Positions 1-64,000 of a stretch of 64,000 nt of DNA are shown piece after piece. Position 1 is the stretch's first letter, and every line of letters starts with the position of its first letter. Below the pieces are notes generated by a model, which worked only from the letters and a program-made list of their open reading frames with translations, ran no database searches and was not told the DNA's origin. Made by a program: the position numbers and the translations under genes. This stretch comes from Sulfurospirillum multivorans DSM 12446 (lineage in GTDB: Bacteria; Campylobacterota; Campylobacteria; Campylobacterales; Sulfurospirillaceae): the NCBI RefSeq assembly GCF_000568815.1, contig NZ_CP007201.1, forward strand, positions 1,054,001 to 1,118,000, in the 5' to 3' direction.

Positions 1-1
1 C

Positions 2-685
2 AAAAATTATCATGTTATTGAATTAAATGGCTACGCATGTATGTATAATTTTCGTGGAGTTCAGAGTGTTACTATTTATTCAAATGATTCAAGGGGTTTT
101 TTTTCAAGTTTTATGAATCTTGAAGATGGTCTTTTTTATGCTGATAGAAATTCTCAAATTTTAGCGGATGATTTTTCATATCCTTTTTTAACTCTTGAAG
201 AGGCTTGTAATTATTTTTATTATAATGCTCCTTTTGTTCAATATAATAGTATTAAACAAAAGGTTTCTCGTTCTGATATTTATTCTGTTAGTGATAGTGT
301 TTCTGCTTACGACATTCATTACAATCATTTTTTATATGTTGGCATTCTTTGTTCGCCAATATGTTGTTACCCTAATTTCATCCCAATCGTCCAATCCCTT
401 GGCGGTATCCCCGTGACAGATCAACTACAAAACCTAAAAATTATTTGCCAGCTTTTAGGAATTGACATAAATACAACTTTGAGTGATTGTGATGCAATGA
501 AAGAATATTTAAAGCGTATCGTAACCGTTCTCGGAGGTACTTCCTCTATTGAACCAAACGAAAACCTAAAATCAATCTGCTATCTTCTTGGCGTTGATAC
601 GGCTGAAAATGGCTTAAGTGATTGTGCATTAAGCAAAGATTATGTGAAACGAAATGGAATAATGTTAGGAGCTGAAAATGCCTAA
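2..685 (+). CDS. Hypothetical protein with C-terminal repeats, 5' end outside window
   Basis: The frame is open from base 2, ahead of the first ATG at 41, so the gene probably begins before the window. I do not recognise the family. The visible part is 227 residues. The C-terminal third carries two copies of a unit of about 50 residues with the pattern NLKxICxLLGxD, then LSDC, then K(E/D)Y(L/V)KR; the copies begin near bases 430 and 570. The first half is rich in Tyr, Phe and Ser. It overlaps the next gene by 8 bases, so the two are probably cotranscribed. The AT-rich codon use and the phage-like neighbours suggest accessory DNA. No function is assigned. Confidence 0.6.
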   Translation, partial: KNYHVIELNGYACMYNFRGVQSVTIYSNDSRGFFSSFMNLEDGLFYADRNSQILADDFSYPFLTLEEACNYFYYNAPFVQYNSIKQKVSRSDIYSVSDSVSAYDIHYNHFLYVGILCSPICCYPNFIPIVQSLGGIPVTDQLQNLKIICQLLGIDINTTLSDCDAMKEYLKRIVTVLGGTSSIEPNENLKSICYLLGVDTAENGLSDCALSKDYVKRNGIMLGAENA

Positions 686-1040
686 ATATAGAGTACAACT
701 TAAACAAGGTTCACGAACTATCGTTAACCACGTTGAGGCTAGCAGTTCATCTGCTGTCTTAGCTTTTTTTGAGTCTGTTTCCACTATGCAAGTAAGCGAA
801 ATTTTAAAAGTTGATATGAAAAATGATACCATTCCCCCTGCGGACGATTTTGGCTACTACCCCGTCTTCAAAGGCATTATGAAAACAGATACACGCCGAG
901 CTAAACAGATCATAATTAATAATGTAAAACTCGGAAAAAATGAGCAGGAAATAGCCATAGCATGTAAAACATTTTTAGAAATTGAAGGCACAAAAGTTGA
1001 CAGTCTTTACTGTGCACTTTTTAAACAAGATCGAAGTTAG
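678..1040 (+). CDS. Hypothetical protein, 120 residues
   Basis: Soluble, basic protein starting at an ATG that overlaps the 3' end of the upstream gene, so translational coupling is likely. The N-terminal half (MPKYRVQLKQGSR, then HVEASSSSAVLAFFES) looks like a small alpha/beta fold. No catalytic motif or membrane segment is visible. Its place next to a repeat protein and a tail-fibre-like gene suggests phage or mobile-element cargo. I do not recognise it and assign no function. Confidence 0.6.
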   Translation: MPKYRVQLKQGSRTIVNHVEASSSSAVLAFFESVSTMQVSEILKVDMKNDTIPPADDFGYYPVFKGIMKTDTRRAKQIIINNVKLGKNEQEIAIACKTFLEIEGTKVDSLYCALFKQDRS

Positions 1041-1514
1041 CAGTTTTGAATATTCCATTTTTCCTCAAAAACCACTTTCAAAACTCCTCCCTAATCAGCG
1101 CGTTTTCGCTCTCCTCTGCGCTCTTTCCTGCACCGCAGGTATAGGCATATATATGGTAACGTGGGACTGTGTCCCATCTTACCCTATACAGAATGCCGTA
1201 GATAAAAGTGCGCTTAGCGCCCTCGCTCCCTTGTCAAGCTTCAACACCGATTCGAACGCCAAAAACCCTATAAAAACCTAAAAATTTTCGAAACTCCACC
1301 CTAAGCAGGCCGCTCTCTGTTCTTCCACCCCAACAAAGGTTAAGTAACAAAAACAGAGGAGCGTGAGCTCCCTCTCTTTCTGTACCAAATCTCCTTAAGT
1401 ATAAAATTGATTTTCTGTGACTTTGCAGCAAAGAAAAGTGTGACGCAACAGGATAGAAAAAACGTGACTTATCTGTCACAAAAAAGAAGGTGAGAATGTG
1501 CAAAGCACACTCTC
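1041..1514. other. Gene-free accessory stretch with hairpin and imperfect direct repeats
   Basis: These 474 bases lie between converging genes and hold no convincing coding frame. They contain a large three-tier hairpin (1139-1189, listed separately). An imperfect direct repeat of 22 bases starts at 1081 and again at 1291 (18 of 22 identical, exactly 210 bases apart). A short inverted repeat GTGAC/GTCAC sits near 1468-1483 between A and T tracts and could be a weak terminator. The base composition is more C-rich on the plus strand than its surroundings. Confidence 0.5.
1139..1189. repeat. Three-tier inverted repeat (large hairpin)
   Basis: Three nested pairs of arms can be read directly: GTATAG 1139-1144 with CTATAC 1184-1189, GGTA 1155-1158 with TACC 1180-1183, and TGGGAC 1162-1167 with GTCCCA 1171-1176 around a TGT loop. 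That gives 16 paired bases with a 10-base bulge and a symmetric 3/3 internal loop. There is no T-tract after it, so it is not a standard terminator. It could be an RNA element or a folded single-strand DNA signal such as a replication or recombination site. Confidence 0.5.
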
Positions 1515-1712
1515 TTAAAACGCAGTATTCAAAGAAGTATTAATCTCATTCTCTTCTTGCTCAGAAACCAAAATCATATCATCATCAACACTCTTAAAAT
1601 AACCAAACGCTGTATCAATATCATTCTCCCGTTTGATTAAAACAACACCATGCCCAACCCCATTAACTGCGATTCGATAATCCTGTTCATCTTTCATTTT
1701 GTACATGTACAT
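1515..1712 (-). CDS. Small hypothetical protein, 65 residues
   Basis: Short protein starting MYMYKMKDEQ, 4 bases downstream of the tail-fibre-like gene on the same strand, so probably in its operon. It is acidic towards the C-terminus, with no membrane segment or known motif. Small acidic proteins directly after a tail fibre are often fibre chaperones, but nothing here proves that; this is inference from position only. Confidence 0.5.
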   Translation of the reverse strand: MYMYKMKDEQDYRIAVNGVGHGVVLIKRENDIDTAFGYFKSVDDDMILVSEQEENEINTSLNTAF

Positions 1713-1716
1713 CTTT

Positions 1717-2316
1717 TTATCCTTTTGTGTAGTTTAAAACAATTTTTGCGTTATATGTTGAGTAGTTGTAGAAATTTACTATTCTTATTGTTTCATTTAC
1801 TATTGCAATATTTATGTTCGTAGCTCCGTTTTGATTTATTCCAACATAAGGTAATGGCATTATTGTTTTTTCTTTTAGTGCATAACTTCCCGATGCATTA
1901 ATCCAATAATTGTAGTTTATTTCATAGTTTGGGATTGTAATGTTTTTTGTCGTCGCATTTGGCAACGCACCACAATCAACTTCAATTCCAAAAACCTCTT
2001 TACCCCCTCTTAAATATCCACACTTATATTTACTACTCGTTACGTCATAAATATTTTGTTTAGCGCTCAATAATTCGAGTGTTTCCGCTTGCGAATAAAC
2101 ACTAAAATCCTCCAAATTGATCGTAACGGTGCTTAACGGTTTCCATTCAATCGGTTCAACACTTTTTAACGAATAATACGAAAACGGACCATTGACCAAA
2201 CAGATCAATTTTAAATCTTCCAAACTTGGAATAAACGCGTCTCTTTCCACGATCGTCTCAAACTCATAATTGTGAATTTGATGTATGTTCCCTAATCCTA
2301 CGTTTTTATGTTGCAT
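1717..2316 (-). CDS. Phage tail-fibre-like protein
   Basis: 199 residues. The C-terminal half carries a pattern recurrent in phage tail-fibre and minor tail proteins: a GALPNATTKN stretch, then a Tyr/Asn-rich turn, then MPLPYV, then paired beta strands ending in KIVLNYTK. In known fibres this region is a beta-rich knob that contacts the host surface. The N-terminal part (SLEDLKLICLVNG) is not recognised. It starts one base inside the end of the upstream gene at 2316, so those two are coupled. No other tail genes are visible, so it is either cargo, a remnant, or part of an element extending left of the window. Confidence 0.55.
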   Translation of the reverse strand: MQHKNVGLGNIHQIHNYEFETIVERDAFIPSLEDLKLICLVNGPFSYYSLKSVEPIEWKPLSTVTINLEDFSVYSQAETLELLSAKQNIYDVTSSKYKCGYLRGGKEVFGIEVDCGALPNATTKNITIPNYEINYNYWINASGSYALKEKTIMPLPYVGINQNGATNINIAIVNETIRIVNFYNYSTYNAKIVLNYTKG

Positions 2317-2633
2317 TACTTAATCCTTATCACTTGTTTATTATCAAACAATATTTCATTGCCTACATGTAATATTGTCGATGGTTCAATAACTTTCTTT
2401 TGAAAAGTCATACCGCTTATGTCCGCATTGTCAAACACATCTTTAAGCATGTTTGAATAAGTTGTCATATATTCCAAATAACCTATCACATGCTCATTCA
2501 AACATGTTAGACCGCTCTGATCTCCTAATTCCTCCATCCTCTTCCCACATTTAAAACATTTCAGTTCACTTACCTCAATAACATCATAAGCAACCTCAAA
2601 AAATGTCATAAAGTCCTCACGATCAATAATCAC
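2316..2633 (-). CDS. Hypothetical protein with zinc-ribbon-like cysteines
   Basis: Up to 105 residues. CFKCGKRM (C-x2-C) followed by LTCLNEH gives a possible four-ligand zinc site in the N-terminal half. Two starts are plausible: GTG at 2633 with AAGGGG six bases upstream, or ATG at 2609 with GAGGA five bases upstream. It overlaps the tail-fibre-like gene by one base and is transcribed with it. Function unknown; a small zinc-ribbon regulator or structural protein is possible. Confidence 0.5.
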   Translation of the reverse strand: MIIDREDFMTFFEVAYDVIEVSELKCFKCGKRMEELGDQSGLTCLNEHVIGYLEYMTTYSNMLKDVFDNADISGMTFQKKVIEPSTILHVGNEILFDNKQVIRIK

Positions 2634-2815
2634 ATTTGACCCCTTTCTCTACTTCTTTGATGTTGAAATGATATTTTGTTCATTGCAAAATTTACACCCA
2701 CCCCTTCCAAATGTCCTGTTTTTGGTATTTCAAAAGTATGTTTAGTCAATTTTCAATTTCTTTTTTAAACTTCTCTTCATGTTTTGCAAAACAAAAAACA
2801 CAAAAGGATTCGTGA
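2634..2815. promoter_or_regulatory. Divergent promoter region with two inverted repeats
   Basis: This gap separates the minus-strand tail-fibre operon from the plus-strand three-gene operon and must hold both promoters. Two inverted repeats share a TTTTG/CAAAA theme: ATTTTG 2673-2678 with CAAAAT 2686-2691, and the perfect 12-base palindrome at 2781-2792 (GTTTTG/CAAAAC). They could be operator sites of one regulator, but no matching regulator gene is visible nearby. Confidence 0.35.
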
Positions 2816-3175
2816 ATGATTAAACAGATTATTGGCGGTGTTACTAAAAAGACCGTCTATGCTGAGATGTCCGCAGGTGATCTCACTGCCGTTCAAGCGT
2901 TAATGGAAGGTAAGCTAGAGATTTATGATAAAAAGTTTGAGGGCGGTACGGCTTCCGTTATGCCTGCTCAAATGAACTCTATCCGTTGTTCATGCGGTAA
3001 AAAAATTAGCAAAGGTGTCTATCAAACTGCTAGTTTTAGTGTTCCTCACATTACTCAGGGTAAATCTTTTGCTGATGCAAAAGCTCTTATCATTGGTGCG
3101 TTTGACGCTGGATACGACATTGACACGAAATGTGATTACAGTAACCTTATCGGTTCAAAAAGTGAGGTAGCATAA
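2816..3175 (+). CDS. Hypothetical protein, first gene of a three-gene operon
   Basis: 119 residues, ATG preceded by AAAGGA. A CSCGKK motif near residue 60 and one later Cys are the only notable residues. The C-terminal half (KSFADAKALIIGAFDAGYDID) suggests a compact alpha/beta domain. There is no signal peptide or membrane segment. The stop codon overlaps the next ATG by one base, which points to strict co-translation. The family is not recognised. Confidence 0.6.
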   Translation: MIKQIIGGVTKKTVYAEMSAGDLTAVQALMEGKLEIYDKKFEGGTASVMPAQMNSIRCSCGKKISKGVYQTASFSVPHITQGKSFADAKALIIGAFDAGYDIDTKCDYSNLIGSKSEVA

Positions 3176-3519
3176 TGGCAAAGACTCTTGTATTGAATAC
3201 TCTTGGTAGTACAACAAAAGGTTTTTCTCTTCCTGCTTCTGATACTGCGGCAAGTGCATTTTGTGCGGCTATGTTGGATGGTGAATACGTAGGTTATACA
3301 AAACAAAGTGAGAGCGGTTCTGATTCAGGAATTACAGCATATCATGATGTAAGTATTCAAATTGCTTCTTCAACGGGTTCAAAAACATACTTTGGCTTTT
3401 TAGCTAAAGCAGGTGTCACCGATGTTGAGATTCAAACGGCTCTCGTTGGTAAAACAATCAACGGTGTTAAGGCTGATACGGTTTTCGTTACCATGCGTGA
3501 AGTTGCGGTAGGTGTCTAA
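3175..3519 (+). CDS. Hypothetical protein, second gene of a three-gene operon
   Basis: 114 residues starting MAKTLVLNTLGSTTKGFSLP. It is rich in Ala, Ser, Thr and Gly, with alternating hydrophobic residues typical of a beta-sandwich, and near neutral. It is coupled by one-base stop/start overlaps to both neighbours. The make-up resembles small structural or secreted proteins. The layout (two small soluble proteins then a one-helix membrane protein) loosely recalls the DUF1659/DUF2922/YvrJ trio of Firmicutes, but I see no firm sequence match and do not claim homology. Confidence 0.6.
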   Translation: MAKTLVLNTLGSTTKGFSLPASDTAASAFCAAMLDGEYVGYTKQSESGSDSGITAYHDVSIQIASSTGSKTYFGFLAKAGVTDVEIQTALVGKTINGVKADTVFVTMREVAVGV

Positions 3520-3752
3520 TGTCAGTTTTTGAGTGGATTTCTTTAGCTCTTGCCATTTTTGGCTATGTGATCGCTTTTGGTTCTGTTATTCTCTCTCTTA
3601 GAGAACGAGTAAAACGTAATGAGGAAGATATTCGAGAATTAAAAGAAGCACAAAAAGATGCTACAGAAAAACACGAGCTTTTAGCAGTTCTGAACACTAA
3701 GCTTGACATGGTTATCAAACAACTTGACTCAAAAACAAGGTTAGAGGCTTAA
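3519..3752 (+). CDS. Small membrane-anchored coiled-coil protein
   Basis: 77 residues. One N-terminal membrane helix at about residues 6-27 is followed by a charged helix (RERVKRNEEDIRELKEAQKD) with heptad-like spacing and a second helical segment. The shape is like phage holin- or spanin-associated small proteins, or a membrane scaffold. It is the last gene of the operon and shares a one-base overlap with the gene before it. Function not assigned. Confidence 0.6.
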   Translation: MSVFEWISLALAIFGYVIAFGSVILSLRERVKRNEEDIRELKEAQKDATEKHELLAVLNTKLDMVIKQLDSKTRLEA

Positions 3753-3892
3753 CCGCCTCTTCCCTCTAAAAACTTCAGAAAAATCACAATCTTTCAAAAA
3801 AACCGCTTTACCTCTTGACAAATCATCATATAATCTTTTAGTTCATTTTTGGTACTATACCTAATTACGAATAAAGAGAGGATAAAGCAGTT

Positions 3893-4240
3893 TTGACGCG
3901 ATTTTGGCTTACATGTAACGTGGTACTACTCCTAGCAATAACACCACTGTTTAGCGAAGATTTTATCACCAAAATGGAGTATGCAAAAATGCTCTATTCC
4001 AATCCTAGAGGCATTGGCTGTAACAAGTGCCATGGCGAAAAAGGTGAGGGTTCTGTGATCGCGCAATACCAAAATAGAGGCAAAACCGTTGTCCTCGAAG
4101 CTCCCAATCTTACGACTATTTCCAAAGAGCGCTTTTTCCAAGCGCTCACAAGCCAGCACAAAGTGATGCCAACTTACTTTTTAACATGGCAAGAGATCGA
4201 CAGTTTGTACTACTTCGTCTCAAGCGAAGTGAAAAAGTAG
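3893..4240 (+). CDS. Small periplasmic c-type cytochrome
   Basis: 115 residues with an N-terminal signal peptide (hydrophobic to about residue 20). One haem site, CNKCH, places the cysteines at 43 and 46 and the His ligand at 47; Met92 in KVMPTYF is the likely sixth iron ligand. This is the class I cytochrome c fold, carrying electrons in the periplasm. The start is a TTG with AGAGAGGAT upstream. A TATAAT at 3829-3834 is a candidate -10. The gene begins the core region; hemL follows after 46 bases. Confidence 0.8.
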   Translation: MTRFWLTCNVVLLLAITPLFSEDFITKMEYAKMLYSNPRGIGCNKCHGEKGEGSVIAQYQNRGKTVVLEAPNLTTISKERFFQALTSQHKVMPTYFLTWQEIDSLYYFVSSEVKK

Positions 4241-4292
4241 TTTGTTTAAAAACTTTCAGTAAAATTTTAAAAAATGATAAGGATTTGTGACA

Positions 4293-5579
4293 ATGCACTA
4301 TGATAAAAGCATAAAAGCCTATGAAAAAGCTCAAAATGTGATCCCTGGTGGTGTTGATTCTCCTGTACGAGCGTTTAAAAGTGTGGGTGGAACACCGTTG
4401 TTTATCAAAAAAGGTGAGGGCGCGTATCTGATCGATCTGGACAATAATCGCTATGTCGATTACGTTCAAAGCTGGGGACCATTGATTTTTGGACATGCCA
4501 ATAAAACCATCGAAAAAGCGGTCATCAAAGCGGTGAAAAAAGGGCTGAGCTTTGGCGCTCCAACCAAAGCCGAAACCAAACTTGCAAGCCTGATCTGTTC
4601 GCTTTTTCCTGAGATGGACAAAGTGCGTTTTGTGAGCAGTGGAACTGAAGCGGTGATGAGTGCGATTCGTCTTGCACGAGGCTTTACATGTAAAGATGAC
4701 ATTATCAAGTTTGAGGGCTGTTACCACGGACACAGCGACTCACTTTTAGTTCAAGCAGGAAGTGGTGCCGTGACCTTTGGATGTCCTAGTTCTCCAGGTG
4801 TGCCTGCGGATCTTACAAAGCATACGTTACTCGCAAAATACAACGACATCAAAAGTGTCAAAGAGTGTTTCAAAAACTCTAAAAATATCGCGTGTATCAT
4901 CATCGAGCCAATTGCAGGCAATATGGGTTTTGTCCCCTCCGATCCAAAATTTTTGCAAGAACTCAGAACGCTGTGTGACAAACATGGAGCTTTGCTTATT
5001 TTTGATGAGGTCATGAGTGGATTTAGAGCGAGCCTCAAAGGGGCGCAAGGCATTTATGAAACCGTGCCAGATCTCGTCACGTTTGGAAAAGTCATCGGTG
5101 GCGGTATGCCTGTGGGTGCCTTTGGTGGACGTGCTGAAATCATGGATAAACTCTCCCCTGATGGTCCAGTATACCAAGCAGGAACGCTCAGTGGCAATCC
5201 TGTGGCGATGGCGGCGGGGCTTGCTTCTTTGGAGCAAATATTCAAAGATGAAACCTTACATGTAAGATTGGAAAAGAAAGCAAAAAGGCTTGTCGAAGGG
5301 CTCAAAGATGCAGCAGAAGTATCTGGGATTACGCTTCAAGTGAATGCCATTGGCTCAATGTTTGGCTTCTTCTTTAACGATAAACCTGTGAAAAATTTTG
5401 ACGATGCGCTGAAAAGCAATACGCAGTGTTTTGCCGCCTTTCATCAAGGCATGCTGAGAGAGGGTTTTTACTTTGCCTGCTCGCAGTTTGAAACAGGCTT
5501 TATTTCCGATGCGATGAGCGATGCGATGATCGAAGAGACCATTGAAGCGGCAATTAAAGTATTTGAAGAGATTGCATGA
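4293..5579 (+). CDS. hemL: Glutamate-1-semialdehyde 2,1-aminomutase
   Basis: Converts glutamate-1-semialdehyde to 5-aminolevulinate, the C5 route of haem synthesis; PLP-dependent cytosolic class III aminotransferase fold. Signature stretches are [12 protein letters not shown] at the N-terminus, [36 protein letters not shown] and the PLP-lysine motif [17 protein letters not shown]. Length (428 residues) is normal. I prefer ATG 4293, with AAGGA nine bases upstream, over GTG 4287. It overlaps the next small membrane gene by 4 bases. Two TTACATGTAA palindromes lie inside the gene (4684 and 5256). Confidence 0.95.
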
Positions 5580-5878
5580 GCGAAAAAGAAAAACCAAAAT
5601 ACGGAAAACTGATCGAAGGGGCGGAGCAGCTCTCTTTGGGCATTTCCATTGTGGTCGCCGTTCTCATCGGTATAGGCGTGGGAATGCTCATGAGCAATTG
5701 GTTCAACACACCGTGGCTTTTATGGGTCGGCGTTTCATGGGGTGTTGGTGGCGCGATCCTCAATGTCTATAAAGCGTATAAAAAAAATGTGGCGTCACTG
5801 GATGAACTCAAAGATGATGTGCGCTATAAAAAATACCAACAACCTAAAGACGATGATGAAGATGACGACGACAAGTAG
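5576..5878 (+). CDS. AtpZ/AtpI-like small membrane protein
   Basis: 100 residues with two membrane helices at about 22-42 and 46-66, the second with a [14 protein letters not shown] pattern as in the AtpZ/AtpI family linked to ATP synthase assembly or ion supply. It ends in a very acidic tail of Asp and Glu. The ATG overlaps the hemL stop, so it is coupled to hemL. The next gene starts inside it in another frame. Family assignment is from pattern only. Confidence 0.6.
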
Positions 5879-6353
5879 GCTTGTGCGCTTTTACCTTTTC
5901 GGCGATGTTTTGGTCGTTCTTCTCTCCTTATTTCAAGGCGGCGATTGGCTTTTAAACACGCAAATGGCGTTTGTATGCTCACTACTGATCACATTGGCAT
6001 CGTTTCGTTCGTACCATACGTTTGTAGAGCGCCGTGTCGATGCAGGACTGATCCCTGATGATAAATTTGACAGGTACTATGAAGACGATAAAGAAGACGA
6101 TGATGATGAGCAAGAGAGTGTTGCACCAAGCGTCGCTAAAGTAGGCTTTAAACAGAGTTTTCAAAATCTCGCTTTAAGCTATAAAAGTGCCCTTTCGCTG
6201 TATCGTATCCTCTCGTATGGCGTGCTGTTTTTAGCGGTACTTTTTTTAATTCGCCACGATACGTTGGACGCAGTGGCATTTTTTGTGGGCTTAAGTGTGG
6301 TTCCACTCTCAAGCTTTTTATCTGTTTTGTTTGTAAAAAAGGGTTTTGAATGA
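5862..6353 (+). CDS. Hypothetical four-helix membrane protein
   Basis: About 163 residues. Several starts are possible; ATG 5862 (or 5853) gives a natural N-terminus before the first helix, whereas the longer frame from 5742 merely translates the acidic tail of the upstream gene out of frame. Two hydrophobic helices lie at the N-terminus and two at the C-terminus, separated by an acidic linker (DDKEDDDDE). Both this and the preceding protein carry poly-acidic stretches. It overlaps mqnC by 4 bases. Function unknown. Confidence 0.6.
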   Translation: MTTTSRLVRFYLFGDVLVVLLSLFQGGDWLLNTQMAFVCSLLITLASFRSYHTFVERRVDAGLIPDDKFDRYYEDDKEDDDDEQESVAPSVAKVGFKQSFQNLALSYKSALSLYRILSYGVLFLAVLFLIRHDTLDAVAFFVGLSVVPLSSFLSVLFVKKGFE

Positions 6354-7399
6354 AACGAATGAGTAATGAAGAGGCGTTGCGCCTGATTCGAGAAGTAGAT
6401 CTTAATACATTGGGGCAAATGGCGTTGAAGCGAAAAATGGAGCTTCATCCTGAAAATCTCACCACTTTTGTGGTCGATCGCAACATCAACTACACCAATG
6501 TCTGTTGGGTTGATTGTAAATTTTGCGCGTTTTACCGCCATCATAAAGAAGATGAAGCCTATGTGCTCTCTTATGAGGAGATCGGTCAAAAGATCGAAGA
6601 GTTGATAGAGATTGGTGGAACGCAGATTCTTTTCCAAGGAGGCGTTCATCCCAAGCTTAAAATCGAGTGGTATGAAGAGTTGGTTGAGTGGATTAGTACC
6701 AATTATCCTAGCATTACGATTCATGGATTTTCGGCTATTGAGATTGATTACATCGCTAAAATCTCGAAAATCAGCTACCAAGAGGTGTTGTTACGCCTTC
6801 AGAAAAAAGGACTGTATAGCATTCCTGGCGCTGGGGCTGAGATACTGAGTGACCGCGTTCGTGACATTATCGCTCCTAAAAAATTAGGCAGCGAAGAGTG
6901 GCTTGGAGTGCACAGAGCCGCGCATAAAATCGGCATGCGCTCCACTGCTACAATGATGTTTGGAACCTTGGAAAGCGATGAAGAGATCATTGAGCATTGG
7001 GAAAAAATCAGAGAGCTTCAAGATGAAACGGGTGGTTTTAGAGCGTTCATCATGTGGAGTTTTCAAAGCGATCATACGAAGCTCAAAGAAGAACATCCTG
7101 AGATCAAAAAACAGTCCTCAAACCGTTACCTTAGGCTTCTAGCCGTGAGTCGTTTGTACCTCGATAATTTTAAAAATATCCAAAGTTCGTGGGTCACACA
7201 AGGCAGTTACATCGGTCAGCTTGCCCTCATGTTTGGCGCGAACGATCTAGGAAGTACGATGATGGAAGAAAATGTGGTCAAAGCTGCAGGGGCGGCGAAC
7301 CGTATGAATCAAACGGAGATGATCAAACTCATCAAAGACATCGGCTCCATCCCCGCCAAACGCGATACGTCGTACACGGTTTTGGAGCAGTTCGCATGA
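6350..7399 (+). CDS. mqnC: Cyclic dehypoxanthinyl futalosine synthase
   Basis: Radical SAM enzyme of the futalosine pathway to menaquinone; it cyclises dehypoxanthinyl futalosine. The iron-sulfur motif C-x3-C-x2-C is in CWVDCKFC near residue 55. MqnC rather than MqnE is indicated by GAGAEILSDRVRDIIAPKK, TATMMFG and LQDETGGFRAFIMWSFQ. Length is typical at 349 residues. It overlaps the previous gene by 4 bases and its stop overlaps the ATG of the M16 gene. The futalosine route is typical of Campylobacterota. Confidence 0.93.
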   Translation: MKRMSNEEALRLIREVDLNTLGQMALKRKMELHPENLTTFVVDRNINYTNVCWVDCKFCAFYRHHKEDEAYVLSYEEIGQKIEELIEIGGTQILFQGGVHPKLKIEWYEELVEWISTNYPSITIHGFSAIEIDYIAKISKISYQEVLLRLQKKGLYSIPGAGAEILSDRVRDIIAPKKLGSEEWLGVHRAAHKIGMRSTATMMFGTLESDEEIIEHWEKIRELQDETGGFRAFIMWSFQSDHTKLKEEHPEIKKQSSNRYLRLLAVSRLYLDNFKNIQSSWVTQGSYIGQLALMFGANDLGSTMMEENVVKAAGAANRMNQTEMIKLIKDIGSIPAKRDTSYTVLEQFA

Positions 7400-8697
7400 A
7401 AAAAGTGTTGTTAGTTACGATAATGATTTTGTTACAAGGAGTATTAGTGGCGCAAGAAGTCAGTCAAATCAATGTAAATGGTGTAGAAATTCCTGTGGTC
7501 TTTGAAAAAGATGCCTCACTGCCAATCACTTCGGTACAGCTTGTGGTCAAAAATGCAGGTAGCATGGAAGATGGTGCTAATGAGGGCATCGCGAAGTTCT
7601 TAGCGGGCATGTTAGGCGAGGGAACCAAAGAGATGGGAGCAACGGTATTTGCAGAAGAGCTTGAATTTCGAGCGATTTCATTGGGCGCTCACACGGGCAT
7701 TGAAACGCTTGTGTTTGAAGTCTCAGCCCTTAAAGAGCAGTTTCCCTATGCGCTTGGTATGCTTCAAAAACTCCTTAAAAGTCCCAATTTCAGCAAAGGA
7801 AGCTTCGATAAAATCAAGCTTTTAACGTTAGGAATGCTCTCCAACAAAGAGAGCGATTTTGATTACATTGCCAACCTTAATCTTCAAAAACTCATTTTTG
7901 AAAACACGCCGTTTGCGCATGCGTACAGTGGCGACGTGAAAAGCATCAAAGCGCTTAAACTCAAAGATGTTGAGAATTTTTATAAAGAGCGTATTAATTT
8001 AGAGAGCCTCATTATTGTCGCAGGTGGCGACATTGAACTGGATGAACTTAAAAAATTGCTTTTGCCTGTCCTTTCGGAGATTAAGCATGGGAAACATCGT
8101 GATATGGCGTACTTTGATGCGAATAAAAACGCGAAAGAGCTTGTCGTTCACAAAGAGAGTGAGCAGGCGTATATCTATTTTGGCGCACCTTTCTACATGA
8201 AAAGTGGCGATCCTGAGGCGTACAAAGCGAAAGTGGCGAGCTTCATTTTAGGCGAGAGTGGTTTTGGAAGTCGTTTAATGGAAGAGGTGCGTGTAAAGCG
8301 AGGACTGGCGTATTCCAGTTACAGTAGAAGCAGCATCGGCAAATCCAGCAGTAGTTTTACAGGGCATCTTCAAACGAAAAATGAGAACTTGGAAGAGGCT
8401 AAAAAAGTGGTCGCCGCTGAGATCAAGCGTTTTGTGGACGAGGGTGTAACTGAGGATGAATTGGCACAAGCCAAACGCTTTTTACTAGGAAGTGAGCCGC
8501 TTCGCAATGAAACCCTTTCGCAACGCCTTTCGCGTGCCTTTTTTGAGTACTACAGTGGGTTTGAGTTGGGACACTCTAAAAAACAGTTAGAGAAAATTGA
8601 GGCGTTGAGCCTTGAAGATCTCAACAGTTTCATTAAAAAACACGATGAGATCACAGCCCTTAGTTTTTCGGTAGTCACGAAACGTGAAAAACCTTGA
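7396..8697 (+). CDS. M16 peptidase-family protein lacking the zinc motif
   Basis: 433 residues with a signal peptide (MKKVLLVTIMILLQGVLVAQ), so periplasmic. It has the two-lobed M16 layout: an N-terminal domain and a C-terminal domain with GSRLMEEVRVKRGLAYSSYS. Where active members have HxxEH (GLAHFLEHMLFKGT type), this protein has GIAKFLAGMLGEGT, so all three metal-binding or catalytic residues are replaced. It is therefore probably a non-catalytic partner or chaperone-like subunit. The ATG at 7396 overlaps the mqnC stop; the longer frame from 7189 is an artefact. It overlaps recG by 14 bases. Confidence 0.85.
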   Translation: MKKVLLVTIMILLQGVLVAQEVSQINVNGVEIPVVFEKDASLPITSVQLVVKNAGSMEDGANEGIAKFLAGMLGEGTKEMGATVFAEELEFRAISLGAHTGIETLVFEVSALKEQFPYALGMLQKLLKSPNFSKGSFDKIKLLTLGMLSNKESDFDYIANLNLQKLIFENTPFAHAYSGDVKSIKALKLKDVENFYKERINLESLIIVAGGDIELDELKKLLLPVLSEIKHGKHRDMAYFDANKNAKELVVHKESEQAYIYFGAPFYMKSGDPEAYKAKVASFILGESGFGSRLMEEVRVKRGLAYSSYSRSSIGKSSSSFTGHLQTKNENLEEAKKVVAAEIKRFVDEGVTEDELAQAKRFLLGSEPLRNETLSQRLSRAFFEYYSGFELGHSKKQLEKIEALSLEDLNSFIKKHDEITALSFSVVTKREKP

Positions 8698-10501
8698 TCT
8701 TGACCCGATCGACAAAGAACGCTTTAAAAAAATAGGGGTAGGAACGCTTTTAGATTTAGCGCTCCTCCTGCCGCATTCGTATGAAAACACCACACTCTCG
8801 CCATCACCGCTTTTGGAGCAGATCAACACCTTACATGTAAAGGTTATTTCACTTAAACAAAGCCCCAAAGTCTTTCAGATCGTCTTTGATGTGGAGGCGT
8901 GGAATGCGCATCTTGATGGGGTTATTTTTGCCGCAAAACCGTACCATAAAGCACTTTTTAAAGTGGGAAATGAATTTTACATCCACGGAAAAGTCAGTTA
9001 CAACAATGGGCGTTTACAGATGGTGCAACCCAAAATCGTCACAGCGATCAACACGCTCATTCCCAAATACAAAACACCTCTGCAAAATAAAACTGTCATA
9101 GAGTTGATAACACGCTTTCTTACCCTTGAAGCACTCTTAAACGAAGGCTTACATGTAAGCGAAGCTCAGACACTTTTAAGTTTGCATCGACCGAACGCCA
9201 AAGAGGCAAGTGCGTTCAGCAGTTTTGGCTACTCGGAATCCATCCTAAATGTGCTTAAATTTGTCGAGATTCATAACTATCTGAAAAAACTCTCGGGCAA
9301 AAAAGTGACGTTTCCCTCCTGTGCCAAACTGGATGGTAATGAAGCACCTTTTATCGCTTCGCTTCCCTTTACATTGACCGCCGATCAGCAAAAAGTCATT
9401 GGTGAAATCAAGCGTGATTTTTTAAGTGACAATGCCGCAAAGCGCGTCATTATGGGCGATGTAGGCTGTGGAAAAACGATGATCATCTTAGCTTCGGTGA
9501 TGATGTGTTACCCTAAAAAAGCTATTTTGATGGCGCCCACAACCGTACTTGCCAATCAACTTTTTGAAGAAGCGGTGAAGTTTTTACCGTTACATGTAAA
9601 GACGCTTTTGATCACCCAAGAGGCAGATAGCAAAGAGAATTTGGCTGATTTTGACTTCATCATCGGCACGCATGCTTTGCTGTATCGTGAACTTCCAACC
9701 TGTGCGCTTGTTATGGTGGATGAACAGCACCGTTTTGGCACGAAACAACGCGCACTGCTCTCAGCTCTGGTGTCAAAACAGGCGTGGCATCCGCACTATT
9801 TGCAGTTTTCTGCCACGCCGATTCCAAGAACTTTGAGTATGATTCAGTCTTCGTTGGTTGATTTCTCGTTCATTAAAATGCTCCCTTTTCCCAAAGATAT
9901 CACCACCAAAGTGATCGCCAAAAAAGATTTTAAAGCGTTGGTGGAGCATTTGCGTTCTGAAATCGCACAGAAGCATCAGTGCATCATCGTTTATCCACTC
10001 GTCGAAGAGAGTGAGATGGTCAATTATCAGTCCATCGATGAAGGACGTGGGTTTTGGGAGAAAAATTTTGAGGGTGTTTTTGTCACGTATGGCAAAGATA
10101 AAAACAAAGAAGAGATCCTCAAAACCTTCAAAGAAGAGGGAAATCTGCTCATTTCGACCACGGTTGTTGAAGTGGGCATCTCGCTTCCCAATCTCTCGAC
10201 GATCGTCATCGTAGGCGCAGAACGTCTTGGGCTTGCGAGTTTGCATCAACTTCGTGGACGCGTCAGCCGCAATGGTTTAAAAGGCTACTGTTTCCTCTAC
10301 ACGAATCTTGCTAAAAGTGAAAGGCTGGAGAAGTTTTCTCAAACACTTGATGGCTTTGAGATCGCAGAGTTAGACTTGGCATACCGTCAAGGTGGCGATG
10401 TCGTGGAAGGGAGTATTCAAAGTGGCAAGAAACTGATTTGGTTTGATATAGGGAGCGATGAGGAAATTTTAAAAGAAGCAAAAGCTAGAATGGAACTCTA
10501 G
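8684..10501 (+). CDS. recG: ATP-dependent DNA helicase RecG
   Basis: Superfamily 2 helicase that reverses stalled forks and branch-migrates recombination intermediates. 605 residues, shorter than the roughly 690 of E. coli RecG but usual for Campylobacterota. An N-terminal OB/wedge region is followed by Walker A (MGDVGCGKTMI, near residue 263), a DEQH box (MVDEQHRFGTKQR), SATPIPRTL, and the C-terminal ERLGLASLHQLRGRVSRNG motif. The GTG start lies inside the end of the M16 gene. Three TTACATGTAA sites occur in it (8831, 9149, 9590), all encoding Leu-His-Val. Confidence 0.95.
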   Translation: MKNLDLDPIDKERFKKIGVGTLLDLALLLPHSYENTTLSPSPLLEQINTLHVKVISLKQSPKVFQIVFDVEAWNAHLDGVIFAAKPYHKALFKVGNEFYIHGKVSYNNGRLQMVQPKIVTAINTLIPKYKTPLQNKTVIELITRFLTLEALLNEGLHVSEAQTLLSLHRPNAKEASAFSSFGYSESILNVLKFVEIHNYLKKLSGKKVTFPSCAKLDGNEAPFIASLPFTLTADQQKVIGEIKRDFLSDNAAKRVIMGDVGCGKTMIILASVMMCYPKKAILMAPTTVLANQLFEEAVKFLPLHVKTLLITQEADSKENLADFDFIIGTHALLYRELPTCALVMVDEQHRFGTKQRALLSALVSKQAWHPHYLQFSATPIPRTLSMIQSSLVDFSFIKMLPFPKDITTKVIAKKDFKALVEHLRSEIAQKHQCIIVYPLVEESEMVNYQSIDEGRGFWEKNFEGVFVTYGKDKNKEEILKTFKEEGNLLISTTVVEVGISLPNLSTIVIVGAERLGLASLHQLRGRVSRNGLKGYCFLYTNLAKSERLEKFSQTLDGFEIAELDLAYRQGGDVVEGSIQSGKKLIWFDIGSDEEILKEAKARMEL

Positions 10502-10524
10502 GCAAGAAGGCTTTGCCCTCTTGC
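10502..10524 (+). terminator. Hairpin just after recG
   Basis: Arms GCAAG and CTTGC flank an inner GGC/GCC pair, starting one base inside the recG stop and followed by GATTTT. It lies between the convergent recG and hpf genes and may contribute to termination from either side. Confidence 0.4.
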
Positions 10525-10538
10525 GATTTTAAAAGGTA

Positions 10539-11051
10539 TTAATAAAGACCGAATCTTCCGTCGGTTTTTTTATACATCACGCGGAATTTATCTTCCATAT
10601 CATGGAAAACGATAAACTGTTTATCAGAAGCTTTAAGCTCATTCATCGCATCTTCGACTTCGACAGGTTTGTAGCTGTCAAGGCGAATTGGCACGATCTC
10701 ATCGTCGCTTCCTTCACTGTTTTCTTCGGCAACAACGAGTTCTTCAGCTTTGTAATTGGTAATTTTATCATGGTGACGACGTAAGACTTTTTTTGCTCTC
10801 TCAACGGCGAGATCAACCGCGGCATAGACATCTTTGTCTTTTTGTTGAATAACAACCGTGTTTTTATGCGCCATGTTAATCGCAAACTCGACATTAAAGC
10901 CTTTTTTGCCGTTTTTTTCATCGGCTGAAATCACAGTACGCACAGAGATAATGTCCAAATTGTATTTGCCAAGAGCATCAACAGCTCCATCAACATAAGC
11001 CTTAATTGGCTCCGTCAAATCAAATTGTTTACCTACGATACTGGTGTTCAT
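10539..11051 (-). CDS. hpf: Ribosome hibernation promoting factor, long form
   Basis: 170 residues with two parts: an N-terminal HPF/RaiA domain (about 1-100, MNTSIVGKQFDLTEPIKAYV through AVERAKKVLRRHHDKI) that sits in the 30S decoding region, and a C-terminal dimerisation domain (about 115-170, FIVFHDMEDKFRVMYKKTDGRFGLY) that joins two ribosomes into 100S particles. AGGAGACAAG precedes the ATG, and TATACT at 11094-11099 on the minus strand is a likely -10. The long form replaces separate RMF and short HPF in most bacteria. Confidence 0.92.
   Translation of the reverse strand: MNTSIVGKQFDLTEPIKAYVDGAVDALGKYNLDIISVRTVISADEKNGKKGFNVEFAINMAHKNTVVIQQKDKDVYAAVDLAVERAKKVLRRHHDKITNYKAEELVVAEENSEGSDDEIVPIRLDSYKPVEVEDAMNELKASDKQFIVFHDMEDKFRVMYKKTDGRFGLY
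10548..10571 (+). terminator. Rho-independent terminator for recG inside the hpf 3' end
   Basis: ACCGA (10548-10552) pairs with TCGGT (10561-10565), followed by seven T residues on the plus strand. It lies within the last codons of the convergent hpf gene, so coding sequence and terminator overlap. Confidence 0.6.
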
Positions 11052-11141
11052 CTTGTCTCCTTTTCCTTCCCTCTTTCAAGGGTTTGTAGAGTCAGTATAA
11101 CAAATAAAACCTTAAATGAAAAGGAGAATTTTGGGCTGATT

Positions 11142-11588
11142 TTACGGCTTTTGGATGGTACGGCGATGAAGGCGAATGGGCTCTGTGGAGATGTTATTGC
11201 CAGGGGTTGTTTCGACAATCGTGTCGATGATAACGGTGACATTGGAGTCATTGGTATCTACCGTATTGCTGAGTATATTGCACCCTACAGGCAGACCATT
11301 TCCCATATAATTGATTGTGATGTTAATATCAAAGATTGCAGCTGCGTTCGTTTGTGGGTATTGTGAATTAATAGCATTAAGACAGCCATTAACCGCAATA
11401 TTATGCCCACTAATCGCAAGAAGGGCAAACTCCGTGCCACTTTGCAGTAGAAGTTCCGCTTGTTCTCTTAGAAAGAGATCAGTCGTTTGTTTGGTTGAAA
11501 ACGTTGAAAAAGAGAGTGAAAGTGCCGCTATGGAAGCAACAAGTACCATAAACACAATCGCAGTGATCAGTGAAAATCCTTTACGCAT
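11142..11588 (-). CDS. MshP-like minor pilin
   Basis: About 148 residues. The type IV prepilin motif KGFSLITAIVFMVLVASIAALSL (cleavage after Gly, then the long hydrophobic helix; Phe first and no Glu at +5) is the form seen in MshP of the MSHA pilus system. A globular domain follows, with Cys in NGCLNAIN and VGCNIL. The ATG at 11588 overlaps the stop of the upstream gene; the longer frame to 11612 is not needed. It is the last gene of a four-gene operon. Pilin-like features are clear; the MSHA link is inferred from gene order. Confidence 0.7.
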   Translation of the reverse strand: MRKGFSLITAIVFMVLVASIAALSLSFSTFSTKQTTDLFLREQAELLLQSGTEFALLAISGHNIAVNGCLNAINSQYPQTNAAAIFDINITINYMGNGLPVGCNILSNTVDTNDSNVTVIIDTIVETTPGNNISTEPIRLHRRTIQKP

Positions 11589-12532
11589 TAGTATATCACC
11601 TTCTCTTTGCAAGCACTAAAGTCGAAGTTGCCACTTTGGTTATTGTCATGAATGCAAAGCTTGATACGCACCACATCACCATCTTGACGGATACGAAACG
11701 TGCTGACGTGCTCAGCCAAAATGCGTTCTGCCGCGACAACGGCAGCGTCATCATATGCCTCACCTGCCCACGGTTGATAGTTATAACGTAGTGTAAGATT
11801 GAAGTCATTTGCTCCTCCTATAGGTACAAGAGCATAGGCAGTATGTACAAGATAATATTGCTCATACAAATCGCCATTTGCATTTCCATTCAAATTAGCC
11901 AATCCGCCAGGAAGACTAAACGTTGTAGGATTGGCAGCACAATTATTTGCAATACATGTAACATTATTCTCGTAGGTTGGAGTAGGTGGATAATAATTTG
12001 CAAACGTACCCGGCTTTGTACCTTTAAAAATTATGGCAGGACGATTTGTCCCAGCTACATCCATTGTGACAGTATTATTAGTGAGCGCATTGATTGTATT
12101 GTTAGCGAAATCAAGTCTGCTACCAGGTGTTTCTAGTGTAAGAGTTGCTAATGCAGTATTTGCATGTTCCATATCAATCAATCCACTCCATCCTGGAACG
12201 ACTGAAGCACCGTCCCATTCACCCAAAAAACTCTCATTGCTGATACCGATCCATTCGATGATACCAAAACCCACTATAGCACTAGGAAGCGCAGACCATG
12301 TAGTGCCATTATCATCGCTTGCTCTAACACTGTCTTTGATGCGAAATTGCAACCGTTTTGCGATTTGCTCTAACGTAATCTCGGTTTGACTTTGAAGTTG
12401 GTTGATAGCGCGTGTTCGTAAGTAATTTTCATAAAGCTTCGTAACAATCTCAGCGCCAATACTAGCCACAATACCCAATACCACAATGACCATCACCAAC
12501 TCTATCATCGTAAAAGCAGTGCGTTTTTTCAT
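11588..12532 (-). CDS. MshO-like minor pilin
   Basis: 314 residues with the prepilin leader MKKRTAFTMIELVMVIVVLG (short basic leader, cleavage site with Ala in place of the usual Gly, Phe at +1, Glu at +5). This is followed by a helix and a large globular domain starting QTEITLEQIAKRLQFRIKDSV. Length and the LEQIAKRLQ helix fit MshO/PilW-type minor pilins. It starts 4 bases inside the upstream gene and ends one base over the next start, so the operon is tightly coupled. Confidence 0.7.
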   Translation of the reverse strand: MKKRTAFTMIELVMVIVVLGIVASIGAEIVTKLYENYLRTRAINQLQSQTEITLEQIAKRLQFRIKDSVRASDDNGTTWSALPSAIVGFGIIEWIGISNESFLGEWDGASVVPGWSGLIDMEHANTALATLTLETPGSRLDFANNTINALTNNTVTMDVAGTNRPAIIFKGTKPGTFANYYPPTPTYENNVTCIANNCAANPTTFSLPGGLANLNGNANGDLYEQYYLVHTAYALVPIGGANDFNLTLRYNYQPWAGEAYDDAAVVAAERILAEHVSTFRIRQDGDVVRIKLCIHDNNQSGNFDFSACKEKVIY

Positions 12533-13173
12533 CGGTAAGGCCTTGAAGGAAGAAGTGTCGATTCACCGATGTTACATGTAAAGGCACGCAACGTAATGTT
12601 TTGCTCTCCTCCTGAAACCGTGACAGAAATAACTTTAATATTGGTTGGCGTTGCAGGTGCATTATCAGGATTAAATGTAAAGTCATTCAGTGGTGTATTG
12701 CTGTAGGTTGCGTTATCTTCTGCATAATTAACGCTTGTTGTCAGGTTTAAAGTGAAAACATAATCCAATGCTCCAGCATTTTCTCCTGCATTAACAATCA
12801 ATGGTACAGTTACGTCTGCGCCGATAGCAGAAGCGAATATAATTGCATCAGGAAATTTGCGTCTACTTTCAGCTTGGACATGTCCAAGTCGCATGTTTGT
12901 TGCTCCTACACGTCGAAGCAAAAAATTGCCATTTATGGCATCTAATACATAAGAGCGCTGAGTAGCAGCGTTGAAGCTATTTGCATCCCATTCATACGTA
13001 AGCATGTCTCCTATTTTGGCTTTTGCGGCTAAAATGGCTTCTTGTTGCATCGCAAAGGCATTGTTACTTTGTACTTGCGTTAAGATCAATGGTAAACTCA
13101 TCACGGCAATTCCCATAATAACTATGGCAAAAACAAGCTCTATCATAGACATAGCAGAACGCGTCATTACCAT
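12529..13173 (-). CDS. MshD/PilV-like minor pilin
   Basis: 214 residues. The N-terminus has a prepilin helix with a Glu at the +5-like position (SMIELVFAIVIMGIAVMSLPL), then a globular domain. ATG 13173 has AAGGA upstream; ATG 13167 overlaps the previous stop and is also possible. Together with the two following genes it keeps the mshD-mshO-mshP order of MSHA pilus loci. One TTACATGTAA site (12572) encodes Thr-Cys-Asn near the end. Confidence 0.68.
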   Translation of the reverse strand: MVMTRSAMSMIELVFAIVIMGIAVMSLPLILTQVQSNNAFAMQQEAILAAKAKIGDMLTYEWDANSFNAATQRSYVLDAINGNFLLRRVGATNMRLGHVQAESRRKFPDAIIFASAIGADVTVPLIVNAGENAGALDYVFTLNLTTSVNYAEDNATYSNTPLNDFTFNPDNAPATPTNIKVISVTVSGGEQNITLRAFTCNIGESTLLPSRPYR

Positions 13174-16100
13174 TCCATCCTTCTATTTGTTCGAATGGAA
13201 GTATTTACATCAACCGTTCTTCCAAGGTTCCCTTGTCCTGCCCAATTTCCTGCACGTATAAATTCTACAGTAAAGTCATTAGTCGTAGCCCCTGCATTGT
13301 ACTGATTATAAAGTAGCCATGATGAAGGTGTCATTTGAATACGATCAGTATAGGGTACTACAGCATTTCCAAGAGTATTGTTCTCAATCCCATTGGCGAT
13401 AAATCCTGATGTTGTTGTATTAAGGTCATTGATCAGTGTTGTGCCTATTGAAGAAAATGTTGTGACATTTCCATCAGTTATTACGTGGAAGGTATTTTGA
13501 TACCAATTAAGTGATGTTGGGCTTTGCATTCCTGTAATATTCATATCTGTTCGATTACAATCTTTACAATAAACCTCATAACGTATAGTTGTATTAATAG
13601 GGCTTGTACCACGATAATCCGTTGAATAGACTCGACCATAGTAAAAAGTAGCATTTTGATCTGTTGTGCGATTGAAATCAGAACCAGTTGTATTTTGATC
13701 ATCAATAATTGCTGTAATATTAAAATCACTTTTTGCAATTTTAAATGGATCATACGCTTGTGTACTGTTACGATCAAAATTAAACAACATTTTTAAATTT
13801 TGTGCAACGCCATTTGTAAAATTACCTTCGGTTGAGCTAAAATTGCCTTCACCTGCTACGAGATTATTTACTAATATGGATGTTGTGTCATTTTCGTCTT
13901 TAAAATAATGAATAAGATTTCTGGTCGTATTATTGAATAAATTAAAATTTCTTACACTAATAGTATAATTAACATCTTCTGCATAACATCCTGCTGTATA
14001 GAATGTTGCTGTTGCATTATCATCCAAGATAGCTGTGGTAGTCAAGCGAAGTATTGCGCTCATATTCCCATCATTAGAGAGATATGTAAAATTACCATCG
14101 TTAAAATTTTGGAGGGCCAATTCATTATTGAACTGTTTTGGTACAAAAGTAAAGGTTTTACTACCAGATATTGTACAACCGATTTGTCCGTTATTGGCGG
14201 CACTAGACGAACTGTTCTCAATACAATCACTATATCCTTTGCTATTATAAGCACTTTGATCAATCTTTGTCCATAGTTTATCATCAATGCTAATAAGAAC
14301 CTTTCCCACATTATTAAATGTATAGCGTGTAGTTTTATTACTGCCTTCTGTAAATGTAACAGCAGGCGTAGCTATAGTTCTATCTGTATTTAATCCAATA
14401 CATGTTGCAGGGAAAAATAATGGAGCAAGCCCTTCACTGACATTTTGATCAATAGTCTGTGGAATTGTTTGATTGTATCCTGAAATATTGGTATCGTGTT
14501 GATAAAGCGTCGCATTCAAATCAAATAGATATTGTTTTCCTCCAATTAATTTAGTTTCATTTAAATCAATACTATATCTTTCCGGTCTAATTGAAAAATT
14601 ATCGCGTGAGCAGACATAACTTATTGTTCCATTATTGTCATAGGTAATTTTAAAGCTGATATCTTTATATGCTTTAGTGTAATCGTCAAGTGTTACTGTT
14701 TTCGAGTTTTCATTCGCAAAAGAGATTGTTTTAGCGTCAGTTAATGATGTTGCCGCATTACACTTAGCTTGTTTTTGATCATCTGTCTCAGATGCTAAAT
14801 AATTTGGTGTCGTAACTAAACTAAGATTAACATCTCCAGTATAGCTTTTAAGTGTTATATAATCTGAATCGAGTGCTAAAACTTTGACATTAAAAGCTTT
14901 GCCTGCAATTTGTGTATACAACGCATTTAGGCTACTAGTAGTATCTTTTGGGTCAGTTGTGCCTGTGAAATTTTGATTAACAACATTAAAAACACCTAAT
15001 GGGGCACTTACAGCAATTGAAGCATTAAAATCTTTACAAACACCAATATTTACTGGTGATTCATCTCCTATGCGAAGTCCCATACTAGAGTTTTCATAAG
15101 AGACTTTATAGATATTCGCGATAGTAATATCGCCTGATGTTTGTATTTTTTCTTTAAATGAAATATAGGCTTTATTTGCAGCATCATTGGTGACATTCGG
15201 TGTTAAATCACCACCATTTGTAGCATTTGCGCCTGTTCTAATGTGCCATACTGAGCTATTTGTATCAGAGATAAATGTCGCTATATCACTATCACTTGCA
15301 TCTGTTTTGCTACTATATGCACTCTCTCCAACATTTTGTATTTTTGTGCTTTCTGATTGGTATGCAAGGTTGGTATCATCATGTTCCATGGTGATTTCAA
15401 CCTTTTCTGCTGTTTCTAAGTTGCCATCACTGGCATCTTTTTTCATATTAGCGATCCATGTTTTAATGGTAATAATATCACCAACATTTGCGCTTGTTAG
15501 GGTTGTATTTCCATCTTCTGTATAATAAGCTTCGACATAGCAAACACGTGGTTCATAAAGCTCTGTTGTAAAAGCAACCATACTTGGGAAATAAGTATCG
15601 GAACTATTATCGGTATATCTTTCAGTATGCAATCTTATTGTTGCACTCGTTTCACTGTTACCAATAATTTGGGCATGAGATGTATTACCATCAATACCAA
15701 CATCATAATTGTGTATGTCAATTCCTTGGAAATTGACAGGATTTGGATTAGGTGTAAAGCCATTTACCGTAGAGTTAAAAGCATTGTCATTATCTACATC
15801 TGGAATTTGGATATTGTTAAGGAATATAGAATCTCCAACAATATTCTTATCACCTTCTCCTATAAATACTGAAAGAGCTGAGTTAACATTACCGCTTGTT
15901 GGTGTTAAAAACCCATCAACAGTAATATCTACATTTTGGTACCCAGTATCGTTAGAAACACGTTTATATCCATCAAATACTGAAATATTTTTAAGAGACT
16001 CTGAGTCATCTTGGTAAATAACAACCAAGGACCAAGCAGCAAAATACCCAAGTGTTCCATCATCATCTCCTTCCCGTGCCTTGATATTAGCACCTGTAAA

Positions 16101-17387
16101 GTATCCATTTATTTGGCTACCTGTCATACCTTTTAGTGTAGGGACTTCACTAAATGTTGAGTACGTATAATGGTTATCTGTATACTCATAAACATCGATA
16201 ACATTAGGTGTCGTAGCAATAGAGGTACCGCTTGGTGTTATCAGATAAACAGGCGTTCCCATAAGCGCAGAAGTAGTATCATTATAATTTCTACCCATAT
16301 ATCCTTGGGTGTATAGTCCAGCCCAAAGAACTTTTGCTGTAGATGGAACACTAGATATTTGAGCTTGAGAAGAATTGTTATATGTATGAACTGTACTACT
16401 CGTATCAATAAAGCTAAGACTTACTTGGTTATTTGCAGAGTTTGTGTCCACACATTGTCCATTTTGCTTATAGCATAACACAGTATTTCCTATAACTTTG
16501 ATGTTTCCTTTAATGTTTTGTGTACTAATTGGATTACGAATCAAAAAATCTCGACCACCTGAATGAACAGCCCCTCCATCATCATTGAGTAGAGTAATTG
16601 TTGCACGATTATCTTTAATTGTTGCTCCACCTGTAGCATTCGATAGTGTGATATAAAAATATTCATCGTTTTCATTTGTCGTATCACCATTGATTTTCAC
16701 AGGAATATTTTGTATGGTTGTACTTCCTGAAAATGTTAGTGTTCCTGAAGTTGCATTGTAATCGCTGCCTGTAGTGGCAGTTCCATTGGATGTAGCATAG
16801 TTAACAGTAACAGTATTGCCATCAGTATCAGAGAGAGTTACTGGAATGTTTTTGGTATATATGCCAGCATTTCCTTCGTTTAAAGTTGTATCAGCAATCG
16901 AAAATGAAGGTGTAATTATATCTGGGGTGAATGTGACGGAAAGAGTATAATCAGGAGAAAAACCCAAATTTGAAAAGACACCAATATTAAAATTAGTAGT
17001 TGCACTGTCTAAGTGAATTGTATAGGTTGTTCGTGATGTACTATTTCTCGTTGGGCATGAATTGTTTGCTGTGGTAAAAAAAGCATTTGAACCGCTTATC
17101 GTAATGGTCAATGTTCCTGCTTTTGGTGTAGTAAGCAAAAAAAAGTCATTATCTTCCGTATATACCCATTCCCCCCACCATCCCCATCCATTCCAATATC
17201 TTGTATACGTAGCATTTCCTAGCTTATTGATAGTAGATGTCGATGTTAAAAATCCAAATGTACTTGCAGTTGTTGGATTACTACAATTACCTGGATAATC
17301 AGGTGATTCAGCAAAAAGTAATGTATGTATACAAATAAAAAATAAAAAAGTTTTCATCACATTGAAGATAAGACTGTTTTTTTTCAT
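13167..17387 (-). CDS. Large secreted Calx-beta protein of the pilin operon (MshQ-like position)
   Basis: 1406 residues with a signal peptide ending near LLFAES, so exported. An N-terminal beta domain (about 30-150) is followed by a Calx-beta domain (about 160-270), recognised by TLNEGNAGIYTKNIPVTLSD, YATSNGTATTGSDYNATSGTLTFSG and NENDEYFYITLSNATGGATI. The remaining 1100 residues are Asn/Thr/Ser-rich beta repeats with scattered Cys, typical of adhesins. AGAGGT lies 5 bases before the ATG at 17387. It leads the operon of three minor pilins, so it may be a tip adhesin or pilus-exported surface protein. It is AT-rich and contains no TTACATGTAA motif. Confidence 0.8.
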   Translation of the reverse strand: MKKNSLIFNVMKTFLFFICIHTLLFAESPDYPGNCSNPTTASTFGFLTSTSTINKLGNATYTRYWNGWGWWGEWVYTEDNDFFLLTTPKAGTLTITISGSNAFFTTANNSCPTRNSTSRTTYTIHLDSATTNFNIGVFSNLGFSPDYTLSVTFTPDIITPSFSIADTTLNEGNAGIYTKNIPVTLSDTDGNTVTVNYATSNGTATTGSDYNATSGTLTFSGSTTIQNIPVKINGDTTNENDEYFYITLSNATGGATIKDNRATITLLNDDGGAVHSGGRDFLIRNPISTQNIKGNIKVIGNTVLCYKQNGQCVDTNSANNQVSLSFIDTSSTVHTYNNSSQAQISSVPSTAKVLWAGLYTQGYMGRNYNDTTSALMGTPVYLITPSGTSIATTPNVIDVYEYTDNHYTYSTFSEVPTLKGMTGSQINGYFTGANIKAREGDDDGTLGYFAAWSLVVIYQDDSESLKNISVFDGYKRVSNDTGYQNVDITVDGFLTPTSGNVNSALSVFIGEGDKNIVGDSIFLNNIQIPDVDNDNAFNSTVNGFTPNPNPVNFQGIDIHNYDVGIDGNTSHAQIIGNSETSATIRLHTERYTDNSSDTYFPSMVAFTTELYEPRVCYVEAYYTEDGNTTLTSANVGDIITIKTWIANMKKDASDGNLETAEKVEITMEHDDTNLAYQSESTKIQNVGESAYSSKTDASDSDIATFISDTNSSVWHIRTGANATNGGDLTPNVTNDAANKAYISFKEKIQTSGDITIANIYKVSYENSSMGLRIGDESPVNIGVCKDFNASIAVSAPLGVFNVVNQNFTGTTDPKDTTSSLNALYTQIAGKAFNVKVLALDSDYITLKSYTGDVNLSLVTTPNYLASETDDQKQAKCNAATSLTDAKTISFANENSKTVTLDDYTKAYKDISFKITYDNNGTISYVCSRDNFSIRPERYSIDLNETKLIGGKQYLFDLNATLYQHDTNISGYNQTIPQTIDQNVSEGLAPLFFPATCIGLNTDRTIATPAVTFTEGSNKTTRYTFNNVGKVLISIDDKLWTKIDQSAYNSKGYSDCIENSSSSAANNGQIGCTISGSKTFTFVPKQFNNELALQNFNDGNFTYLSNDGNMSAILRLTTTAILDDNATATFYTAGCYAEDVNYTISVRNFNLFNNTTRNLIHYFKDENDTTSILVNNLVAGEGNFSSTEGNFTNGVAQNLKMLFNFDRNSTQAYDPFKIAKSDFNITAIIDDQNTTGSDFNRTTDQNATFYYGRVYSTDYRGTSPINTTIRYEVYCKDCNRTDMNITGMQSPTSLNWYQNTFHVITDGNVTTFSSIGTTLINDLNTTTSGFIANGIENNTLGNAVVPYTDRIQMTPSSWLLYNQYNAGATTNDFTVEFIRAGNWAGQGNLGRTVDVNTSIRTNRRMEW

Positions 17388-17407
17388 ACATTACCTCTAA
17401 TATATCT

Positions 17408-17417
17408 TTACATGTAA
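17408..17417. repeat. TTACATGTAA palindrome (intergenic)
   Basis: One copy of the iterated palindrome, 31 bases past the fliW stop and upstream of the Calx-beta gene. Confidence 0.7.
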
Positions 17418-17447
17418 AAGCCAAAAACGCATTAAACATTTCACGTT

Positions 17448-17843
17448 CTACTCAGATTTCTCTTTATTCAAAAACAGTGAAATACTCTCCATCAAACCAA
17501 AATCAGGATGTTGATTGGCGTCTAGTACGACTTGTGCTAGGCTTTGGTTGTCGACATTGAAGACGAGTGGGGCGATGAAGTTAATCGTTGAGGTTTCGAT
17601 TGGTGTGGCGATAATCATGATGTTTAAGATAAGAATGTTCGATTTTTCGTTGATCTCTAGCAGGGTTCTAAAGTATTCAGGGATTTCAAATTCGTAAGGG
17701 CGAAGCATAAAAGGGTTAATCAGTGTAAAGGTGGTCGGATCGGATTTCGAGATAAATTTGACGAAAAACTCATCAATTTTTTCCAGTTCTACCTCTTTGA
17801 TGGTTTCAAATCCAGGGATCGGCGCTTTCACAGAGAAGATCAT
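17448..17843 (-). CDS. fliW: Flagellar assembly factor FliW
   Basis: 131 residues, the usual size. FliW binds flagellin and counteracts CsrA, tying flagellin translation to export. Recognised by IPGFETIKEVELEKIDEFFVKF and the central FTLINPFMLRPYEFEIPEY, with the C-terminal APLVFNVDNQSLAQVVLD. It stands alone between the pilin operon and the divergent bamD. It supports a flagellated organism, with fliL elsewhere in the window. Confidence 0.9.
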   Translation of the reverse strand: MIFSVKAPIPGFETIKEVELEKIDEFFVKFISKSDPTTFTLINPFMLRPYEFEIPEYFRTLLEINEKSNILILNIMIIATPIETSTINFIAPLVFNVDNQSLAQVVLDANQHPDFGLMESISLFLNKEKSE

Positions 17844-18010
17844 ACTATTCCTTTTTAAAAAACAAATATTTCATCTATTGTATCATTTTGTATGTTAAAT
17901 AAGGCAAGCGGCACAAAAGAAATCGACTTCAAAGCGAAAAAATCTCGTTTTATTTTAAGATAACAAAAAAGAAGATACAATAGGTTTTTTTAACACAAAG
18001 GATAGAGTGA

Positions 18011-18658
18011 ATGAAGATAGCAAATGTTCTTATTGTGGCGTCATTGGTGGCTTTTATGAGCGGTTGTGCCTCTAAAGATAAAGAGGTTTTCAATATGCCA
18101 GCAACCTATTGGTATGAAGAGATCGCAAAAGAGATCAAGAACCAAGATTTGGAAAAAGCAGACTCGCTTTACACCTCATTGGCCAGTGAGCATATCGAAT
18201 CCCCACTTTTACCTGAAGCGATGACGATGCTAGCCAACGCGCACATTCAAGATGAAGAGTATGTTTTGGCAAACTTTTATTTGGATGAGTACCTCAAACG
18301 TTATGGTAGCAAAGCCAATGCAGATCATGTTCGTTACATGAAAATCAAAGCAAATTACGAAGCATTCCCAAATCCAAATCGTAATCAACAGTTGCTGATC
18401 GACACCATTACGCAAACCAAAGATTTTCTTGCGCGTTATCCAAATTCCAAATTTCGCCCTCTAGCGGAGACGGTTTTGGTACGTTTGGAGTTGGGTGAGT
18501 ATCTTTTAGATACGAACATCAAAGATCTTTACGAGAGAGTGGACAAGCCAGAAGCTGCAAAATCGTATGAAGAAAAACTGAACAAATCTTCATTGGGTGG
18601 CGCTAAAAGTATAGAACCTGCGATACCATGGTACCGTTCTTGGTTTGAAAAACAGTAG
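18011..18658 (+). CDS. bamD: Outer membrane protein assembly factor BamD
   Basis: 215-residue lipoprotein of the BAM complex on the periplasmic face of the outer membrane. Lipoprotein signal with lipobox MSGC (Cys19), then TPR-like helices: YWYEEIAKEIKNQDLEKADSLY, PEAMTMLANAHIQDEEYVLANFYLDEYLKRY, and FLARYPNSKFRPLAETVLVRLELGEYLL. These match the BamD/ComL TPR core. AAAGGATAGAGTGA precedes the ATG. Confidence 0.88.
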   Translation: MKIANVLIVASLVAFMSGCASKDKEVFNMPATYWYEEIAKEIKNQDLEKADSLYTSLASEHIESPLLPEAMTMLANAHIQDEEYVLANFYLDEYLKRYGSKANADHVRYMKIKANYEAFPNPNRNQQLLIDTITQTKDFLARYPNSKFRPLAETVLVRLELGEYLLDTNIKDLYERVDKPEAAKSYEEKLNKSSLGGAKSIEPAIPWYRSWFEKQ

Positions 18659-18704
18659 TTCTTAAAACTTTTTATTTACTTCTTTACTATACAATCTAAT
18701 TATC

Positions 18705-18727
18705 GCATAAGGGCTTAGCTCTTATGC
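18705..18727 (+). terminator. Hairpin between bamD and lon
   Basis: GCATAAG pairs with CTTATGC, extended by a G-T and two G-C pairs around a TTA loop. There is no U-tract. A TATACAAT-type -10 box lies just before it, so it is either the bamD terminator or a hairpin at the 5' end of the lon transcript. A TTACATGTAA copy follows at 18730-18739. Confidence 0.5.
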
Positions 18728-18773
18728 CCTTACATGTAAACTATTATAAAACACACATAACGGAGATTGAGCG

Positions 18774-21197
18774 ATGAAACTCAGCGACTATACCGCATTT
18801 CCAGCGGACATACCCATTGTCGTAGAAGACAATCTATTTTTATACCCTTTTATGATTTCCCCTCTTTTTTTAACGGATGAAGAGAACATTCGTGCGGCGA
18901 ACGATGCTCTGGATCACAACTCTTTAGTCATGGTCTGTACCGCCAAAGTGGGCAGTGAACACGGACGCGATTTTAATGCTATTTACCCAGCAGGCGTTAT
19001 CGGTTCTATCATGCGTAAGGTTGATCTTCCTGATGGACGCGTTAAGATTCTTTTTCAAGGAATGCAAAAAGGAAGAATTTTAAAAGAGCTCACGAGCACA
19101 CCCCTTCGCGCAACGATAGAGCTAATTCCAACACATCGCTCAGAAGCAATGAAAGTAGACGCAACCTTGGCTGTTTTACGCGAAAAAGTTTCTCTTCTTG
19201 GATCACTCGGCGGTCAATTTCCACCTGATCTTATTAAAACCATTGAAGATAACAGCGATATTCATCGCATTACCGATCTTGTCGCGAGTAGCATGAAACT
19301 CAAAAAAGAGCAAGCCTATAAGCTGTTTGTCGAAGAAGATGATGAGACCAGACTTCTCCAACTGATTGATTATGTGATCGAAGAGATTGAGTCAAGTCGT
19401 CTTAAAAAAGAGATCAAAACAAAAGTGCATTCACAGATTGAAAAAGTGAATAAAGAGTATTTTTTAAAAGAGCAACTGAAGCAGATTCAAAAAGAGCTAG
19501 GAACTGATAACCAACGCGAAGAAGAGATCGAAGAGTACCGTAAAAAGCTTGAAGCTAAAAAAGAGTACATGGAAGAGGATGCGTACAAAGAGATCAAAAA
19601 ACAGATCGATAAACTCTCCCGCATGCACCCAGATTCTGCGGATGCAAACTTGATTCAAAGCTATCTTGACTGGGTCATTGAGATTCCGTTTGGTAAAGCG
19701 GCTAAGAAAAACCTTGACGTCCTAGAGGTCAAATCACAGCTCGATAAAGACCATTATTCGCTTGAAAAACCCAAAGAGCGTATCGAAGAATTTTTTGCCG
19801 TGCGTGAATTGCTCGCAAAACGTGGCATTGCTGAAAAAAATGCCAATGGGGCAATCTTATGTTTTGCAGGCCCTCCAGGTGTGGGTAAAACCTCTTTGGC
19901 AAACTCGATAGCGAAGGCTTTGAAGCGTAAATTGGTTCGTATCGCTTTGGGAGGACTCGAAGATGTTAATGAACTTCGAGGTCACAGACGCACCTACATT
20001 GGCGCGATGCCTGGGCGTATTGTTCAAGGTATCATCGAAGCCGAAGAGATGAATCCGGTGGTGGTTTTAGATGAGATCGACAAGGTCGCACGAAGCTTCA
20101 GAGGCGATCCAACGGCGGTGCTTTTAGAAGTGCTTGATCCTGAGCAAAATAACAAGTTTAGAGATTATTATCTGAACTTTAACATTGATCTTAGCAAAGT
20201 GATCTTTATCGCGACAGCGAATGAAATAGGCTCGATCCCCGCACCGCTTCGTGATCGTATGGAGTTTATTTTTGTCAATTCCTATACGCCGCAAGAGAAG
20301 TACGAGATCGCTAAAAAATATCTCATTCCCCAAGAGCTTAAAAAACATGGTTTGAAAAACAATGAGATTAACATCTCTAAGCCTACGCTACAACTTATCA
20401 TCTCAAATTACACGCGTGAATCGGGTGTTAGAAATTTGCGTCGTCGCATTGCCGATATTTTGCGAAAAGTAGCCAAACAACTTTTGATTGATCCAGCGAT
20501 CGACAAAGTGAGCATTACCAACAGCAATTTAAAAGAGTATTTGCCAAAAACGGTCTTTGAAATTGACGAAGTCGATAAAGAGAACAGTGTGGGCATCGTC
20601 AATGGGCTGGCATGGACCAGTGTCGGTGGCGATGTGCTCAAAGTAGAAGCGATTCGCATTCAAGGCAAAGGTGGCATTCAGATCACTGGTTCACTCGGCG
20701 ATGTTATGAAAGAGTCTGCCAAAATTGCTCTGAGTGTGGTCAAAGTCTTGATCGATAATGGCAAGATCGATGTACCGCTTTCCATCATTCCAACCACAGG
20801 AATGGATAAAGAAGAGAATGCCAAACAGGTAGAACCTAGCGATGTTTACAGACGTTTTGATCTTCACATTCACGTACCAGAAGGCGCTACTCCCAAAGAT
20901 GGACCAAGTGCAGGTGTGACGATGGCAACGGCGATTGCTTCGATATTGTGCGATAAAAAAGTGAAAAGTGATCTTGCTATGACAGGTGAATTGACCTTAA
21001 CGGGAAAAGTATTGCCGATTGGTGGACTGAAAGAAAAACTGATAGCGGCGTATAAAGCGAAAATTAAAACAGCACTCATTCCTAAGAAAAACTATGAGAG
21101 AGATCTCGATGAAATTCCTGATGAAGTCAAAGAGAAGATGAAAATCATCCCAGTATCTCGTGTGGAAGAAGTGTTGGAGTATGCGTTAGTGAAGTAG
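18774..21197 (+). CDS. lon: ATP-dependent protease Lon
   Basis: 807 residues, full length. Cytosolic AAA+ protease degrading misfolded and regulatory proteins. The N-terminal substrate domain (about 1-200) and a coiled-coil segment (QIEKVNKEYFLKEQLKQIQKEL) precede Walker A GPPGVGKTSLAN (around residue 370) and Walker B VVVLDEID. The C-terminal protease domain has catalytic Ser712 in PKDGPSAGVT and Lys755 in GGLKEK. GGAG lies upstream of the ATG. Confidence 0.97.
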   Translation: MKLSDYTAFPADIPIVVEDNLFLYPFMISPLFLTDEENIRAANDALDHNSLVMVCTAKVGSEHGRDFNAIYPAGVIGSIMRKVDLPDGRVKILFQGMQKGRILKELTSTPLRATIELIPTHRSEAMKVDATLAVLREKVSLLGSLGGQFPPDLIKTIEDNSDIHRITDLVASSMKLKKEQAYKLFVEEDDETRLLQLIDYVIEEIESSRLKKEIKTKVHSQIEKVNKEYFLKEQLKQIQKELGTDNQREEEIEEYRKKLEAKKEYMEEDAYKEIKKQIDKLSRMHPDSADANLIQSYLDWVIEIPFGKAAKKNLDVLEVKSQLDKDHYSLEKPKERIEEFFAVRELLAKRGIAEKNANGAILCFAGPPGVGKTSLANSIAKALKRKLVRIALGGLEDVNELRGHRRTYIGAMPGRIVQGIIEAEEMNPVVVLDEIDKVARSFRGDPTAVLLEVLDPEQNNKFRDYYLNFNIDLSKVIFIATANEIGSIPAPLRDRMEFIFVNSYTPQEKYEIAKKYLIPQELKKHGLKNNEINISKPTLQLIISNYTRESGVRNLRRRIADILRKVAKQLLIDPAIDKVSITNSNLKEYLPKTVFEIDEVDKENSVGIVNGLAWTSVGGDVLKVEAIRIQGKGGIQITGSLGDVMKESAKIALSVVKVLIDNGKIDVPLSIIPTTGMDKEENAKQVEPSDVYRRFDLHIHVPEGATPKDGPSAGVTMATAIASILCDKKVKSDLAMTGELTLTGKVLPIGGLKEKLIAAYKAKIKTALIPKKNYERDLDEIPDEVKEKMKIIPVSRVEEVLEYALVK

Positions 21198-21206
21198 AGA
21201 AGAAGA

Positions 21207-21230
21207 AGCTAGATGGGAGACCATCTAGCT
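21207..21230. terminator. Bidirectional hairpin between lon and rpsR
   Basis: Perfect 10-bp stem AGCTAGATGG/CCATCTAGCT with a GAGA tetraloop, located between the convergent lon and rpsR ends. It is followed directly by a TTACATGTAA copy (21231-21240). There is no long U-tract, so termination may be factor-aided. Confidence 0.6.
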
Positions 21231-21243
21231 TTACATGTAAGAC

Positions 21244-21510
21244 TTATTGTTGAAGTTGTTCGAAAGGCACAGCAACGACTTTTTGAGTGTCGATGATGTA
21301 AGGAATCACTGCTGTAGCACGAGCGCGTTTGATCGCTAGTTCTACCATCTCTTGATGTCTTTTGCAGTTACCTGTCAAACGACGTGGCATAATTTTGTAT
21401 CTCTCGGAGAGAGAATGTCTCAAAATTTTTGCATCTTTATAGTCAATGTATTCTACTTTTGCTTCACAGTATTTGCAGTATTTGCGTGCAAATTTTCTTT
21501 TCTCTGCCAT
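21244..21510 (-). CDS. rpsR: 30S ribosomal protein S18
   Basis: 88 residues. Contacts S6 on the platform of the 30S subunit. Recognised by [45 protein letters not shown] and [22 protein letters not shown]. The two Cys of KYCKYC form part of a zinc-type C+ variant. It follows ssb after 18 bases in the conserved rpsF-ssb-rpsR operon. Confidence 0.97.
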
Positions 21511-21528
21511 TTTTTATCCTTTTATGTG

Positions 21529-22038
21529 CTAAAACGGTATTTCGTCATCGTTAATATCGATGTCCGGAATCTCATGACCACTGTATTCAGGAGTCGTCTG
21601 TTTTGGATAGGCTGCAGGTTTTTGTGCGTTAGCATTGTTGTAGCCAACATTCGGTGTTCCTGTTGGTTCACCATAACTTCCACCCTCAACGCCACCACTC
21701 TCTTGTCCACCGCGTGAGTCAATCATCTGGAGTGTTTCAACGGTAATAGAGTGCTTTGAGCGCTTTACACCTTGTTGGTCGGTCCATTGATCGAGCTTTA
21801 AACGACCTTCTACCAATACTTTTTTGCCACGGCTAAGGTATTGGTTAGCGATCTCTGCAGTACGTCCAAAAAAAGTGATGTCGATAAAGCAAACCTCTTC
21901 GCCTTGGCTTCCATCTTGCTTTTTGAAGCGACGATTGGTCGCAAGTCCAGTGGTACAAACCGCACCACCACTAGGGAGGTAACGAAGCTCGCAGTCACGT
22001 GTGAGGTTTCCAAGCATAACGACTCTATTGAACATCAT
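21529..22038 (-). CDS. ssb: Single-stranded DNA-binding protein
   Basis: 169 residues. OB fold in the first 110 residues (MMFNRVVMLGNLTRDCELRYLPSG, then FFGRTAEIANQYLSRGKKVLVEGRL), a Gly/Asn/Pro-rich linker, and the acidic interaction tip DDEIPF that recruits DNA-repair partners. Lies 10 bases after rpsF and 18 before rpsR in the standard operon. Confidence 0.97.
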   Translation of the reverse strand: MMFNRVVMLGNLTRDCELRYLPSGGAVCTTGLATNRRFKKQDGSQGEEVCFIDITFFGRTAEIANQYLSRGKKVLVEGRLKLDQWTDQQGVKRSKHSITVETLQMIDSRGGQESGGVEGGSYGEPTGTPNVGYNNANAQKPAAYPKQTTPEYSGHEIPDIDINDDEIPF

Positions 22039-22048
22039 GGCTCCTTAA

Positions 22049-22456
22049 TTAAGCTTCAGTTGTAACAGTTTCTTCTACGATCTCTTTAGATTCGACAACC
22101 GCAGGAGCTGGTGCATCACTTTTTTTAGTGATTTTTTCAACTTGTTTGTTCCAAAATCTAAGCTCTTTTTGATTTTCAAATTTAACAGTCATAAAGCGAA
22201 TAAACTCTTCAGTAATTCTGATAAGTCTCTCAACTTCAGCAATAGCAGGTGTTGGGGAAGTAAAGTAGAATACTACATACGTTCCACGCTCAAATTTATC
22301 GATTTGATACGCAAGTTTACGTGTACCCATCTCAAGTGTTGCAGCGATCACTGCACCGTTTTTCTCTAAAATTTCTTTTAGATAGTTTAGTTTTGCTTGT
22401 AGTTCTTCTACGGTTAATGTAGGTTTTACTACAACAAGCAACTCATAATGTCGCAT
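22049..22456 (-). CDS. rpsF: 30S ribosomal protein S6
   Basis: 135 residues; first gene of rpsF-ssb-rpsR. [37 protein letters not shown] and [15 protein letters not shown] are diagnostic. The C-terminal extension (about 100-135) is longer than the minimal protein and rich in Val, Ala and Glu, as in other Campylobacterota. GGAGAAAC precedes the ATG. Confidence 0.97.
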
Positions 22457-22528
22457 CGTTTCTCCTTCTGGATTTCACCCAAATAGTGTGTATTTGAGTA
22501 AGGATTTTTAGAATAGGCGTGGATTATA

Positions 22529-23518
22529 CTACAAATAACTTTGAAGTTTTATTAAGCTTGAAAGCAGGTAACTGCTCTTTTCAATGTTCCCAATTTTTTT
22601 CAAACGGTACTCTGCATCGATCAGTTGGGATGAAAGTTTTTGATAGGTTGCGAGATCAATTTTAATCGAGTGCTGCGAGCGTTGCGCCGCAAGCTGTGGG
22701 GGAAGAGGGTACCCAAGAATGGCTTTGGCATCGAACGCACCGTGCAGTTTAATATAGGCATGAAATAAAAAGAGCTGAGACACATGCGCTTGAATCGCGT
22801 TAATAATGCGAATTTCTTCAACGCCATCGCCTTCAACGAGACGTTCAAACTCCTCTTTAATGTCTTTTTTCTCTAACAGTTTCGTGATGAAATGATCCAT
22901 AGAAACAGAACCGAGTCCATACACAAGAGTATTAATATCGTTGATGCCAATTTCACGACCGAGCACCAAAAGTTTTTCGCACTCATTGACACATAAGGAG
23001 AGATCTTCAGAGTGGATCATGTAGAGATGTTGCAATGCGTAGCGGTCAATGGAGAGCCCAACCGCATTGGCGTGGTTTTGAAGTAACTGCATTGCTTCGT
23101 TAAAATCAGCTTTAAAGAGACGGAGAAAGGCACCGTCATGTTGTTTTTCAAAAAATTTTGTCAGAGGCGTTGCTTTTTTATCTTCGCCAAAATACTGATA
23201 GATGAAATAGCTTGAATCGTTTTTGGCGCAGAGACTCACAAGGGTTTCAACCTCTTTAGAAGGAATCGTTTTATCGGTTTTAACGATCAAGATATTGCGA
23301 TCACCAAAGAGCGAAGATTGGGAGAGAAAATTTTTAGCGGATGTGAAGTTGTACTCATCAAAATACATCATCACTTTCTCTTCGCTCGCCGCTTGTAGCA
23401 GTGTGAGAAGTTGGTGGGCAAGAGCGTTGTTTTGATAGGCACATGCCCCGTACAAAAGTGTTGATTTTGGGGCTTTGTTGGCTTTTAAAACGCCTTCAAA
23501 TTCTCTTTTATACATCAA
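22529..23518 (-). CDS. holA: DNA polymerase III subunit delta
   Basis: 329 residues (start MMYKREFEG; the second Met is also possible). The clamp-loader wrench opens the beta clamp. Features include YFDEYNFTSAKNFLSQSSLFGDRNILIVKT, the central YFIYQYFGEDKKATPLTKFFEK and the C-terminal collar with LISQLIDAEYRLKKIGNIEKSSYLL-type helices. It overlaps the upstream rnr gene by 11 bases and stands 72 bases before rpsF on the same strand. Confidence 0.85.
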   Translation of the reverse strand: MMYKREFEGVLKANKAPKSTLLYGACAYQNNALAHQLLTLLQAASEEKVMMYFDEYNFTSAKNFLSQSSLFGDRNILIVKTDKTIPSKEVETLVSLCAKNDSSYFIYQYFGEDKKATPLTKFFEKQHDGAFLRLFKADFNEAMQLLQNHANAVGLSIDRYALQHLYMIHSEDLSLCVNECEKLLVLGREIGINDINTLVYGLGSVSMDHFITKLLEKKDIKEEFERLVEGDGVEEIRIINAIQAHVSQLFLFHAYIKLHGAFDAKAILGYPLPPQLAAQRSQHSIKIDLATYQKLSSQLIDAEYRLKKIGNIEKSSYLLSSLIKLQSYL

Positions 23519-25454
23519 AACTCCTGGTTACTCTGGCATAAATGCGAGCCGTTGCGATATTGCTCTCGACGATTTTAACTTCAATGCGTTGTAACAAATG
23601 CACATCATTGTCGAGTAAAAAGATGCGCGCACCTTTGAGTTCATCATCTAGTTTTGCGATAGGATTTTGTTCGGTTTCCACGACAATCGCTTTGAAATTA
23701 TCGCCTACATGTAACGCCATGTAGCGCGCAAATTTGCGGTCCATATAATCCCATGCTACTTTATCACTCTCTCGCTCTAGTGCGCTTATTTGCTCACACA
23801 ATGGCGCGATGTCTTTGAGTAAAAAGGTGAGCTTTTTCTCGTCATTTGCCATTTTCGCTTTTAAAAGGCGGTGGAGTGTGAGGTCACTGTAACGACGAAT
23901 GGGGGAGGTGAAATGGGTGTAGATGTCAAAACCGAGTCCAAAATGCCCCTTGTTTTCAGGCTCATAAATCGCCTTTTTTTGGCTTTTAATGATGAGTTTA
24001 TCGACCTCTTCACGAAGCCCTAGAACATCGGCTTTGGCTTGAATACCTTGGATCATTTTAGGAATATCGGAGCTGAGTTTGGCATTGATCCCAATAAGTG
24101 CAAGGTCGTTTAAAAGCATCTCCATGCGCTCGTATGAAGGGCTTTCGTGCGTTCTAAAGATGCCAAAGCCCAGTTTTTTAGCCGCCGCTTTATTGGCTAA
24201 AAGCATACAATCTTCAATCAAACCGTGTGATGGCGTCTCTTCTTCTACGGTGGTGGAAATTAAGTTTTGGTCTGCATCAACTCGCATTCTGACTTCGGAA
24301 GAGCGAAAGGAAAAGGCATTTTCAAGCCTCATGTCGCGTAGTTTTTGTGTCAGTAAATGCAGAGGTAAAAGGTAGGCTAAGATCGTTTGATCGGCGGCAT
24401 CTGCATCATCTGTTTTACCTTGCAAGAAAAGATCGATTTTCTCGTAGGTGTAGCGCTTTGTGGAGTGGATGATGCTCTCAAAAAGCTCCTCTTTGATCGG
24501 TTTACATGTAAGCGGATCGAGGGTGATTTTAAAGGTGTAGGCAAGACGGTCGACGTTGGGTTTGAGGGAGCAGATATTTTCACTTAATGAACGGGGCAAC
24601 ATCGGAATGGATTTGTGAGGAAAATAGATCGAAAAACCGCGCTCAATTGCCTCTTTATCAATCGCGCCCATCGCATAAACGTATTCGCTGACATCGGCAA
24701 TCGCCACGTAGAGAATGTAGTTTGCAACATCAAAATAGATCGCATCATCAAAGTCTTTGGCGTCTACTGGATCAATCGTACAAAAGGGTAAATGGGTAAG
24801 GTCAACACGGTGCGGATAGTACGCTTTGTCCACAAAATCGCCATGACTTTTAGCCTCAGTTTCAGCTTCTTTACTGAAAAACTCTTTTTTATCAAACAGC
24901 GCCAAAGAGATTTTCTCATCGACTAAGGGATCATCCAGTACTCCTAAAACTTCTTCGATGGCATTGGTGATATTATCGATCTTTAAAACACTTCCCAATG
25001 GAAGTTGCTTGAGCGATTTTTGACTTGCGGTGATCTCAAAGATGGATGCGTTTTTGACATTAACGCCAACGACTTTGCCCTTGCTCATTTTGGTGTAGAC
25101 GATGCTTTTGGCAAAAGCGCGCTGGGCAATGTAGACAACGACGGCTTTGGCGCGTCCGCCTCGTTTGTTGGTGACACGTTTGGCAACCACCAAATCGCCT
25201 CGCATCGCACCATGAAGTCCTGAAGCTTCGACAATGAGGTCTTTGGAACGTGTCGCTTCTAAGGCGCTTAAATAGCCTGTTCCGCTAAATGAAACGTCCA
25301 TTTTGCCCACGACATGGGAAGGCTCAAGCTCAAAAATACCATTGTTTGAGGTAAGTGCTCGAAGTTGGATCAGAGTTTGAAAATGGGGGAGAAAAGGGGC
25401 TGGCACCTCAGTTTGTGCTACCCCTTCTTTAAGGCTGAGAAGAAAGTTTTTCAC
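23508..25454 (-). CDS. rnr: Ribonuclease R-family exoribonuclease
   Basis: 648 residues, shorter than E. coli RNase R, as usual in Campylobacterota. A 3'-5' exoribonuclease of the RNB family. The catalytic acidic cluster is in FCTIDPVDAKDFDDAIYFD, followed by VAIADVSEYV, GFSIYFPHKSIPMLPRSLSENICSL and FTSPIRRYSDLTLHRLL. The N-terminal cold-shock domains are reduced, and the C-terminal S1 part is short and atypical. It overlaps holA and begins inside the HDOD gene's end. Confidence 0.9.
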   Translation of the reverse strand: MKNFLLSLKEGVAQTEVPAPFLPHFQTLIQLRALTSNNGIFELEPSHVVGKMDVSFSGTGYLSALEATRSKDLIVEASGLHGAMRGDLVVAKRVTNKRGGRAKAVVVYIAQRAFAKSIVYTKMSKGKVVGVNVKNASIFEITASQKSLKQLPLGSVLKIDNITNAIEEVLGVLDDPLVDEKISLALFDKKEFFSKEAETEAKSHGDFVDKAYYPHRVDLTHLPFCTIDPVDAKDFDDAIYFDVANYILYVAIADVSEYVYAMGAIDKEAIERGFSIYFPHKSIPMLPRSLSENICSLKPNVDRLAYTFKITLDPLTCKPIKEELFESIIHSTKRYTYEKIDLFLQGKTDDADAADQTILAYLLPLHLLTQKLRDMRLENAFSFRSSEVRMRVDADQNLISTTVEEETPSHGLIEDCMLLANKAAAKKLGFGIFRTHESPSYERMEMLLNDLALIGINAKLSSDIPKMIQGIQAKADVLGLREEVDKLIIKSQKKAIYEPENKGHFGLGFDIYTHFTSPIRRYSDLTLHRLLKAKMANDEKKLTFLLKDIAPLCEQISALERESDKVAWDYMDRKFARYMALHVGDNFKAIVVETEQNPIAKLDDELKGARIFLLDNDVHLLQRIEVKIVESNIATARIYARVTRSFDV

Positions 25455-26263
25455 TGTTTAAAGTGCTCTACGGTTTGTAAAAATGGCTCAGCCTCAAGTC
25501 CGTATGATTCTAAAAGCGTGAGTGCGTGTTTGATGGAAGGCTCATTGAGTTGTCCGAAGATATTGATGCTGTTTCTGACCACATTCAGTGCTTCTGAGAG
25601 CGTACGGATGTGCTCTTGAGCCTCCTGTGGGTCATTGCAAAACTTGATCGATTCGACCAGTTCACTCTCTAAATTCCACTGCTCAAAAATCTTTGCAGTG
25701 ATCTCTTCGTTGGAAAAACCGACATACTCTTTTTCGAGTACGGAGAGTTCTTGAGGTGTTTTAATCGAATCAAGCGCCGTTTTAAAGGCACTCTCTTTTT
25801 GTTGTTCAATGAGCTCGTGCGCGATGATGATTTTGCCGACTTCCATCATAAAAGCAGCAGGTTGAAGCACATCAAGCATTGCTTTGTTGACTTTGGAGTA
25901 CCATTTGAACATGAAGGTGCTTTGAAGCGTGCTGATCTCTAAAAAAGTTGTGTTGGAGAGATGATATGGGGAGAGATCGATTTTGATATTTTGTTTGATA
26001 GCACTTGAAAGCGCAAAACCACGCACGGTTGCCATGCCAAAAAGCGATACCGCATGGGCGATATTTTTAATCTCTCTGCTAAAGCCGTAAAGAGGAGAAT
26101 TGGAAGATTTTAGGATATTGGCTGTGAGCATTGGATCGCTTTCAACGACTTTGACAAGATCCGCTAAGGAGCTATTTTTATCGACGCAAATACGCTGAAT
26201 CTTCAAAACCGTATCGTCAAGAGGCGGAAGTGCTTTGATTTTTTTTAAAATATTTTCGTCCAT
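25451..26263 (-). CDS. HDOD domain signalling protein
   Basis: 270 residues, essentially one HDOD domain. Pattern: KKIKALPPLDDTVLKIQRICVD, SDPMLTANILKSSNSPLYGFSREIKNIAHAVSLFGMATVRGFAL, a MEVGKIIIAHEL helix in place of an HD pair, and EQWNLESELVESIKFCNDP. HDOD proteins are non-catalytic relatives of HD phosphohydrolases used as signalling or scaffold units. It opens the HDOD-rnr-holA operon and is divergent from ilvC. Confidence 0.88.
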   Translation of the reverse strand: MDENILKKIKALPPLDDTVLKIQRICVDKNSSLADLVKVVESDPMLTANILKSSNSPLYGFSREIKNIAHAVSLFGMATVRGFALSSAIKQNIKIDLSPYHLSNTTFLEISTLQSTFMFKWYSKVNKAMLDVLQPAAFMMEVGKIIIAHELIEQQKESAFKTALDSIKTPQELSVLEKEYVGFSNEEITAKIFEQWNLESELVESIKFCNDPQEAQEHIRTLSEALNVVRNSINIFGQLNEPSIKHALTLLESYGLEAEPFLQTVEHFKQ

Positions 26264-26338
26264 AAAGGGTTCCTATTTCGAGTGATTTGTTTATAGCCAA
26301 ATTCTATCTCTTGTTGGTTTATAGTTTCCTTTGCCCGT

Positions 26339-26399
26339 TTACATGTAACGTTTTTAAGTAACGTTGCTGTAAAATACCGACATTTAATATTACATGTAA
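26339..26399. repeat. Two TTACATGTAA palindromes upstream of ilvC
   Basis: Copies at 26339-26348 and 26390-26399, exactly 51 bases apart (about five helical turns), in the HDOD/ilvC divergent gap. The second ends where the ilvC ribosome-binding site AAGGAT begins, 10 bases before the ATG. Confidence 0.7.
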
Positions 26400-26406
26400 G
26401 GATTGA

Positions 26407-27431
<1,025 letters not shown>

Positions 27432-27432
<1 letters not shown>

Positions 27433-28241
27433 TGGGTATAGTTATTACCGTAACGTCCGGTAAAGGTGGGGTGGGTAAATCCACCACCACTGCTAATCTA
27501 GCCGTTGGACTTGCAAATTTAGGCAAAAAAGTTGTTGCGATTGACTTTGATATAGGGCTTAGAAATCTTGACATGATTTTAGGACTTGAAAATCGCATCG
27601 TTTATGATGTGGTCGATGTGATGGAGGGTCGTTGTAACCTTGCACAAGCGCTGATCAACGATAAAAAATCCAAATCACTTTACTTCTTACCTGCAAGTCA
27701 AACCAAAGATAAAGATATTTTGAATAAAGATAAAGTCAAAGCGTTGATCGAAAACCTCAAAGAGAGTTTTGATTTCGTGATGATCGACTCACCTGCGGGT
27801 ATTGAGAGCGGGTTTGAGCACTCTATTTTCCTAGCCGATCGTGCCCTGATCGTTTCAACGCCTGATGTCAGTTCTGTTCGTGATGCGGATCGTGTAATTG
27901 GCATTATCGATGCCAAAAGTGAGCGCGCTAAAAACGGTTTGGAAGTCGAAAAACACATCATCATCAATCGAATCAAACCTGAGATGGTCGATGCGGGCAA
28001 TATGCTCAGTGTTGACGATGTTTTAAGTATTCTTGCTCTTCCCCTTATTGGTATTGTGCCTGATGATGAAGATATTATTACCTCTACCAACACAGGCTCA
28101 CCGATTGTCAACAAAGACAAATCACTTTCAGCCGAAGCGTACCGCAATATCGCGCGTCGTATTTTAGGCGAAGAGGTCGAATTTTTAGACATTCGTGCGA
28201 AGAAAGGACTGATGGCAACCTTGAAAGGAATGTTCAAATGA
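27432..28241 (+). CDS. minD: Septum site-determining ATPase MinD
   Basis: 269 residues. Deviant Walker A in [22 protein letters not shown], the switch motif [11 protein letters not shown], and the C-terminal amphipathic membrane-targeting helix ([12 protein letters not shown]). With MinE and MinC it places the division septum at mid-cell. Coupled to ilvC upstream and minE downstream by start/stop overlaps; minC is not in the window. Confidence 0.97.
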
Positions 28242-28477
28242 GTTTCTTTGACACTCTTTTTGGTCGTTCTAAACCTACCGCAGATGTGGCAAAAAATCGT
28301 CTGAAAATCATGCTTGCCCATGAGAGAGCCAGTTGTAAATTGCCTTATATGGATGATTTGCGTAATGATCTCATTGCCGTCATTCGCAAGTATACCAAAG
28401 TTGAAGATGTAAAAATTACCTCTCAAACGAATCAAAATATTGAGTTATTAGAAGTCGAAGTCATTCTTGGAAAGTAA
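28238..28477 (+). CDS. minE: Cell division topological specificity factor MinE
   Basis: 79 residues. N-terminal anti-MinCD part ([30 protein letters not shown]) and a C-terminal topological domain ([20 protein letters not shown]). It stimulates the MinD ATPase to drive pole-to-pole oscillation. The ATG overlaps the minD stop by 4 bases. Confidence 0.95.
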
Positions 28478-28485
28478 GTGTATTG

Positions 28486-29622
28486 ATGGTAAAAAAGATT
28501 AAAGAAAAACGCCCAAAAAAAGAGACGCCTTCGTTGAATGAGATCAAATCAGCTAAGCTTAAAAAGTACAGCCTTATCTTAATGCTCATTTTAACCCTCA
28601 GCATGATTGCTTTTGGAACCTATTTGTATATGACGACCTCGTATCAGCATTACAAAATAGTGCAAAAAGATCAAAAAGCGTCTAGCGATGTGTTGATGCA
28701 GAAGATGAAGCAGATGCTTGATGAGGAAAAAGCGCGTCAAGCGACACTGCCACCTCCTCCTTCTCCTGTGGCTGAAACCAATGTCTCAACCGTTGTTGAA
28801 AACAATCAAAGCAGTGAAAAACCTCTTGAAAACAATGAGACGCATGTCGTCCAACAGACTCCTGAAGAGGAGAGCAAAGCGCAGGAACGCTCCGAAGTAC
28901 ATGACTATGAGCGCAGTCTCAAAGAGAGTGGCAAACCTGCTCGTCCTCATGACATTGTGCGTAAAAAATACCCCGAAGGGACAACGCCTAGGCTTGCCAT
29001 TATCATCGATGATGTCTCATTTCCTTGGCAAACGCGTTCGATAAAAGAGATACCTTACAAAGTCACGCCTTCATTTTTCCCACCGACAAAAGGGCATCCT
29101 GAAACGGTACGCATGTCGCATGAGTTCCCTTTTGCGATGATTCATCTTCCGATGGAGTCGAAAAACTACTCGTCACCTGAACCTGAAACGCTCAATATTG
29201 TTGATTCGAGCGAGGTGATCGAAAAGCGCATCAAACGCATCAAAGAGTGGTTCCCTCAAATTATCTATTACAATAACCATACGGGTGGATCGTATACAGC
29301 GGATTATCATGCGATGGATCGTTTGGTAAAAGTGCTTAAAGAAAATGGGCTCATTTTTGTCGATAGCCGTACCGTTGGCAACTCAAAAGCGCCTGAAATT
29401 ACGAAAAAATACGGGATGTTTCTCTACTCGCGTGATGTCTTTTTGGACAATTCACTCGATAAAAACTTGATTCGCATTCAGCTCAAAGAGGCTGTTGCGA
29501 AGGCTAAAAAATTTGGTTATGCCATTGCCATTGGGCATCCACACAAAAATACCTTAGAGGTTCTTAGGGATTCCAAAGATCTTTTAAACGGTGTGGAAAT
29601 GGTCTATCTGAAAGATTTGTAA
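28486..29622 (+). CDS. Divergent polysaccharide deacetylase family protein
   Basis: About 378 residues. One N-terminal membrane helix (YSLILMLILTLSMIAFGTYLYM, about 29-50), then a Pro/Glu/Asn-rich linker to about 160, then a divergent polysaccharide deacetylase domain (DUF610 type) starting RLAIIIDDVSFPWQTRSI, with MIHLPMESKNY, YNNHTGGSYT and AIGHPHKNTLEVL. Likely periplasmic and membrane-anchored; enzymatic activity is unproven for the family. ATG 28486 fits; TTG 28483 is an alternative. It ends one base over dprA. Confidence 0.85.
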   Translation: MVKKIKEKRPKKETPSLNEIKSAKLKKYSLILMLILTLSMIAFGTYLYMTTSYQHYKIVQKDQKASSDVLMQKMKQMLDEEKARQATLPPPPSPVAETNVSTVVENNQSSEKPLENNETHVVQQTPEEESKAQERSEVHDYERSLKESGKPARPHDIVRKKYPEGTTPRLAIIIDDVSFPWQTRSIKEIPYKVTPSFFPPTKGHPETVRMSHEFPFAMIHLPMESKNYSSPEPETLNIVDSSEVIEKRIKRIKEWFPQIIYYNNHTGGSYTADYHAMDRLVKVLKENGLIFVDSRTVGNSKAPEITKKYGMFLYSRDVFLDNSLDKNLIRIQLKEAVAKAKKFGYAIAIGHPHKNTLEVLRDSKDLLNGVEMVYLKDL

Positions 29623-30392
29623 TGATTCAAACGATAGACTTTCACGTCCCTGAATTGGAGATGATGAAAGTTTATCCCACGCCTCTTTTTGCTCTGGGCA
29701 ATTTAGACCTTCTCAAACGCCCTAAAATCTCCATCGTTGGCACACGCCATCCCATTACCTACACAAAAATTTACACCCAAGAACTGGCTCAAAAACTCTC
29801 CAATGCAGGAGTTTGCATCGTGAGCGGCGGTGCGCAAGGGGTTGATGGCATCGCGCATCAATCAGCTGGGATTTCCAATACGATTATGGTCGCAGGAACA
29901 GGGCTGGATATTCGCTACCCTTCTTTACATGTAAAGCTTATTGAGGGCATTGAAAAAGAGGGGTTGGTGCTCAGTCAATTTGAGGCGGGACAGCCCTCCA
30001 TGAAATGGAATTTTCCGCTGCGCAATGAATTAGTCGTCGCCCTTGGTGAGGTACTGATTGTCACCCAAGCCGATTTTAAAAGTGGTACGATGCACAGCAT
30101 CGAATTTGCGCTTAAAATGCAAAAGCCTATTTATGTTCTTCCTCACCGTTTGGGTGAGAGCGAAGGAACGAATTGGCTTTTGAAACAAAACTTAGCGACG
30201 CCACTGCATGACGTGGACTCGTTTGTCGCACAGTTTGGGCAGAGTGATCTTACATGTAACGATGAATTTTTAAATTATTGCTCCACGCAACCGCTTTACC
30301 ATGAAGCTGTGGCAAAATACGCGGATAAAGTATTTGAATATGAATGTTTAGGTAAAATTAGGGTTGAAAATGGGCGCATCAAGCGCGCGTAA
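29622..30392 (+). CDS. dprA: DNA-processing protein DprA (short form)
   Basis: 256 residues, essentially the Rossmann-fold core without the N-terminal SAM-like domain, as usual in Campylobacterota. Motifs: ISIVGTRHPITYTKIYTQELA, CIVSGGAQGVDGIAHQSA, GTGLDIRYPS, FPLRNELVVALGEVLIVTQADFKSGTMHSIEFALKMQKPIYVLPH. It loads RecA on incoming ssDNA during natural transformation. It carries two TTACATGTAA copies (29935, 30250). Start overlaps the deacetylase stop. Confidence 0.92.
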   Translation: MIQTIDFHVPELEMMKVYPTPLFALGNLDLLKRPKISIVGTRHPITYTKIYTQELAQKLSNAGVCIVSGGAQGVDGIAHQSAGISNTIMVAGTGLDIRYPSLHVKLIEGIEKEGLVLSQFEAGQPSMKWNFPLRNELVVALGEVLIVTQADFKSGTMHSIEFALKMQKPIYVLPHRLGESEGTNWLLKQNLATPLHDVDSFVAQFGQSDLTCNDEFLNYCSTQPLYHEAVAKYADKVFEYECLGKIRVENGRIKRA

Positions 30393-30401
30393 AGGAAAAG
30401 C

Positions 30402-31205
30402 ATGGGTTTTGAATGGATTGTGGCTTTTTTAGTGCTGGGATTGGTCGTTGGTTTTATGGCGGGGCTTTTAGGAATTGGTGGAGGCGGCATTATGGTGCCT
30501 GTGCTGACGTCGATTTTCTTAGCACAAGGCGTTCCTGTGGAGCAGGTGGTGCATATGGCACTTGGAACCTCGATGGCTTCCATCATCTTTACCTCGTTTG
30601 CGAGTATGCGCGCACACCATAAAAAAGGTGCGGTCATGTGGAATGTGGTCAAATACATGGCGGGCGGCGTCGTCATCGGAACCTTTGCGGCAACGTTCTT
30701 AGCGACCTACATGAAATCCGTGCAATTGGCGATCTTCTTTGCCATTTTTATGGCGTACGTTTCGATTCAAATGGCGATTGATAAAAAACCAAAACCGAGT
30801 CGTGAACTCTCCACGCCTCCATCGCTTTTTGGCGCAGGTTCGTTTATCGGCATTATTTCTGCATTGGTCTCCATCGGTGGAGGATCTCTCACCGTGCCCT
30901 ATCTTGTGTGGCAAAATGTGGATCTTAAACGTGCGATTGCGACCTCTGCGGCGATTGGATTTCCTCTCTCCATCGCAGGAACTGTGGGCTACGTTCTCAA
31001 TGGCATGCTACACGCCGAAGCGGGCTCTGATATGATGTTAGGGTTTGTCTATCTTCCAGCCGTTGTGCTGATCTCCATCGTCAGTTATTTTACCGCTCCG
31101 TTGGGTGCGAAAATGGCGCACACGCTTCCTGTTGGCAAGCTCAAAAAGATTTTTGCGTTGCTTTTAATGCTTCTAAGCATCAAGATGCTCAGCTCCGTCA
31201 TTTAG
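30402..31205 (+). CDS. TauE/SafE-family anion permease
   Basis: 267 residues, about 8 membrane helices. The duplicated signature GLLGIGGGGIMVPVL and ISIGGGSLTVPYL (repeat halves) identifies the TauE/SafE family, which exports sulfite, sulfoacetate or other organic anions across the inner membrane. The substrate cannot be told from sequence. It lies in the dprA transcription unit with a 9-base gap; a TTACATGTAA copy follows the stop at 31208. Confidence 0.88.
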   Translation: MGFEWIVAFLVLGLVVGFMAGLLGIGGGGIMVPVLTSIFLAQGVPVEQVVHMALGTSMASIIFTSFASMRAHHKKGAVMWNVVKYMAGGVVIGTFAATFLATYMKSVQLAIFFAIFMAYVSIQMAIDKKPKPSRELSTPPSLFGAGSFIGIISALVSIGGGSLTVPYLVWQNVDLKRAIATSAAIGFPLSIAGTVGYVLNGMLHAEAGSDMMLGFVYLPAVVLISIVSYFTAPLGAKMAHTLPVGKLKKIFALLLMLLSIKMLSSVI

Positions 31206-31207
31206 CG

Positions 31208-31217
31208 TTACATGTAA
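31208..31217. repeat. TTACATGTAA palindrome (intergenic)
   Basis: Begins three bases after the end of the TauE/SafE gene, followed by the AAGGGTTAAG ribosome-binding region of the next gene. Confidence 0.7.
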
Positions 31218-31227
31218 AAGGGTTAAG

Positions 31228-31701
31228 ATGGCATTGGAAAAAGTCAAAGCTTATTTTAGAACGCAGGGGATGGAAGAGCGCGTCATTGAGTTTCAAGCAT
31301 CCAGTGCAACGGTTGAACTTGCCGCTATGGCATTGTGTTGTGCGCCTGAGCGTATTGCTAAAAGTCTCTCGTTTTATGCAGAAGAAGGTGCTATACTCAT
31401 CGTGGTTGCAGGCGATGCAAAAGTGGATAATCAAAAATTTAAAGAGCAGTTTAACCTCAAAGCCAAGATGCTTAAAGCAGAAGATGTTGAGCCCCTTATC
31501 GGGCATGGCATCGGGGGCGTGTGCCCTTTTGGGGTTAATGAAAAAGTACATGTTTATCTCGATATTTCGCTCAAACGTTTTGATATGGTCTATCCCGCCG
31601 CAGGAAGTTCTAACAGTGCAATTGCATTAGATTTAGAGGCTTTAGAAGTGCATTCCAAAGCATTGAGCTGGGTGGATGTCTGTAAAAACTGGCAGAATTA
31701 G
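31228..31701 (+). CDS. YbaK/EbsC-family aminoacyl-tRNA deacylase
   Basis: 157 residues. Single YbaK domain: ERIAKSLSFY, ILIVVAGDAKVDNQKFKEQF, LIGHGIGGVCPFGV and VYPAAGSSNSAIALD. Such proteins hydrolyse mischarged tRNAs (for example Ala- or Cys-tRNA-Pro) in trans. This one resembles the ProX/YeaK branch. A second, clearly different YbaK protein is encoded at 60570-61049, so two editing factors are present. Confidence 0.88.
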   Translation: MALEKVKAYFRTQGMEERVIEFQASSATVELAAMALCCAPERIAKSLSFYAEEGAILIVVAGDAKVDNQKFKEQFNLKAKMLKAEDVEPLIGHGIGGVCPFGVNEKVHVYLDISLKRFDMVYPAAGSSNSAIALDLEALEVHSKALSWVDVCKNWQN

Positions 31702-31726
31702 CCTTATATGTAACAAAGGAAAGATA

Positions 31727-32257
31727 ATGCAAAGAAGAGGTTGTTTATGGGCTCTTCTCGTGCCATCATTGCTCTTATGCGCTACGACACGCGATCTTTT
31801 TGAAGAGAGCAAACCTGCGATGGTGAGCACCTGTATGGAGCGCGTTGAGATTAATAATAGTCTCACGCCTGTTGATCTGTTTAAATCCAGTGCGATCTGT
31901 GTTGAAGAAAAAAAATACGCTGAGGCGGTTGATCTTTATCTGGTCGCTACGGCGTACGGCTATTTTGACAGTGCCCGTGTGATTGATAAAAGTACAAGAG
32001 ACACGCTAGAATCGCTCAAAACAGAGAATTTTGGCCCCCTTGATGCGAGTAAACGCAACCAATTTGCCGAAGCCTTGCGCGCTAGATTGGACGATATGAA
32101 ATCCAGCTGTCGCTTTTTAGAACAACTAGGAAGTCCCTCATACTACCCCAAATACATGGTTCAAAACGGCGTCACTCGCGGTGATGGACTTATCTTAAAT
32201 TACGACGCCAAAGCATTGTGGCAAGAGACGCGGAGCGATTATTTACGCTGTCCGTAA
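31727..32257 (+). CDS. Hypothetical secreted protein
   Basis: 176 residues from ATG 31727 (AAAGGA upstream). It has a signal peptide (RRGCLWALLVPSLLLCATT). The mature part holds the pattern LTPVDLFKSSAICVEEKKYAEAVDLYLVATAYGYFDSARV, a TPR/Sel1-like helix pair, and several Cys that could form disulfides. It is probably periplasmic. No family is recognised. It precedes another unknown exported protein after 22 bases. Confidence 0.65.
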   Translation: MQRRGCLWALLVPSLLLCATTRDLFEESKPAMVSTCMERVEINNSLTPVDLFKSSAICVEEKKYAEAVDLYLVATAYGYFDSARVIDKSTRDTLESLKTENFGPLDASKRNQFAEALRARLDDMKSSCRFLEQLGSPSYYPKYMVQNGVTRGDGLILNYDAKALWQETRSDYLRCP

Positions 32258-32279
32258 ACTAAAATAGCAAGGCGATTTT

Positions 32280-33497
32280 ATGTATGTAACGTCTTCATAT
32301 GATATTTTTTTGAGATTTCACCGTAAATTATGGAATATGCTCTTTGTGGGATGTTTTTGCATAACACTTTCCTATGCAGAAGAGCGAAATGATGATTGGG
32401 TAAGAGTGTATAACGGTAAAATTGCAGAGATTTATCTTCAAAATGATATGACAGCAAATTCAACTCCTATCCCTTTAGATAAAGTCATTATTGCCATCAG
32501 TGCTGACCCTAAAGAGAAAAAAAATGTTACTGATAGCGATCCTTTGATTCTTGTAAATTATATTTCAAAGGAACAAAGTAAACTGGGATGTGTGTATACA
32601 CCTAATAAAAATGACATATTTAACAATTCTCGTGGCTTGGATTCATCAGAGATATGCAAAAAACTTACAGGGCTGGAACACGTAAAATCAGCATTTCATG
32701 AATGCTACGAAAAACATCATAATGTATTTTTTGTTTCATTTGATTTATCCCAAACACAGTGTTTAAATGGGACGGGATATCCAGTTTCAAGTGAACACCT
32801 AGAAAACCTTGTTATGCGTCCTTCTGATAAAGAGGGCTATGTAATCGCTTCATGGTCAAACTTTGATAATGGCTATAAAAAGATTACGTATCCTGATGAC
32901 AAAAATTATTATGGCAGAGAGCGTCAAGGCGTTCGTAATTACTACGACTCTTATCAAAATAGAATCTTTGGATGTCAAGAGTATGGACAGCCGTTTAGTA
33001 GACTGACCAAAGAAATGCCACAAGATTATCCTAGCAAAAATGCATCCTTTTATTTCACACTAAGTGACCCTTATGATCACGTGGCGTTATGGCAAAAGCA
33101 ATATCTCATAAAAACAAAAGGGTTTTATGACCGTGACTTGTGGGGTGCATGGCGCATCATAGATGAACCCATTCACATTGGGTTAAATCTCAATGATGGA
33201 ACGGTGCTATTAAAAGGCATGAGTAGCATTTTAAGAGTGCGTTATGAAGATGGAGAGACGAAAGCTCCTGAATCTATCGTAAAAGTTAAAGAACCAAGTG
33301 TGATACGAGCTTACTTTGATAAGCATGGGGGATTTGTTGAGTGTGATGCAGATCGTATTATGAGGGGAATCTGTGATCTAGATACCGCACCTAATTATCA
33401 AGAGGGGCAAAAGATGTCAGAAAAGCAATTTAATAAAGCAGTAATTGAAGGAACTGATAAAATTATCCAAGAATACTTTGAACAAGGAAATAAATAA
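32280..33497 (+). CDS. Hypothetical exported protein
   Basis: 405 residues. A signal peptide is clear (RKLWNMLFVGCFCITLSYAEE), whether the start is ATG 32280 or ATG 32337. The mature protein is Asp/Tyr/Lys-rich, has at least seven Cys, and shows no known catalytic motif. It is AT-richer than the flanking housekeeping genes. Paired with the previous exported gene, it may act in the envelope. Function unknown. Confidence 0.6.
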   Translation: MYVTSSYDIFLRFHRKLWNMLFVGCFCITLSYAEERNDDWVRVYNGKIAEIYLQNDMTANSTPIPLDKVIIAISADPKEKKNVTDSDPLILVNYISKEQSKLGCVYTPNKNDIFNNSRGLDSSEICKKLTGLEHVKSAFHECYEKHHNVFFVSFDLSQTQCLNGTGYPVSSEHLENLVMRPSDKEGYVIASWSNFDNGYKKITYPDDKNYYGRERQGVRNYYDSYQNRIFGCQEYGQPFSRLTKEMPQDYPSKNASFYFTLSDPYDHVALWQKQYLIKTKGFYDRDLWGAWRIIDEPIHIGLNLNDGTVLLKGMSSILRVRYEDGETKAPESIVKVKEPSVIRAYFDKHGGFVECDADRIMRGICDLDTAPNYQEGQKMSEKQFNKAVIEGTDKIIQEYFEQGNK

Positions 33498-33523
33498 TGG
33501 CACTAATTTATCTTCCTAACCCT

Positions 33524-33533
33524 TTACATGTAA
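33524..33533. repeat. TTACATGTAA palindrome (intergenic)
   Basis: Lies 5 bases from the end of convergent sdaA and 27 past the end of the exported-protein gene, inside the convergent gap. Confidence 0.7.
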
Positions 33534-33537
33534 AGCT

Positions 33538-34728
33538 CTAAAGATAACGTTTTGCCAGACCTCCGAGTGAGGTCTCTTTGTACTTCGTGTTCATATCTTT
33601 TCCCGTCTCCACCATCGTTTGAATGATCTCATCAAAACTCACTTTATGGGCGCCATCGGTATAGGAGGTGTATTCTGCCGCATCAATGGCGCGAATTGCC
33701 GCTACCGCATTGCGCTCGATGCAGGGTACTTGCACGTAGCCAGCGATGGGATCGCACGTCATGCCAAGGTGATGCTCTAGCCCCATTTCAGCGGCGTAAT
33801 CAATCTGTTGTAAATTGCCGCCAAAGAGGTACGATGCCATGCCTGCTGCCATCGAACACGCTACGCCTACTTCACCTTGACAACCTACTTCTGCGCCTGA
33901 AATGGAGCCATTAAACTTCACGATATTTCCCAAAAGCCCCGCAACGGCAAGGGCGCGTAGACAATCGGTTTGATCTAAATTGTACAGCTCTTTGAGATAA
34001 CGAAGCACGGCTGGAACGACGCCACAGGCACCGCACGTCGGTGCAGTCACGACGATGTTGCCCGAAGCGTTTTCTTCGCTCGTGGCAAGGGCATAGGCGA
34101 AGATGATCCCATGCGCTCTTTTTTCTTCTTTGCGCGCTTTGGCAAAGAACTTGGAGGCTTTCCTTGGGTATTGGAGGATGCCTGGCAGGACGCCTGATTG
34201 TTTTAAGCCTCGATCGATCGTGGTTTGCATGCTCGCCCACACTTCGGCAAGATACTCCCAGATCGCTTCTCCTTCGTACGTTTCGACGTATTGCCACAGT
34301 TCTTTGTGCTCATCGTGGCACCACTGCATAATGGCATTAAACGATGTCAGCGGATAGATTGAAGGCTCAGAGATAGGATTTTCTCCCGCTTCTTTAAGCG
34401 CACTGCCTCCCACGCTGTAAACTTCCCAAGAGCCTAGAAGTTCTTGTTTTTCGTTAAAGGCTTCAAAAAACATGCCATTGGAATGAAACGGTTTGGTGAT
34501 GTCAGGACGAAAGAGGATTTCAACACCCATTGAGGCCAAGGCTTGATGCAATGCATCGTCGGTTAAGTGACCTTTGCCTGTTGCTGCGAGTGAGCCAAAA
34601 AGGGTTACACGGTATAACGAAGCGTTAGGAAAGCGTTTTTTAAAGATCGTACCAGCATTAAAAGGTCCCATCGTATGGCTTGAAGAAGGTCCATGACCTA
34701 TACAGTAAAATGATCTGAGTGATTGCAT
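33538..34728 (-). CDS. sdaA: L-serine ammonia-lyase, iron-sulfur type
   Basis: 396 residues. Deaminates L-serine to pyruvate with a [4Fe-4S] cluster. N-terminal beta domain begins GHGPSSSHTMGPFNAG; the cluster cysteines are in TAPTCGACGVVPAVLRYL and in CDPIAGYVQVPCIERNAVAAIRA. Slightly shorter than the 450-residue E. coli enzyme but both domains are present. Monocistronic, convergent with the exported-protein gene and divergent from ruvX. Confidence 0.9.
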   Translation of the reverse strand: MQSLRSFYCIGHGPSSSHTMGPFNAGTIFKKRFPNASLYRVTLFGSLAATGKGHLTDDALHQALASMGVEILFRPDITKPFHSNGMFFEAFNEKQELLGSWEVYSVGGSALKEAGENPISEPSIYPLTSFNAIMQWCHDEHKELWQYVETYEGEAIWEYLAEVWASMQTTIDRGLKQSGVLPGILQYPRKASKFFAKARKEEKRAHGIIFAYALATSEENASGNIVVTAPTCGACGVVPAVLRYLKELYNLDQTDCLRALAVAGLLGNIVKFNGSISGAEVGCQGEVGVACSMAAGMASYLFGGNLQQIDYAAEMGLEHHLGMTCDPIAGYVQVPCIERNAVAAIRAIDAAEYTSYTDGAHKVSFDEIIQTMVETGKDMNTKYKETSLGGLAKRYL

Positions 34729-34782
34729 AATAACCTCTATGGTTGGCGAAAAATTGTGGTGGATTATAGCACAGAAATAGGT

Positions 34783-34792
34783 TTACATGTAA
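34783..34792. repeat. TTACATGTAA palindrome (intergenic)
   Basis: Located in the divergent gap between sdaA and ruvX, about 55 bases upstream of the sdaA start. Confidence 0.7.
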
Positions 34793-34867
34793 AGAGAAAA
34801 TAAAGAGAAAAGAGCGGTTTAAATCAATCTTCGGTAAAATAAATTAATTCCAACAAATGAGTTTTAT

Positions 34868-35275
34868 GTGAAAAAAACAGCAAGTATTGATATTGGCTTA
34901 AAGCGTATTGGCGTAGCGCTTTGTTTGGCAGCAGGTATTGTCTCACCGCAAGAGGCGATATTGCGCAAAAATCGTGACCAAGCCGCACACGATGTCGATG
35001 CTTTTTTAAATGAGTGGAACATCGAGCTTTTGGTTGTGGGACTTCCCAAAGGTGGAAGTAGTAGCGAAGAGATGGAGAGGCGCATCAAACATTTTGTGAG
35101 TCTGTTAAAATTTAGTGGCGCAGTGGTCTACCAAGATGAGTATGGCTCTAGCAATGAAGCCAAAGAGATGATGCAAGGCGTTGTGCGTCAAAAGCGCGAT
35201 GGACGCATTGACTCGATGGCAGCCAAAGTGATTTTGGAGCGCTACTTGGATGCGCTAAAGGCGAGTCATGGTTGA
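34868..35275 (+). CDS. ruvX: Putative pre-16S rRNA nuclease / Holliday junction resolvase YqgF
   Basis: 135 residues, RNase H fold. N-terminal SIDIGLKRIGVALCL carries the first catalytic Asp; ELLVVGLPKGGSSSEEMERRIKHFVSLL and YQDEYGSSNEAKEMM hold the rest. The C-terminal RIDSMAAKVILERYLD is characteristic. The start is GTG 34868 (the ATG two bases earlier is stopped at once). It overlaps the next gene by 8 bases. Confidence 0.88.
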   Translation: MKKTASIDIGLKRIGVALCLAAGIVSPQEAILRKNRDQAAHDVDAFLNEWNIELLVVGLPKGGSSSEEMERRIKHFVSLLKFSGAVVYQDEYGSSNEAKEMMQGVVRQKRDGRIDSMAAKVILERYLDALKASHG

Positions 35276-35876
35276 GCTTGAAGTCGCCGAAATTATCGGT
35301 ACGATTGCGTTTGCACTGAGTGGTTTTTATGTGGCAGTCAAGGAAAAACTTGATCTTTTGGGCATTTTTATCGCTTCATTTTTAACCGCTCTGGGTGGTG
35401 GATTGGTGCGTGACATGCTGTGTGATCGCGCTCCGTACACTTTTACGCATCTGCTTCCCTCCATTTTGGTGATCGCGGTGATTCTTTTGAGCACACTTCT
35501 AAAACTTCACCTCAAAGGTGAAATAGAAAAAAAGTTTTATTTTATCATCAGCGATACATTAGGGTTGGTTTCATTTTCGATTTCAGGGGCGCTCATTGCT
35601 CTGCAAGCAGAGTTTAACTTTTTTGGTGTCGTACTGATGGCACTTGTAACGGCGGTGGGTGGTGGTGTGGTAAGAGACATCTTGCTCAACCGCGTACCAC
35701 TGCTGTTAATCAGTGAATTTTACGGCACAGTCTCACTTTTGGTCGGTGCTATTTTGTTTGGTTTTGCACAGTTTGACATCAGCGGCTATCTGCCTGTGAT
35801 GGTTGTTTTTGCCTTTGGTGTGGCATTACGGCTGTTGGCGTATTACAAACAGTGGCATTTGCCAAAAATTGGGTAA
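35268..35876 (+). CDS. TRIC-type cation channel family membrane protein
   Basis: 202 residues with about seven membrane helices arranged as an inverted repeat: FALSGFYVAVKEKLDLLGIFIASFLTALGGGLVRDMLC and, in the second half, FSISGALIALQAEFNFFGVVLMALVTAVGGGVVRDILL. This is the UPF0126/YadS (TRIC) family, trimeric cation channels. Its physiological ion in bacteria is unsettled. It overlaps ruvX by 8 bases. Confidence 0.88.
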   Translation: MVELEVAEIIGTIAFALSGFYVAVKEKLDLLGIFIASFLTALGGGLVRDMLCDRAPYTFTHLLPSILVIAVILLSTLLKLHLKGEIEKKFYFIISDTLGLVSFSISGALIALQAEFNFFGVVLMALVTAVGGGVVRDILLNRVPLLLISEFYGTVSLLVGAILFGFAQFDISGYLPVMVVFAFGVALRLLAYYKQWHLPKIG

Positions 35877-35918
35877 GGTTTTTTTCGCTATAATGGCGTT
35901 TTTTTAGAGGAGTAGATT

Positions 35919-37106
35919 ATGGATTTTGAAACAATGGACAAAGAGTATGTGTTGCAGACCTATGCACGAAACTATGTCAATTTTAAACACGGTATCAACG
36001 CAACCCTTTTTGATGAGAAAGGAAGAGATTATATTGATTTCACCAGCGGTATTGGTGTGGTAAGCGTTGGGCATGGCAATCAAAGACTTGCCGATGCGGT
36101 CGCTGATCAAGCACGCCATATCATCCATACATCAAATCTTTATATGATCGAGCCACAAGCGAAGTTAGCAAAAAAAATCTGTGAACTCACAGGCTATGAT
36201 GTGGGCGTTTTCTTTGGGAACTCAGGCGCGGAAGCGAATGAGGGCGCGATTAAGCTTGCACGAAAGTATGGTGAGAAAAAATTTGCCAATAAAAAATACA
36301 AAGTCCTAACCCTAGAGCACTCCTTTCACGGACGTACGATTACAACGGTGAAAGCAACAGGTCAAGAGAGCTTTCATAAAACGGCTTTTGCCCCGTACCC
36401 TGAGGGATTTTCGTACACAAAAGAGATCGCTGATCTTTACAATGCGATTGATGATGAGACGGTTGCTGTCATGATCGAACTCGTACAAGGCGAGGGTGGC
36501 GTTAAAGCGTTTCCTAAAAAAGATATTCAAGATTTAGCGAAGTTTTTAAAAGAGAAAGAGATTTTGCTCATCATCGACGAAGTGCAAAGTGGCGTCTTTA
36601 GAAGCGGTGAGTTTTTAGCGACATCCCTGTATGAAATTGAGCCAGACATCATCACGCTTGCCAAAGGGTTAGCGGGTGGTGTGCCTATTGGCGCGGTGAT
36701 TAGCAAGCACAAAGATATTTTTAAAGCAGGCGATCACGGCAGTACATTTGGGGGTAACTTTCTCTCCACACGCGCAGGACTCGAAGCACTGGCGATTTTA
36801 GAAGAGTACAAACAAAGTGGTATGCTTGATGAAGCACTGATCTATTTTGATGCAAAACTCAAAGTTACATGTAAAGCGTTTCCGACACTTTTTGAGAGTG
36901 TTGAAGGGCTTGGTTTGATGCGTGGCATTAAGTGCCAAAGTGGCGATATTTTGGCAAGCGTCATCAAAAAAGCGTTTGAACATGGCGTTTTGGTTCTCAA
37001 AGCAGGCAAAAATACGCTTCGTTTCCTTCCTCCACTGACTATCTCGAAAGAGGAGATCGATGAGGGCTTTAAACGTTTAGCGAGTGCGTGTAGCACGCTT
37101 TTATAA
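35919..37106 (+). CDS. argD: Acetylornithine aminotransferase
   Basis: 395 residues, PLP class III aminotransferase. NFKHGINATLFDEKGRDYIDFTSGIGVVSVGHGN, FFGNSGAEANEGAIKLARKYG, LLIIDEVQSGVFRSGEF and the PLP-lysine motif ITLAKGLAGGVPIGA. Converts N-acetylglutamate semialdehyde to N-acetylornithine in arginine synthesis, and may also serve lysine synthesis (DapC activity). AGAGGAG precedes the ATG. One TTACATGTAA copy at 36865 encodes Thr-Cys-Lys. Confidence 0.92.
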   Translation: MDFETMDKEYVLQTYARNYVNFKHGINATLFDEKGRDYIDFTSGIGVVSVGHGNQRLADAVADQARHIIHTSNLYMIEPQAKLAKKICELTGYDVGVFFGNSGAEANEGAIKLARKYGEKKFANKKYKVLTLEHSFHGRTITTVKATGQESFHKTAFAPYPEGFSYTKEIADLYNAIDDETVAVMIELVQGEGGVKAFPKKDIQDLAKFLKEKEILLIIDEVQSGVFRSGEFLATSLYEIEPDIITLAKGLAGGVPIGAVISKHKDIFKAGDHGSTFGGNFLSTRAGLEALAILEEYKQSGMLDEALIYFDAKLKVTCKAFPTLFESVEGLGLMRGIKCQSGDILASVIKKAFEHGVLVLKAGKNTLRFLPPLTISKEEIDEGFKRLASACSTLL

Positions 37107-37115
37107 AAGAGAAAC

Positions 37116-38150
37116 GTGAACTTTAGCGCCTACATGCAAGCGTGGCTTTACGGCGAGCAGGGCTACTACAGCAATGTGCGTACCATCGGAAAAGAGGGTG
37201 ACTTTTACACCGCTGTGAGTACGAGCATGTTCTTTGGTGGAACGATTGCCAAGCGGCTGATTTCAACGATTGAGAGCGGGTTTTTAAGCCCTGCTTGCAG
37301 TGTCGTTGAGATCGGCGCGCACAAAGGCTATTTACTTGCCGATATGATCCAATTTATCTACACCCTCAAACCCGAACTGCTTCAAACCCTAACCTTTGTC
37401 ATTGTCGAGCCTTTTGCTGCGAATCAAGCGATGCAAAAAGCGTACTTTGAAGAGGCGTTTGGCGATGCGATAAAACTTTTACATGTAAACTCTTTGGAAG
37501 CGTTTACATGTAAAGAGGCATTCTTTGTGGCGAATGAAATTTTTGATGCGTTTTCGTGTGAGCTGATCAAAGACGATCAGATGCTTTTCGTTGAAAATGG
37601 GAAAGCTTTTTTTGAAACGATGGATGCTTTTGCATGTAAAAAAGCCAAAGAGTATGGCATTACCAAAGGGGAACTCTGTTTGGGATATGAACCTTTTGCC
37701 AAGGCAATGGCGCACAGTTGCGAGCGTTTTGAGTTTGTGACGTTTGATTATGGCGATAAAGAGGCGAGAGGTGATTTTTCACTGCGTGTGTATGCCTCTC
37801 ATCAGGTCTATCCTTTTTTCGCACTGAGCGATTTAGTGGAAGAGAAACTGCGTGAAAAAAGCGATTTTAATGCCTTCTTTGCAAAGTCTGACATTACGTA
37901 TGATGTCAACTTTAGCCATCTTTTTCTTGCGTTTGAAAAAAGTGGCATTCGCGTGCACGACTACGTTACGCAGGTAAAAGCCTTGGTCGATTTTGGCTTA
38001 GTGGATCTTTTGGAGTTGTTTGCCAAAAACGTTTCTGAAAAGCAGTACGAGCGTGAGATGAATAAAATTAAAACCTTGATCGATCCTTCGTTTATGGGAG
38101 AGCGGTTTAAAATGGCATGTTTTCGCAAAGGAGAAGTGGAATGCAGTTGA
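37116..38150 (+). CDS. MidA/NDUFAF7-like SAM-dependent methyltransferase
   Basis: 344 residues. SAM-binding fold of the COG1565 family: GEQGYYSNVRTIGKEGDFYTAVSTSMFFGGTIAKRL, VVEIGAHKGYLLADMIQFI, FFVANEIFDAFSCELI, and FVTFDYGDKEARGDFSLRVYASHQVYPFF. Mitochondrial relatives methylate an arginine of complex I; the bacterial substrate is not known. The start is GTG 37116, ten bases after argD. Two TTACATGTAA copies lie 25 bases apart (37479, 37504), and a one-mismatch relative is at 37630. Confidence 0.85.
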   Translation: MNFSAYMQAWLYGEQGYYSNVRTIGKEGDFYTAVSTSMFFGGTIAKRLISTIESGFLSPACSVVEIGAHKGYLLADMIQFIYTLKPELLQTLTFVIVEPFAANQAMQKAYFEEAFGDAIKLLHVNSLEAFTCKEAFFVANEIFDAFSCELIKDDQMLFVENGKAFFETMDAFACKKAKEYGITKGELCLGYEPFAKAMAHSCERFEFVTFDYGDKEARGDFSLRVYASHQVYPFFALSDLVEEKLREKSDFNAFFAKSDITYDVNFSHLFLAFEKSGIRVHDYVTQVKALVDFGLVDLLELFAKNVSEKQYEREMNKIKTLIDPSFMGERFKMACFRKGEVECS

Positions 38151-38341
38151 TTATTAACGGTGAAAAAAAAGAGAGTGGGGCAAAGAGCATTCAAGCGCTT
38201 TTGGATGAGCTGGGCATTGAAAGCAAAGTAATGGCGGCGGCGGTGAATATGAACGTCGTCAAAAAAGAGTTGTGGGAAAGTTACGAATTGAGCGAAAATG
38301 ACAAAGTTGAGTTTTTACAGTTTGTCGGTGGTGGCGCTTAG
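38141..38341 (+). CDS. ThiS/HcyS-type sulfur-carrier protein ending Gly-Gly-Gly-Ala
   Basis: 66 residues, beta-grasp fold: MQLIINGEKKESGAKSIQAL, VMAAAVNMNVVKKELWESY, ENDKVEFLQFVGGGA. ThiS normally ends in Gly-Gly, which is adenylated and thiocarboxylated; here an extra Ala follows. An Ala-capped carrier of this kind, HcyS, is known from Wolinella succinogenes methionine synthesis, where metalloprotease HcyD removes it. Whether this gene serves thiamine or methionine is open; no thiF, thiG, hcyD, hcyF or metY lies nearby. ATG 38141 has AAAGGAG upstream and overlaps the methyltransferase gene by 10 bases. Confidence 0.85.
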   Translation: MQLIINGEKKESGAKSIQALLDELGIESKVMAAAVNMNVVKKELWESYELSENDKVEFLQFVGGGA

Positions 38342-38712
38342 TGACAGAGTTTTTTGGAAGTTTTTTTGCCTTCAATGACCGCTACAGCAATCGCAAAACC
38401 ATTGTCATGCGTGATAGAAAGTGAGAGATCGGTGATGGCATACGCTTCGATAAGATGCGCTGAGAGCGTAAAAGAGGGTGCATTTTTAGCATCTTTAGAA
38501 AGTTTAATATCCATAAAGCCACACTGCGCGCTAATGCCAATGCCAAGCGCTTTGGAAACCGCCTCTTTTGCCGCGTAAAATCCAGCCGCTGTTGCATCAC
38601 TTTTTGCTAAGAGTATCTCTTCTGGGGATAAAAATTTAACAAGCGCCTTGTCTCCAAAGCGCTTTTTGAGTTTGGTGATTCGCTCAACACTAACGAGGTC
38701 TACGCCGATCAT
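38338..38712 (-). CDS. acpS: Holo-[acyl-carrier-protein] synthase
   Basis: 124 residues. Transfers 4'-phosphopantetheine from CoA to acyl carrier protein. Magnesium-binding Asp in IGVDLVSVERI and Glu in GFYAAKEAVSKALGIGI, plus the LSITHDNGFAIAVAV strand. Its stop overlaps the convergent sulfur-carrier gene by 4 bases; its start overlaps fliL by 4 bases. Confidence 0.92.
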   Translation of the reverse strand: MIGVDLVSVERITKLKKRFGDKALVKFLSPEEILLAKSDATAAGFYAAKEAVSKALGIGISAQCGFMDIKLSKDAKNAPSFTLSAHLIEAYAITDLSLSITHDNGFAIAVAVIEGKKTSKKLCH

Positions 38713-39245
38713 TGAACCACGAAGTCTGTAAAATAGATATTTTTGACTTGTCCATCGGAGAGATTTTCATTGATCTTATCAAGTACTTCTTCTTTGAGCT
38801 TATCTTTGCCCTTCAGTGTACTGATCTCTTCAAAAGTTTTAGAAGAGAACGTGCGAATGATGATGTCCCGAATCAACGATTTTTTATGATCCATTTCTGG
38901 TTGTAATTTTGGATCACTGAGTTCCAAATCAACAGCAACTTTTAAAAAGCGATTGCCACTTTCGCTGAGTAAGTTTACAACAAACTGCGCCATCGGGTAC
39001 ATTGGACCAATCGCCAAATGATCGGTTGATTTTTTGCTACTGCTTTTTTTCTTCTCAACTTTCGCATCTTGAGAAGATGGTGCCCCTGCTGCTGCTTCCT
39101 CATCATGACTTCCTAAGAGGAAAAATGCCGCTGCACCGCCGCCAATGAGAAGAACAACTAAAAGAACAACGACAATGATAAGCACCATATTGCTTTTAGA
39201 TTTTTTTTCAACTGCTCCATCGCCATCTTCAGGTTTTTTAGCCAT
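38709..39245 (-). CDS. fliL: Flagellar basal-body-associated protein FliL
   Basis: 178 residues. Short charged cytoplasmic N-terminus, one membrane helix at about 20-45 (NMVLIIVVVLLVVLLIGGGAAAFFLL), an Ala/Lys/Ser linker, then a periplasmic stator-associated domain (YPMAQFVVNLLSESGNRFLKVAVDLEL, IRDIIIRTFSSKTFEEIS). It stabilises stators around the flagellar motor. AAGGAT precedes the ATG. A TTACATGTAA copy lies 12 bases upstream of its start, at 39257. Confidence 0.9.
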   Translation of the reverse strand: MAKKPEDGDGAVEKKSKSNMVLIIVVVLLVVLLIGGGAAAFFLLGSHDEEAAAGAPSSQDAKVEKKKSSSKKSTDHLAIGPMYPMAQFVVNLLSESGNRFLKVAVDLELSDPKLQPEMDHKKSLIRDIIIRTFSSKTFEEISTLKGKDKLKEEVLDKINENLSDGQVKNIYFTDFVVQ

Positions 39246-39256
39246 TCGTTATCCTT

Positions 39257-39266
39257 TTACATGTAA
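39257..39266. repeat. TTACATGTAA palindrome (intergenic)
   Basis: Between the 3' end of radA and the fliL start, directly before the fliL ribosome-binding site. Confidence 0.7.
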
Positions 39267-39305
39267 ATATACTTTGCCTGTATATCGTTTGATTTCGTGA
39301 AAAAT

Positions 39306-40661
39306 TTACATCCATTCGATTAATTTTGAAACTTCATCAATATTATAACACTTGAGCCCCTCAATTGTCTCCAATGGAAGGGACGGAACGACCGCTTTTT
39401 CAAACTGTTGCGACTTCGCCTCTTTGAGTCTGAGATCGAGGTTGAAGATGTCGCGCACATCCCCAATCAACGAGACTTCGCCGATAAAAACCGTATCTTT
39501 GCTAATCGGTCGGTTACGATATGAGCTAATGATGGCCGCGATAATGGCAAGATCTGCCGATGTTTCACTGATTTTGATACCGCCAGCGATGTTAATGTAG
39601 ACATCGTACTGGTTAAAAGGAAGGTCAAGTTTGCGCTCCAACAGAGCTAAAAGCATCGTAAGGCGGTTGAGCTCATAGCCAGTGGCACTGCGTTTGGGGT
39701 TGGGATAGCCACTGTCACTCACAAGTGCTTGCACTTCCAAGACAATCGGGCGGCTACCTTCCATTAAGACTGTAATCGCCGAGCCTGCTTGCGCTTTGCC
39801 CCGTGTAAAAAACTTCTTGGAGATGTCTTTGGCACTGACTAAGCCTGCTTTGGTCATCTCAAAAATGCCCACTTCACTGGTCGTACCAAAACGGTTTTTA
39901 AAACCACGTAGTAGCCGAAGTTCACGAGAAGAGTCACCTTCAAAATAAAGAACCGTATCGACCATGTGTTCCAGTACGCGAGGCCCTGCAATGGAGCCTT
40001 CTTTCGTAATGTGTCCGATGATGAAAATAGCGATATTTTTATCTTTTCCGTAACGCATCAGCTCAAAGGTGATCTCACGCACCTGCGAAACACTTCCCGG
40101 AGCCGAAGCCACTTTTTCACTGTAAATCGTTTGAATAGAGTCAATAATGAGCACTTCAAAAGCGTGCGTTTCAAGCTCTTTAAAAATCGTATCAAGTCTG
40201 ATTTCTGAGAGCAGGTAGAGATTGGGATAATTGCTATCTACGCGATTAGCGCGCAGTTTGATCTGACTTGAAGACTCTTCGCCACTCACGTAGAGAACTT
40301 TTTTTCCCTCTTTGGCAAGATTGCCAGCAATCTTTAAAAGCAGGGTCGATTTGCCGACCCCTGGGCTTCCACCAATGAGTGTCAAACTTCCTTGAACGAT
40401 GCCGCCCCCTAAGACTAAATCAAGCTCGCGGTCACCCGAACTGTAGCGCTCAACCTGCTCAAAACTGACTTCCGTGATGGGAATGGCGTTGCTTTGGGTG
40501 TGGGTCGTAGGTTTGGAGTTGATCTCTTTAAGGACTTCTATCTGTTTTTCACTGAGCTCAATGTACTCATCCCATGCACCACAATTGGGGCATTTTCCAA
40601 GCCATTTGGCACTTTGGTGACCACAGGCTTGGCACTCGAAAAGGATCTGTTTTTTAGCCAT
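39306..40661 (-). CDS. radA: DNA repair protein RadA
   Basis: 451 residues. N-terminal C4 zinc finger ([24 protein letters not shown]), Walker [15 protein letters not shown], RadA signature [16 protein letters not shown], and a C-terminal Lon-protease-like domain ([27 protein letters not shown]) without an active protease dyad being required. Acts in branch migration and transformation-linked recombination. Overlaps ftsY by 8 bases. Confidence 0.96.
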
Positions 40662-41538
40662 GAGTTTGCGTAAAAATGGAGTCTAAAATGGTGTCGATGT
40701 AATCATCTGAATTAAACGGAATCAGATCATCTTTTCCCTCACCCACACCCACATAGATGATAGGAAGCTCTAACGCTTTGGCGATACCAAACAATGAGCC
40801 ACCTTTTGCCGTACCATCGAGCTTCGTGATGATAATCGCATCGATGCCGATCATCTCATGAAAGGCTTTGGCTTGGTTAATCGCAGAGGTTCCTTGCGTA
40901 CCATCTAAAATGAGAATTTTACGGTGTGGAGCTCCGCTGAGCGCTTTATCGCAGATGCGCACGATTTTTTTGAGCTCATTAGCAAGGTTGACTTGGTTGT
41001 GCAGACGTCCTGCGGTATCGATGATGACATGGTCGATTTTTTTAGCGATAGCGGAGCTAATCGTATCGTATGCCACAGCGGAAGGATCATGCCCTTGTTG
41101 GGTGTAGATGATGCCCACATCGATTTTTTCTGCCCAGCTTTTGAGCTGTTCAATCGCTGCGGCTCTAAAGGTATCAGCAGCTCCCAAAAGCACGCTTTGG
41201 TTCTCTTTTTTATAGTTGTGCGCAAGTTTTGCAATCGTCGTCGTTTTACCCGCACCATTCACCCCAATAATGAGCTCCACAAAAGGTGTTTGCTCTGTTT
41301 GCATAGATGTTGTGTCGTATTTAAAATAAGCTTTTAAAACACGTTTCACGTCTTCGCGTACGACTGTTTGGGAAGGTGGTAGATAGTAGATGATCTCTTC
41401 AACGAGTTCATAAGGAATGTCGGATTCGATTAAGATCTCTTCTAAAAGCGTTTTGTCGATTTTTTCGACTTTCTCAGGCAGAATCTCTTTGATCGCACCG
41501 AGTGTTTTATCGAGTCCTTTTTTGATAAAGCTAAACAT
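40654..41538 (-). CDS. ftsY: Signal recognition particle receptor FtsY
   Basis: 294 residues: the NG GTPase core without the long acidic A domain of E. coli, normal for this phylum. GTPase motifs: [16 protein letters not shown] (G1), [54 protein letters not shown]. Docks ribosome-SRP complexes at the membrane. Shares one base with the TlpA-like gene upstream. Confidence 0.96.
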
Positions 41539-42086
41539 TAGAGCACTTTTTTGATGTCAGCGTCAATCATCTCTTCAGGAATAGCCCCTACGTAATGGGT
41601 TGAGTATTTGCCGTTCTTGTCATACAAAAACATAAGGGGGATATTTTTCACGCCACCCGCACTTTGTGCCAATTTAAAGTTTTCAATACTGTTAGTGATA
41701 ATGTAATTAATATTGTTATATTTTATAAAGTTACTGATCTCTTCATTGGATTTATTCTCTTCTAAAAGAACACTAATGATGACAAAATTATCTTTATATT
41801 TTTCTTGAAGGTTGTTCAGATGGGGAATTTCAGCCTTACACGGAGGGCACCATGTAGTAAAAAAGTTAACTAAAACGACTTTATTCTCAAATCCAGCAAA
41901 ACTAAATCCTTTATCAACTGACGTAACAACAATCTCTTTGCCAGAAACATCTTGCAGTACAATTTTTTCACTTTTAGTCTCTTTATTAGCGTTAGAAGCG
42001 TTAGTGTCCGTTTTCTTTTTTTCAGAAGAACACCCATTAAAAAAGAGCATAGAAGATGCGATAAACAAAGCAAACCAAAATTTCAT
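41538..42086 (-). CDS. TlpA-like lipoprotein thioredoxin
   Basis: 182 residues from ATG 42086 (SD AAAGGAT). Lipoprotein signal with lipobox FFNGC, a Lys/Asn/Thr linker, then a TlpA/ResA-type thioredoxin fold with active site WCPPC in [17 protein letters not shown]. The cis-Pro is in [13 protein letters not shown]. Probably a periplasmic reductant, for example for haem attachment to apocytochromes. The longer reading frame to 42143 runs through the hairpins of the leader and is not preferred. Confidence 0.85.
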
Positions 42087-42274
42087 TATGATCCTTTTAA
42101 TGCAGAGCTGTATGAAACTCTGCTTGATACGCTTTCTAAGCAAAGCTTAAAAAGCTACGTTAGCCACTAGGGCGCTTAAGCTTGCCTCAAATGAGGCAGA
42201 GACTTCTTGCAAAACGACACGAAGTCTATTATAATGGCTATGATTGTATTCAAACATGCCTTAAAGTGACAACA
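42087..42274. promoter_or_regulatory. Divergent promoter with three stable hairpins
   Basis: The TlpA-like and cyclo-ligase genes diverge from this gap. The stretch TATTATAAT (42227-42235) offers a -10 box on both strands. Between it and the TlpA-like start lie three hairpins: GCAGAG/CTCTGC (42102-42123), GCCTC/GAGGC (42184-42197) and a perfect 7-bp AGACTTC/GAAGTCT (42200-42227). On the minus strand they would form a leader of about 135 bases before the TlpA-like gene. On the plus strand they could be a small RNA upstream of the cyclo-ligase, the position 6S RNA takes in gammaproteobacteria. Neither reading is proven. Confidence 0.4.
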
Positions 42275-42934
42275 ATGCAAAAAATTAAGTTCGAGACCAA
42301 GTCGGATTTTCGCTCCTTCGCACGGGCAAAACTAAACTTCGTTCACAATGCTTATAAACGTGATAAAATCATTGAAAAACAGATTTTGGAGATGGTATAT
42401 CGCCTTAAAGCACGTTCCATTTTACTCTATGTCTCATTGCCCATAGAAGCCAGTACGCGGGGCGTTATCGCTACATGTAGACGAAGAAAATGTAACGTTT
42501 ATGTTCCGTTTATGGAAGGTATTAGTTTCAAGATGGTAAAATGGAGATTGCCTTCAAGTAGAAAGAAATTTAACATCGAAGAGCCCAAAAACTCATTTGC
42601 TGTTAAACCAAAAATTGATTTTGCGATAGTGCCTGTCATAGGGGTTGATGGGGCATTCAAACGAATTGGTTTTGGTAAAGGGATGTACGATCGTTTTTTT
42701 GCATCGCTTGAGCCGAAACCTCCAATAGCATTTGTTCAAAGGGAGTTTTGTATGACACAAAGCCTAATATGCGAACCACATGATATTGCAGCAGATATTT
42801 ATTTAACCCTCTATAAAACTATTATCAAAAGAGAGACAAATGGTCTTAGAGTCATTAGCGGTCGGCGGCGCTGCATTAGCAAGCGGCGTTGTAGGATTTT
42901 TCATCGCCAAAAAGATGGAAGCTGCCAATTATGA
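42275..42934 (+). CDS. fau: 5-formyltetrahydrofolate cyclo-ligase
   Basis: 219 residues. Converts 5-formyl-THF to 5,10-methenyl-THF with ATP. Features: KSDFRSFARAKLNF, ILLYVSLPIEASTRGVI, and the family motif GFGKGMYDRFF. ATG 42275 gives the normal N-terminus. The last 31 codons are Arg/Cys-rich, overlap rny by 95 bases and look non-native, so the functional protein may effectively end near the rny start or the end may have been extended by loss of an earlier stop. Confidence 0.85.
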   Translation: MQKIKFETKSDFRSFARAKLNFVHNAYKRDKIIEKQILEMVYRLKARSILLYVSLPIEASTRGVIATCRRRKCNVYVPFMEGISFKMVKWRLPSSRKKFNIEEPKNSFAVKPKIDFAIVPVIGVDGAFKRIGFGKGMYDRFFASLEPKPPIAFVQREFCMTQSLICEPHDIAADIYLTLYKTIIKRETNGLRVISGRRRCISKRRCRIFHRQKDGSCQL

Positions 42935-44396
42935 AATACATGTTGCCCAAGCAAGGGCCAAAGCCAAAGCCATTGAACACGAAGCGGAACTGATCCTTAG
43001 TAGCAGTAACATTAAGGTTAAAGAGGCTGAACTAGAGGCAAAACGCAAATACGAAGATCGTACGATCACGCTTAAAAAAGAGCACTCTGAAAAAATGTTA
43101 GAGCTTGATAAAAAAGAGCGTGGCTACAAAGAAGAGCTTCGAAAAATCACCAAAGATCGTGAAGATCTTCAACTTTTTCAAAACAATGCTAATGCGCTTT
43201 TTGATGAGGGAGCGCAGCTTAAAGAAGAGTACACCACAAAAGTGAATGAAGCACTTTTGGTGTTGGAGCGCTCGTCTGGGCTCACTCAAAATGAAGCCAA
43301 AGAGATCGTTTTAGCCAAAGTAGAAGAGCAATCTCGCGCTGAGATCGCCCATACGGTTAGACGTCTCGAAGAAGAGGCGAAACAAGATATTAAACGTCGT
43401 GTTAACTACATTTTAGCGCAAGCAACGACCCGTTTTGCAGGTGAGTTTGCGGCGGAGCGTCTGATTAACGTTGTCAATATTAAAGATGACGAACTCAAAG
43501 GGCGCATTATTGGTAAAGAGGGTCGTAATATCAAAACCCTTGAGATGCTTTTAGGTGTTGACATCATTATCGATGATACGCCAAATGCAATCATCTTAAG
43601 TAGCTTTAACCTTTACAGACGCGCGATTGCGACCAAAGTCATTGAGCTGTTGGTTCAAGACGGACGTATTCAGCCTGCGCGTATTGAGGGCATTTATGAG
43701 AAAGTCAAAGATGAATTTGACCAAAGCTTGACCGAAGAGGGCGAGAATATCGTCATTGATTTAGGTCTTACGAAAGTGCATCCAGAGCTTGTAAAACTGA
43801 TCGGTCGCCTTAAATTTAGAGCCAGTTACGGTCAAAATGCACTCGGGCATTCGCTTGAAGTGGCGCATTTGGCAGGTATTATCGCCGCTGAAACGGGTGG
43901 CGATGTTCTATTAGCGCGTCGTGCAGGAATTCTTCACGACATTGGTAAAGCTTTGACGCATGAGACAGCAGGTAGCCACGTTGATTTGGGTGCTGAGATT
44001 TGCCGTCGTTATAAAGAGCACGATGTGGTCATCAATGCTATCTTTGCGCACCACGGACATGAAGAGCCAACTTCGGTTGAATCCGCAGCCGTATGTGCCG
44101 CCGATACGCTCTCCGCTGCGCGTCCGGGTGCTCGAAGAGAAGTGCTTGAGAGCTTCTTGAAGCGTGTTCAAGACATTGAAGAGATTGCGAAAAGCAAACC
44201 GGGCATTAAACAAGTGTACGCGATCAATGCGGGTCGTGAAATCCGTGTCATTGCCAATGCAAAACTGATCAATGATGACGAAGCCGTTTTACTTGCCAAA
44301 GAGATTGCGCAAGAGATTGAGAGCAAAGTTCAGTATCCTGGTGAGATTAAAGTCAATGTCATCAGGGAAATTCGCGCCATCGACTTCGCACGCTAG
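42840..44396 (+). CDS. rny: Ribonuclease Y
   Basis: 518 residues. N-terminal membrane anchor (LAVGGAALASGVVGFFIAKKM), long coiled coil (about 30-200), KH domain (GRIIGKEGRNIKTLEMLLGVDIIIDDTP) and HD domain (NALGHSLEVAHLAG, AGILHDIGKALTHE). Endoribonuclease that starts mRNA decay at the membrane. AGAGAGACAA precedes the ATG, which lies inside the end of the cyclo-ligase gene. Confidence 0.96.
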   Translation: MVLESLAVGGAALASGVVGFFIAKKMEAANYEIHVAQARAKAKAIEHEAELILSSSNIKVKEAELEAKRKYEDRTITLKKEHSEKMLELDKKERGYKEELRKITKDREDLQLFQNNANALFDEGAQLKEEYTTKVNEALLVLERSSGLTQNEAKEIVLAKVEEQSRAEIAHTVRRLEEEAKQDIKRRVNYILAQATTRFAGEFAAERLINVVNIKDDELKGRIIGKEGRNIKTLEMLLGVDIIIDDTPNAIILSSFNLYRRAIATKVIELLVQDGRIQPARIEGIYEKVKDEFDQSLTEEGENIVIDLGLTKVHPELVKLIGRLKFRASYGQNALGHSLEVAHLAGIIAAETGGDVLLARRAGILHDIGKALTHETAGSHVDLGAEICRRYKEHDVVINAIFAHHGHEEPTSVESAAVCAADTLSAARPGARREVLESFLKRVQDIEEIAKSKPGIKQVYAINAGREIRVIANAKLINDDEAVLLAKEIAQEIESKVQYPGEIKVNVIREIRAIDFAR

Positions 44397-44405
44397 AGCT
44401 TTTTA

Positions 44406-44431
44406 CATGTAGAGGCAAAAGCCTCTGCATG
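44406..44431 (+). terminator. Hairpin after rny built on a TTACATGTAG copy
   Basis: CATG-T-AGAGGC / GCCTCT-G-CATG around an AAAA loop, starting 10 bases after the rny stop. Half of the variant palindrome TTACATGTAG (44403-44412) forms the base of the stem. A short T-run follows after ACTGC. Confidence 0.5.
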
Positions 44432-44451
44432 ACTGCTTTTAATGGAAAAAT

Positions 44452-46257
44452 ATGCAAAAACACTACACTTTCAAAACCCTTTTTCACGAAGTCAAACAGT
44501 ATAAAAAAGAGTTGATTTTAGCCAATGTGGTCGCTTTTTTAGCCGTGCTGGTAAGTACACCGGTACCTCTTTTGATGCCTATGTTGGTGGATGAAGTTTT
44601 ACTTGGTAAAAAAGGATTTGTGACACATGTTGTTGATGGGTTTTTTGGTTCTCCAAATCCTGCTTATGTTTACATCGTTATTGTCTTAGCCGTTGTTGTG
44701 ACGCTGAGATTTCTTTTTTTTCTTTTGAACTATCTGCAAACAAAACTCTTTACGATTGTCTCCAAGAACATCGCTTTTAAAATTCGCACCCATGTTCTAG
44801 GGCATCTCAGCCATGTTGCGATGAACCAATTTGAATTTTTTGGCTCAGGAAAAGCGGCTTCACTGCTTGTGACCGATGTTGAAACGATCGACAATTTCTT
44901 GGGTGTTTTTGTCAGCCGTCTCATTATCTCCGTGCTCACCATTTTGGGTGTGGGGGCAGTTTTGCTGATGATTCATTGGCAATTGGGACTTTTTATCTTG
45001 GTGTTGAACCCCGTGGTCATCCTTTTTACCACCAAACTTGCCAAAAAAGTGGCAAAGCTCAAAAAAGAGCAAAACAAAGCGTTTGAACTTTTCCAAGATA
45101 CACTCTCAGAGACGCTTGATATGTTTGTGCAAATTCGTGCAACCAACAAAGAGAGGCTTTTTTTTGATAAAGTCGAAGCGCATGCAGCGTCGATCAAAGA
45201 GAGTTCTATTGTTTATGGCTATAAAAGTGATGGGGCGAACCGCCTCTCTTTTCTTATATTTCTCTCAGGTTTTGAGCTTTTTCGAGCGGCAAGCATTTTT
45301 GTGGTGGCGTATACGGAGCTAAGCATTGGTTCCATGCTTGCCATTTTTGGGTATTTATGGGTGATGATGGGACCGATTCAAGACATTTTAAACATCCAAT
45401 ACGCGTACCATAATGCAGGCAAATCGCTCACCCGTATCAACGAGATTTTAGAGCTCAAAGCAGAAGAGCGAGGCTTACATGTAAAGAATCCTTTTGTGAA
45501 AAATAGCACCAATGCGATTGAACTTAAAGGGGTAAGTTTTAGTTATGATGGTGGCAAGCAAATCCTTGAAAGCATTGATCTTACCATCCCAGAAGGGTCA
45601 AAAATCGCTATAATAGGCGCAAGTGGAAGTGGCAAAACCACACTGGCGCATCTGCTGGTTGGGCTGTATCCTCTGGATGAAGGCGATATTTTCTTTGATG
45701 GCATTTCGGTTAAAGACATAGGGCTTGATGTGGTGCGAGAACATCTCTTCTTGGTGCTTCAAAACCCACAACTTTTTAATGCAACACTGGCTCAAAACTT
45801 AATGATGGATGAAAAAACCGATAGAACCTTAGTGCATCAAGCGCTTCAAATTGCCCAGTTAGAGAGTTTTGTGGATGAGTTGCCTGATGGACTGCAAACC
45901 CAAATAGGTAAGCATGGTATTAAGCTCTCAGGTGGGCAACGTCAGCGTCTAAGCATTGCGCGTATGGTGCTTCAAAATCCCAATGTGGTTATTTTAGATG
46001 AATCCACGTCGGCACTGGATGTGCACACAGAGATGAAGCTTTTTGACGCGCTTGAAAATTACCTTGTGGGAAAAACGACGATTATCATCGCCCACAGGCT
46101 GAGTACGATTAAAAAAGCGGATTTTATCTATGTGATGGACAAAGGACGCATTGTAGAATCAGGTACCCATGAAGCGTTGATGCGTCAAGAGGGCGCATTT
46201 TACGAATACGTTATACAAAATAGAAGGAGTAAAGATAATGAAAAAAATATGGTTTAG
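44452..46257 (+). CDS. ABC exporter, fused permease and ATPase
   Basis: 601 residues. N-terminal ABC type 1 membrane domain with about six helices (to about 325), then a nucleotide-binding domain: Walker A IGASGSGKTTLAHLLVG, signature LSGGQRQRLSIARM, Walker B VVILDESTSALD and His-switch IIAHRLST. Half-transporter layout of lipid, peptide or drug exporters; the substrate cannot be told. Its end overlaps the SYLF gene by 20 bases, so the two may act together in envelope lipid handling. One TTACATGTAA copy at 45475. Confidence 0.9.
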   Translation: MQKHYTFKTLFHEVKQYKKELILANVVAFLAVLVSTPVPLLMPMLVDEVLLGKKGFVTHVVDGFFGSPNPAYVYIVIVLAVVVTLRFLFFLLNYLQTKLFTIVSKNIAFKIRTHVLGHLSHVAMNQFEFFGSGKAASLLVTDVETIDNFLGVFVSRLIISVLTILGVGAVLLMIHWQLGLFILVLNPVVILFTTKLAKKVAKLKKEQNKAFELFQDTLSETLDMFVQIRATNKERLFFDKVEAHAASIKESSIVYGYKSDGANRLSFLIFLSGFELFRAASIFVVAYTELSIGSMLAIFGYLWVMMGPIQDILNIQYAYHNAGKSLTRINEILELKAEERGLHVKNPFVKNSTNAIELKGVSFSYDGGKQILESIDLTIPEGSKIAIIGASGSGKTTLAHLLVGLYPLDEGDIFFDGISVKDIGLDVVREHLFLVLQNPQLFNATLAQNLMMDEKTDRTLVHQALQIAQLESFVDELPDGLQTQIGKHGIKLSGGQRQRLSIARMVLQNPNVVILDESTSALDVHTEMKLFDALENYLVGKTTIIIAHRLSTIKKADFIYVMDKGRIVESGTHEALMRQEGAFYEYVIQNRRSKDNEKNMV

Positions 46258-46903
46258 TCTTATGATAGGTCTTTTAATGACCACAACACTCTTTGCATCA
46301 GCAGAAGAAAAATTGCTAGATTCATCCAATGCGCTTAAAAATATGATACGTGATTCTAAAATTAAGATTCCACAAAAGGTGCTTGAGCGTGCCCAGGCCA
46401 TTGCCATTTTCCCAGGAACGATTGAGATTAGCATGTTTCTAGGCGGTAAAACGGGCAACGGTGTGATGGTTGTGCGCAAAAGTGATGGTTCGTGGAGCTA
46501 TCCGTTCTTTGTCAAACTTGGGGGTGCAGGGCTTGGTTTTCAGCTAGGTGTTGAGAAGAAAGATATTTTGATGATTTTCCAAAGCAAAGACAGTGTCAAA
46601 AAACTGATGAACAACAAAATTACCCTAGGAGCGGATGCTTCCGTTGCGGCAGGTCCTGCGGGAGAGAGTGCGAGTCGAGGAAGTGAAGCTGACTTCAAAT
46701 CTGAGATCTATACCTATACCAAGACACAAGGGGCATTCGTGGGTGTTTCCATTGATGGTTCTGTAATGAATCATGACTATGATCAAAATATCGAGCTGTA
46801 TGGCAACAACATCACCCCTGAGCAAATTGTAGAATCAGATGGTTTGGTCTCTTCGTATGCGGTTGAGGATTTCCTCAAAGCAATACAAAAGCTTACAAAC
46901 TAA
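46238..46903 (+). CDS. SYLF/Ysc84-domain lipid-binding protein
   Basis: 221 residues with a signal peptide (IWFSLMIGLLMTTTLFAS). SYLF domain: AIAIFPGTIEISMFLGGKTGNGVMVVRKSDGSWSYPFFVKLGGAGLGFQLG, ASVAAGPAGESASRG and GAFVGVSIDGSVMNHDYDQN. Eukaryotic SYLF domains bind phosphoinositides; bacterial ones are exported lipid-associated proteins. Overlaps the ABC exporter end and precedes DedA by 8 bases, forming an envelope-related operon. Confidence 0.88.
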   Translation: MKKIWFSLMIGLLMTTTLFASAEEKLLDSSNALKNMIRDSKIKIPQKVLERAQAIAIFPGTIEISMFLGGKTGNGVMVVRKSDGSWSYPFFVKLGGAGLGFQLGVEKKDILMIFQSKDSVKKLMNNKITLGADASVAAGPAGESASRGSEADFKSEIYTYTKTQGAFVGVSIDGSVMNHDYDQNIELYGNNITPEQIVESDGLVSSYAVEDFLKAIQKLTN

Positions 46904-46911
46904 GGATTGGT

Positions 46912-47475
46912 GTGGAAGATATTTTAAGTTCCCTCTCGACGTATGGATACATCATCCTTTTTCTCTACTCTTTTGGTGGCGGCATGGTCGCCATCATTGC
47001 CGCAGGTGTGCTCTGCTATGCCGGTAAGATGGATCTGAGTACGTCCATCGCAGTCGCAGCGTTGGCAAATATCATTGGTAGCTCCTTTTTATTTTACATG
47101 GGGCGCTACAACAAAAAAGCATTAATGCCGTATTTTAAAGATCATAAACGCAAATTAGCCCTGAGCCATATTTTGATGCGAAAGTATGGCGACAAGATCA
47201 TTTTTATTCAGAAATTTATTTATGGGCTTAAAACGTTGGTACCGATGACCATTGGTTTGACCAAGTATCCCCAAACAAAATTTCATATCCTCAACACCAT
47301 TTCAGCGTGTGTTTGGGCGCTGGTTTTAGGGGTAGGTAGTTACATGGCAGGTGAGCTTTTGATGCGCATTGCTGCCTATTTTTCGGACAATGCCTTTTTA
47401 GCACCTTTGATTTTACTCTCCATCATTGGGCTTATCTGGTTTTATTTCCAATCCGCCACAAAAAAGAGGCGTTAA
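46912..47475 (+). CDS. DedA-family membrane protein
   Basis: 187 residues, four to five helices. DedA/SNARE-associated motif: FLYSFGGGMVAIIAAGVLCYAG, ANIIGSSFLFYMGRY, KFIYGLKTLVPMTIGLTKYPQTKFHILNTISACVWALVLG. DedA proteins include flippases for undecaprenyl phosphate and phospholipids and support proton-motive force. Start is GTG 46912 with AAGGATTG upstream. A strong terminator follows at 47498. Confidence 0.9.
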   Translation: MEDILSSLSTYGYIILFLYSFGGGMVAIIAAGVLCYAGKMDLSTSIAVAALANIIGSSFLFYMGRYNKKALMPYFKDHKRKLALSHILMRKYGDKIIFIQKFIYGLKTLVPMTIGLTKYPQTKFHILNTISACVWALVLGVGSYMAGELLMRIAAYFSDNAFLAPLILLSIIGLIWFYFQSATKKRR

Positions 47476-47497
47476 ATCACCCTACAACTTTTTTAAG

Positions 47498-47532
47498 CGT
47501 TCCTATCAGGCTTTGCGATAGGAACGTTTTTT
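47498..47532 (+). terminator. Rho-independent terminator after the ABC-SYLF-DedA operon
   Basis: Perfect 10-bp stem CGTTCCTATC/GATAGGAACG (47498-47507 and 47517-47526) followed by six T residues on the plus strand. It abuts the stop of the small minus-strand ORF at 47531. Confidence 0.85.
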
Positions 47533-47635
47533 AAAATATCTTATTGCTTAAAACAAGCATCTTCTGCTCAAAACGGTTCATAAATTCATTGTAGGCTTTA
47601 CGTGAGTGACTGATCGTACAGATTAAACTTTTCAT
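47531..47635 (-). CDS. Candidate 34-residue small protein divergent from the S24 repressor
   Basis: ATG 47635 with AGAGGAG six bases upstream gives 34 codons starting MKSLICTISHSRKAYNEF and ending before TAA at 47531. The peptide is basic and amphipathic. Its promoter would share the palindrome TTGTATACAA (47667-47676), which reads as a -35 box on both strands, with TATAAC as a -10 on the minus strand. The strong ribosome-binding site and divergent setting favour a real gene; coding status is unproven. Confidence 0.4.
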   Translation of the reverse strand: MKSLICTISHSRKAYNEFMNRFEQKMLVLSNKIF

Positions 47636-47666
47636 TGAAGGCTCCTCTGTTATAAAATTTTCACTA

Positions 47667-47717
47667 TTGTATACAAAATGAAAAATATGCTACAATAATA
47701 TTTCAAAATGAAATATT
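47667..47717. promoter_or_regulatory. S24 repressor promoter with two operator copies
   Basis: Plus-strand promoter: -35 TTGTAT 47667-47672, 18-base spacer, -10 TACAAT 47691-47696. A perfect inverted repeat spans 47697-47717: arms AATATTTCA and TGAAATATT around AAA, directly after the -10. The core CAAAATGAAA occurs again at 47674-47683 inside the spacer, exactly 30 bases (about three helical turns) upstream. This is the expected layout for autorepression and may also control the divergent small ORF. Confidence 0.65.
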
Positions 47718-47727
47718 GGAGGACAAA

Positions 47728-48387
47728 ATGCCAAATATTTTAGCGGTTTTGCATAAAGTGAAGGATATTCTCTCCCAAGAGTTGGGTGAACGTAAAGTAT
47801 TTGATAAGGATGTGGCGGAAGCTTTAGGGATCAATCAGCTGACCCTTGCGACGATGAAAAATCGTGCCAAAATTCCTTATAAAGAGATTCTTGAATTTTG
47901 TGCGAAACGTAAAATCTCTATTAACTGGCTTTTGTTTGACCAAGTCGTCGAGAGTTTGCAAGTAGAGACCGATAAATTTGCGCGGGTGCATTATTTTAGA
48001 GATATTTATGCTTCGGCAGGTGGTGGAGCGCTGAATGAAGACGAAGAAGGCGAGATGATGTACCTTGATGAGGAGATCGTTGAAAAGCTCGGTGGACTTG
48101 GGATGATTAAGCACATTCAAGCCATCAATGTTTTGGGCGATTCGATGGAGCCAACACTGTTTAGTGGGGATGTAGTGTTCATCAACAAAGAGTACACCAA
48201 TGCTTTAAAATCAGGTATTTACGTGGTCTCTACGCCTGTAGGATTGTTTATCAAACGCCTTCAACTGCATGCCAATGGCGCCGTAGCCTTGGTGTCAGAT
48301 AACGAAGCGTATGCCCCTGAACTGATCAATGCAGAAGATGTTCAAGTGCTTGGCAAAGTGGTTGGAAAGCTCTCTTCTAATATTTAA
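47728..48387 (+). CDS. S24/LexA-like CI-type transcriptional repressor
   Basis: 219 residues. N-terminal CI-type helix-turn-helix (FDKDVAEALGINQLTLATMKNRAKIPYKEILEFCAKRKISINWLLF), a linker with the Ala-Gly cleavage-like site YASAGGGAL, and an S24 peptidase domain with catalytic Ser in VLGDSMEPTLFSGD and Lys in FIKRLQ. It may self-cleave after DNA damage like phage CI, or act as a stable regulator. ATG 47728 with GGAGG five bases upstream is the natural start. Related operator sequence also occurs before the cas genes at 61092. Confidence 0.85.
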   Translation: MPNILAVLHKVKDILSQELGERKVFDKDVAEALGINQLTLATMKNRAKIPYKEILEFCAKRKISINWLLFDQVVESLQVETDKFARVHYFRDIYASAGGGALNEDEEGEMMYLDEEIVEKLGGLGMIKHIQAINVLGDSMEPTLFSGDVVFINKEYTNALKSGIYVVSTPVGLFIKRLQLHANGAVALVSDNEAYAPELINAEDVQVLGKVVGKLSSNI

Positions 48388-48393
48388 CCCTAG

Positions 48394-48419
48394 AAGCGCG
48401 TAAAGATGCTTACGCGCTT
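48394..48419. terminator. Bidirectional hairpin between S24 repressor and BASS transporter
   Basis: Perfect 10-bp stem AAGCGCGTAA/TTACGCGCTT with a 6-base loop, located between the convergent gene ends. No strong U-tract on either side. Confidence 0.6.
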
Positions 48420-48424
48420 AAACT

Positions 48425-49330
48425 CTATTTTTGCCTTGACCAATACCCTGCAAGTACAGCCCCAGAGATGTTGTGCCAAACACTGAAAATGGCGCCAGGC
48501 AGTGCGCTCAGTGGTGTGAAATATTTCATAGCGAGTGCGACTGCTAAACCAGAGTTTTGCATACCGACTTCAATCGCAATTGTTTTACAAATCGCATGAC
48601 TGTATCCCAACCATTTTGCAGCATAATAACCACTTGCCAGCCCTGTGAGGTTATGAAGCATGATGCCAAGAACCGTTAAAAACGCAATATTTGCAATGCG
48701 CCCTTGGTTGAGTGCGACAACAATCGCAATAATAAACACAATCGCAACCATCGAAAACGTTGCCAAGTAAGGCTCATACCGTTTAATTGTTGCCTGTAAA
48801 AAATAGTTTACAACCACGCCCAAAACAACAGGTGCAAGGACAATTTGTGCAATGCTTAAAAGCATATCCGTTGCAGGAACAGGAACACTTTGTCCCACGT
48901 ACAAAAGGGTTAAAAAAGGTGTGACGACCACGGAGAGCAAGGTTGATGTGAGCGTCATGGTAATGGAAAGTGCGACATCGCCTTTGGCAAGATAGGTCAT
49001 AACATTCGAAGCCGTACCTCCAGAAACAGCACCTACGAGTACCATTCCCACCATGAGTTCGGTTGAAAAATGAAACGCTTTTGAGATCAAGAGTGCAACA
49101 AGTGGCATAATGAAAAATTGTAAAACTACGGTTAAAAGAATCGCTTTAGGTGCTTTAAGGACACGTGCAAAATCTTCCAAACGAAGGGTCACACCCATAA
49201 AAAACATAATCGCAATCAGCAAAGGTGTAATGGAGCCTTTCAGCGGTACAAAAAGCGTTGGCATATTATACGCTACCAGCGAAAAAAGAATAGCCCAAAG
49301 AGGGAAGAGTGCATTGATACGATGAATCAT
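48425..49330 (-). CDS. Bile acid:sodium symporter (BASS) family transporter
   Basis: 301 residues, about 9-10 membrane helices. BASS signature: MFFMGVTLRLEDFARVLKAPKAILL, VLVGAVSGGTASNVMTYLAKGDVALSITMT (the sodium-binding crossing region) and IAIEVGMQNSGLAVALAMKYF. Bacterial members import organic acids, pantoate or similar with sodium; the substrate is not evident. Monocistronic. Confidence 0.88.
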   Translation of the reverse strand: MIHRINALFPLWAILFSLVAYNMPTLFVPLKGSITPLLIAIMFFMGVTLRLEDFARVLKAPKAILLTVVLQFFIMPLVALLISKAFHFSTELMVGMVLVGAVSGGTASNVMTYLAKGDVALSITMTLTSTLLSVVVTPFLTLLYVGQSVPVPATDMLLSIAQIVLAPVVLGVVVNYFLQATIKRYEPYLATFSMVAIVFIIAIVVALNQGRIANIAFLTVLGIMLHNLTGLASGYYAAKWLGYSHAICKTIAIEVGMQNSGLAVALAMKYFTPLSALPGAIFSVWHNISGAVLAGYWSRQK

Positions 49331-49411
49331 AACAATCCTTTTTAAAAAGATGAAGGATGATTATAACAAAGAAGAGGGGGAATGATGCCAAAAAGGAGCG
49401 CAAAAGAGTGT

Positions 49412-49443
49412 TTACATGTAAAGCGTTACCACTTTACATGTAA
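49412..49443. repeat. Pair of TTACATGTAA palindromes forming a 12-bp hairpin
   Basis: Two copies (49412-49421 and 49434-49443) with flanks that make perfect 12-bp arms, TTACATGTAAAG and CTTTACATGTAA, and an 8-base loop. The hairpin starts 8 bases past the cyclophilin stop on the minus strand, a terminator-like position without a U-tract. Confidence 0.75.
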
Positions 49444-49451
49444 GATAAAAA

Positions 49452-49946
49452 TTAAAGTGTTTCTTTGATCTCGATGGTGATCATTGCATCGTTTTGTGCG
49501 ATGCTATCAAGCACTTTGAAGCTCTCTTTGTCATCTTTTGCAATGGCACCAAAAACGGTGTGAACGCCATCTAAATGAGGACAATCCACAAAGCAGATGA
49601 AGAACTGACTTCCGCCAGTGTTAGGACCTGCATGTGCCATAGAAAGAGATCCTCGTTTGTGTTTGCTTTTTTGACCTTTGCATTCGCATGCGATGTTCCA
49701 ACCCGGCCCTCCGGTTCCGCGACCGCTTGGACAACCGCCTTGTGCCATAAAGTTTTTGATCACACGGTGGAAAATAAGTCCATCGTAGAATTTGTCATTG
49801 GCAAGCGTTGCAAAGTTGGCAACTGCTATAGGAGTCTCTTCAGGATTGAGCTTGATGATAATATCGCCTTTTTCCATCTTGATAATAGCGTATTGAAAAG
49901 CAGCCAATTGCTCTTTTGTGTAGTCATAGGTTTTGAGCGCGCTCAT
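49452..49946 (-). CDS. Cyclophilin-type peptidyl-prolyl cis-trans isomerase
   Basis: 164 residues with no signal peptide, so cytosolic. Cyclophilin core: FHRVIKNFMAQGGCPSGRGTGGPGWNIACE, SLSMAHAGPNTGGSQFFICFVDCPHLDGVHTVFGAI. The catalytic Arg is in FHRV and Phe/Gln in GSQFFI. Close to PpiB. The active-site loop contains several Cys. Confidence 0.92.
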   Translation of the reverse strand: MSALKTYDYTKEQLAAFQYAIIKMEKGDIIIKLNPEETPIAVANFATLANDKFYDGLIFHRVIKNFMAQGGCPSGRGTGGPGWNIACECKGQKSKHKRGSLSMAHAGPNTGGSQFFICFVDCPHLDGVHTVFGAIAKDDKESFKVLDSIAQNDAMITIEIKETL

Positions 49947-50008
49947 GGTTTGTAGCCTTTATGATTAAGTTAGATGTGGATTATAACAAGCGATTCCTAT
50001 AAGCTCTA

Positions 50009-50767
50009 TTAACCCAGTTTTTTAGAAGGAATGGTGCGGTAAACCAGCACGTTTGAAGGATACAGTGGATTTTCCAAGGGAGGCTCCAAGCGGATAATGT
50101 GATGCAAGATGTCAAGTTTGTGGCTCTCTTTTGCAAATTCGACTAAGAGTTTATCCCCTTTAAAAAAGTGCAAATAATGGACAAACGATTTTTCCCAATC
50201 AATGGCATTATCCATCTCTTGGTGCGCATCTTTAAAGTGAGCAATGTAGATTTTTTTCATGATATTGGCACTGTTTTGTTTACATGTAACAATGCTCACA
50301 TAAGGCTCAATATGGCTCAAAACGCTCTCATATTCTTTGGCATCAATGAGCGCCATCTGTTCATTGAAAAATCTCTGCTTCATCCCTTCAAGTTCGTTCA
50401 CAAGCGCGTAGTGACTTTGCAGCTGATACTGATCTTGCAGTTGCACCGCTTCAAAGAGCAGATTTTTCGCTACGTACTCCTCTAAAAGAAGCAGCGCTTT
50501 GGAGACCTCTTTGAGTCTATTGGCTTGGTTTTGGTAGGGTCTAAATGGGTGTAAAAGCTCAGCAAGCAAGGACGCTTGATGGTAGTTTTTTGCTTCAAGC
50601 AATTTAAGCGTCTCATTTTGGATACGCTCTCCTATTTGAAGCACTTTTTGGTAGAGTGGTGTGGATTCTAAAAAAGTATTTTGTGCCACGAGACGGAAGT
50701 AAAAGTGGAAGTTTTTCTCTTTAACCGCTGTTTCTGCCATGGTAAACGTGCCTGAGCGTTTGAGCAT
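50009..50767 (-). CDS. C-terminal part of a frameshifted propeller/helical-repeat protein
   Basis: The longest independent frame starts at ATG 50767, but it lies in the -1 frame relative to the gene upstream and overlaps it by 100 bases. There is no clear ribosome-binding site. The sequence is helical (KVLQIGERIQNETLKLLEAKNYHQASLLAELLHPF, then YVAKNLLFEAVQLQDQYQL), like TPR or clathrin-type repeats, and continues the helical C-terminus of the upstream frame. Joining at the slippery site gives one 716-residue protein. Confidence 0.65.
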   Translation of the reverse strand: MLKRSGTFTMAETAVKEKNFHFYFRLVAQNTFLESTPLYQKVLQIGERIQNETLKLLEAKNYHQASLLAELLHPFRPYQNQANRLKEVSKALLLLEEYVAKNLLFEAVQLQDQYQLQSHYALVNELEGMKQRFFNEQMALIDAKEYESVLSHIEPYVSIVTCKQNSANIMKKIYIAHFKDAHQEMDNAIDWEKSFVHYLHFFKGDKLLVEFAKESHKLDILHHIIRLEPPLENPLYPSNVLVYRTIPSKKLG

Positions 50768-52158
50768 GTTTTCAATGAGTTGTTTTTTTCTTCCACCTCT
50801 AAAAAAGCACGCAAGCTCTCTTTCGCCGCTTCTTTATTCAGCAATGGTTCTCGTGAGAGCAACATTTGCGCTTGTTGAAGATTTTTATTCCATAAGGCTT
50901 CAACATGCGCAAAGAGGGAACTTTTTCGAAGCTCAGGCTTGCGCGCAACCAGATCGTACGCAGGAGCATAGCTCATGCTCCTGAGGTAGCGTTGCAGTGC
51001 GATGAGATGGGGCAGAAGTGTTTCAAGTTCGCTAAATTCGAGTTTGCATTTGGGATGAAACATAAAAGGTTCCGCTCTTTTTTGCGCTTGCTCAATGTCG
51101 CTTCGTGAGAGCAGGTTCATAATGGTCTCTTTCTCTTCTTGCCAGTATTCGTAAATCTTTTTGGTCTCACGATGCGACATCAAAAAGATATTTTTTTGAA
51201 AAATAAGACACGCCTCTTTAATCTGCTTAAGGGTAATGTGCGCGATAAATTGCTCTTCAAGTTCACGGTGGTTGTAAAAAAGAAGCTCACCCGTTTTAAA
51301 TCCCATAATAAAATACTTTTGCGTTCGGCACAGTGTCGTAACGCCATGGTAGGGGAGTTTGACTTGGTAGAGAATATCAAGCGTTTTGACATACACTGCA
51401 AATAGAGTGGATTCACGTGTGCCTATGTAAATAAATTTTTTACTGTGTGAGAGCACCATCGTTGAAGGCCAGATATTTTGATCGAGCTCTCTTTGTTTCG
51501 TTACCTCGCCTTTACAAAGATCAATAGCGATAATTTTACCATTGCGAGTGATGGCAATAAGTGTTTGCTCATCCACAAACAGCATCATTTCAACCACCGC
51601 ATCGATTTTTTGATTAAAAAGCGTGGTAAAACTGTTCATTTTATAAACAACCAAGTCGCGTGAAAACGAGGCATACGCTCCAAGATGGTAGGTATCCGAG
51701 ACGGCTACTGCGGTGATGGCATCAGAAGATGGTGGCAGTTCTGCTTGGATGGTCCCATCTTCTGCGCTGATGATGTAACTGCGTCCGCGCTCATTTCCTG
51801 TGATCAGATAGATGTCATTTTCACTCAAAGCGGCTTTGGTGATACTTTCCGTTTGGTTGTAGTGAAACGTTGTGATGGGCACAATCTTAGCATGTGTGTC
51901 GATGACATGCTCAAGTCCTTGGTCTGCAAAGGAGAGGTAGGCTAGATTTTTTCCTACGGCAAAAGGACGCTTGTAATAATCAAAAGGGGTGTTTTCATGA
52001 CGGGTTAAAAGAGGGGTGCTTTTAATGATTTTAAGTTCATTGAGATCAATTTTGTGCAAATGACACTGATGGTCGATGATTTGGAGTGTGGATTCATCCA
52101 CCACGCATGCGCTAGAGATCGCGCTATGAAACGTTATCTCTCTTGAACTTGGCAACAT
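50668..52158 (-). CDS. N-terminal part of a frameshifted beta-propeller protein
   Basis: 496 codons as read, of which the first 459 look native. Residues 1-330 contain repeated WD40/PQQ-like blades (for example TAVAVSDTYHLGAYASFSRDLVVYKM, FVDEQTLIAITRNGKIIAIDL, STMVLSHSKKFIYIGTRESTLFAVYV). A helical segment follows. The last 37 codons are a poor, Arg/Ser-rich tail in the wrong frame. It starts inside the end of the REC-PAS gene (25-base overlap), suggesting it works with that regulator. No family name is recognised. Confidence 0.65.
   Translation of the reverse strand: MLPSSREITFHSAISSACVVDESTLQIIDHQCHLHKIDLNELKIIKSTPLLTRHENTPFDYYKRPFAVGKNLAYLSFADQGLEHVIDTHAKIVPITTFHYNQTESITKAALSENDIYLITGNERGRSYIISAEDGTIQAELPPSSDAITAVAVSDTYHLGAYASFSRDLVVYKMNSFTTLFNQKIDAVVEMMLFVDEQTLIAITRNGKIIAIDLCKGEVTKQRELDQNIWPSTMVLSHSKKFIYIGTRESTLFAVYVKTLDILYQVKLPYHGVTTLCRTQKYFIMGFKTGELLFYNHRELEEQFIAHITLKQIKEACLIFQKNIFLMSHRETKKIYEYWQEEKETIMNLLSRSDIEQAQKRAEPFMFHPKCKLEFSELETLLPHLIALQRYLRSMSYAPAYDLVARKPELRKSSLFAHVEALWNKNLQQAQMLLSREPLLNKEAAKESLRAFLEVEEKNNSLKTCSNAQARLPWQKQRLKRKTSTFTSVSWHKILF
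50782..50788 (-). other. Slippery heptamer A AAA AAC (possible -1 frameshift)
   Basis: Read on the minus strand, codons GAA-AAA-AAC at 50790-50782 contain the canonical heptamer A AAA AAC in the zero frame. A -1 slip continues CAA CTC ATT GAA AAC ATG and fuses exactly into the downstream frame. The run of seven A residues also allows an insertion/deletion or a sequencing slip. A weak 5-bp hairpin AAACG/CGTTT lies about 20 bases further on. Confidence 0.6.
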
Positions 52159-53423
52159 AACTCAAACTCCTCTTGTTTGACGATGCAGATGAGATAGCGG
52201 GTTGGTTCATATGGGCTGATTTTGACCAAAATTTCAAGCATATGCGTGATGGATTTGAGAACGCCTTTAAAGGTAATATCGCCCTCATAGGACCAATTGC
52301 CTTTGATCGCTTCGATCGAGTCAAAATACTCCATCTCTTCAAAATCCACCACCTCTTTGAGTGTGAGGGCTTCCTGTGTGAGTTTGAGTAGTAAATGCTC
52401 ATCACTGTGGTTATTGACAAGTTTTTCAAAGAGTTTATTGTAGGAATGAAAAATCATATCATTGCTCATTAGTGCGCACGGGAAGGGAATCTGCTTTAAA
52501 AAAGACGCTTCATTAAGGCTCAGTGCCAAAGAGAGATTTTCACTGTTTTGCTGTTCCCTTAGCGCGTGCAGTTTCGTCAAATCTTGGCAAATACTGATAA
52601 ACTCACTGATCTCTCCCTCCGTGTTCACGATAGGCACAACGGTGGTGTAGTGGTAAAGCATTCTAAGGTCTTTGGTTTGGTTGATGATAAGTCCTTGCCA
52701 TGTCTTTTTAGCTAAAATCGTCTGCCACAGTTCTTCGTACACCGCTTTTGAGGTGGAGGGATGGCTGATAAGATGGTGCGTTTTCCCAATCAGCTCTTCT
52801 TTGCTGTACCCCGTTGTTTTACAGAAATTTTCATTGACATCGGTGAAAATGCCGTTTTTATCGGTGAGTGAAACCATGGTTGCTTTATCAAGTGCTTCTT
52901 TGTAAGCTTTGAGTGTCGCACTTTGTGCATTTAAAGAAGCGGCTTGTAGGTGTGTAAAGTGTTTCAGTTTTTCATGGGCAATCTCTAAATCCTGCTTGTA
53001 CTGCACCAGTGCTTTTTCTTGGTAAATGCGCTCAATAATCGTGTATAAAACCTTTAAAATTTGATCACTCTGCAGAGGTTTGGTAATGTAATATTGAATG
53101 CCAAGGTTGATCAATTTGATGAGGTATTCGCTCTCATTGTGTGCAGAGGTAACCAAGATGGGCTGTTTAGGATAGCGCTCTTTAATGGCTTCAATCATCT
53201 CAATCCCATCCATAACGGGCATACGAATATCGGTAATAACAAGATGATAGTCGTTTTGTGCGAGCATATCGAGTCCCTCTTGACCATTGGGCGCTAGATC
53301 GACACGTTTAAAAATATCACTCAGAAAAAGGCTCACCTCTTCACGCAACGCAAGGTCATCTTCGACATACAATACGTTTAACTCTTTACTCCAAGCGATC
53401 AGCTGGTCGATCGAATTTTCCAT
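52134..53423 (-). CDS. Response regulator with PAS domain (REC-PAS)
   Basis: About 429 residues. Receiver domain 10-130 with the phospho-acceptor Asp65 in HLVITDIRMPVMDG and Lys in ITKPLQ; a coiled segment; a PAS domain (about 180-290: TMVSLTDKNGIFTDVNENFCKTTGYSKEELIGKTHHLISHP); and a C-terminal region of unknown fold. No kinase or DNA-binding output is visible. ATG 53423 (GGGAG seven bases upstream) is preferred over GTG 53429. Divergent from the OmpR-type regulator at 53551. Confidence 0.85.
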   Translation of the reverse strand: MENSIDQLIAWSKELNVLYVEDDLALREEVSLFLSDIFKRVDLAPNGQEGLDMLAQNDYHLVITDIRMPVMDGIEMIEAIKERYPKQPILVTSAHNESEYLIKLINLGIQYYITKPLQSDQILKVLYTIIERIYQEKALVQYKQDLEIAHEKLKHFTHLQAASLNAQSATLKAYKEALDKATMVSLTDKNGIFTDVNENFCKTTGYSKEELIGKTHHLISHPSTSKAVYEELWQTILAKKTWQGLIINQTKDLRMLYHYTTVVPIVNTEGEISEFISICQDLTKLHALREQQNSENLSLALSLNEASFLKQIPFPCALMSNDMIFHSYNKLFEKLVNNHSDEHLLLKLTQEALTLKEVVDFEEMEYFDSIEAIKGNWSYEGDITFKGVLKSITHMLEILVKISPYEPTRYLICIVKQEEFELCCQVQER

Positions 53424-53550
53424 AATCACGCTCCCATGGATTTTATCGTTTCATTATATACTGTAGGCGTTGTATTTGGGTTATATTTTTCGCTATACTT
53501 AGTACAATGTGTGGTAACGCGGGCAAATCTACTCATTAAGGAAAGACACA

Positions 53551-54243
53551 ATGCGAGAAACGTTAACGTTACTCCTTGTTGAAGACGACCTCTCTTTAAA
53601 CGAAGAGTTGGGCATTTTTTTATCAGATTTTTTTGATACGATTGATTCGTGTGGCTCTGCTGAAGAGGCGTATGAAAAATACCTGAAAGCTTCGTATGAC
53701 CTTGTCATTACAGACATCCAACTTCCCCACCAAAGCGGTCTTGGCTTGGTTGAAAAGATCAAGAAAAAAAATCCTTTGCAAATGGTCATTGTCATCTCGG
53801 CGTACAAAGAGGTTGACTATTTTCTCAAAAGCATCAACCTTGGTATCTACAGTTTTCTCACCAAACCATTTGACTCACAACTGCTGATCAACACGATGAT
53901 CAAAGCAACCACTCAGTTAGAACAGCAAAAGGGTAAAATTGATAGCTCAATCGTTATTTTGCATAAAGGAATCACGTTTGATCTTAAAACCAAAACCTTA
54001 CATGTAAACCAAATGCCACAAGAATTAACCGCAAAAGAGGAGCTTTTACTGTTTGTTTTGGTGAAAAATGCCAACGCATTTGTTCGTAATGAACAGCTTT
54101 CTCAAGAGATATGGCAGAGCGATGAGGTCAATAACTCAACGCTTCGAGCCCTTGTGAAACGCGTGCGAGACAAGCTGGGGTATGATGAGTGCATCATCAA
54201 CCTCAAACATCGAGGCTATAAACTCTCTACACATCCTTCATAG
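53551..54243 (+). CDS. OmpR-family response regulator
   Basis: 230 residues. Receiver domain with acidic pair in LLVEDDLSLNEELG, phospho-acceptor Asp55 in LVITDIQLPHQSGL and Lys105 in LTKPFD; winged-helix DNA-binding domain at about 140-228 (ELTAKEELLLFVLVKNANAFVRNEQLSQEIW, STLRALVKRVRDKLG, IINLKHRGYKL). AAGGAAAG precedes the ATG. The only DNA-binding regulator in the signalling cluster and the only gene here on the plus strand; its end overlaps the REC-GGDEF-EAL gene by 17 bases. Confidence 0.92.
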   Translation: MRETLTLLLVEDDLSLNEELGIFLSDFFDTIDSCGSAEEAYEKYLKASYDLVITDIQLPHQSGLGLVEKIKKKNPLQMVIVISAYKEVDYFLKSINLGIYSFLTKPFDSQLLINTMIKATTQLEQQKGKIDSSIVILHKGITFDLKTKTLHVNQMPQELTAKEELLLFVLVKNANAFVRNEQLSQEIWQSDEVNNSTLRALVKRVRDKLGYDECIINLKHRGYKLSTHPS

Positions 54244-55963
54244 GAAGTTGTAGTGGAGCGTTGAAAAAGTAGCCTTGTGAGTAGTCAATTCCCAATTTTT
54301 TGACCGTCTCAAACTCTGCTTCGTTGGAGACAAATTCTGCAATAACCTGCATTCCGATCTTTTTTGCCATGGATGCGATGGACTCGACAATGTCTTGATT
54401 GCGAAGGTTGGTGTCAATGCCTTTGATGAATTGCCCATCGATTTTGAGAAAATCCACCCCTAAACTTTCCAAGCGATTAAAATTAGAGCGATCGCTTCCG
54501 AAATCATCAAGGGCAAGCAGATAGCCCATCTTCTTGAGCACATGCAAGTTTTGAAGCGGTCCACGGTTAATATCGCTGATGATGATGTCTTCTAATATCT
54601 CAAATGTGACCAAGGCTGGATCGATGCGATAGAGTTTTTGTTTGGTTTCTAAAAAGTCGATAAAGGTTTGATTAAGCAGATCTTCATTGGTAATGTTCAG
54701 CGAAAAGGCGACGTTTTGACCTGCAAAAATTTTAAACGATTTGTTGATCATGATGCGTGTGAGATTGCTCATCAGCCCGCTGCGTCTGGCAGCTTCAAGA
54801 AAATGTGCAGGTGAGATGATCTCGCCATCGTCTTCAATGCGCGCTAAACATTCGTACTTGACCACGCTCAAGCTTTGGTTATCAACGATGGGTTGGAAGT
54901 AGGGCACTACGCGGTCTTCTTCGAGGGCTAGACGAAACTTTTGTATCCATGAGGTTTCGATTTTGGCACGTTTGAGAAAAACATCTTGGGTGTTGTAGAT
55001 GTTGTACTGGTTCGGCACACCTCGCATACGCGCTTCACGCAGGGCAATACGCGCATTAGGAAGCAGTGAAGAGGGCGCATTTGCCGTTGCAATGCCACAC
55101 GAAAGTGTGATATAGATAGGTTTTTCTTCGTATTCTCCAATGGGTGTTTCTCTGAAAAAGGCTTGGATTTGGATGGCGACAAATTCGGGATTGATGATTT
55201 GTGGATCGAAAATAATGACAAATTCATCGGAATTGTAGCGGTAGAGATGCACCTCTTTGGAGAGGTTGTATTGTAAATATTCGCCGACTTTAAACAGCGC
55301 TTCATCGGCAAACTCAGCCCCATAGGTTTGGTTGATAAAGCTAAAATTATCGATGTTGTAGAGCATAATAGTCAGTTGATGATTTTGCGGAAAGTTATCT
55401 AAAAAGTTGTAAAGCATGGTGGCATTTTGAAGTTTGGTGACCGTGTCTATGGTCAAAAAGTCATGCACGATTTGAGAATTTTGCGCCAGTTGCTCGCTCT
55501 GTTCTTCGAGTTTTTGCTCTAATGTGGCTTGGCGCGAAGCTTTCTCAAGGCGCTCTTTGACAAGCGATGCCACTTTGTAGAGTGTTTCGATGAGCTGGTC
55601 AAAGTCGATTGGTTTTAAGATGTAGCCACTCACATTGTTGCGAATGCTCTCTAAAAAATACTCGGTTTCATTGTGCGCCGAGACCACGATAATAGGCTGT
55701 TTGGGGTTGATCGCTTGAACGTGTTTAATGAGATCCATGCCATTCATGTGCGGCATATTAAGATCTGTGATGAGAATGTCATACCCATAGGGGTGTTCTT
55801 TGTAGATTTTAAGCGCTTCCGCACCATCGCTTGCTTCATCGATTTCACTGAAAAGATCGTGCAACAATGAGACGGTGTTTTCACGCAGTATCAGGTCGTC
55901 TTCAGCATATAAAACACGCAATTTTGAGGTGAGATTGACCAGATCGGTCAGACTAATTTGCAC
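54227..55963 (-). CDS. REC-GGDEF-EAL protein with degenerate motifs
   Basis: About 578 residues. Receiver domain (Asp in ILITDLNMPHMNG), a coiled linker, a GGDEF domain whose signature reads NSDEF, and an EAL domain whose signature reads ECL but keeps DDFG and LKIDGQF. Diguanylate cyclase activity is unlikely; phosphodiesterase activity is uncertain. It may be a c-di-GMP sensor or weak phosphodiesterase. GTG 55963, with GGAG six bases before it, is a better start than GTG 55975. It overlaps the histidine kinase end. Confidence 0.85.
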   Translation of the reverse strand: MQISLTDLVNLTSKLRVLYAEDDLILRENTVSLLHDLFSEIDEASDGAEALKIYKEHPYGYDILITDLNMPHMNGMDLIKHVQAINPKQPIIVVSAHNETEYFLESIRNNVSGYILKPIDFDQLIETLYKVASLVKERLEKASRQATLEQKLEEQSEQLAQNSQIVHDFLTIDTVTKLQNATMLYNFLDNFPQNHQLTIMLYNIDNFSFINQTYGAEFADEALFKVGEYLQYNLSKEVHLYRYNSDEFVIIFDPQIINPEFVAIQIQAFFRETPIGEYEEKPIYITLSCGIATANAPSSLLPNARIALREARMRGVPNQYNIYNTQDVFLKRAKIETSWIQKFRLALEEDRVVPYFQPIVDNQSLSVVKYECLARIEDDGEIISPAHFLEAARRSGLMSNLTRIMINKSFKIFAGQNVAFSLNITNEDLLNQTFIDFLETKQKLYRIDPALVTFEILEDIIISDINRGPLQNLHVLKKMGYLLALDDFGSDRSNFNRLESLGVDFLKIDGQFIKGIDTNLRNQDIVESIASMAKKIGMQVIAEFVSNEAEFETVKKLGIDYSQGYFFNAPLQLPMKDV

Positions 55964-58127
55964 GGTGTTCTCCACGAATCTTAATCATAAATTTGGCGCC
56001 ATGTGCTTTATTTTCTACATGTAAAGAGCCATGGCAATGCTCTTGTACAATGGTTTGAGACATATACAGTCCAAGCCCCGTGCCATTACGCTCTGCTTTG
56101 GTCGAAAAATAGGGGTCAAAAATTTTAGGAAGAATGGCATCAGGGATGCCTCCTGCATTATCCTCTATCTCGATGACAAAAAAGGCGTTATCTTCGTACG
56201 CATTGATCCATATAGTACCATTTTCTAGCTTTTTTTCAAGGATGGCATCTTGCGCATTTTTCAAAATATTGATGAGCACTTGCATCATTTGCGTCTCATA
56301 GGTGATGAGTGAATTGGACGATGTATTGTTTACATGTAACGTAATTTGATGCACCGATAAACTCTTTCCAATCAGCCCAAGTGCCCGATCGATAATCCTC
56401 TGGAGTGAGCTTTGTTCTTGCTGTTGTTCGGGTCTGAAAAAGTTTTTAAAATCATCAATGGTCGTTGTTAAAAACTGGATATAGGTCTCAATTTTACCAA
56501 TGGCACCCAGTAAAAATTCCTCTTGGTCGGCTCTTCCTTGCTCACATTTAAGATCAAACTTTTTAAGGCTTTGTTTGAGCTTGATGCTAGCAGTCACGGC
56601 TGAAATGGAGCCAAGTGGCTGACGCCATTGATGTGCGATCATGCTGATCATCTCACCCATTTGTGCCAAACGTGATTGATACAGCATCATTTTTTGCGTC
56701 TCCATGTGTTCAACCACGCCCTCTTTGATCTTCTTATCCATCGAGTCGTACAGCTCTTGGAGCTCTTGACTCATCGCGGTGAAATTGTCCAGAAGTGTGT
56801 TGATCTCGACAATGTTGGAGCGCTCTATTTGTGTCACTGTGAGTTTGTCTTTGAAGGTTTTGGTCGCTTCGATGAGCTCTTGCAAAGGGTTGAGTATATG
56901 GTTTGAAAACGTTTTCGCACGCGCTAAAAGGATGCCAAGAAAAATGAGGTAAAAAAGTCCCATAAAGCCTAGTGCAAGGTAGCCGATAACGTTTGTTTTC
57001 GCTTTGAGTTGGGTGCTGTTTTTGAGCAAAGAGTCTTTGTCGAGCAAAAGGACAAATTTCCAGCGTGTCTGCGCAATGGTATTTTGCGTGATAATAAAAT
57101 CACCCTGAGTGTGTTGCAGCTCTAGTATGGCTCTGTTCTCTTGAATCATACGACTGAGCGCCATTGCAAGAGGGTTTGTGGTGTTGGTGAAAAGATTGAA
57201 ATCGCGAGGCTTCGTGATGGTCGCTTCAATGGGCGCATCATAGGTGTGTGTTTTGAGCTCTTTAATCCCAAGATGCGCTTCCAAAGCTTCGCTCATCGCA
57301 AGAATATTGCCGCGCTCATCAACAAGCATGCTCATGGAGCGATAAGGCAGTTGAAGCGAAAGCATGGTTTTTATGAGATGCTCTATCGTCACATCAATGC
57401 CCACAACGCCTTCTAAAAAATCACCTTTATACACAGGCGCAATCGCACTGATCATCCATCCAGCTCCTGCTGGGTCTAAGTAAGCATCGGTCCAGACCAC
57501 GTTTTTGTCTGGATTGTGTGCCGCGTCAGCAAGGTAGTAAAAATTAAACGTTGGAATGGCGATGTCATGGGCGTATTGACCTAGCGCATTGGGCATAAAA
57601 GGGCAGAGCCTGTTCATGGAGTCATAACTGTTAAAATAGACCTGCGCGATATTGGTATTGCTCTGCAGAATGGCTGTGTAAAAGGGGTCGAGTTTCTCCG
57701 TGGCGATGGCTTTTTCCAAGCGGTTTGGGCTCTGTTTTTGCGCGTTTGAGAAAAAAAGTGAACAGCTCTCTTCATTTTTTTGCGTGTTAAACAAAACGCC
57801 CGAATTGGTTTGCACATAGGTACTATCAGTGGTGTTTACATGTAAAGGGTTAAAGGTGGAAAAAAAGTGCTCATGCTCTTTTTGAAAAAGCCGTGTTAAG
57901 CTTGAGAGCGTTTTAAATTCGTTATTGACGATGGTGGCTGAGCGTTTGCTCAGCTCCTTGATATGCACTTTGCTCTCTTCAATCAGCGCCGTTTTCGTGG
58001 TTGCATTGACATACGCATTGCTCCAAAAATAAGCCACTAAAAGCATCATTTCTATGAGTAAAAGCGGGAAAATGATAGAGCGTAAGTACTCTTTTTTGAC
58101 CAAGCGTGCAAGGGTGTTTTGAACCAT
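55953..58127 (-). CDS. Sensor histidine kinase with periplasmic Cache domain
   Basis: 724 residues. Membrane helix at about 17-36, a periplasmic dCache-like sensor to about 375 (VVWTDAYLDPAGAGWMISAIAPVYKGDFLEGVVGIDVTIEHL), second helix at about 380-405, a coiled linker, then HisKA-type dimerisation with His in MISMIAHQWRQPLGSISAV and an ATPase domain (IEIEDNAGGIP, GTGLGLYMSQTIVQEH). The His region is nearly identical to that of the next kinase upstream, so the pair is a duplication. It lies 3 bases after that kinase. Confidence 0.93.
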   Translation of the reverse strand: MVQNTLARLVKKEYLRSIIFPLLLIEMMLLVAYFWSNAYVNATTKTALIEESKVHIKELSKRSATIVNNEFKTLSSLTRLFQKEHEHFFSTFNPLHVNTTDSTYVQTNSGVLFNTQKNEESCSLFFSNAQKQSPNRLEKAIATEKLDPFYTAILQSNTNIAQVYFNSYDSMNRLCPFMPNALGQYAHDIAIPTFNFYYLADAAHNPDKNVVWTDAYLDPAGAGWMISAIAPVYKGDFLEGVVGIDVTIEHLIKTMLSLQLPYRSMSMLVDERGNILAMSEALEAHLGIKELKTHTYDAPIEATITKPRDFNLFTNTTNPLAMALSRMIQENRAILELQHTQGDFIITQNTIAQTRWKFVLLLDKDSLLKNSTQLKAKTNVIGYLALGFMGLFYLIFLGILLARAKTFSNHILNPLQELIEATKTFKDKLTVTQIERSNIVEINTLLDNFTAMSQELQELYDSMDKKIKEGVVEHMETQKMMLYQSRLAQMGEMISMIAHQWRQPLGSISAVTASIKLKQSLKKFDLKCEQGRADQEEFLLGAIGKIETYIQFLTTTIDDFKNFFRPEQQQEQSSLQRIIDRALGLIGKSLSVHQITLHVNNTSSNSLITYETQMMQVLINILKNAQDAILEKKLENGTIWINAYEDNAFFVIEIEDNAGGIPDAILPKIFDPYFSTKAERNGTGLGLYMSQTIVQEHCHGSLHVENKAHGAKFMIKIRGEHRAN

Positions 58128-58130
58128 AGG

Positions 58131-59351
58131 TTAACCTTCTTGAAGTTTGATGGTAAATTTGGCACCCATTGAAGTATTAAAAGCGAGGATTTCTCCACCA
58201 CAATGCTCTTCAATAATTGTTTTGGACATGTAAAGCCCAAGCCCTGTGCCATTTTTTTCCGATTTGGTCGAAAAATAGGGCTCAAAAATGTGAGGCAACA
58301 CCGATTCAGGAATGCCTCCAGCGTTATCTTCGATGCTGATGATTTGCCAACTGCCTTCATTTTCAATCGTAATTAGAATCTGCGCGCGCTTAATTTCACG
58401 CTCTTTGATGACATCTTCCGCATTTTTCAAAATGTTCAAAATGACTTGCGTCACTTCGTTGGCATAGGTAAAAAGCTCATGGTTTGAGCGTGTTTCAACG
58501 TTGATGGTGATGCCGTTGATCTCCAGCGCTTTGCCGATGATCTCCAGTGTTCGGTTCACCAGTTGCGCAAGGGTCACACTCTCTTTTTGTTTATTGGGTT
58601 TGAAGAAGTTTCGAAAATCATCAATGGTATGGGTGAGAAACTGCACATACGATTCGATTTTGCTCATCGCTTCGCCTAAAAAAAGCTTGCTCGTTTCAAT
58701 GCCCTCAGGCGTGGTGTAGTCAAAACGGTTGAGCGAAGTTTTGAGTTTGATGGACGCCGCAACCGCCGAAATAGAGCCTAGAGGTTGGCGCCATTGATGC
58801 GCGATCATGCTGATCATCTCCCCCATTTGTGCCAAGCGAGACTGTTGCAAAATGTGCTGATCTTTTTCTCTGTTTTTAAGCACTTCTTCTTCGACACGAC
58901 GTTCCAGTGTTTGGTTGATTTCGATGAGTTCAAGATGGTTTTTGCATGCCTGAATGGCATTTTCCAGTTTGGATTCAAACGAAGCGATGATGGCTTTGAT
59001 GAGTTCGATTTCTGCCTCAGAAGCTTGAAAGATAAACCCAATCCAATCCTCTCCCACCTTTACATGTAAAAGATGTTTGCCACTAGCGTGATTAAAACGA
59101 ATGGACTCCAGTGGTGTTGAACAAGAAGGAGGTACAAAGAGCGCTTGATACGCCTTTTTGCCGTTGAGACAGAGCTGTTTGTACGTGTGTGCTTTTGGGT
59201 CATACGTCCAATAAATAGAGGCAAGGGCGCCCATTTTGCGTGAAAAAACCTTTAAAAAATGATCCATCATCTCTCGAAGTTGCAGTGACGTTCCTATGGC
59301 ACTGACACATTCAAATGTGATGAGAAGTTGCTCATTGAGTTGTTGCATCAA
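58131..59351 (-). CDS. Cytosolic sensor histidine kinase
   Basis: 406 residues with no membrane helix. N-terminal GAF-like sensor (about 1-130; LLITFECVSAIGTSLQLREMMDHFLKVFSRKMGALASIYW), a coiled segment, His box MISMIAHQWRQPLGSISAVAASIKLK, and an ATPase domain (ISIEDNAGGIPESVLPHIFEPYFSTKSEKNGTGLGLYMSKTI). First of a kinase-kinase-REC series on the same strand. A FIST gene lies 84 bases upstream and may supply the ligand-sensing input. Confidence 0.92.
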   Translation of the reverse strand: MMQQLNEQLLITFECVSAIGTSLQLREMMDHFLKVFSRKMGALASIYWTYDPKAHTYKQLCLNGKKAYQALFVPPSCSTPLESIRFNHASGKHLLHVKVGEDWIGFIFQASEAEIELIKAIIASFESKLENAIQACKNHLELIEINQTLERRVEEEVLKNREKDQHILQQSRLAQMGEMISMIAHQWRQPLGSISAVAASIKLKTSLNRFDYTTPEGIETSKLFLGEAMSKIESYVQFLTHTIDDFRNFFKPNKQKESVTLAQLVNRTLEIIGKALEINGITINVETRSNHELFTYANEVTQVILNILKNAEDVIKEREIKRAQILITIENEGSWQIISIEDNAGGIPESVLPHIFEPYFSTKSEKNGTGLGLYMSKTIIEEHCGGEILAFNTSMGAKFTIKLQEG

Positions 59352-59435
59352 AGCCCCCTAGAAAAGGATCATGTGGATGATTCACTATACTGTAAGATAC
59401 CATAAAGAAGCTGATACAGACAATAATGATGACGT

Positions 59436-60518
59436 TTAGAGGGTACCGACAACGCAGGTTTTATTGTAAAACTCGATGCCTTCTTGGTTGGCATTGGCGA
59501 TTTCCCCGAGGCTTAGAGCGCCCCAAAGAAGGCTTTTACTAGGGTAAACGCTGGAAATAGCTTCCAACTCTTTGGGAAACAATTCTTCTAAAAACAGATA
59601 CCGCGCGATACAATCGATCAGCAGTATGGACTGAACCGTATCCTCTTCTTTATTGAAACGTGAAATCTGTGCCGCTTCTTTGGCTGCTTCTAAGAGATCT
59701 TCTTTTTCGCCTTTGAGAATTAAGAGGACAGAGTTCTCATCAAGATCACCCACTAAAACGATAGCATTGCCATCGGTGCTGGCAGGCTCTCTAACGATAA
59801 AATCTTTGTTGTAGCGTACAATCCCCAGTGGATAACGTTGAGAAAATTGAAAAAAAGGCGTTGTATCAAAGCAAAATCCACTCTCGTTTTCGACCGCTTC
59901 TTTATAGATGGTAAAGGCGTCTTGGTAGTTCATCTTTTCCAAAACATTGCCTTTGCACGACGTAGCGATAAAGGGGCCTAAGAGAGGTTTCCACCCATGT
60001 TTGACACCCACACCAATGGTATGCGGTGAGGTGATGATAATCGCCGCATTCATGTAAAAACGGTACGTATCAAAAATAACAGGCTCTTGGATGAGATTGG
60101 TTTTGCCCGCTCCGCCTCCGATAAGTTTTGTTTTCTCAGGTAAAAGTGAATAAAACTCTTCTAAAAAGTCATCAATTTGCGTTGAAAAACCATCAACAAT
60201 GGCAAAGATAGCGCTGGTGTTAGGATCGGTGCGAAGTTGCTGAGGCTCGTCCATATCGATGATCTGCATCGAAGACGTTGCGCTAAGTTTAGCGGCAATA
60301 ATACCTTGCGTATACGTTTTGCCTTTAAAAATAACCCTTGGAAAAATAGCACCACACAGCGTCACGCCCTCTTTTTGCAAGATCTCCAAAAAAGGAGTCT
60401 CCTCCGCAATCAGCAGGACATACGTGCCTTTTTTTAGCTTTACATGTAAGTCCTCAATGCGCTCAAAAAAAGAGATACATTCAAACATCGCGTGCTCCAA
60501 AAGTTTTCTTAGAGGCAT
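59436..60518 (-). CDS. FIST-domain signal protein
   Basis: 360 residues, FIST N and FIST C domains (small-ligand sensor, proposed for amino acids). Features: ATSSMQIIDMDEPQQL, AIFAIVDGFSTQIDDFLEEFYSLLPEKTKLIGGGAG, ITSPHTIGVGVKHGWKPLLGPF, and the C-terminal SLLWGALSLGEIANANQEGIEFYNKTCVVGTL. FIST is usually fused to or next to kinases and cyclases, which fits this cluster. ATG 60518 has GGAG six bases upstream; the TTG 21 bases earlier is less likely. Confidence 0.85.
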   Translation of the reverse strand: MPLRKLLEHAMFECISFFERIEDLHVKLKKGTYVLLIAEETPFLEILQKEGVTLCGAIFPRVIFKGKTYTQGIIAAKLSATSSMQIIDMDEPQQLRTDPNTSAIFAIVDGFSTQIDDFLEEFYSLLPEKTKLIGGGAGKTNLIQEPVIFDTYRFYMNAAIIITSPHTIGVGVKHGWKPLLGPFIATSCKGNVLEKMNYQDAFTIYKEAVENESGFCFDTTPFFQFSQRYPLGIVRYNKDFIVREPASTDGNAIVLVGDLDENSVLLILKGEKEDLLEAAKEAAQISRFNKEEDTVQSILLIDCIARYLFLEELFPKELEAISSVYPSKSLLWGALSLGEIANANQEGIEFYNKTCVVGTL

Positions 60519-60550
60519 TGTATACTCCAAGTGTGACAAACGCGTTGTAA

Positions 60551-60570
60551 AATCTTTACATGTAAAGATT
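60551..60570. repeat. 20-base palindrome around a TTACATGTAA copy
   Basis: Perfect 20-base palindrome with AATCTTTACA/TGTAAAGATT arms, between the YbaK stop and the FIST start. The central ten bases are the iterated motif. Confidence 0.7.
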
Positions 60571-61049
60571 TAGTGCTTTGTTAAAGATGCACACATTGCT
60601 TTTGAAGCTTCAATAAGAACCAAAGGTGAAAGGCGCAGTTGCACACCCCGAAGCCCCGCACTGACGTACACTTTTTCATGTTGATGTATGCTTTCATCGA
60701 TAAACGTCGCGTAATGTTTTTTCATAGCAAGCGGTGAACACCCACCACGAATGTAACCCGTAAGCGCTAAAAGCTCTTTTACTGCCACAAGTTCGCACCG
60801 CTTAGCCTGCGCCACCTTCGCCAAAGCCTTCAAGTCTATCTCATCAGCCGCTGGAATGCACGCCACCACAATACGCTTAGCATCATCCCTCGCAACGAGT
60901 GTTTTAAACACACACGAAGCATCCACCCCAAGCGATGCCGCCGCATGCACCGCACTTAAGTCCTCTTCATCTACTTCATACGAAGTCATTTCATAAGGCA
61001 GTTTCAGTGTGTCCAAAAACCGCGCCGCATTGGTTTTTTTTAGGCTCAT
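60570..61049 (-). CDS. ybaK: Cys-tRNA(Pro)/Cys-tRNA deacylase, YbaK type
   Basis: 159 residues from ATG 61049 (AGGAAGAAA upstream). YbaK signature: TNAARFLDTLKLPYEM, VFKTLVARDDAKRIVVACIPAADEIDLKALAKVA, LTGYIRGGCSPLAMKKHYATFIDE and SAGLRGVQLRLSPLVLIE. It edits mischarged Cys-tRNA-Pro together with prolyl-tRNA synthetase. It is divergent from cas6; the operator-like repeat 61092-61112 overlaps its likely -35 region (TTTCAT, 17-base spacer, TACCAT). The alternative longer frame to 61091 is not preferred. Confidence 0.9.
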   Translation of the reverse strand: MSLKKTNAARFLDTLKLPYEMTSYEVDEEDLSAVHAAASLGVDASCVFKTLVARDDAKRIVVACIPAADEIDLKALAKVAQAKRCELVAVKELLALTGYIRGGCSPLAMKKHYATFIDESIHQHEKVYVSAGLRGVQLRLSPLVLIEASKAMCASLTKH

Positions 61050-61091
61050 ATTTTTCTTCCTAGAAACATTTTTAAAAAGATGGTAGCACAA

Positions 61092-61112
61092 AATATATCA
61101 AAATGAAATATT
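61092..61112. promoter_or_regulatory. Operator-like repeat between ybaK and cas6
   Basis: Matches the S24-repressor operator at 47697-47717 in 20 of 21 bases: arms AATATATCA and TGAAATATT around AAA, the single change being A for T at position 6. A further TTTTGAAA half-site follows at 61111-61118. It lies 61 bases before the cas6 start and overlaps the predicted ybaK -35 box, so it could control either or both. Confidence 0.6.
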
Positions 61113-61157
61113 TTGAAATCACTTGATAAAAATTGTAGTAAGATTATTTAATCTTAA

Positions 61158-64000
<2,843 letters not shown>

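Follow-up and report, generated by a model that had tools for sequence, protein, structure and literature searches.

Predicted SOS-like regulon of a CI/LexA-fold S24 regulator in Sulfurospirillum, with an operator between ybaK and cas6

In Sulfurospirillum multivorans, a 21-base inverted repeat beside the promoter of an S24-domain regulator gene recurs between ybaK and cas6. This raises the question of whether the regulator controls the cas operon, ybaK, or both, and which other genes stand under the same operator. All coordinates refer to the window, i.e., the whole stretch of 64,000 nucleotides that was analyzed. The features at the regulator gene were as follows.

47531–47635, minus strand: unannotated 34-aa ORF, MKSLICTISHSRKAYNEFMNRFEQKMLVLSNKIF, with the RBS AGAGGAG, divergent from the S24 gene
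47666–47671, minus strand: −10 of the small ORF, TACAAT, with exactly 28 bp between it and the operator core
47691–47696, plus strand: −10 box of the S24 gene, TACAAT; the core begins 3 bp further downstream and covers the start point
47697–47717, no strand assigned: S24 operator, reading AATATTTCAAAATGAAATATT, with the core ATTTCAAAATGAAAT at 47700–47714
47728–48387, plus strand: S24 regulator with a CI-type HTH (PF07022) and Peptidase_S24 (PF00717)

As an earlier sequence-only reading of this DNA had described, the repeat adjoins the −10 box of the S24 gene, and the copy at 61092–61112 differs from it by one mismatch. These were the only two places in the window within three mismatches of the 21-mer, while 100 dinucleotide shuffles gave none, and they were also the best two matches genome-wide (3,175,729 bp). 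The operator at 47697 is common to the S24 promoter and the divergent small ORF. Moreover, the palindrome adjoined the −10 at the regulator's own promoter in 30 of 30 Sulfurospirillum-type orthologues inspected. The same reading had reported a core repeated at 30 bases in this promoter. The repeat is present in the sequence, with CAAAATGAAA at 47674 and 47704, but its upstream copy was found in the three closest strains only; a conserved 30-bp tandem operator was thus rejected.

The genome was then scanned with the pattern AATATTTCANNNTGAAATATT, allowing up to two mismatches. Eight sites were obtained, all in intergenic promoter regions, including the hicA site, which crosses one unlikely 90-aa ORF and was still counted as intergenic. 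The targets were the S24 gene itself, recA (TIGR02012), a Y-family polymerase (IMS family match), dinD (NF008573, 362.6 bits against a cut-off of 242), a UDG-linked radical-SAM DNA-repair gene (TIGR03916, 548 bits), a Dam-type DNA adenine methylase, hicA, and ybaK/cas6. Because no −10 lies 28 bp from the operator at hicA, this gene was regarded as a weaker regulon member. Of the sites with three mismatches located inside genes, most were set aside as chance. In 24 genomes of the genus, 135 sites were found versus 24 for the reversed control pattern, and the sites at recA, the radical-SAM gene, and the Y-family polymerase were kept through the genus. Across the genus, the operator also stood beside five cytosine methylases and further restriction-modification genes, RhuM-like genes, and a Pif1-like helicase. 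Outside the genus, a recA site was found in G042 only, whose S24 protein is 58% identical and has the same operator at its own promoter; relatives outside the genus with another S24 protein or none showed no recA site. The link to DNA damage that had been suggested is supported by these predicted sites, because the same operator marks recA, the Y-family polymerase, dinD, and the repair radical-SAM gene. No operator was seen at uvr, ruv, or sulA, which counts against an SOS reading. The predicted regulon is larger than had been proposed from the two sites, as it spans repair, restriction-modification, an integron integrase, and CRISPR-Cas.

The regulator had been taken for a CI-type, possibly self-cleaving repressor, and the protein agrees with this family. 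Besides the CI-type HTH, it has the residues for self-cleavage, namely, Ala-Gly (in SAGGGA), Ser (in GDSMEP), and Lys (in IKR), and the Ala-Gly and all catalytic residues were kept in relatives down to 38% identity. The S24 autoprotease domain of canonical LexA is thus present, but the match to the NCBIfam lexA equivalog TIGR00498 reached 25.3 bits against a cut-off of 110.95, and the LexA winged HTH PF01726 (LexA_DNA_bind) had no match in the S. multivorans genome, S24 having PF07022 instead. Across 31 genomes, the LexA DNA-binding domain gave two marginal matches only (G018 and G048). No relative was found in the PDB by sequence; CI and LexA were found by fold comparison only, in which an AlphaFold2 model (pLDDT 82) matched phage 186 CI, LexA, and LexA on the RecA filament. 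The S24 gene was present in every one of the 24 genus genomes and in 49 of 60 relatives, S. diekertiae, S. cavolei, and S. arcachonense among the carriers, and is therefore no prophage gene. A prophage repressor was accordingly rejected, and the proposed link to phage induction found no support, S24 being a core chromosomal gene. ATTTCANNNTGAAAT is the predicted operator of this core, vertically inherited S24 regulator of the CI/LexA fold.

The position of the operator relative to the −10 was nearly constant. The distance from the core was 28 bp at recA, the radical-SAM gene, the polymerase, dinD, the methylase, and other promoters, and the best −10 lay at 27–29 bp in 24 of 30 listed promoters, which belong mostly to unrelated genes with a few orthologues (binomial p about 2e-21). 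The 27–29 bp spacing recurred in other families (G042 and G044). On the promoter side, ATTTT was strongly conserved, while the opposite flank was not, and the composite element (operator-ATTTT-N23-TAnnaT) had 13 matches in the own genome versus 1 for the control. An invariant spacing between operator and −10 is unusual for a pure repressor. The near-constant 28 (27–29) bp, cas6 included, thus suggests that the operator-bound regulator touches RNA polymerase.

This architecture would also fit a regulator that represses itself and activates its targets, being bound upstream (core at about −55 to −41) in contact with RNA polymerase, as ComR is; damage-induced cleavage or another signal would then alter activation. 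The fixed distance to the −10, its recurrence outside the genus, the one-sided conservation of ATTTT, and the composite element all favor such an activator. ComR-type XRE activator promoters share its layout, with a palindrome, a T-rich spacer, and a fixed distance to the −10, and a 1-nt change in spacing alters their response, although ComR itself is a peptide-sensing RRNPP activator with no S24 domain (PMC6703854). On the other side, the S24 SOS regulators described to date are repressors (PMC8565304), the positions over the S24 start point and 9 bp from the ybaK −10 are repressing ones, and cleaving an activator would turn repair off during damage. Activation, with either signal, is considered possible but the less probable sign. 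Repression was kept as the default because the known S24 SOS regulators repress, while activation stays a serious rival that the fixed spacing leaves open.

It is unlikely that the regulon is real and not damage-induced, with an S24 protein that undergoes no self-cleavage and responds to a different signal. Such a reading could draw on the fact that cleavage was deduced from residues alone and that the targets include several restriction-modification or mobile genes; however, recA, the Y-family polymerase, dinD, and the integron integrase are classical SOS genes, and the conservation of the Ala-Gly and the catalytic residues also argues for cleavage. That the repeat is merely a chance AT-rich palindrome or the stray site of a prophage repressor is highly improbable. 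The genome is AT-rich, and the 15-base core alone, at three mismatches, matched as many places as in shuffles, but chance is refuted by the shuffles of the full 21-mer, the 135 versus 24 sites, the promoter placement, the conservation among orthologues, the spacing statistic, and the composite element, and a core gene does not fit a stray prophage site.

Under the preferred reading of S24 as an SOS-type regulator, the gene served by the second operator was considered. The features at this site were as follows.

60570–61049, minus strand: ybaK, Cys-tRNA(Pro) deacylase (TIGR00011, 171.8 bits, above cut-off)
61080–61085, minus strand: putative extended −10 of ybaK, (TGC)TACCAT, 9 bp from the core
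61092–61112, no strand assigned: second operator, between ybaK and cas6, reading AATATATCAAAATGAAATATT, with the core ATATCAAAATGAAAT at 61095–61109
61139–61144, plus strand: putative −10 of cas6, TAAGAT, 29 bp from the core
61173–61889, plus strand: cas6, gene 1 of the cas operon (TIGR01877, above cut-off)
61886–63712, plus strand: gene 2 of the cas operon, in the cas8 position, with no family match
63727–63999, plus strand: start of cas7 (PF05107), which runs off the window

The operon had been called type I-B, and this assignment holds by way of a sister locus in G013, where TIGR03641 (Cas1b), TIGR02592 (Cas5b), and cas3 were above their cut-offs; the own cas locus follows the G013 gene order by ORF size and is followed by a long CRISPR array with a 66-bp period. 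Six genomes in which a cas operon is linked retained the site and the ybaK −10, and in all six the cas6 −10 lay 28–29 bp from the core, which is the standard distance of the regulon; the 9 bp of ybaK are an exception to it. Both elements were also kept in two genomes without cas6, in which the site is neighbored by a BrnT-like gene (G003) or the contig end (G005). The operator may thus serve ybaK alone, with the cas operon a bystander placed beside it. In addition to these two genomes, this is favored by conservation that does not reach past the site on the cas side and by cas6 genes located elsewhere (G007, G009, and G010), at which the site is absent. The cas6 geometry in all six linked genomes and the exceptional spacing of ybaK speak against it, as do most other ybaK genes of the genus, which lie in a different operator-free operon, and we regard service of ybaK alone as rather doubtful. 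Of the two targets left open earlier, cas6 is thus backed by the standard geometry, and ybaK by retention of the site where cas is missing. The operator probably serves both genes, because cas6 has the regulon spacing and ybaK keeps the site without cas, and control of cas6 by S24 is judged reasonably likely. As cas6 genes elsewhere lack the site, the predicted cas control is a property of the ybaK-linked locus rather than of Sulfurospirillum CRISPR systems in general.

The best reading of these predictions is that S24 is a non-canonical LexA with an SOS-like regulon in Campylobacterota, and not a LexA orthologue; its role as the SOS-type master regulator of Sulfurospirillum is considered likely. 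Predicted operators at recA, at a Y-family polymerase, and at its own promoter agree with a functional definition of an SOS regulator. In the proposed mechanism, the combination of a phage-CI-type HTH with an S24 domain of the LexA type would make S24 a functional LexA, whose dimer would bind ATTTCANNNTGAAAT. The operator at its own locus would cover the S24 start point and stand 28 bp from the −10 of the divergent 34-aa gene, and further operators would be those of recA, the Y-family polymerase, dinD, the UDG-linked radical-SAM gene, DNA methylases, mobile-element genes, and ybaK/cas6. DNA damage would lead to RecA-stimulated self-cleavage at the Ala-Gly and to loss of operator binding, and the repair genes would be switched together with cas6 and probably ybaK in species with the ybaK-linked locus. 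A more far-reaching proposal is tentative and held with less confidence, namely, a Campylobacterota SOS-type system in which S24 with a rigid promoter architecture activates or engages RNA polymerase, is paired with the 34-aa protein, and has defense genes, including type I-B cas, wired in.

Among known systems, the non-canonical LexA of Bacteroidetes is similar in that a phage-CI-type HTH and an S24 domain with Ala-Gly and Ser-Lys replace LexA, and in that its regulon has recA, a Y-family polymerase, and UDG-linked repair genes. However, it was reported as exclusive to Bacteroidetes, with the motifs CTAA-N5-TTAG and GGA-N5-TCC (PMC8565304), whereas the present regulator belongs to another phylum and has the operator ATTTCANNNTGAAAT in place of these motifs. 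The fixed 28-bp promoter geometry, the 34-aa partner, and the defense genes are specific to the present system in this comparison. UmuDAb/DdrR of Acinetobacter is also a LexA-less S24-domain damage regulator with a small divergent gene and a shared operator, the likeness of the small genes being one of layout only (PMC3978071, PMC11332147). Unlike S24, UmuDAb derives from UmuD and mainly controls error-prone polymerases, and Acinetobacter recA has no SOS box. Damage-induced type I-F CRISPR-Cas was reported once, in Acinetobacter baylyi (PMC3978071). E. coli LexA shares the S24 fold, autoregulation, and operators at recA, the Y-family polymerase, and dinD, but S24 has no PF01726 winged HTH, its operator is not CTGT-N8-ACAG, and its distance to the −10 is invariant.

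Campylobacter and Helicobacter were described without LexA and without a typical SOS response (PMC2390758, PMC2912397), and no paper on SOS in Sulfurospirillum was found in the open-access literature. A LexA substitute in related Campylobacterota would be another independent re-invention of SOS and, if true, would couple the expression of both CRISPR and restriction-modification genes to genome stress. The short motif and the promoter ruler would make the regulon readable in any relative.

Several further carriers of the operator were observed. DNA methylase or restriction-modification genes carried it at nine loci, and as so many such genes do, the damage response may extend to restriction-modification. 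An integron integrase (TIGR02249, 413.5 bits; G017, L206:1669-2634) had a perfect S24 operator upstream, so that a Campylobacterota integron may be under SOS control. A zinc-ribbon protein of 116–129 aa with the sequence MILGKCPYCGG was a conserved regulon member (five loci); it has no clear family, as its match to Lar-type restriction alleviation was weak (17.6 bits) and below cut-off.

Of 30 loci, 28 had the divergent ORF at a length of 34 aa; its pS was 0.75 versus a pN of 0.16, and the sequence beyond its stop was not conserved. It is under purifying selection and kept through the family, and a family search gave no match; a related short ORF lies near S24 in Sulfuricurvum. We regard this small protein as a new candidate for a role in the damage response. 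Some relatives have a second S24 homologue (four loci, 44–47% identical), carried by a small replicon in at least one case. These homologues are oriented divergently from a Y-family polymerase, and the operator between the two genes is shared. The existence of second homologues counts against the main reading of S24. Within the same family, a related genus (five loci) has a different palindrome at the S24 gene's own promoter, TTGATA...TATCAA, which perhaps reflects a shifted binding specificity.
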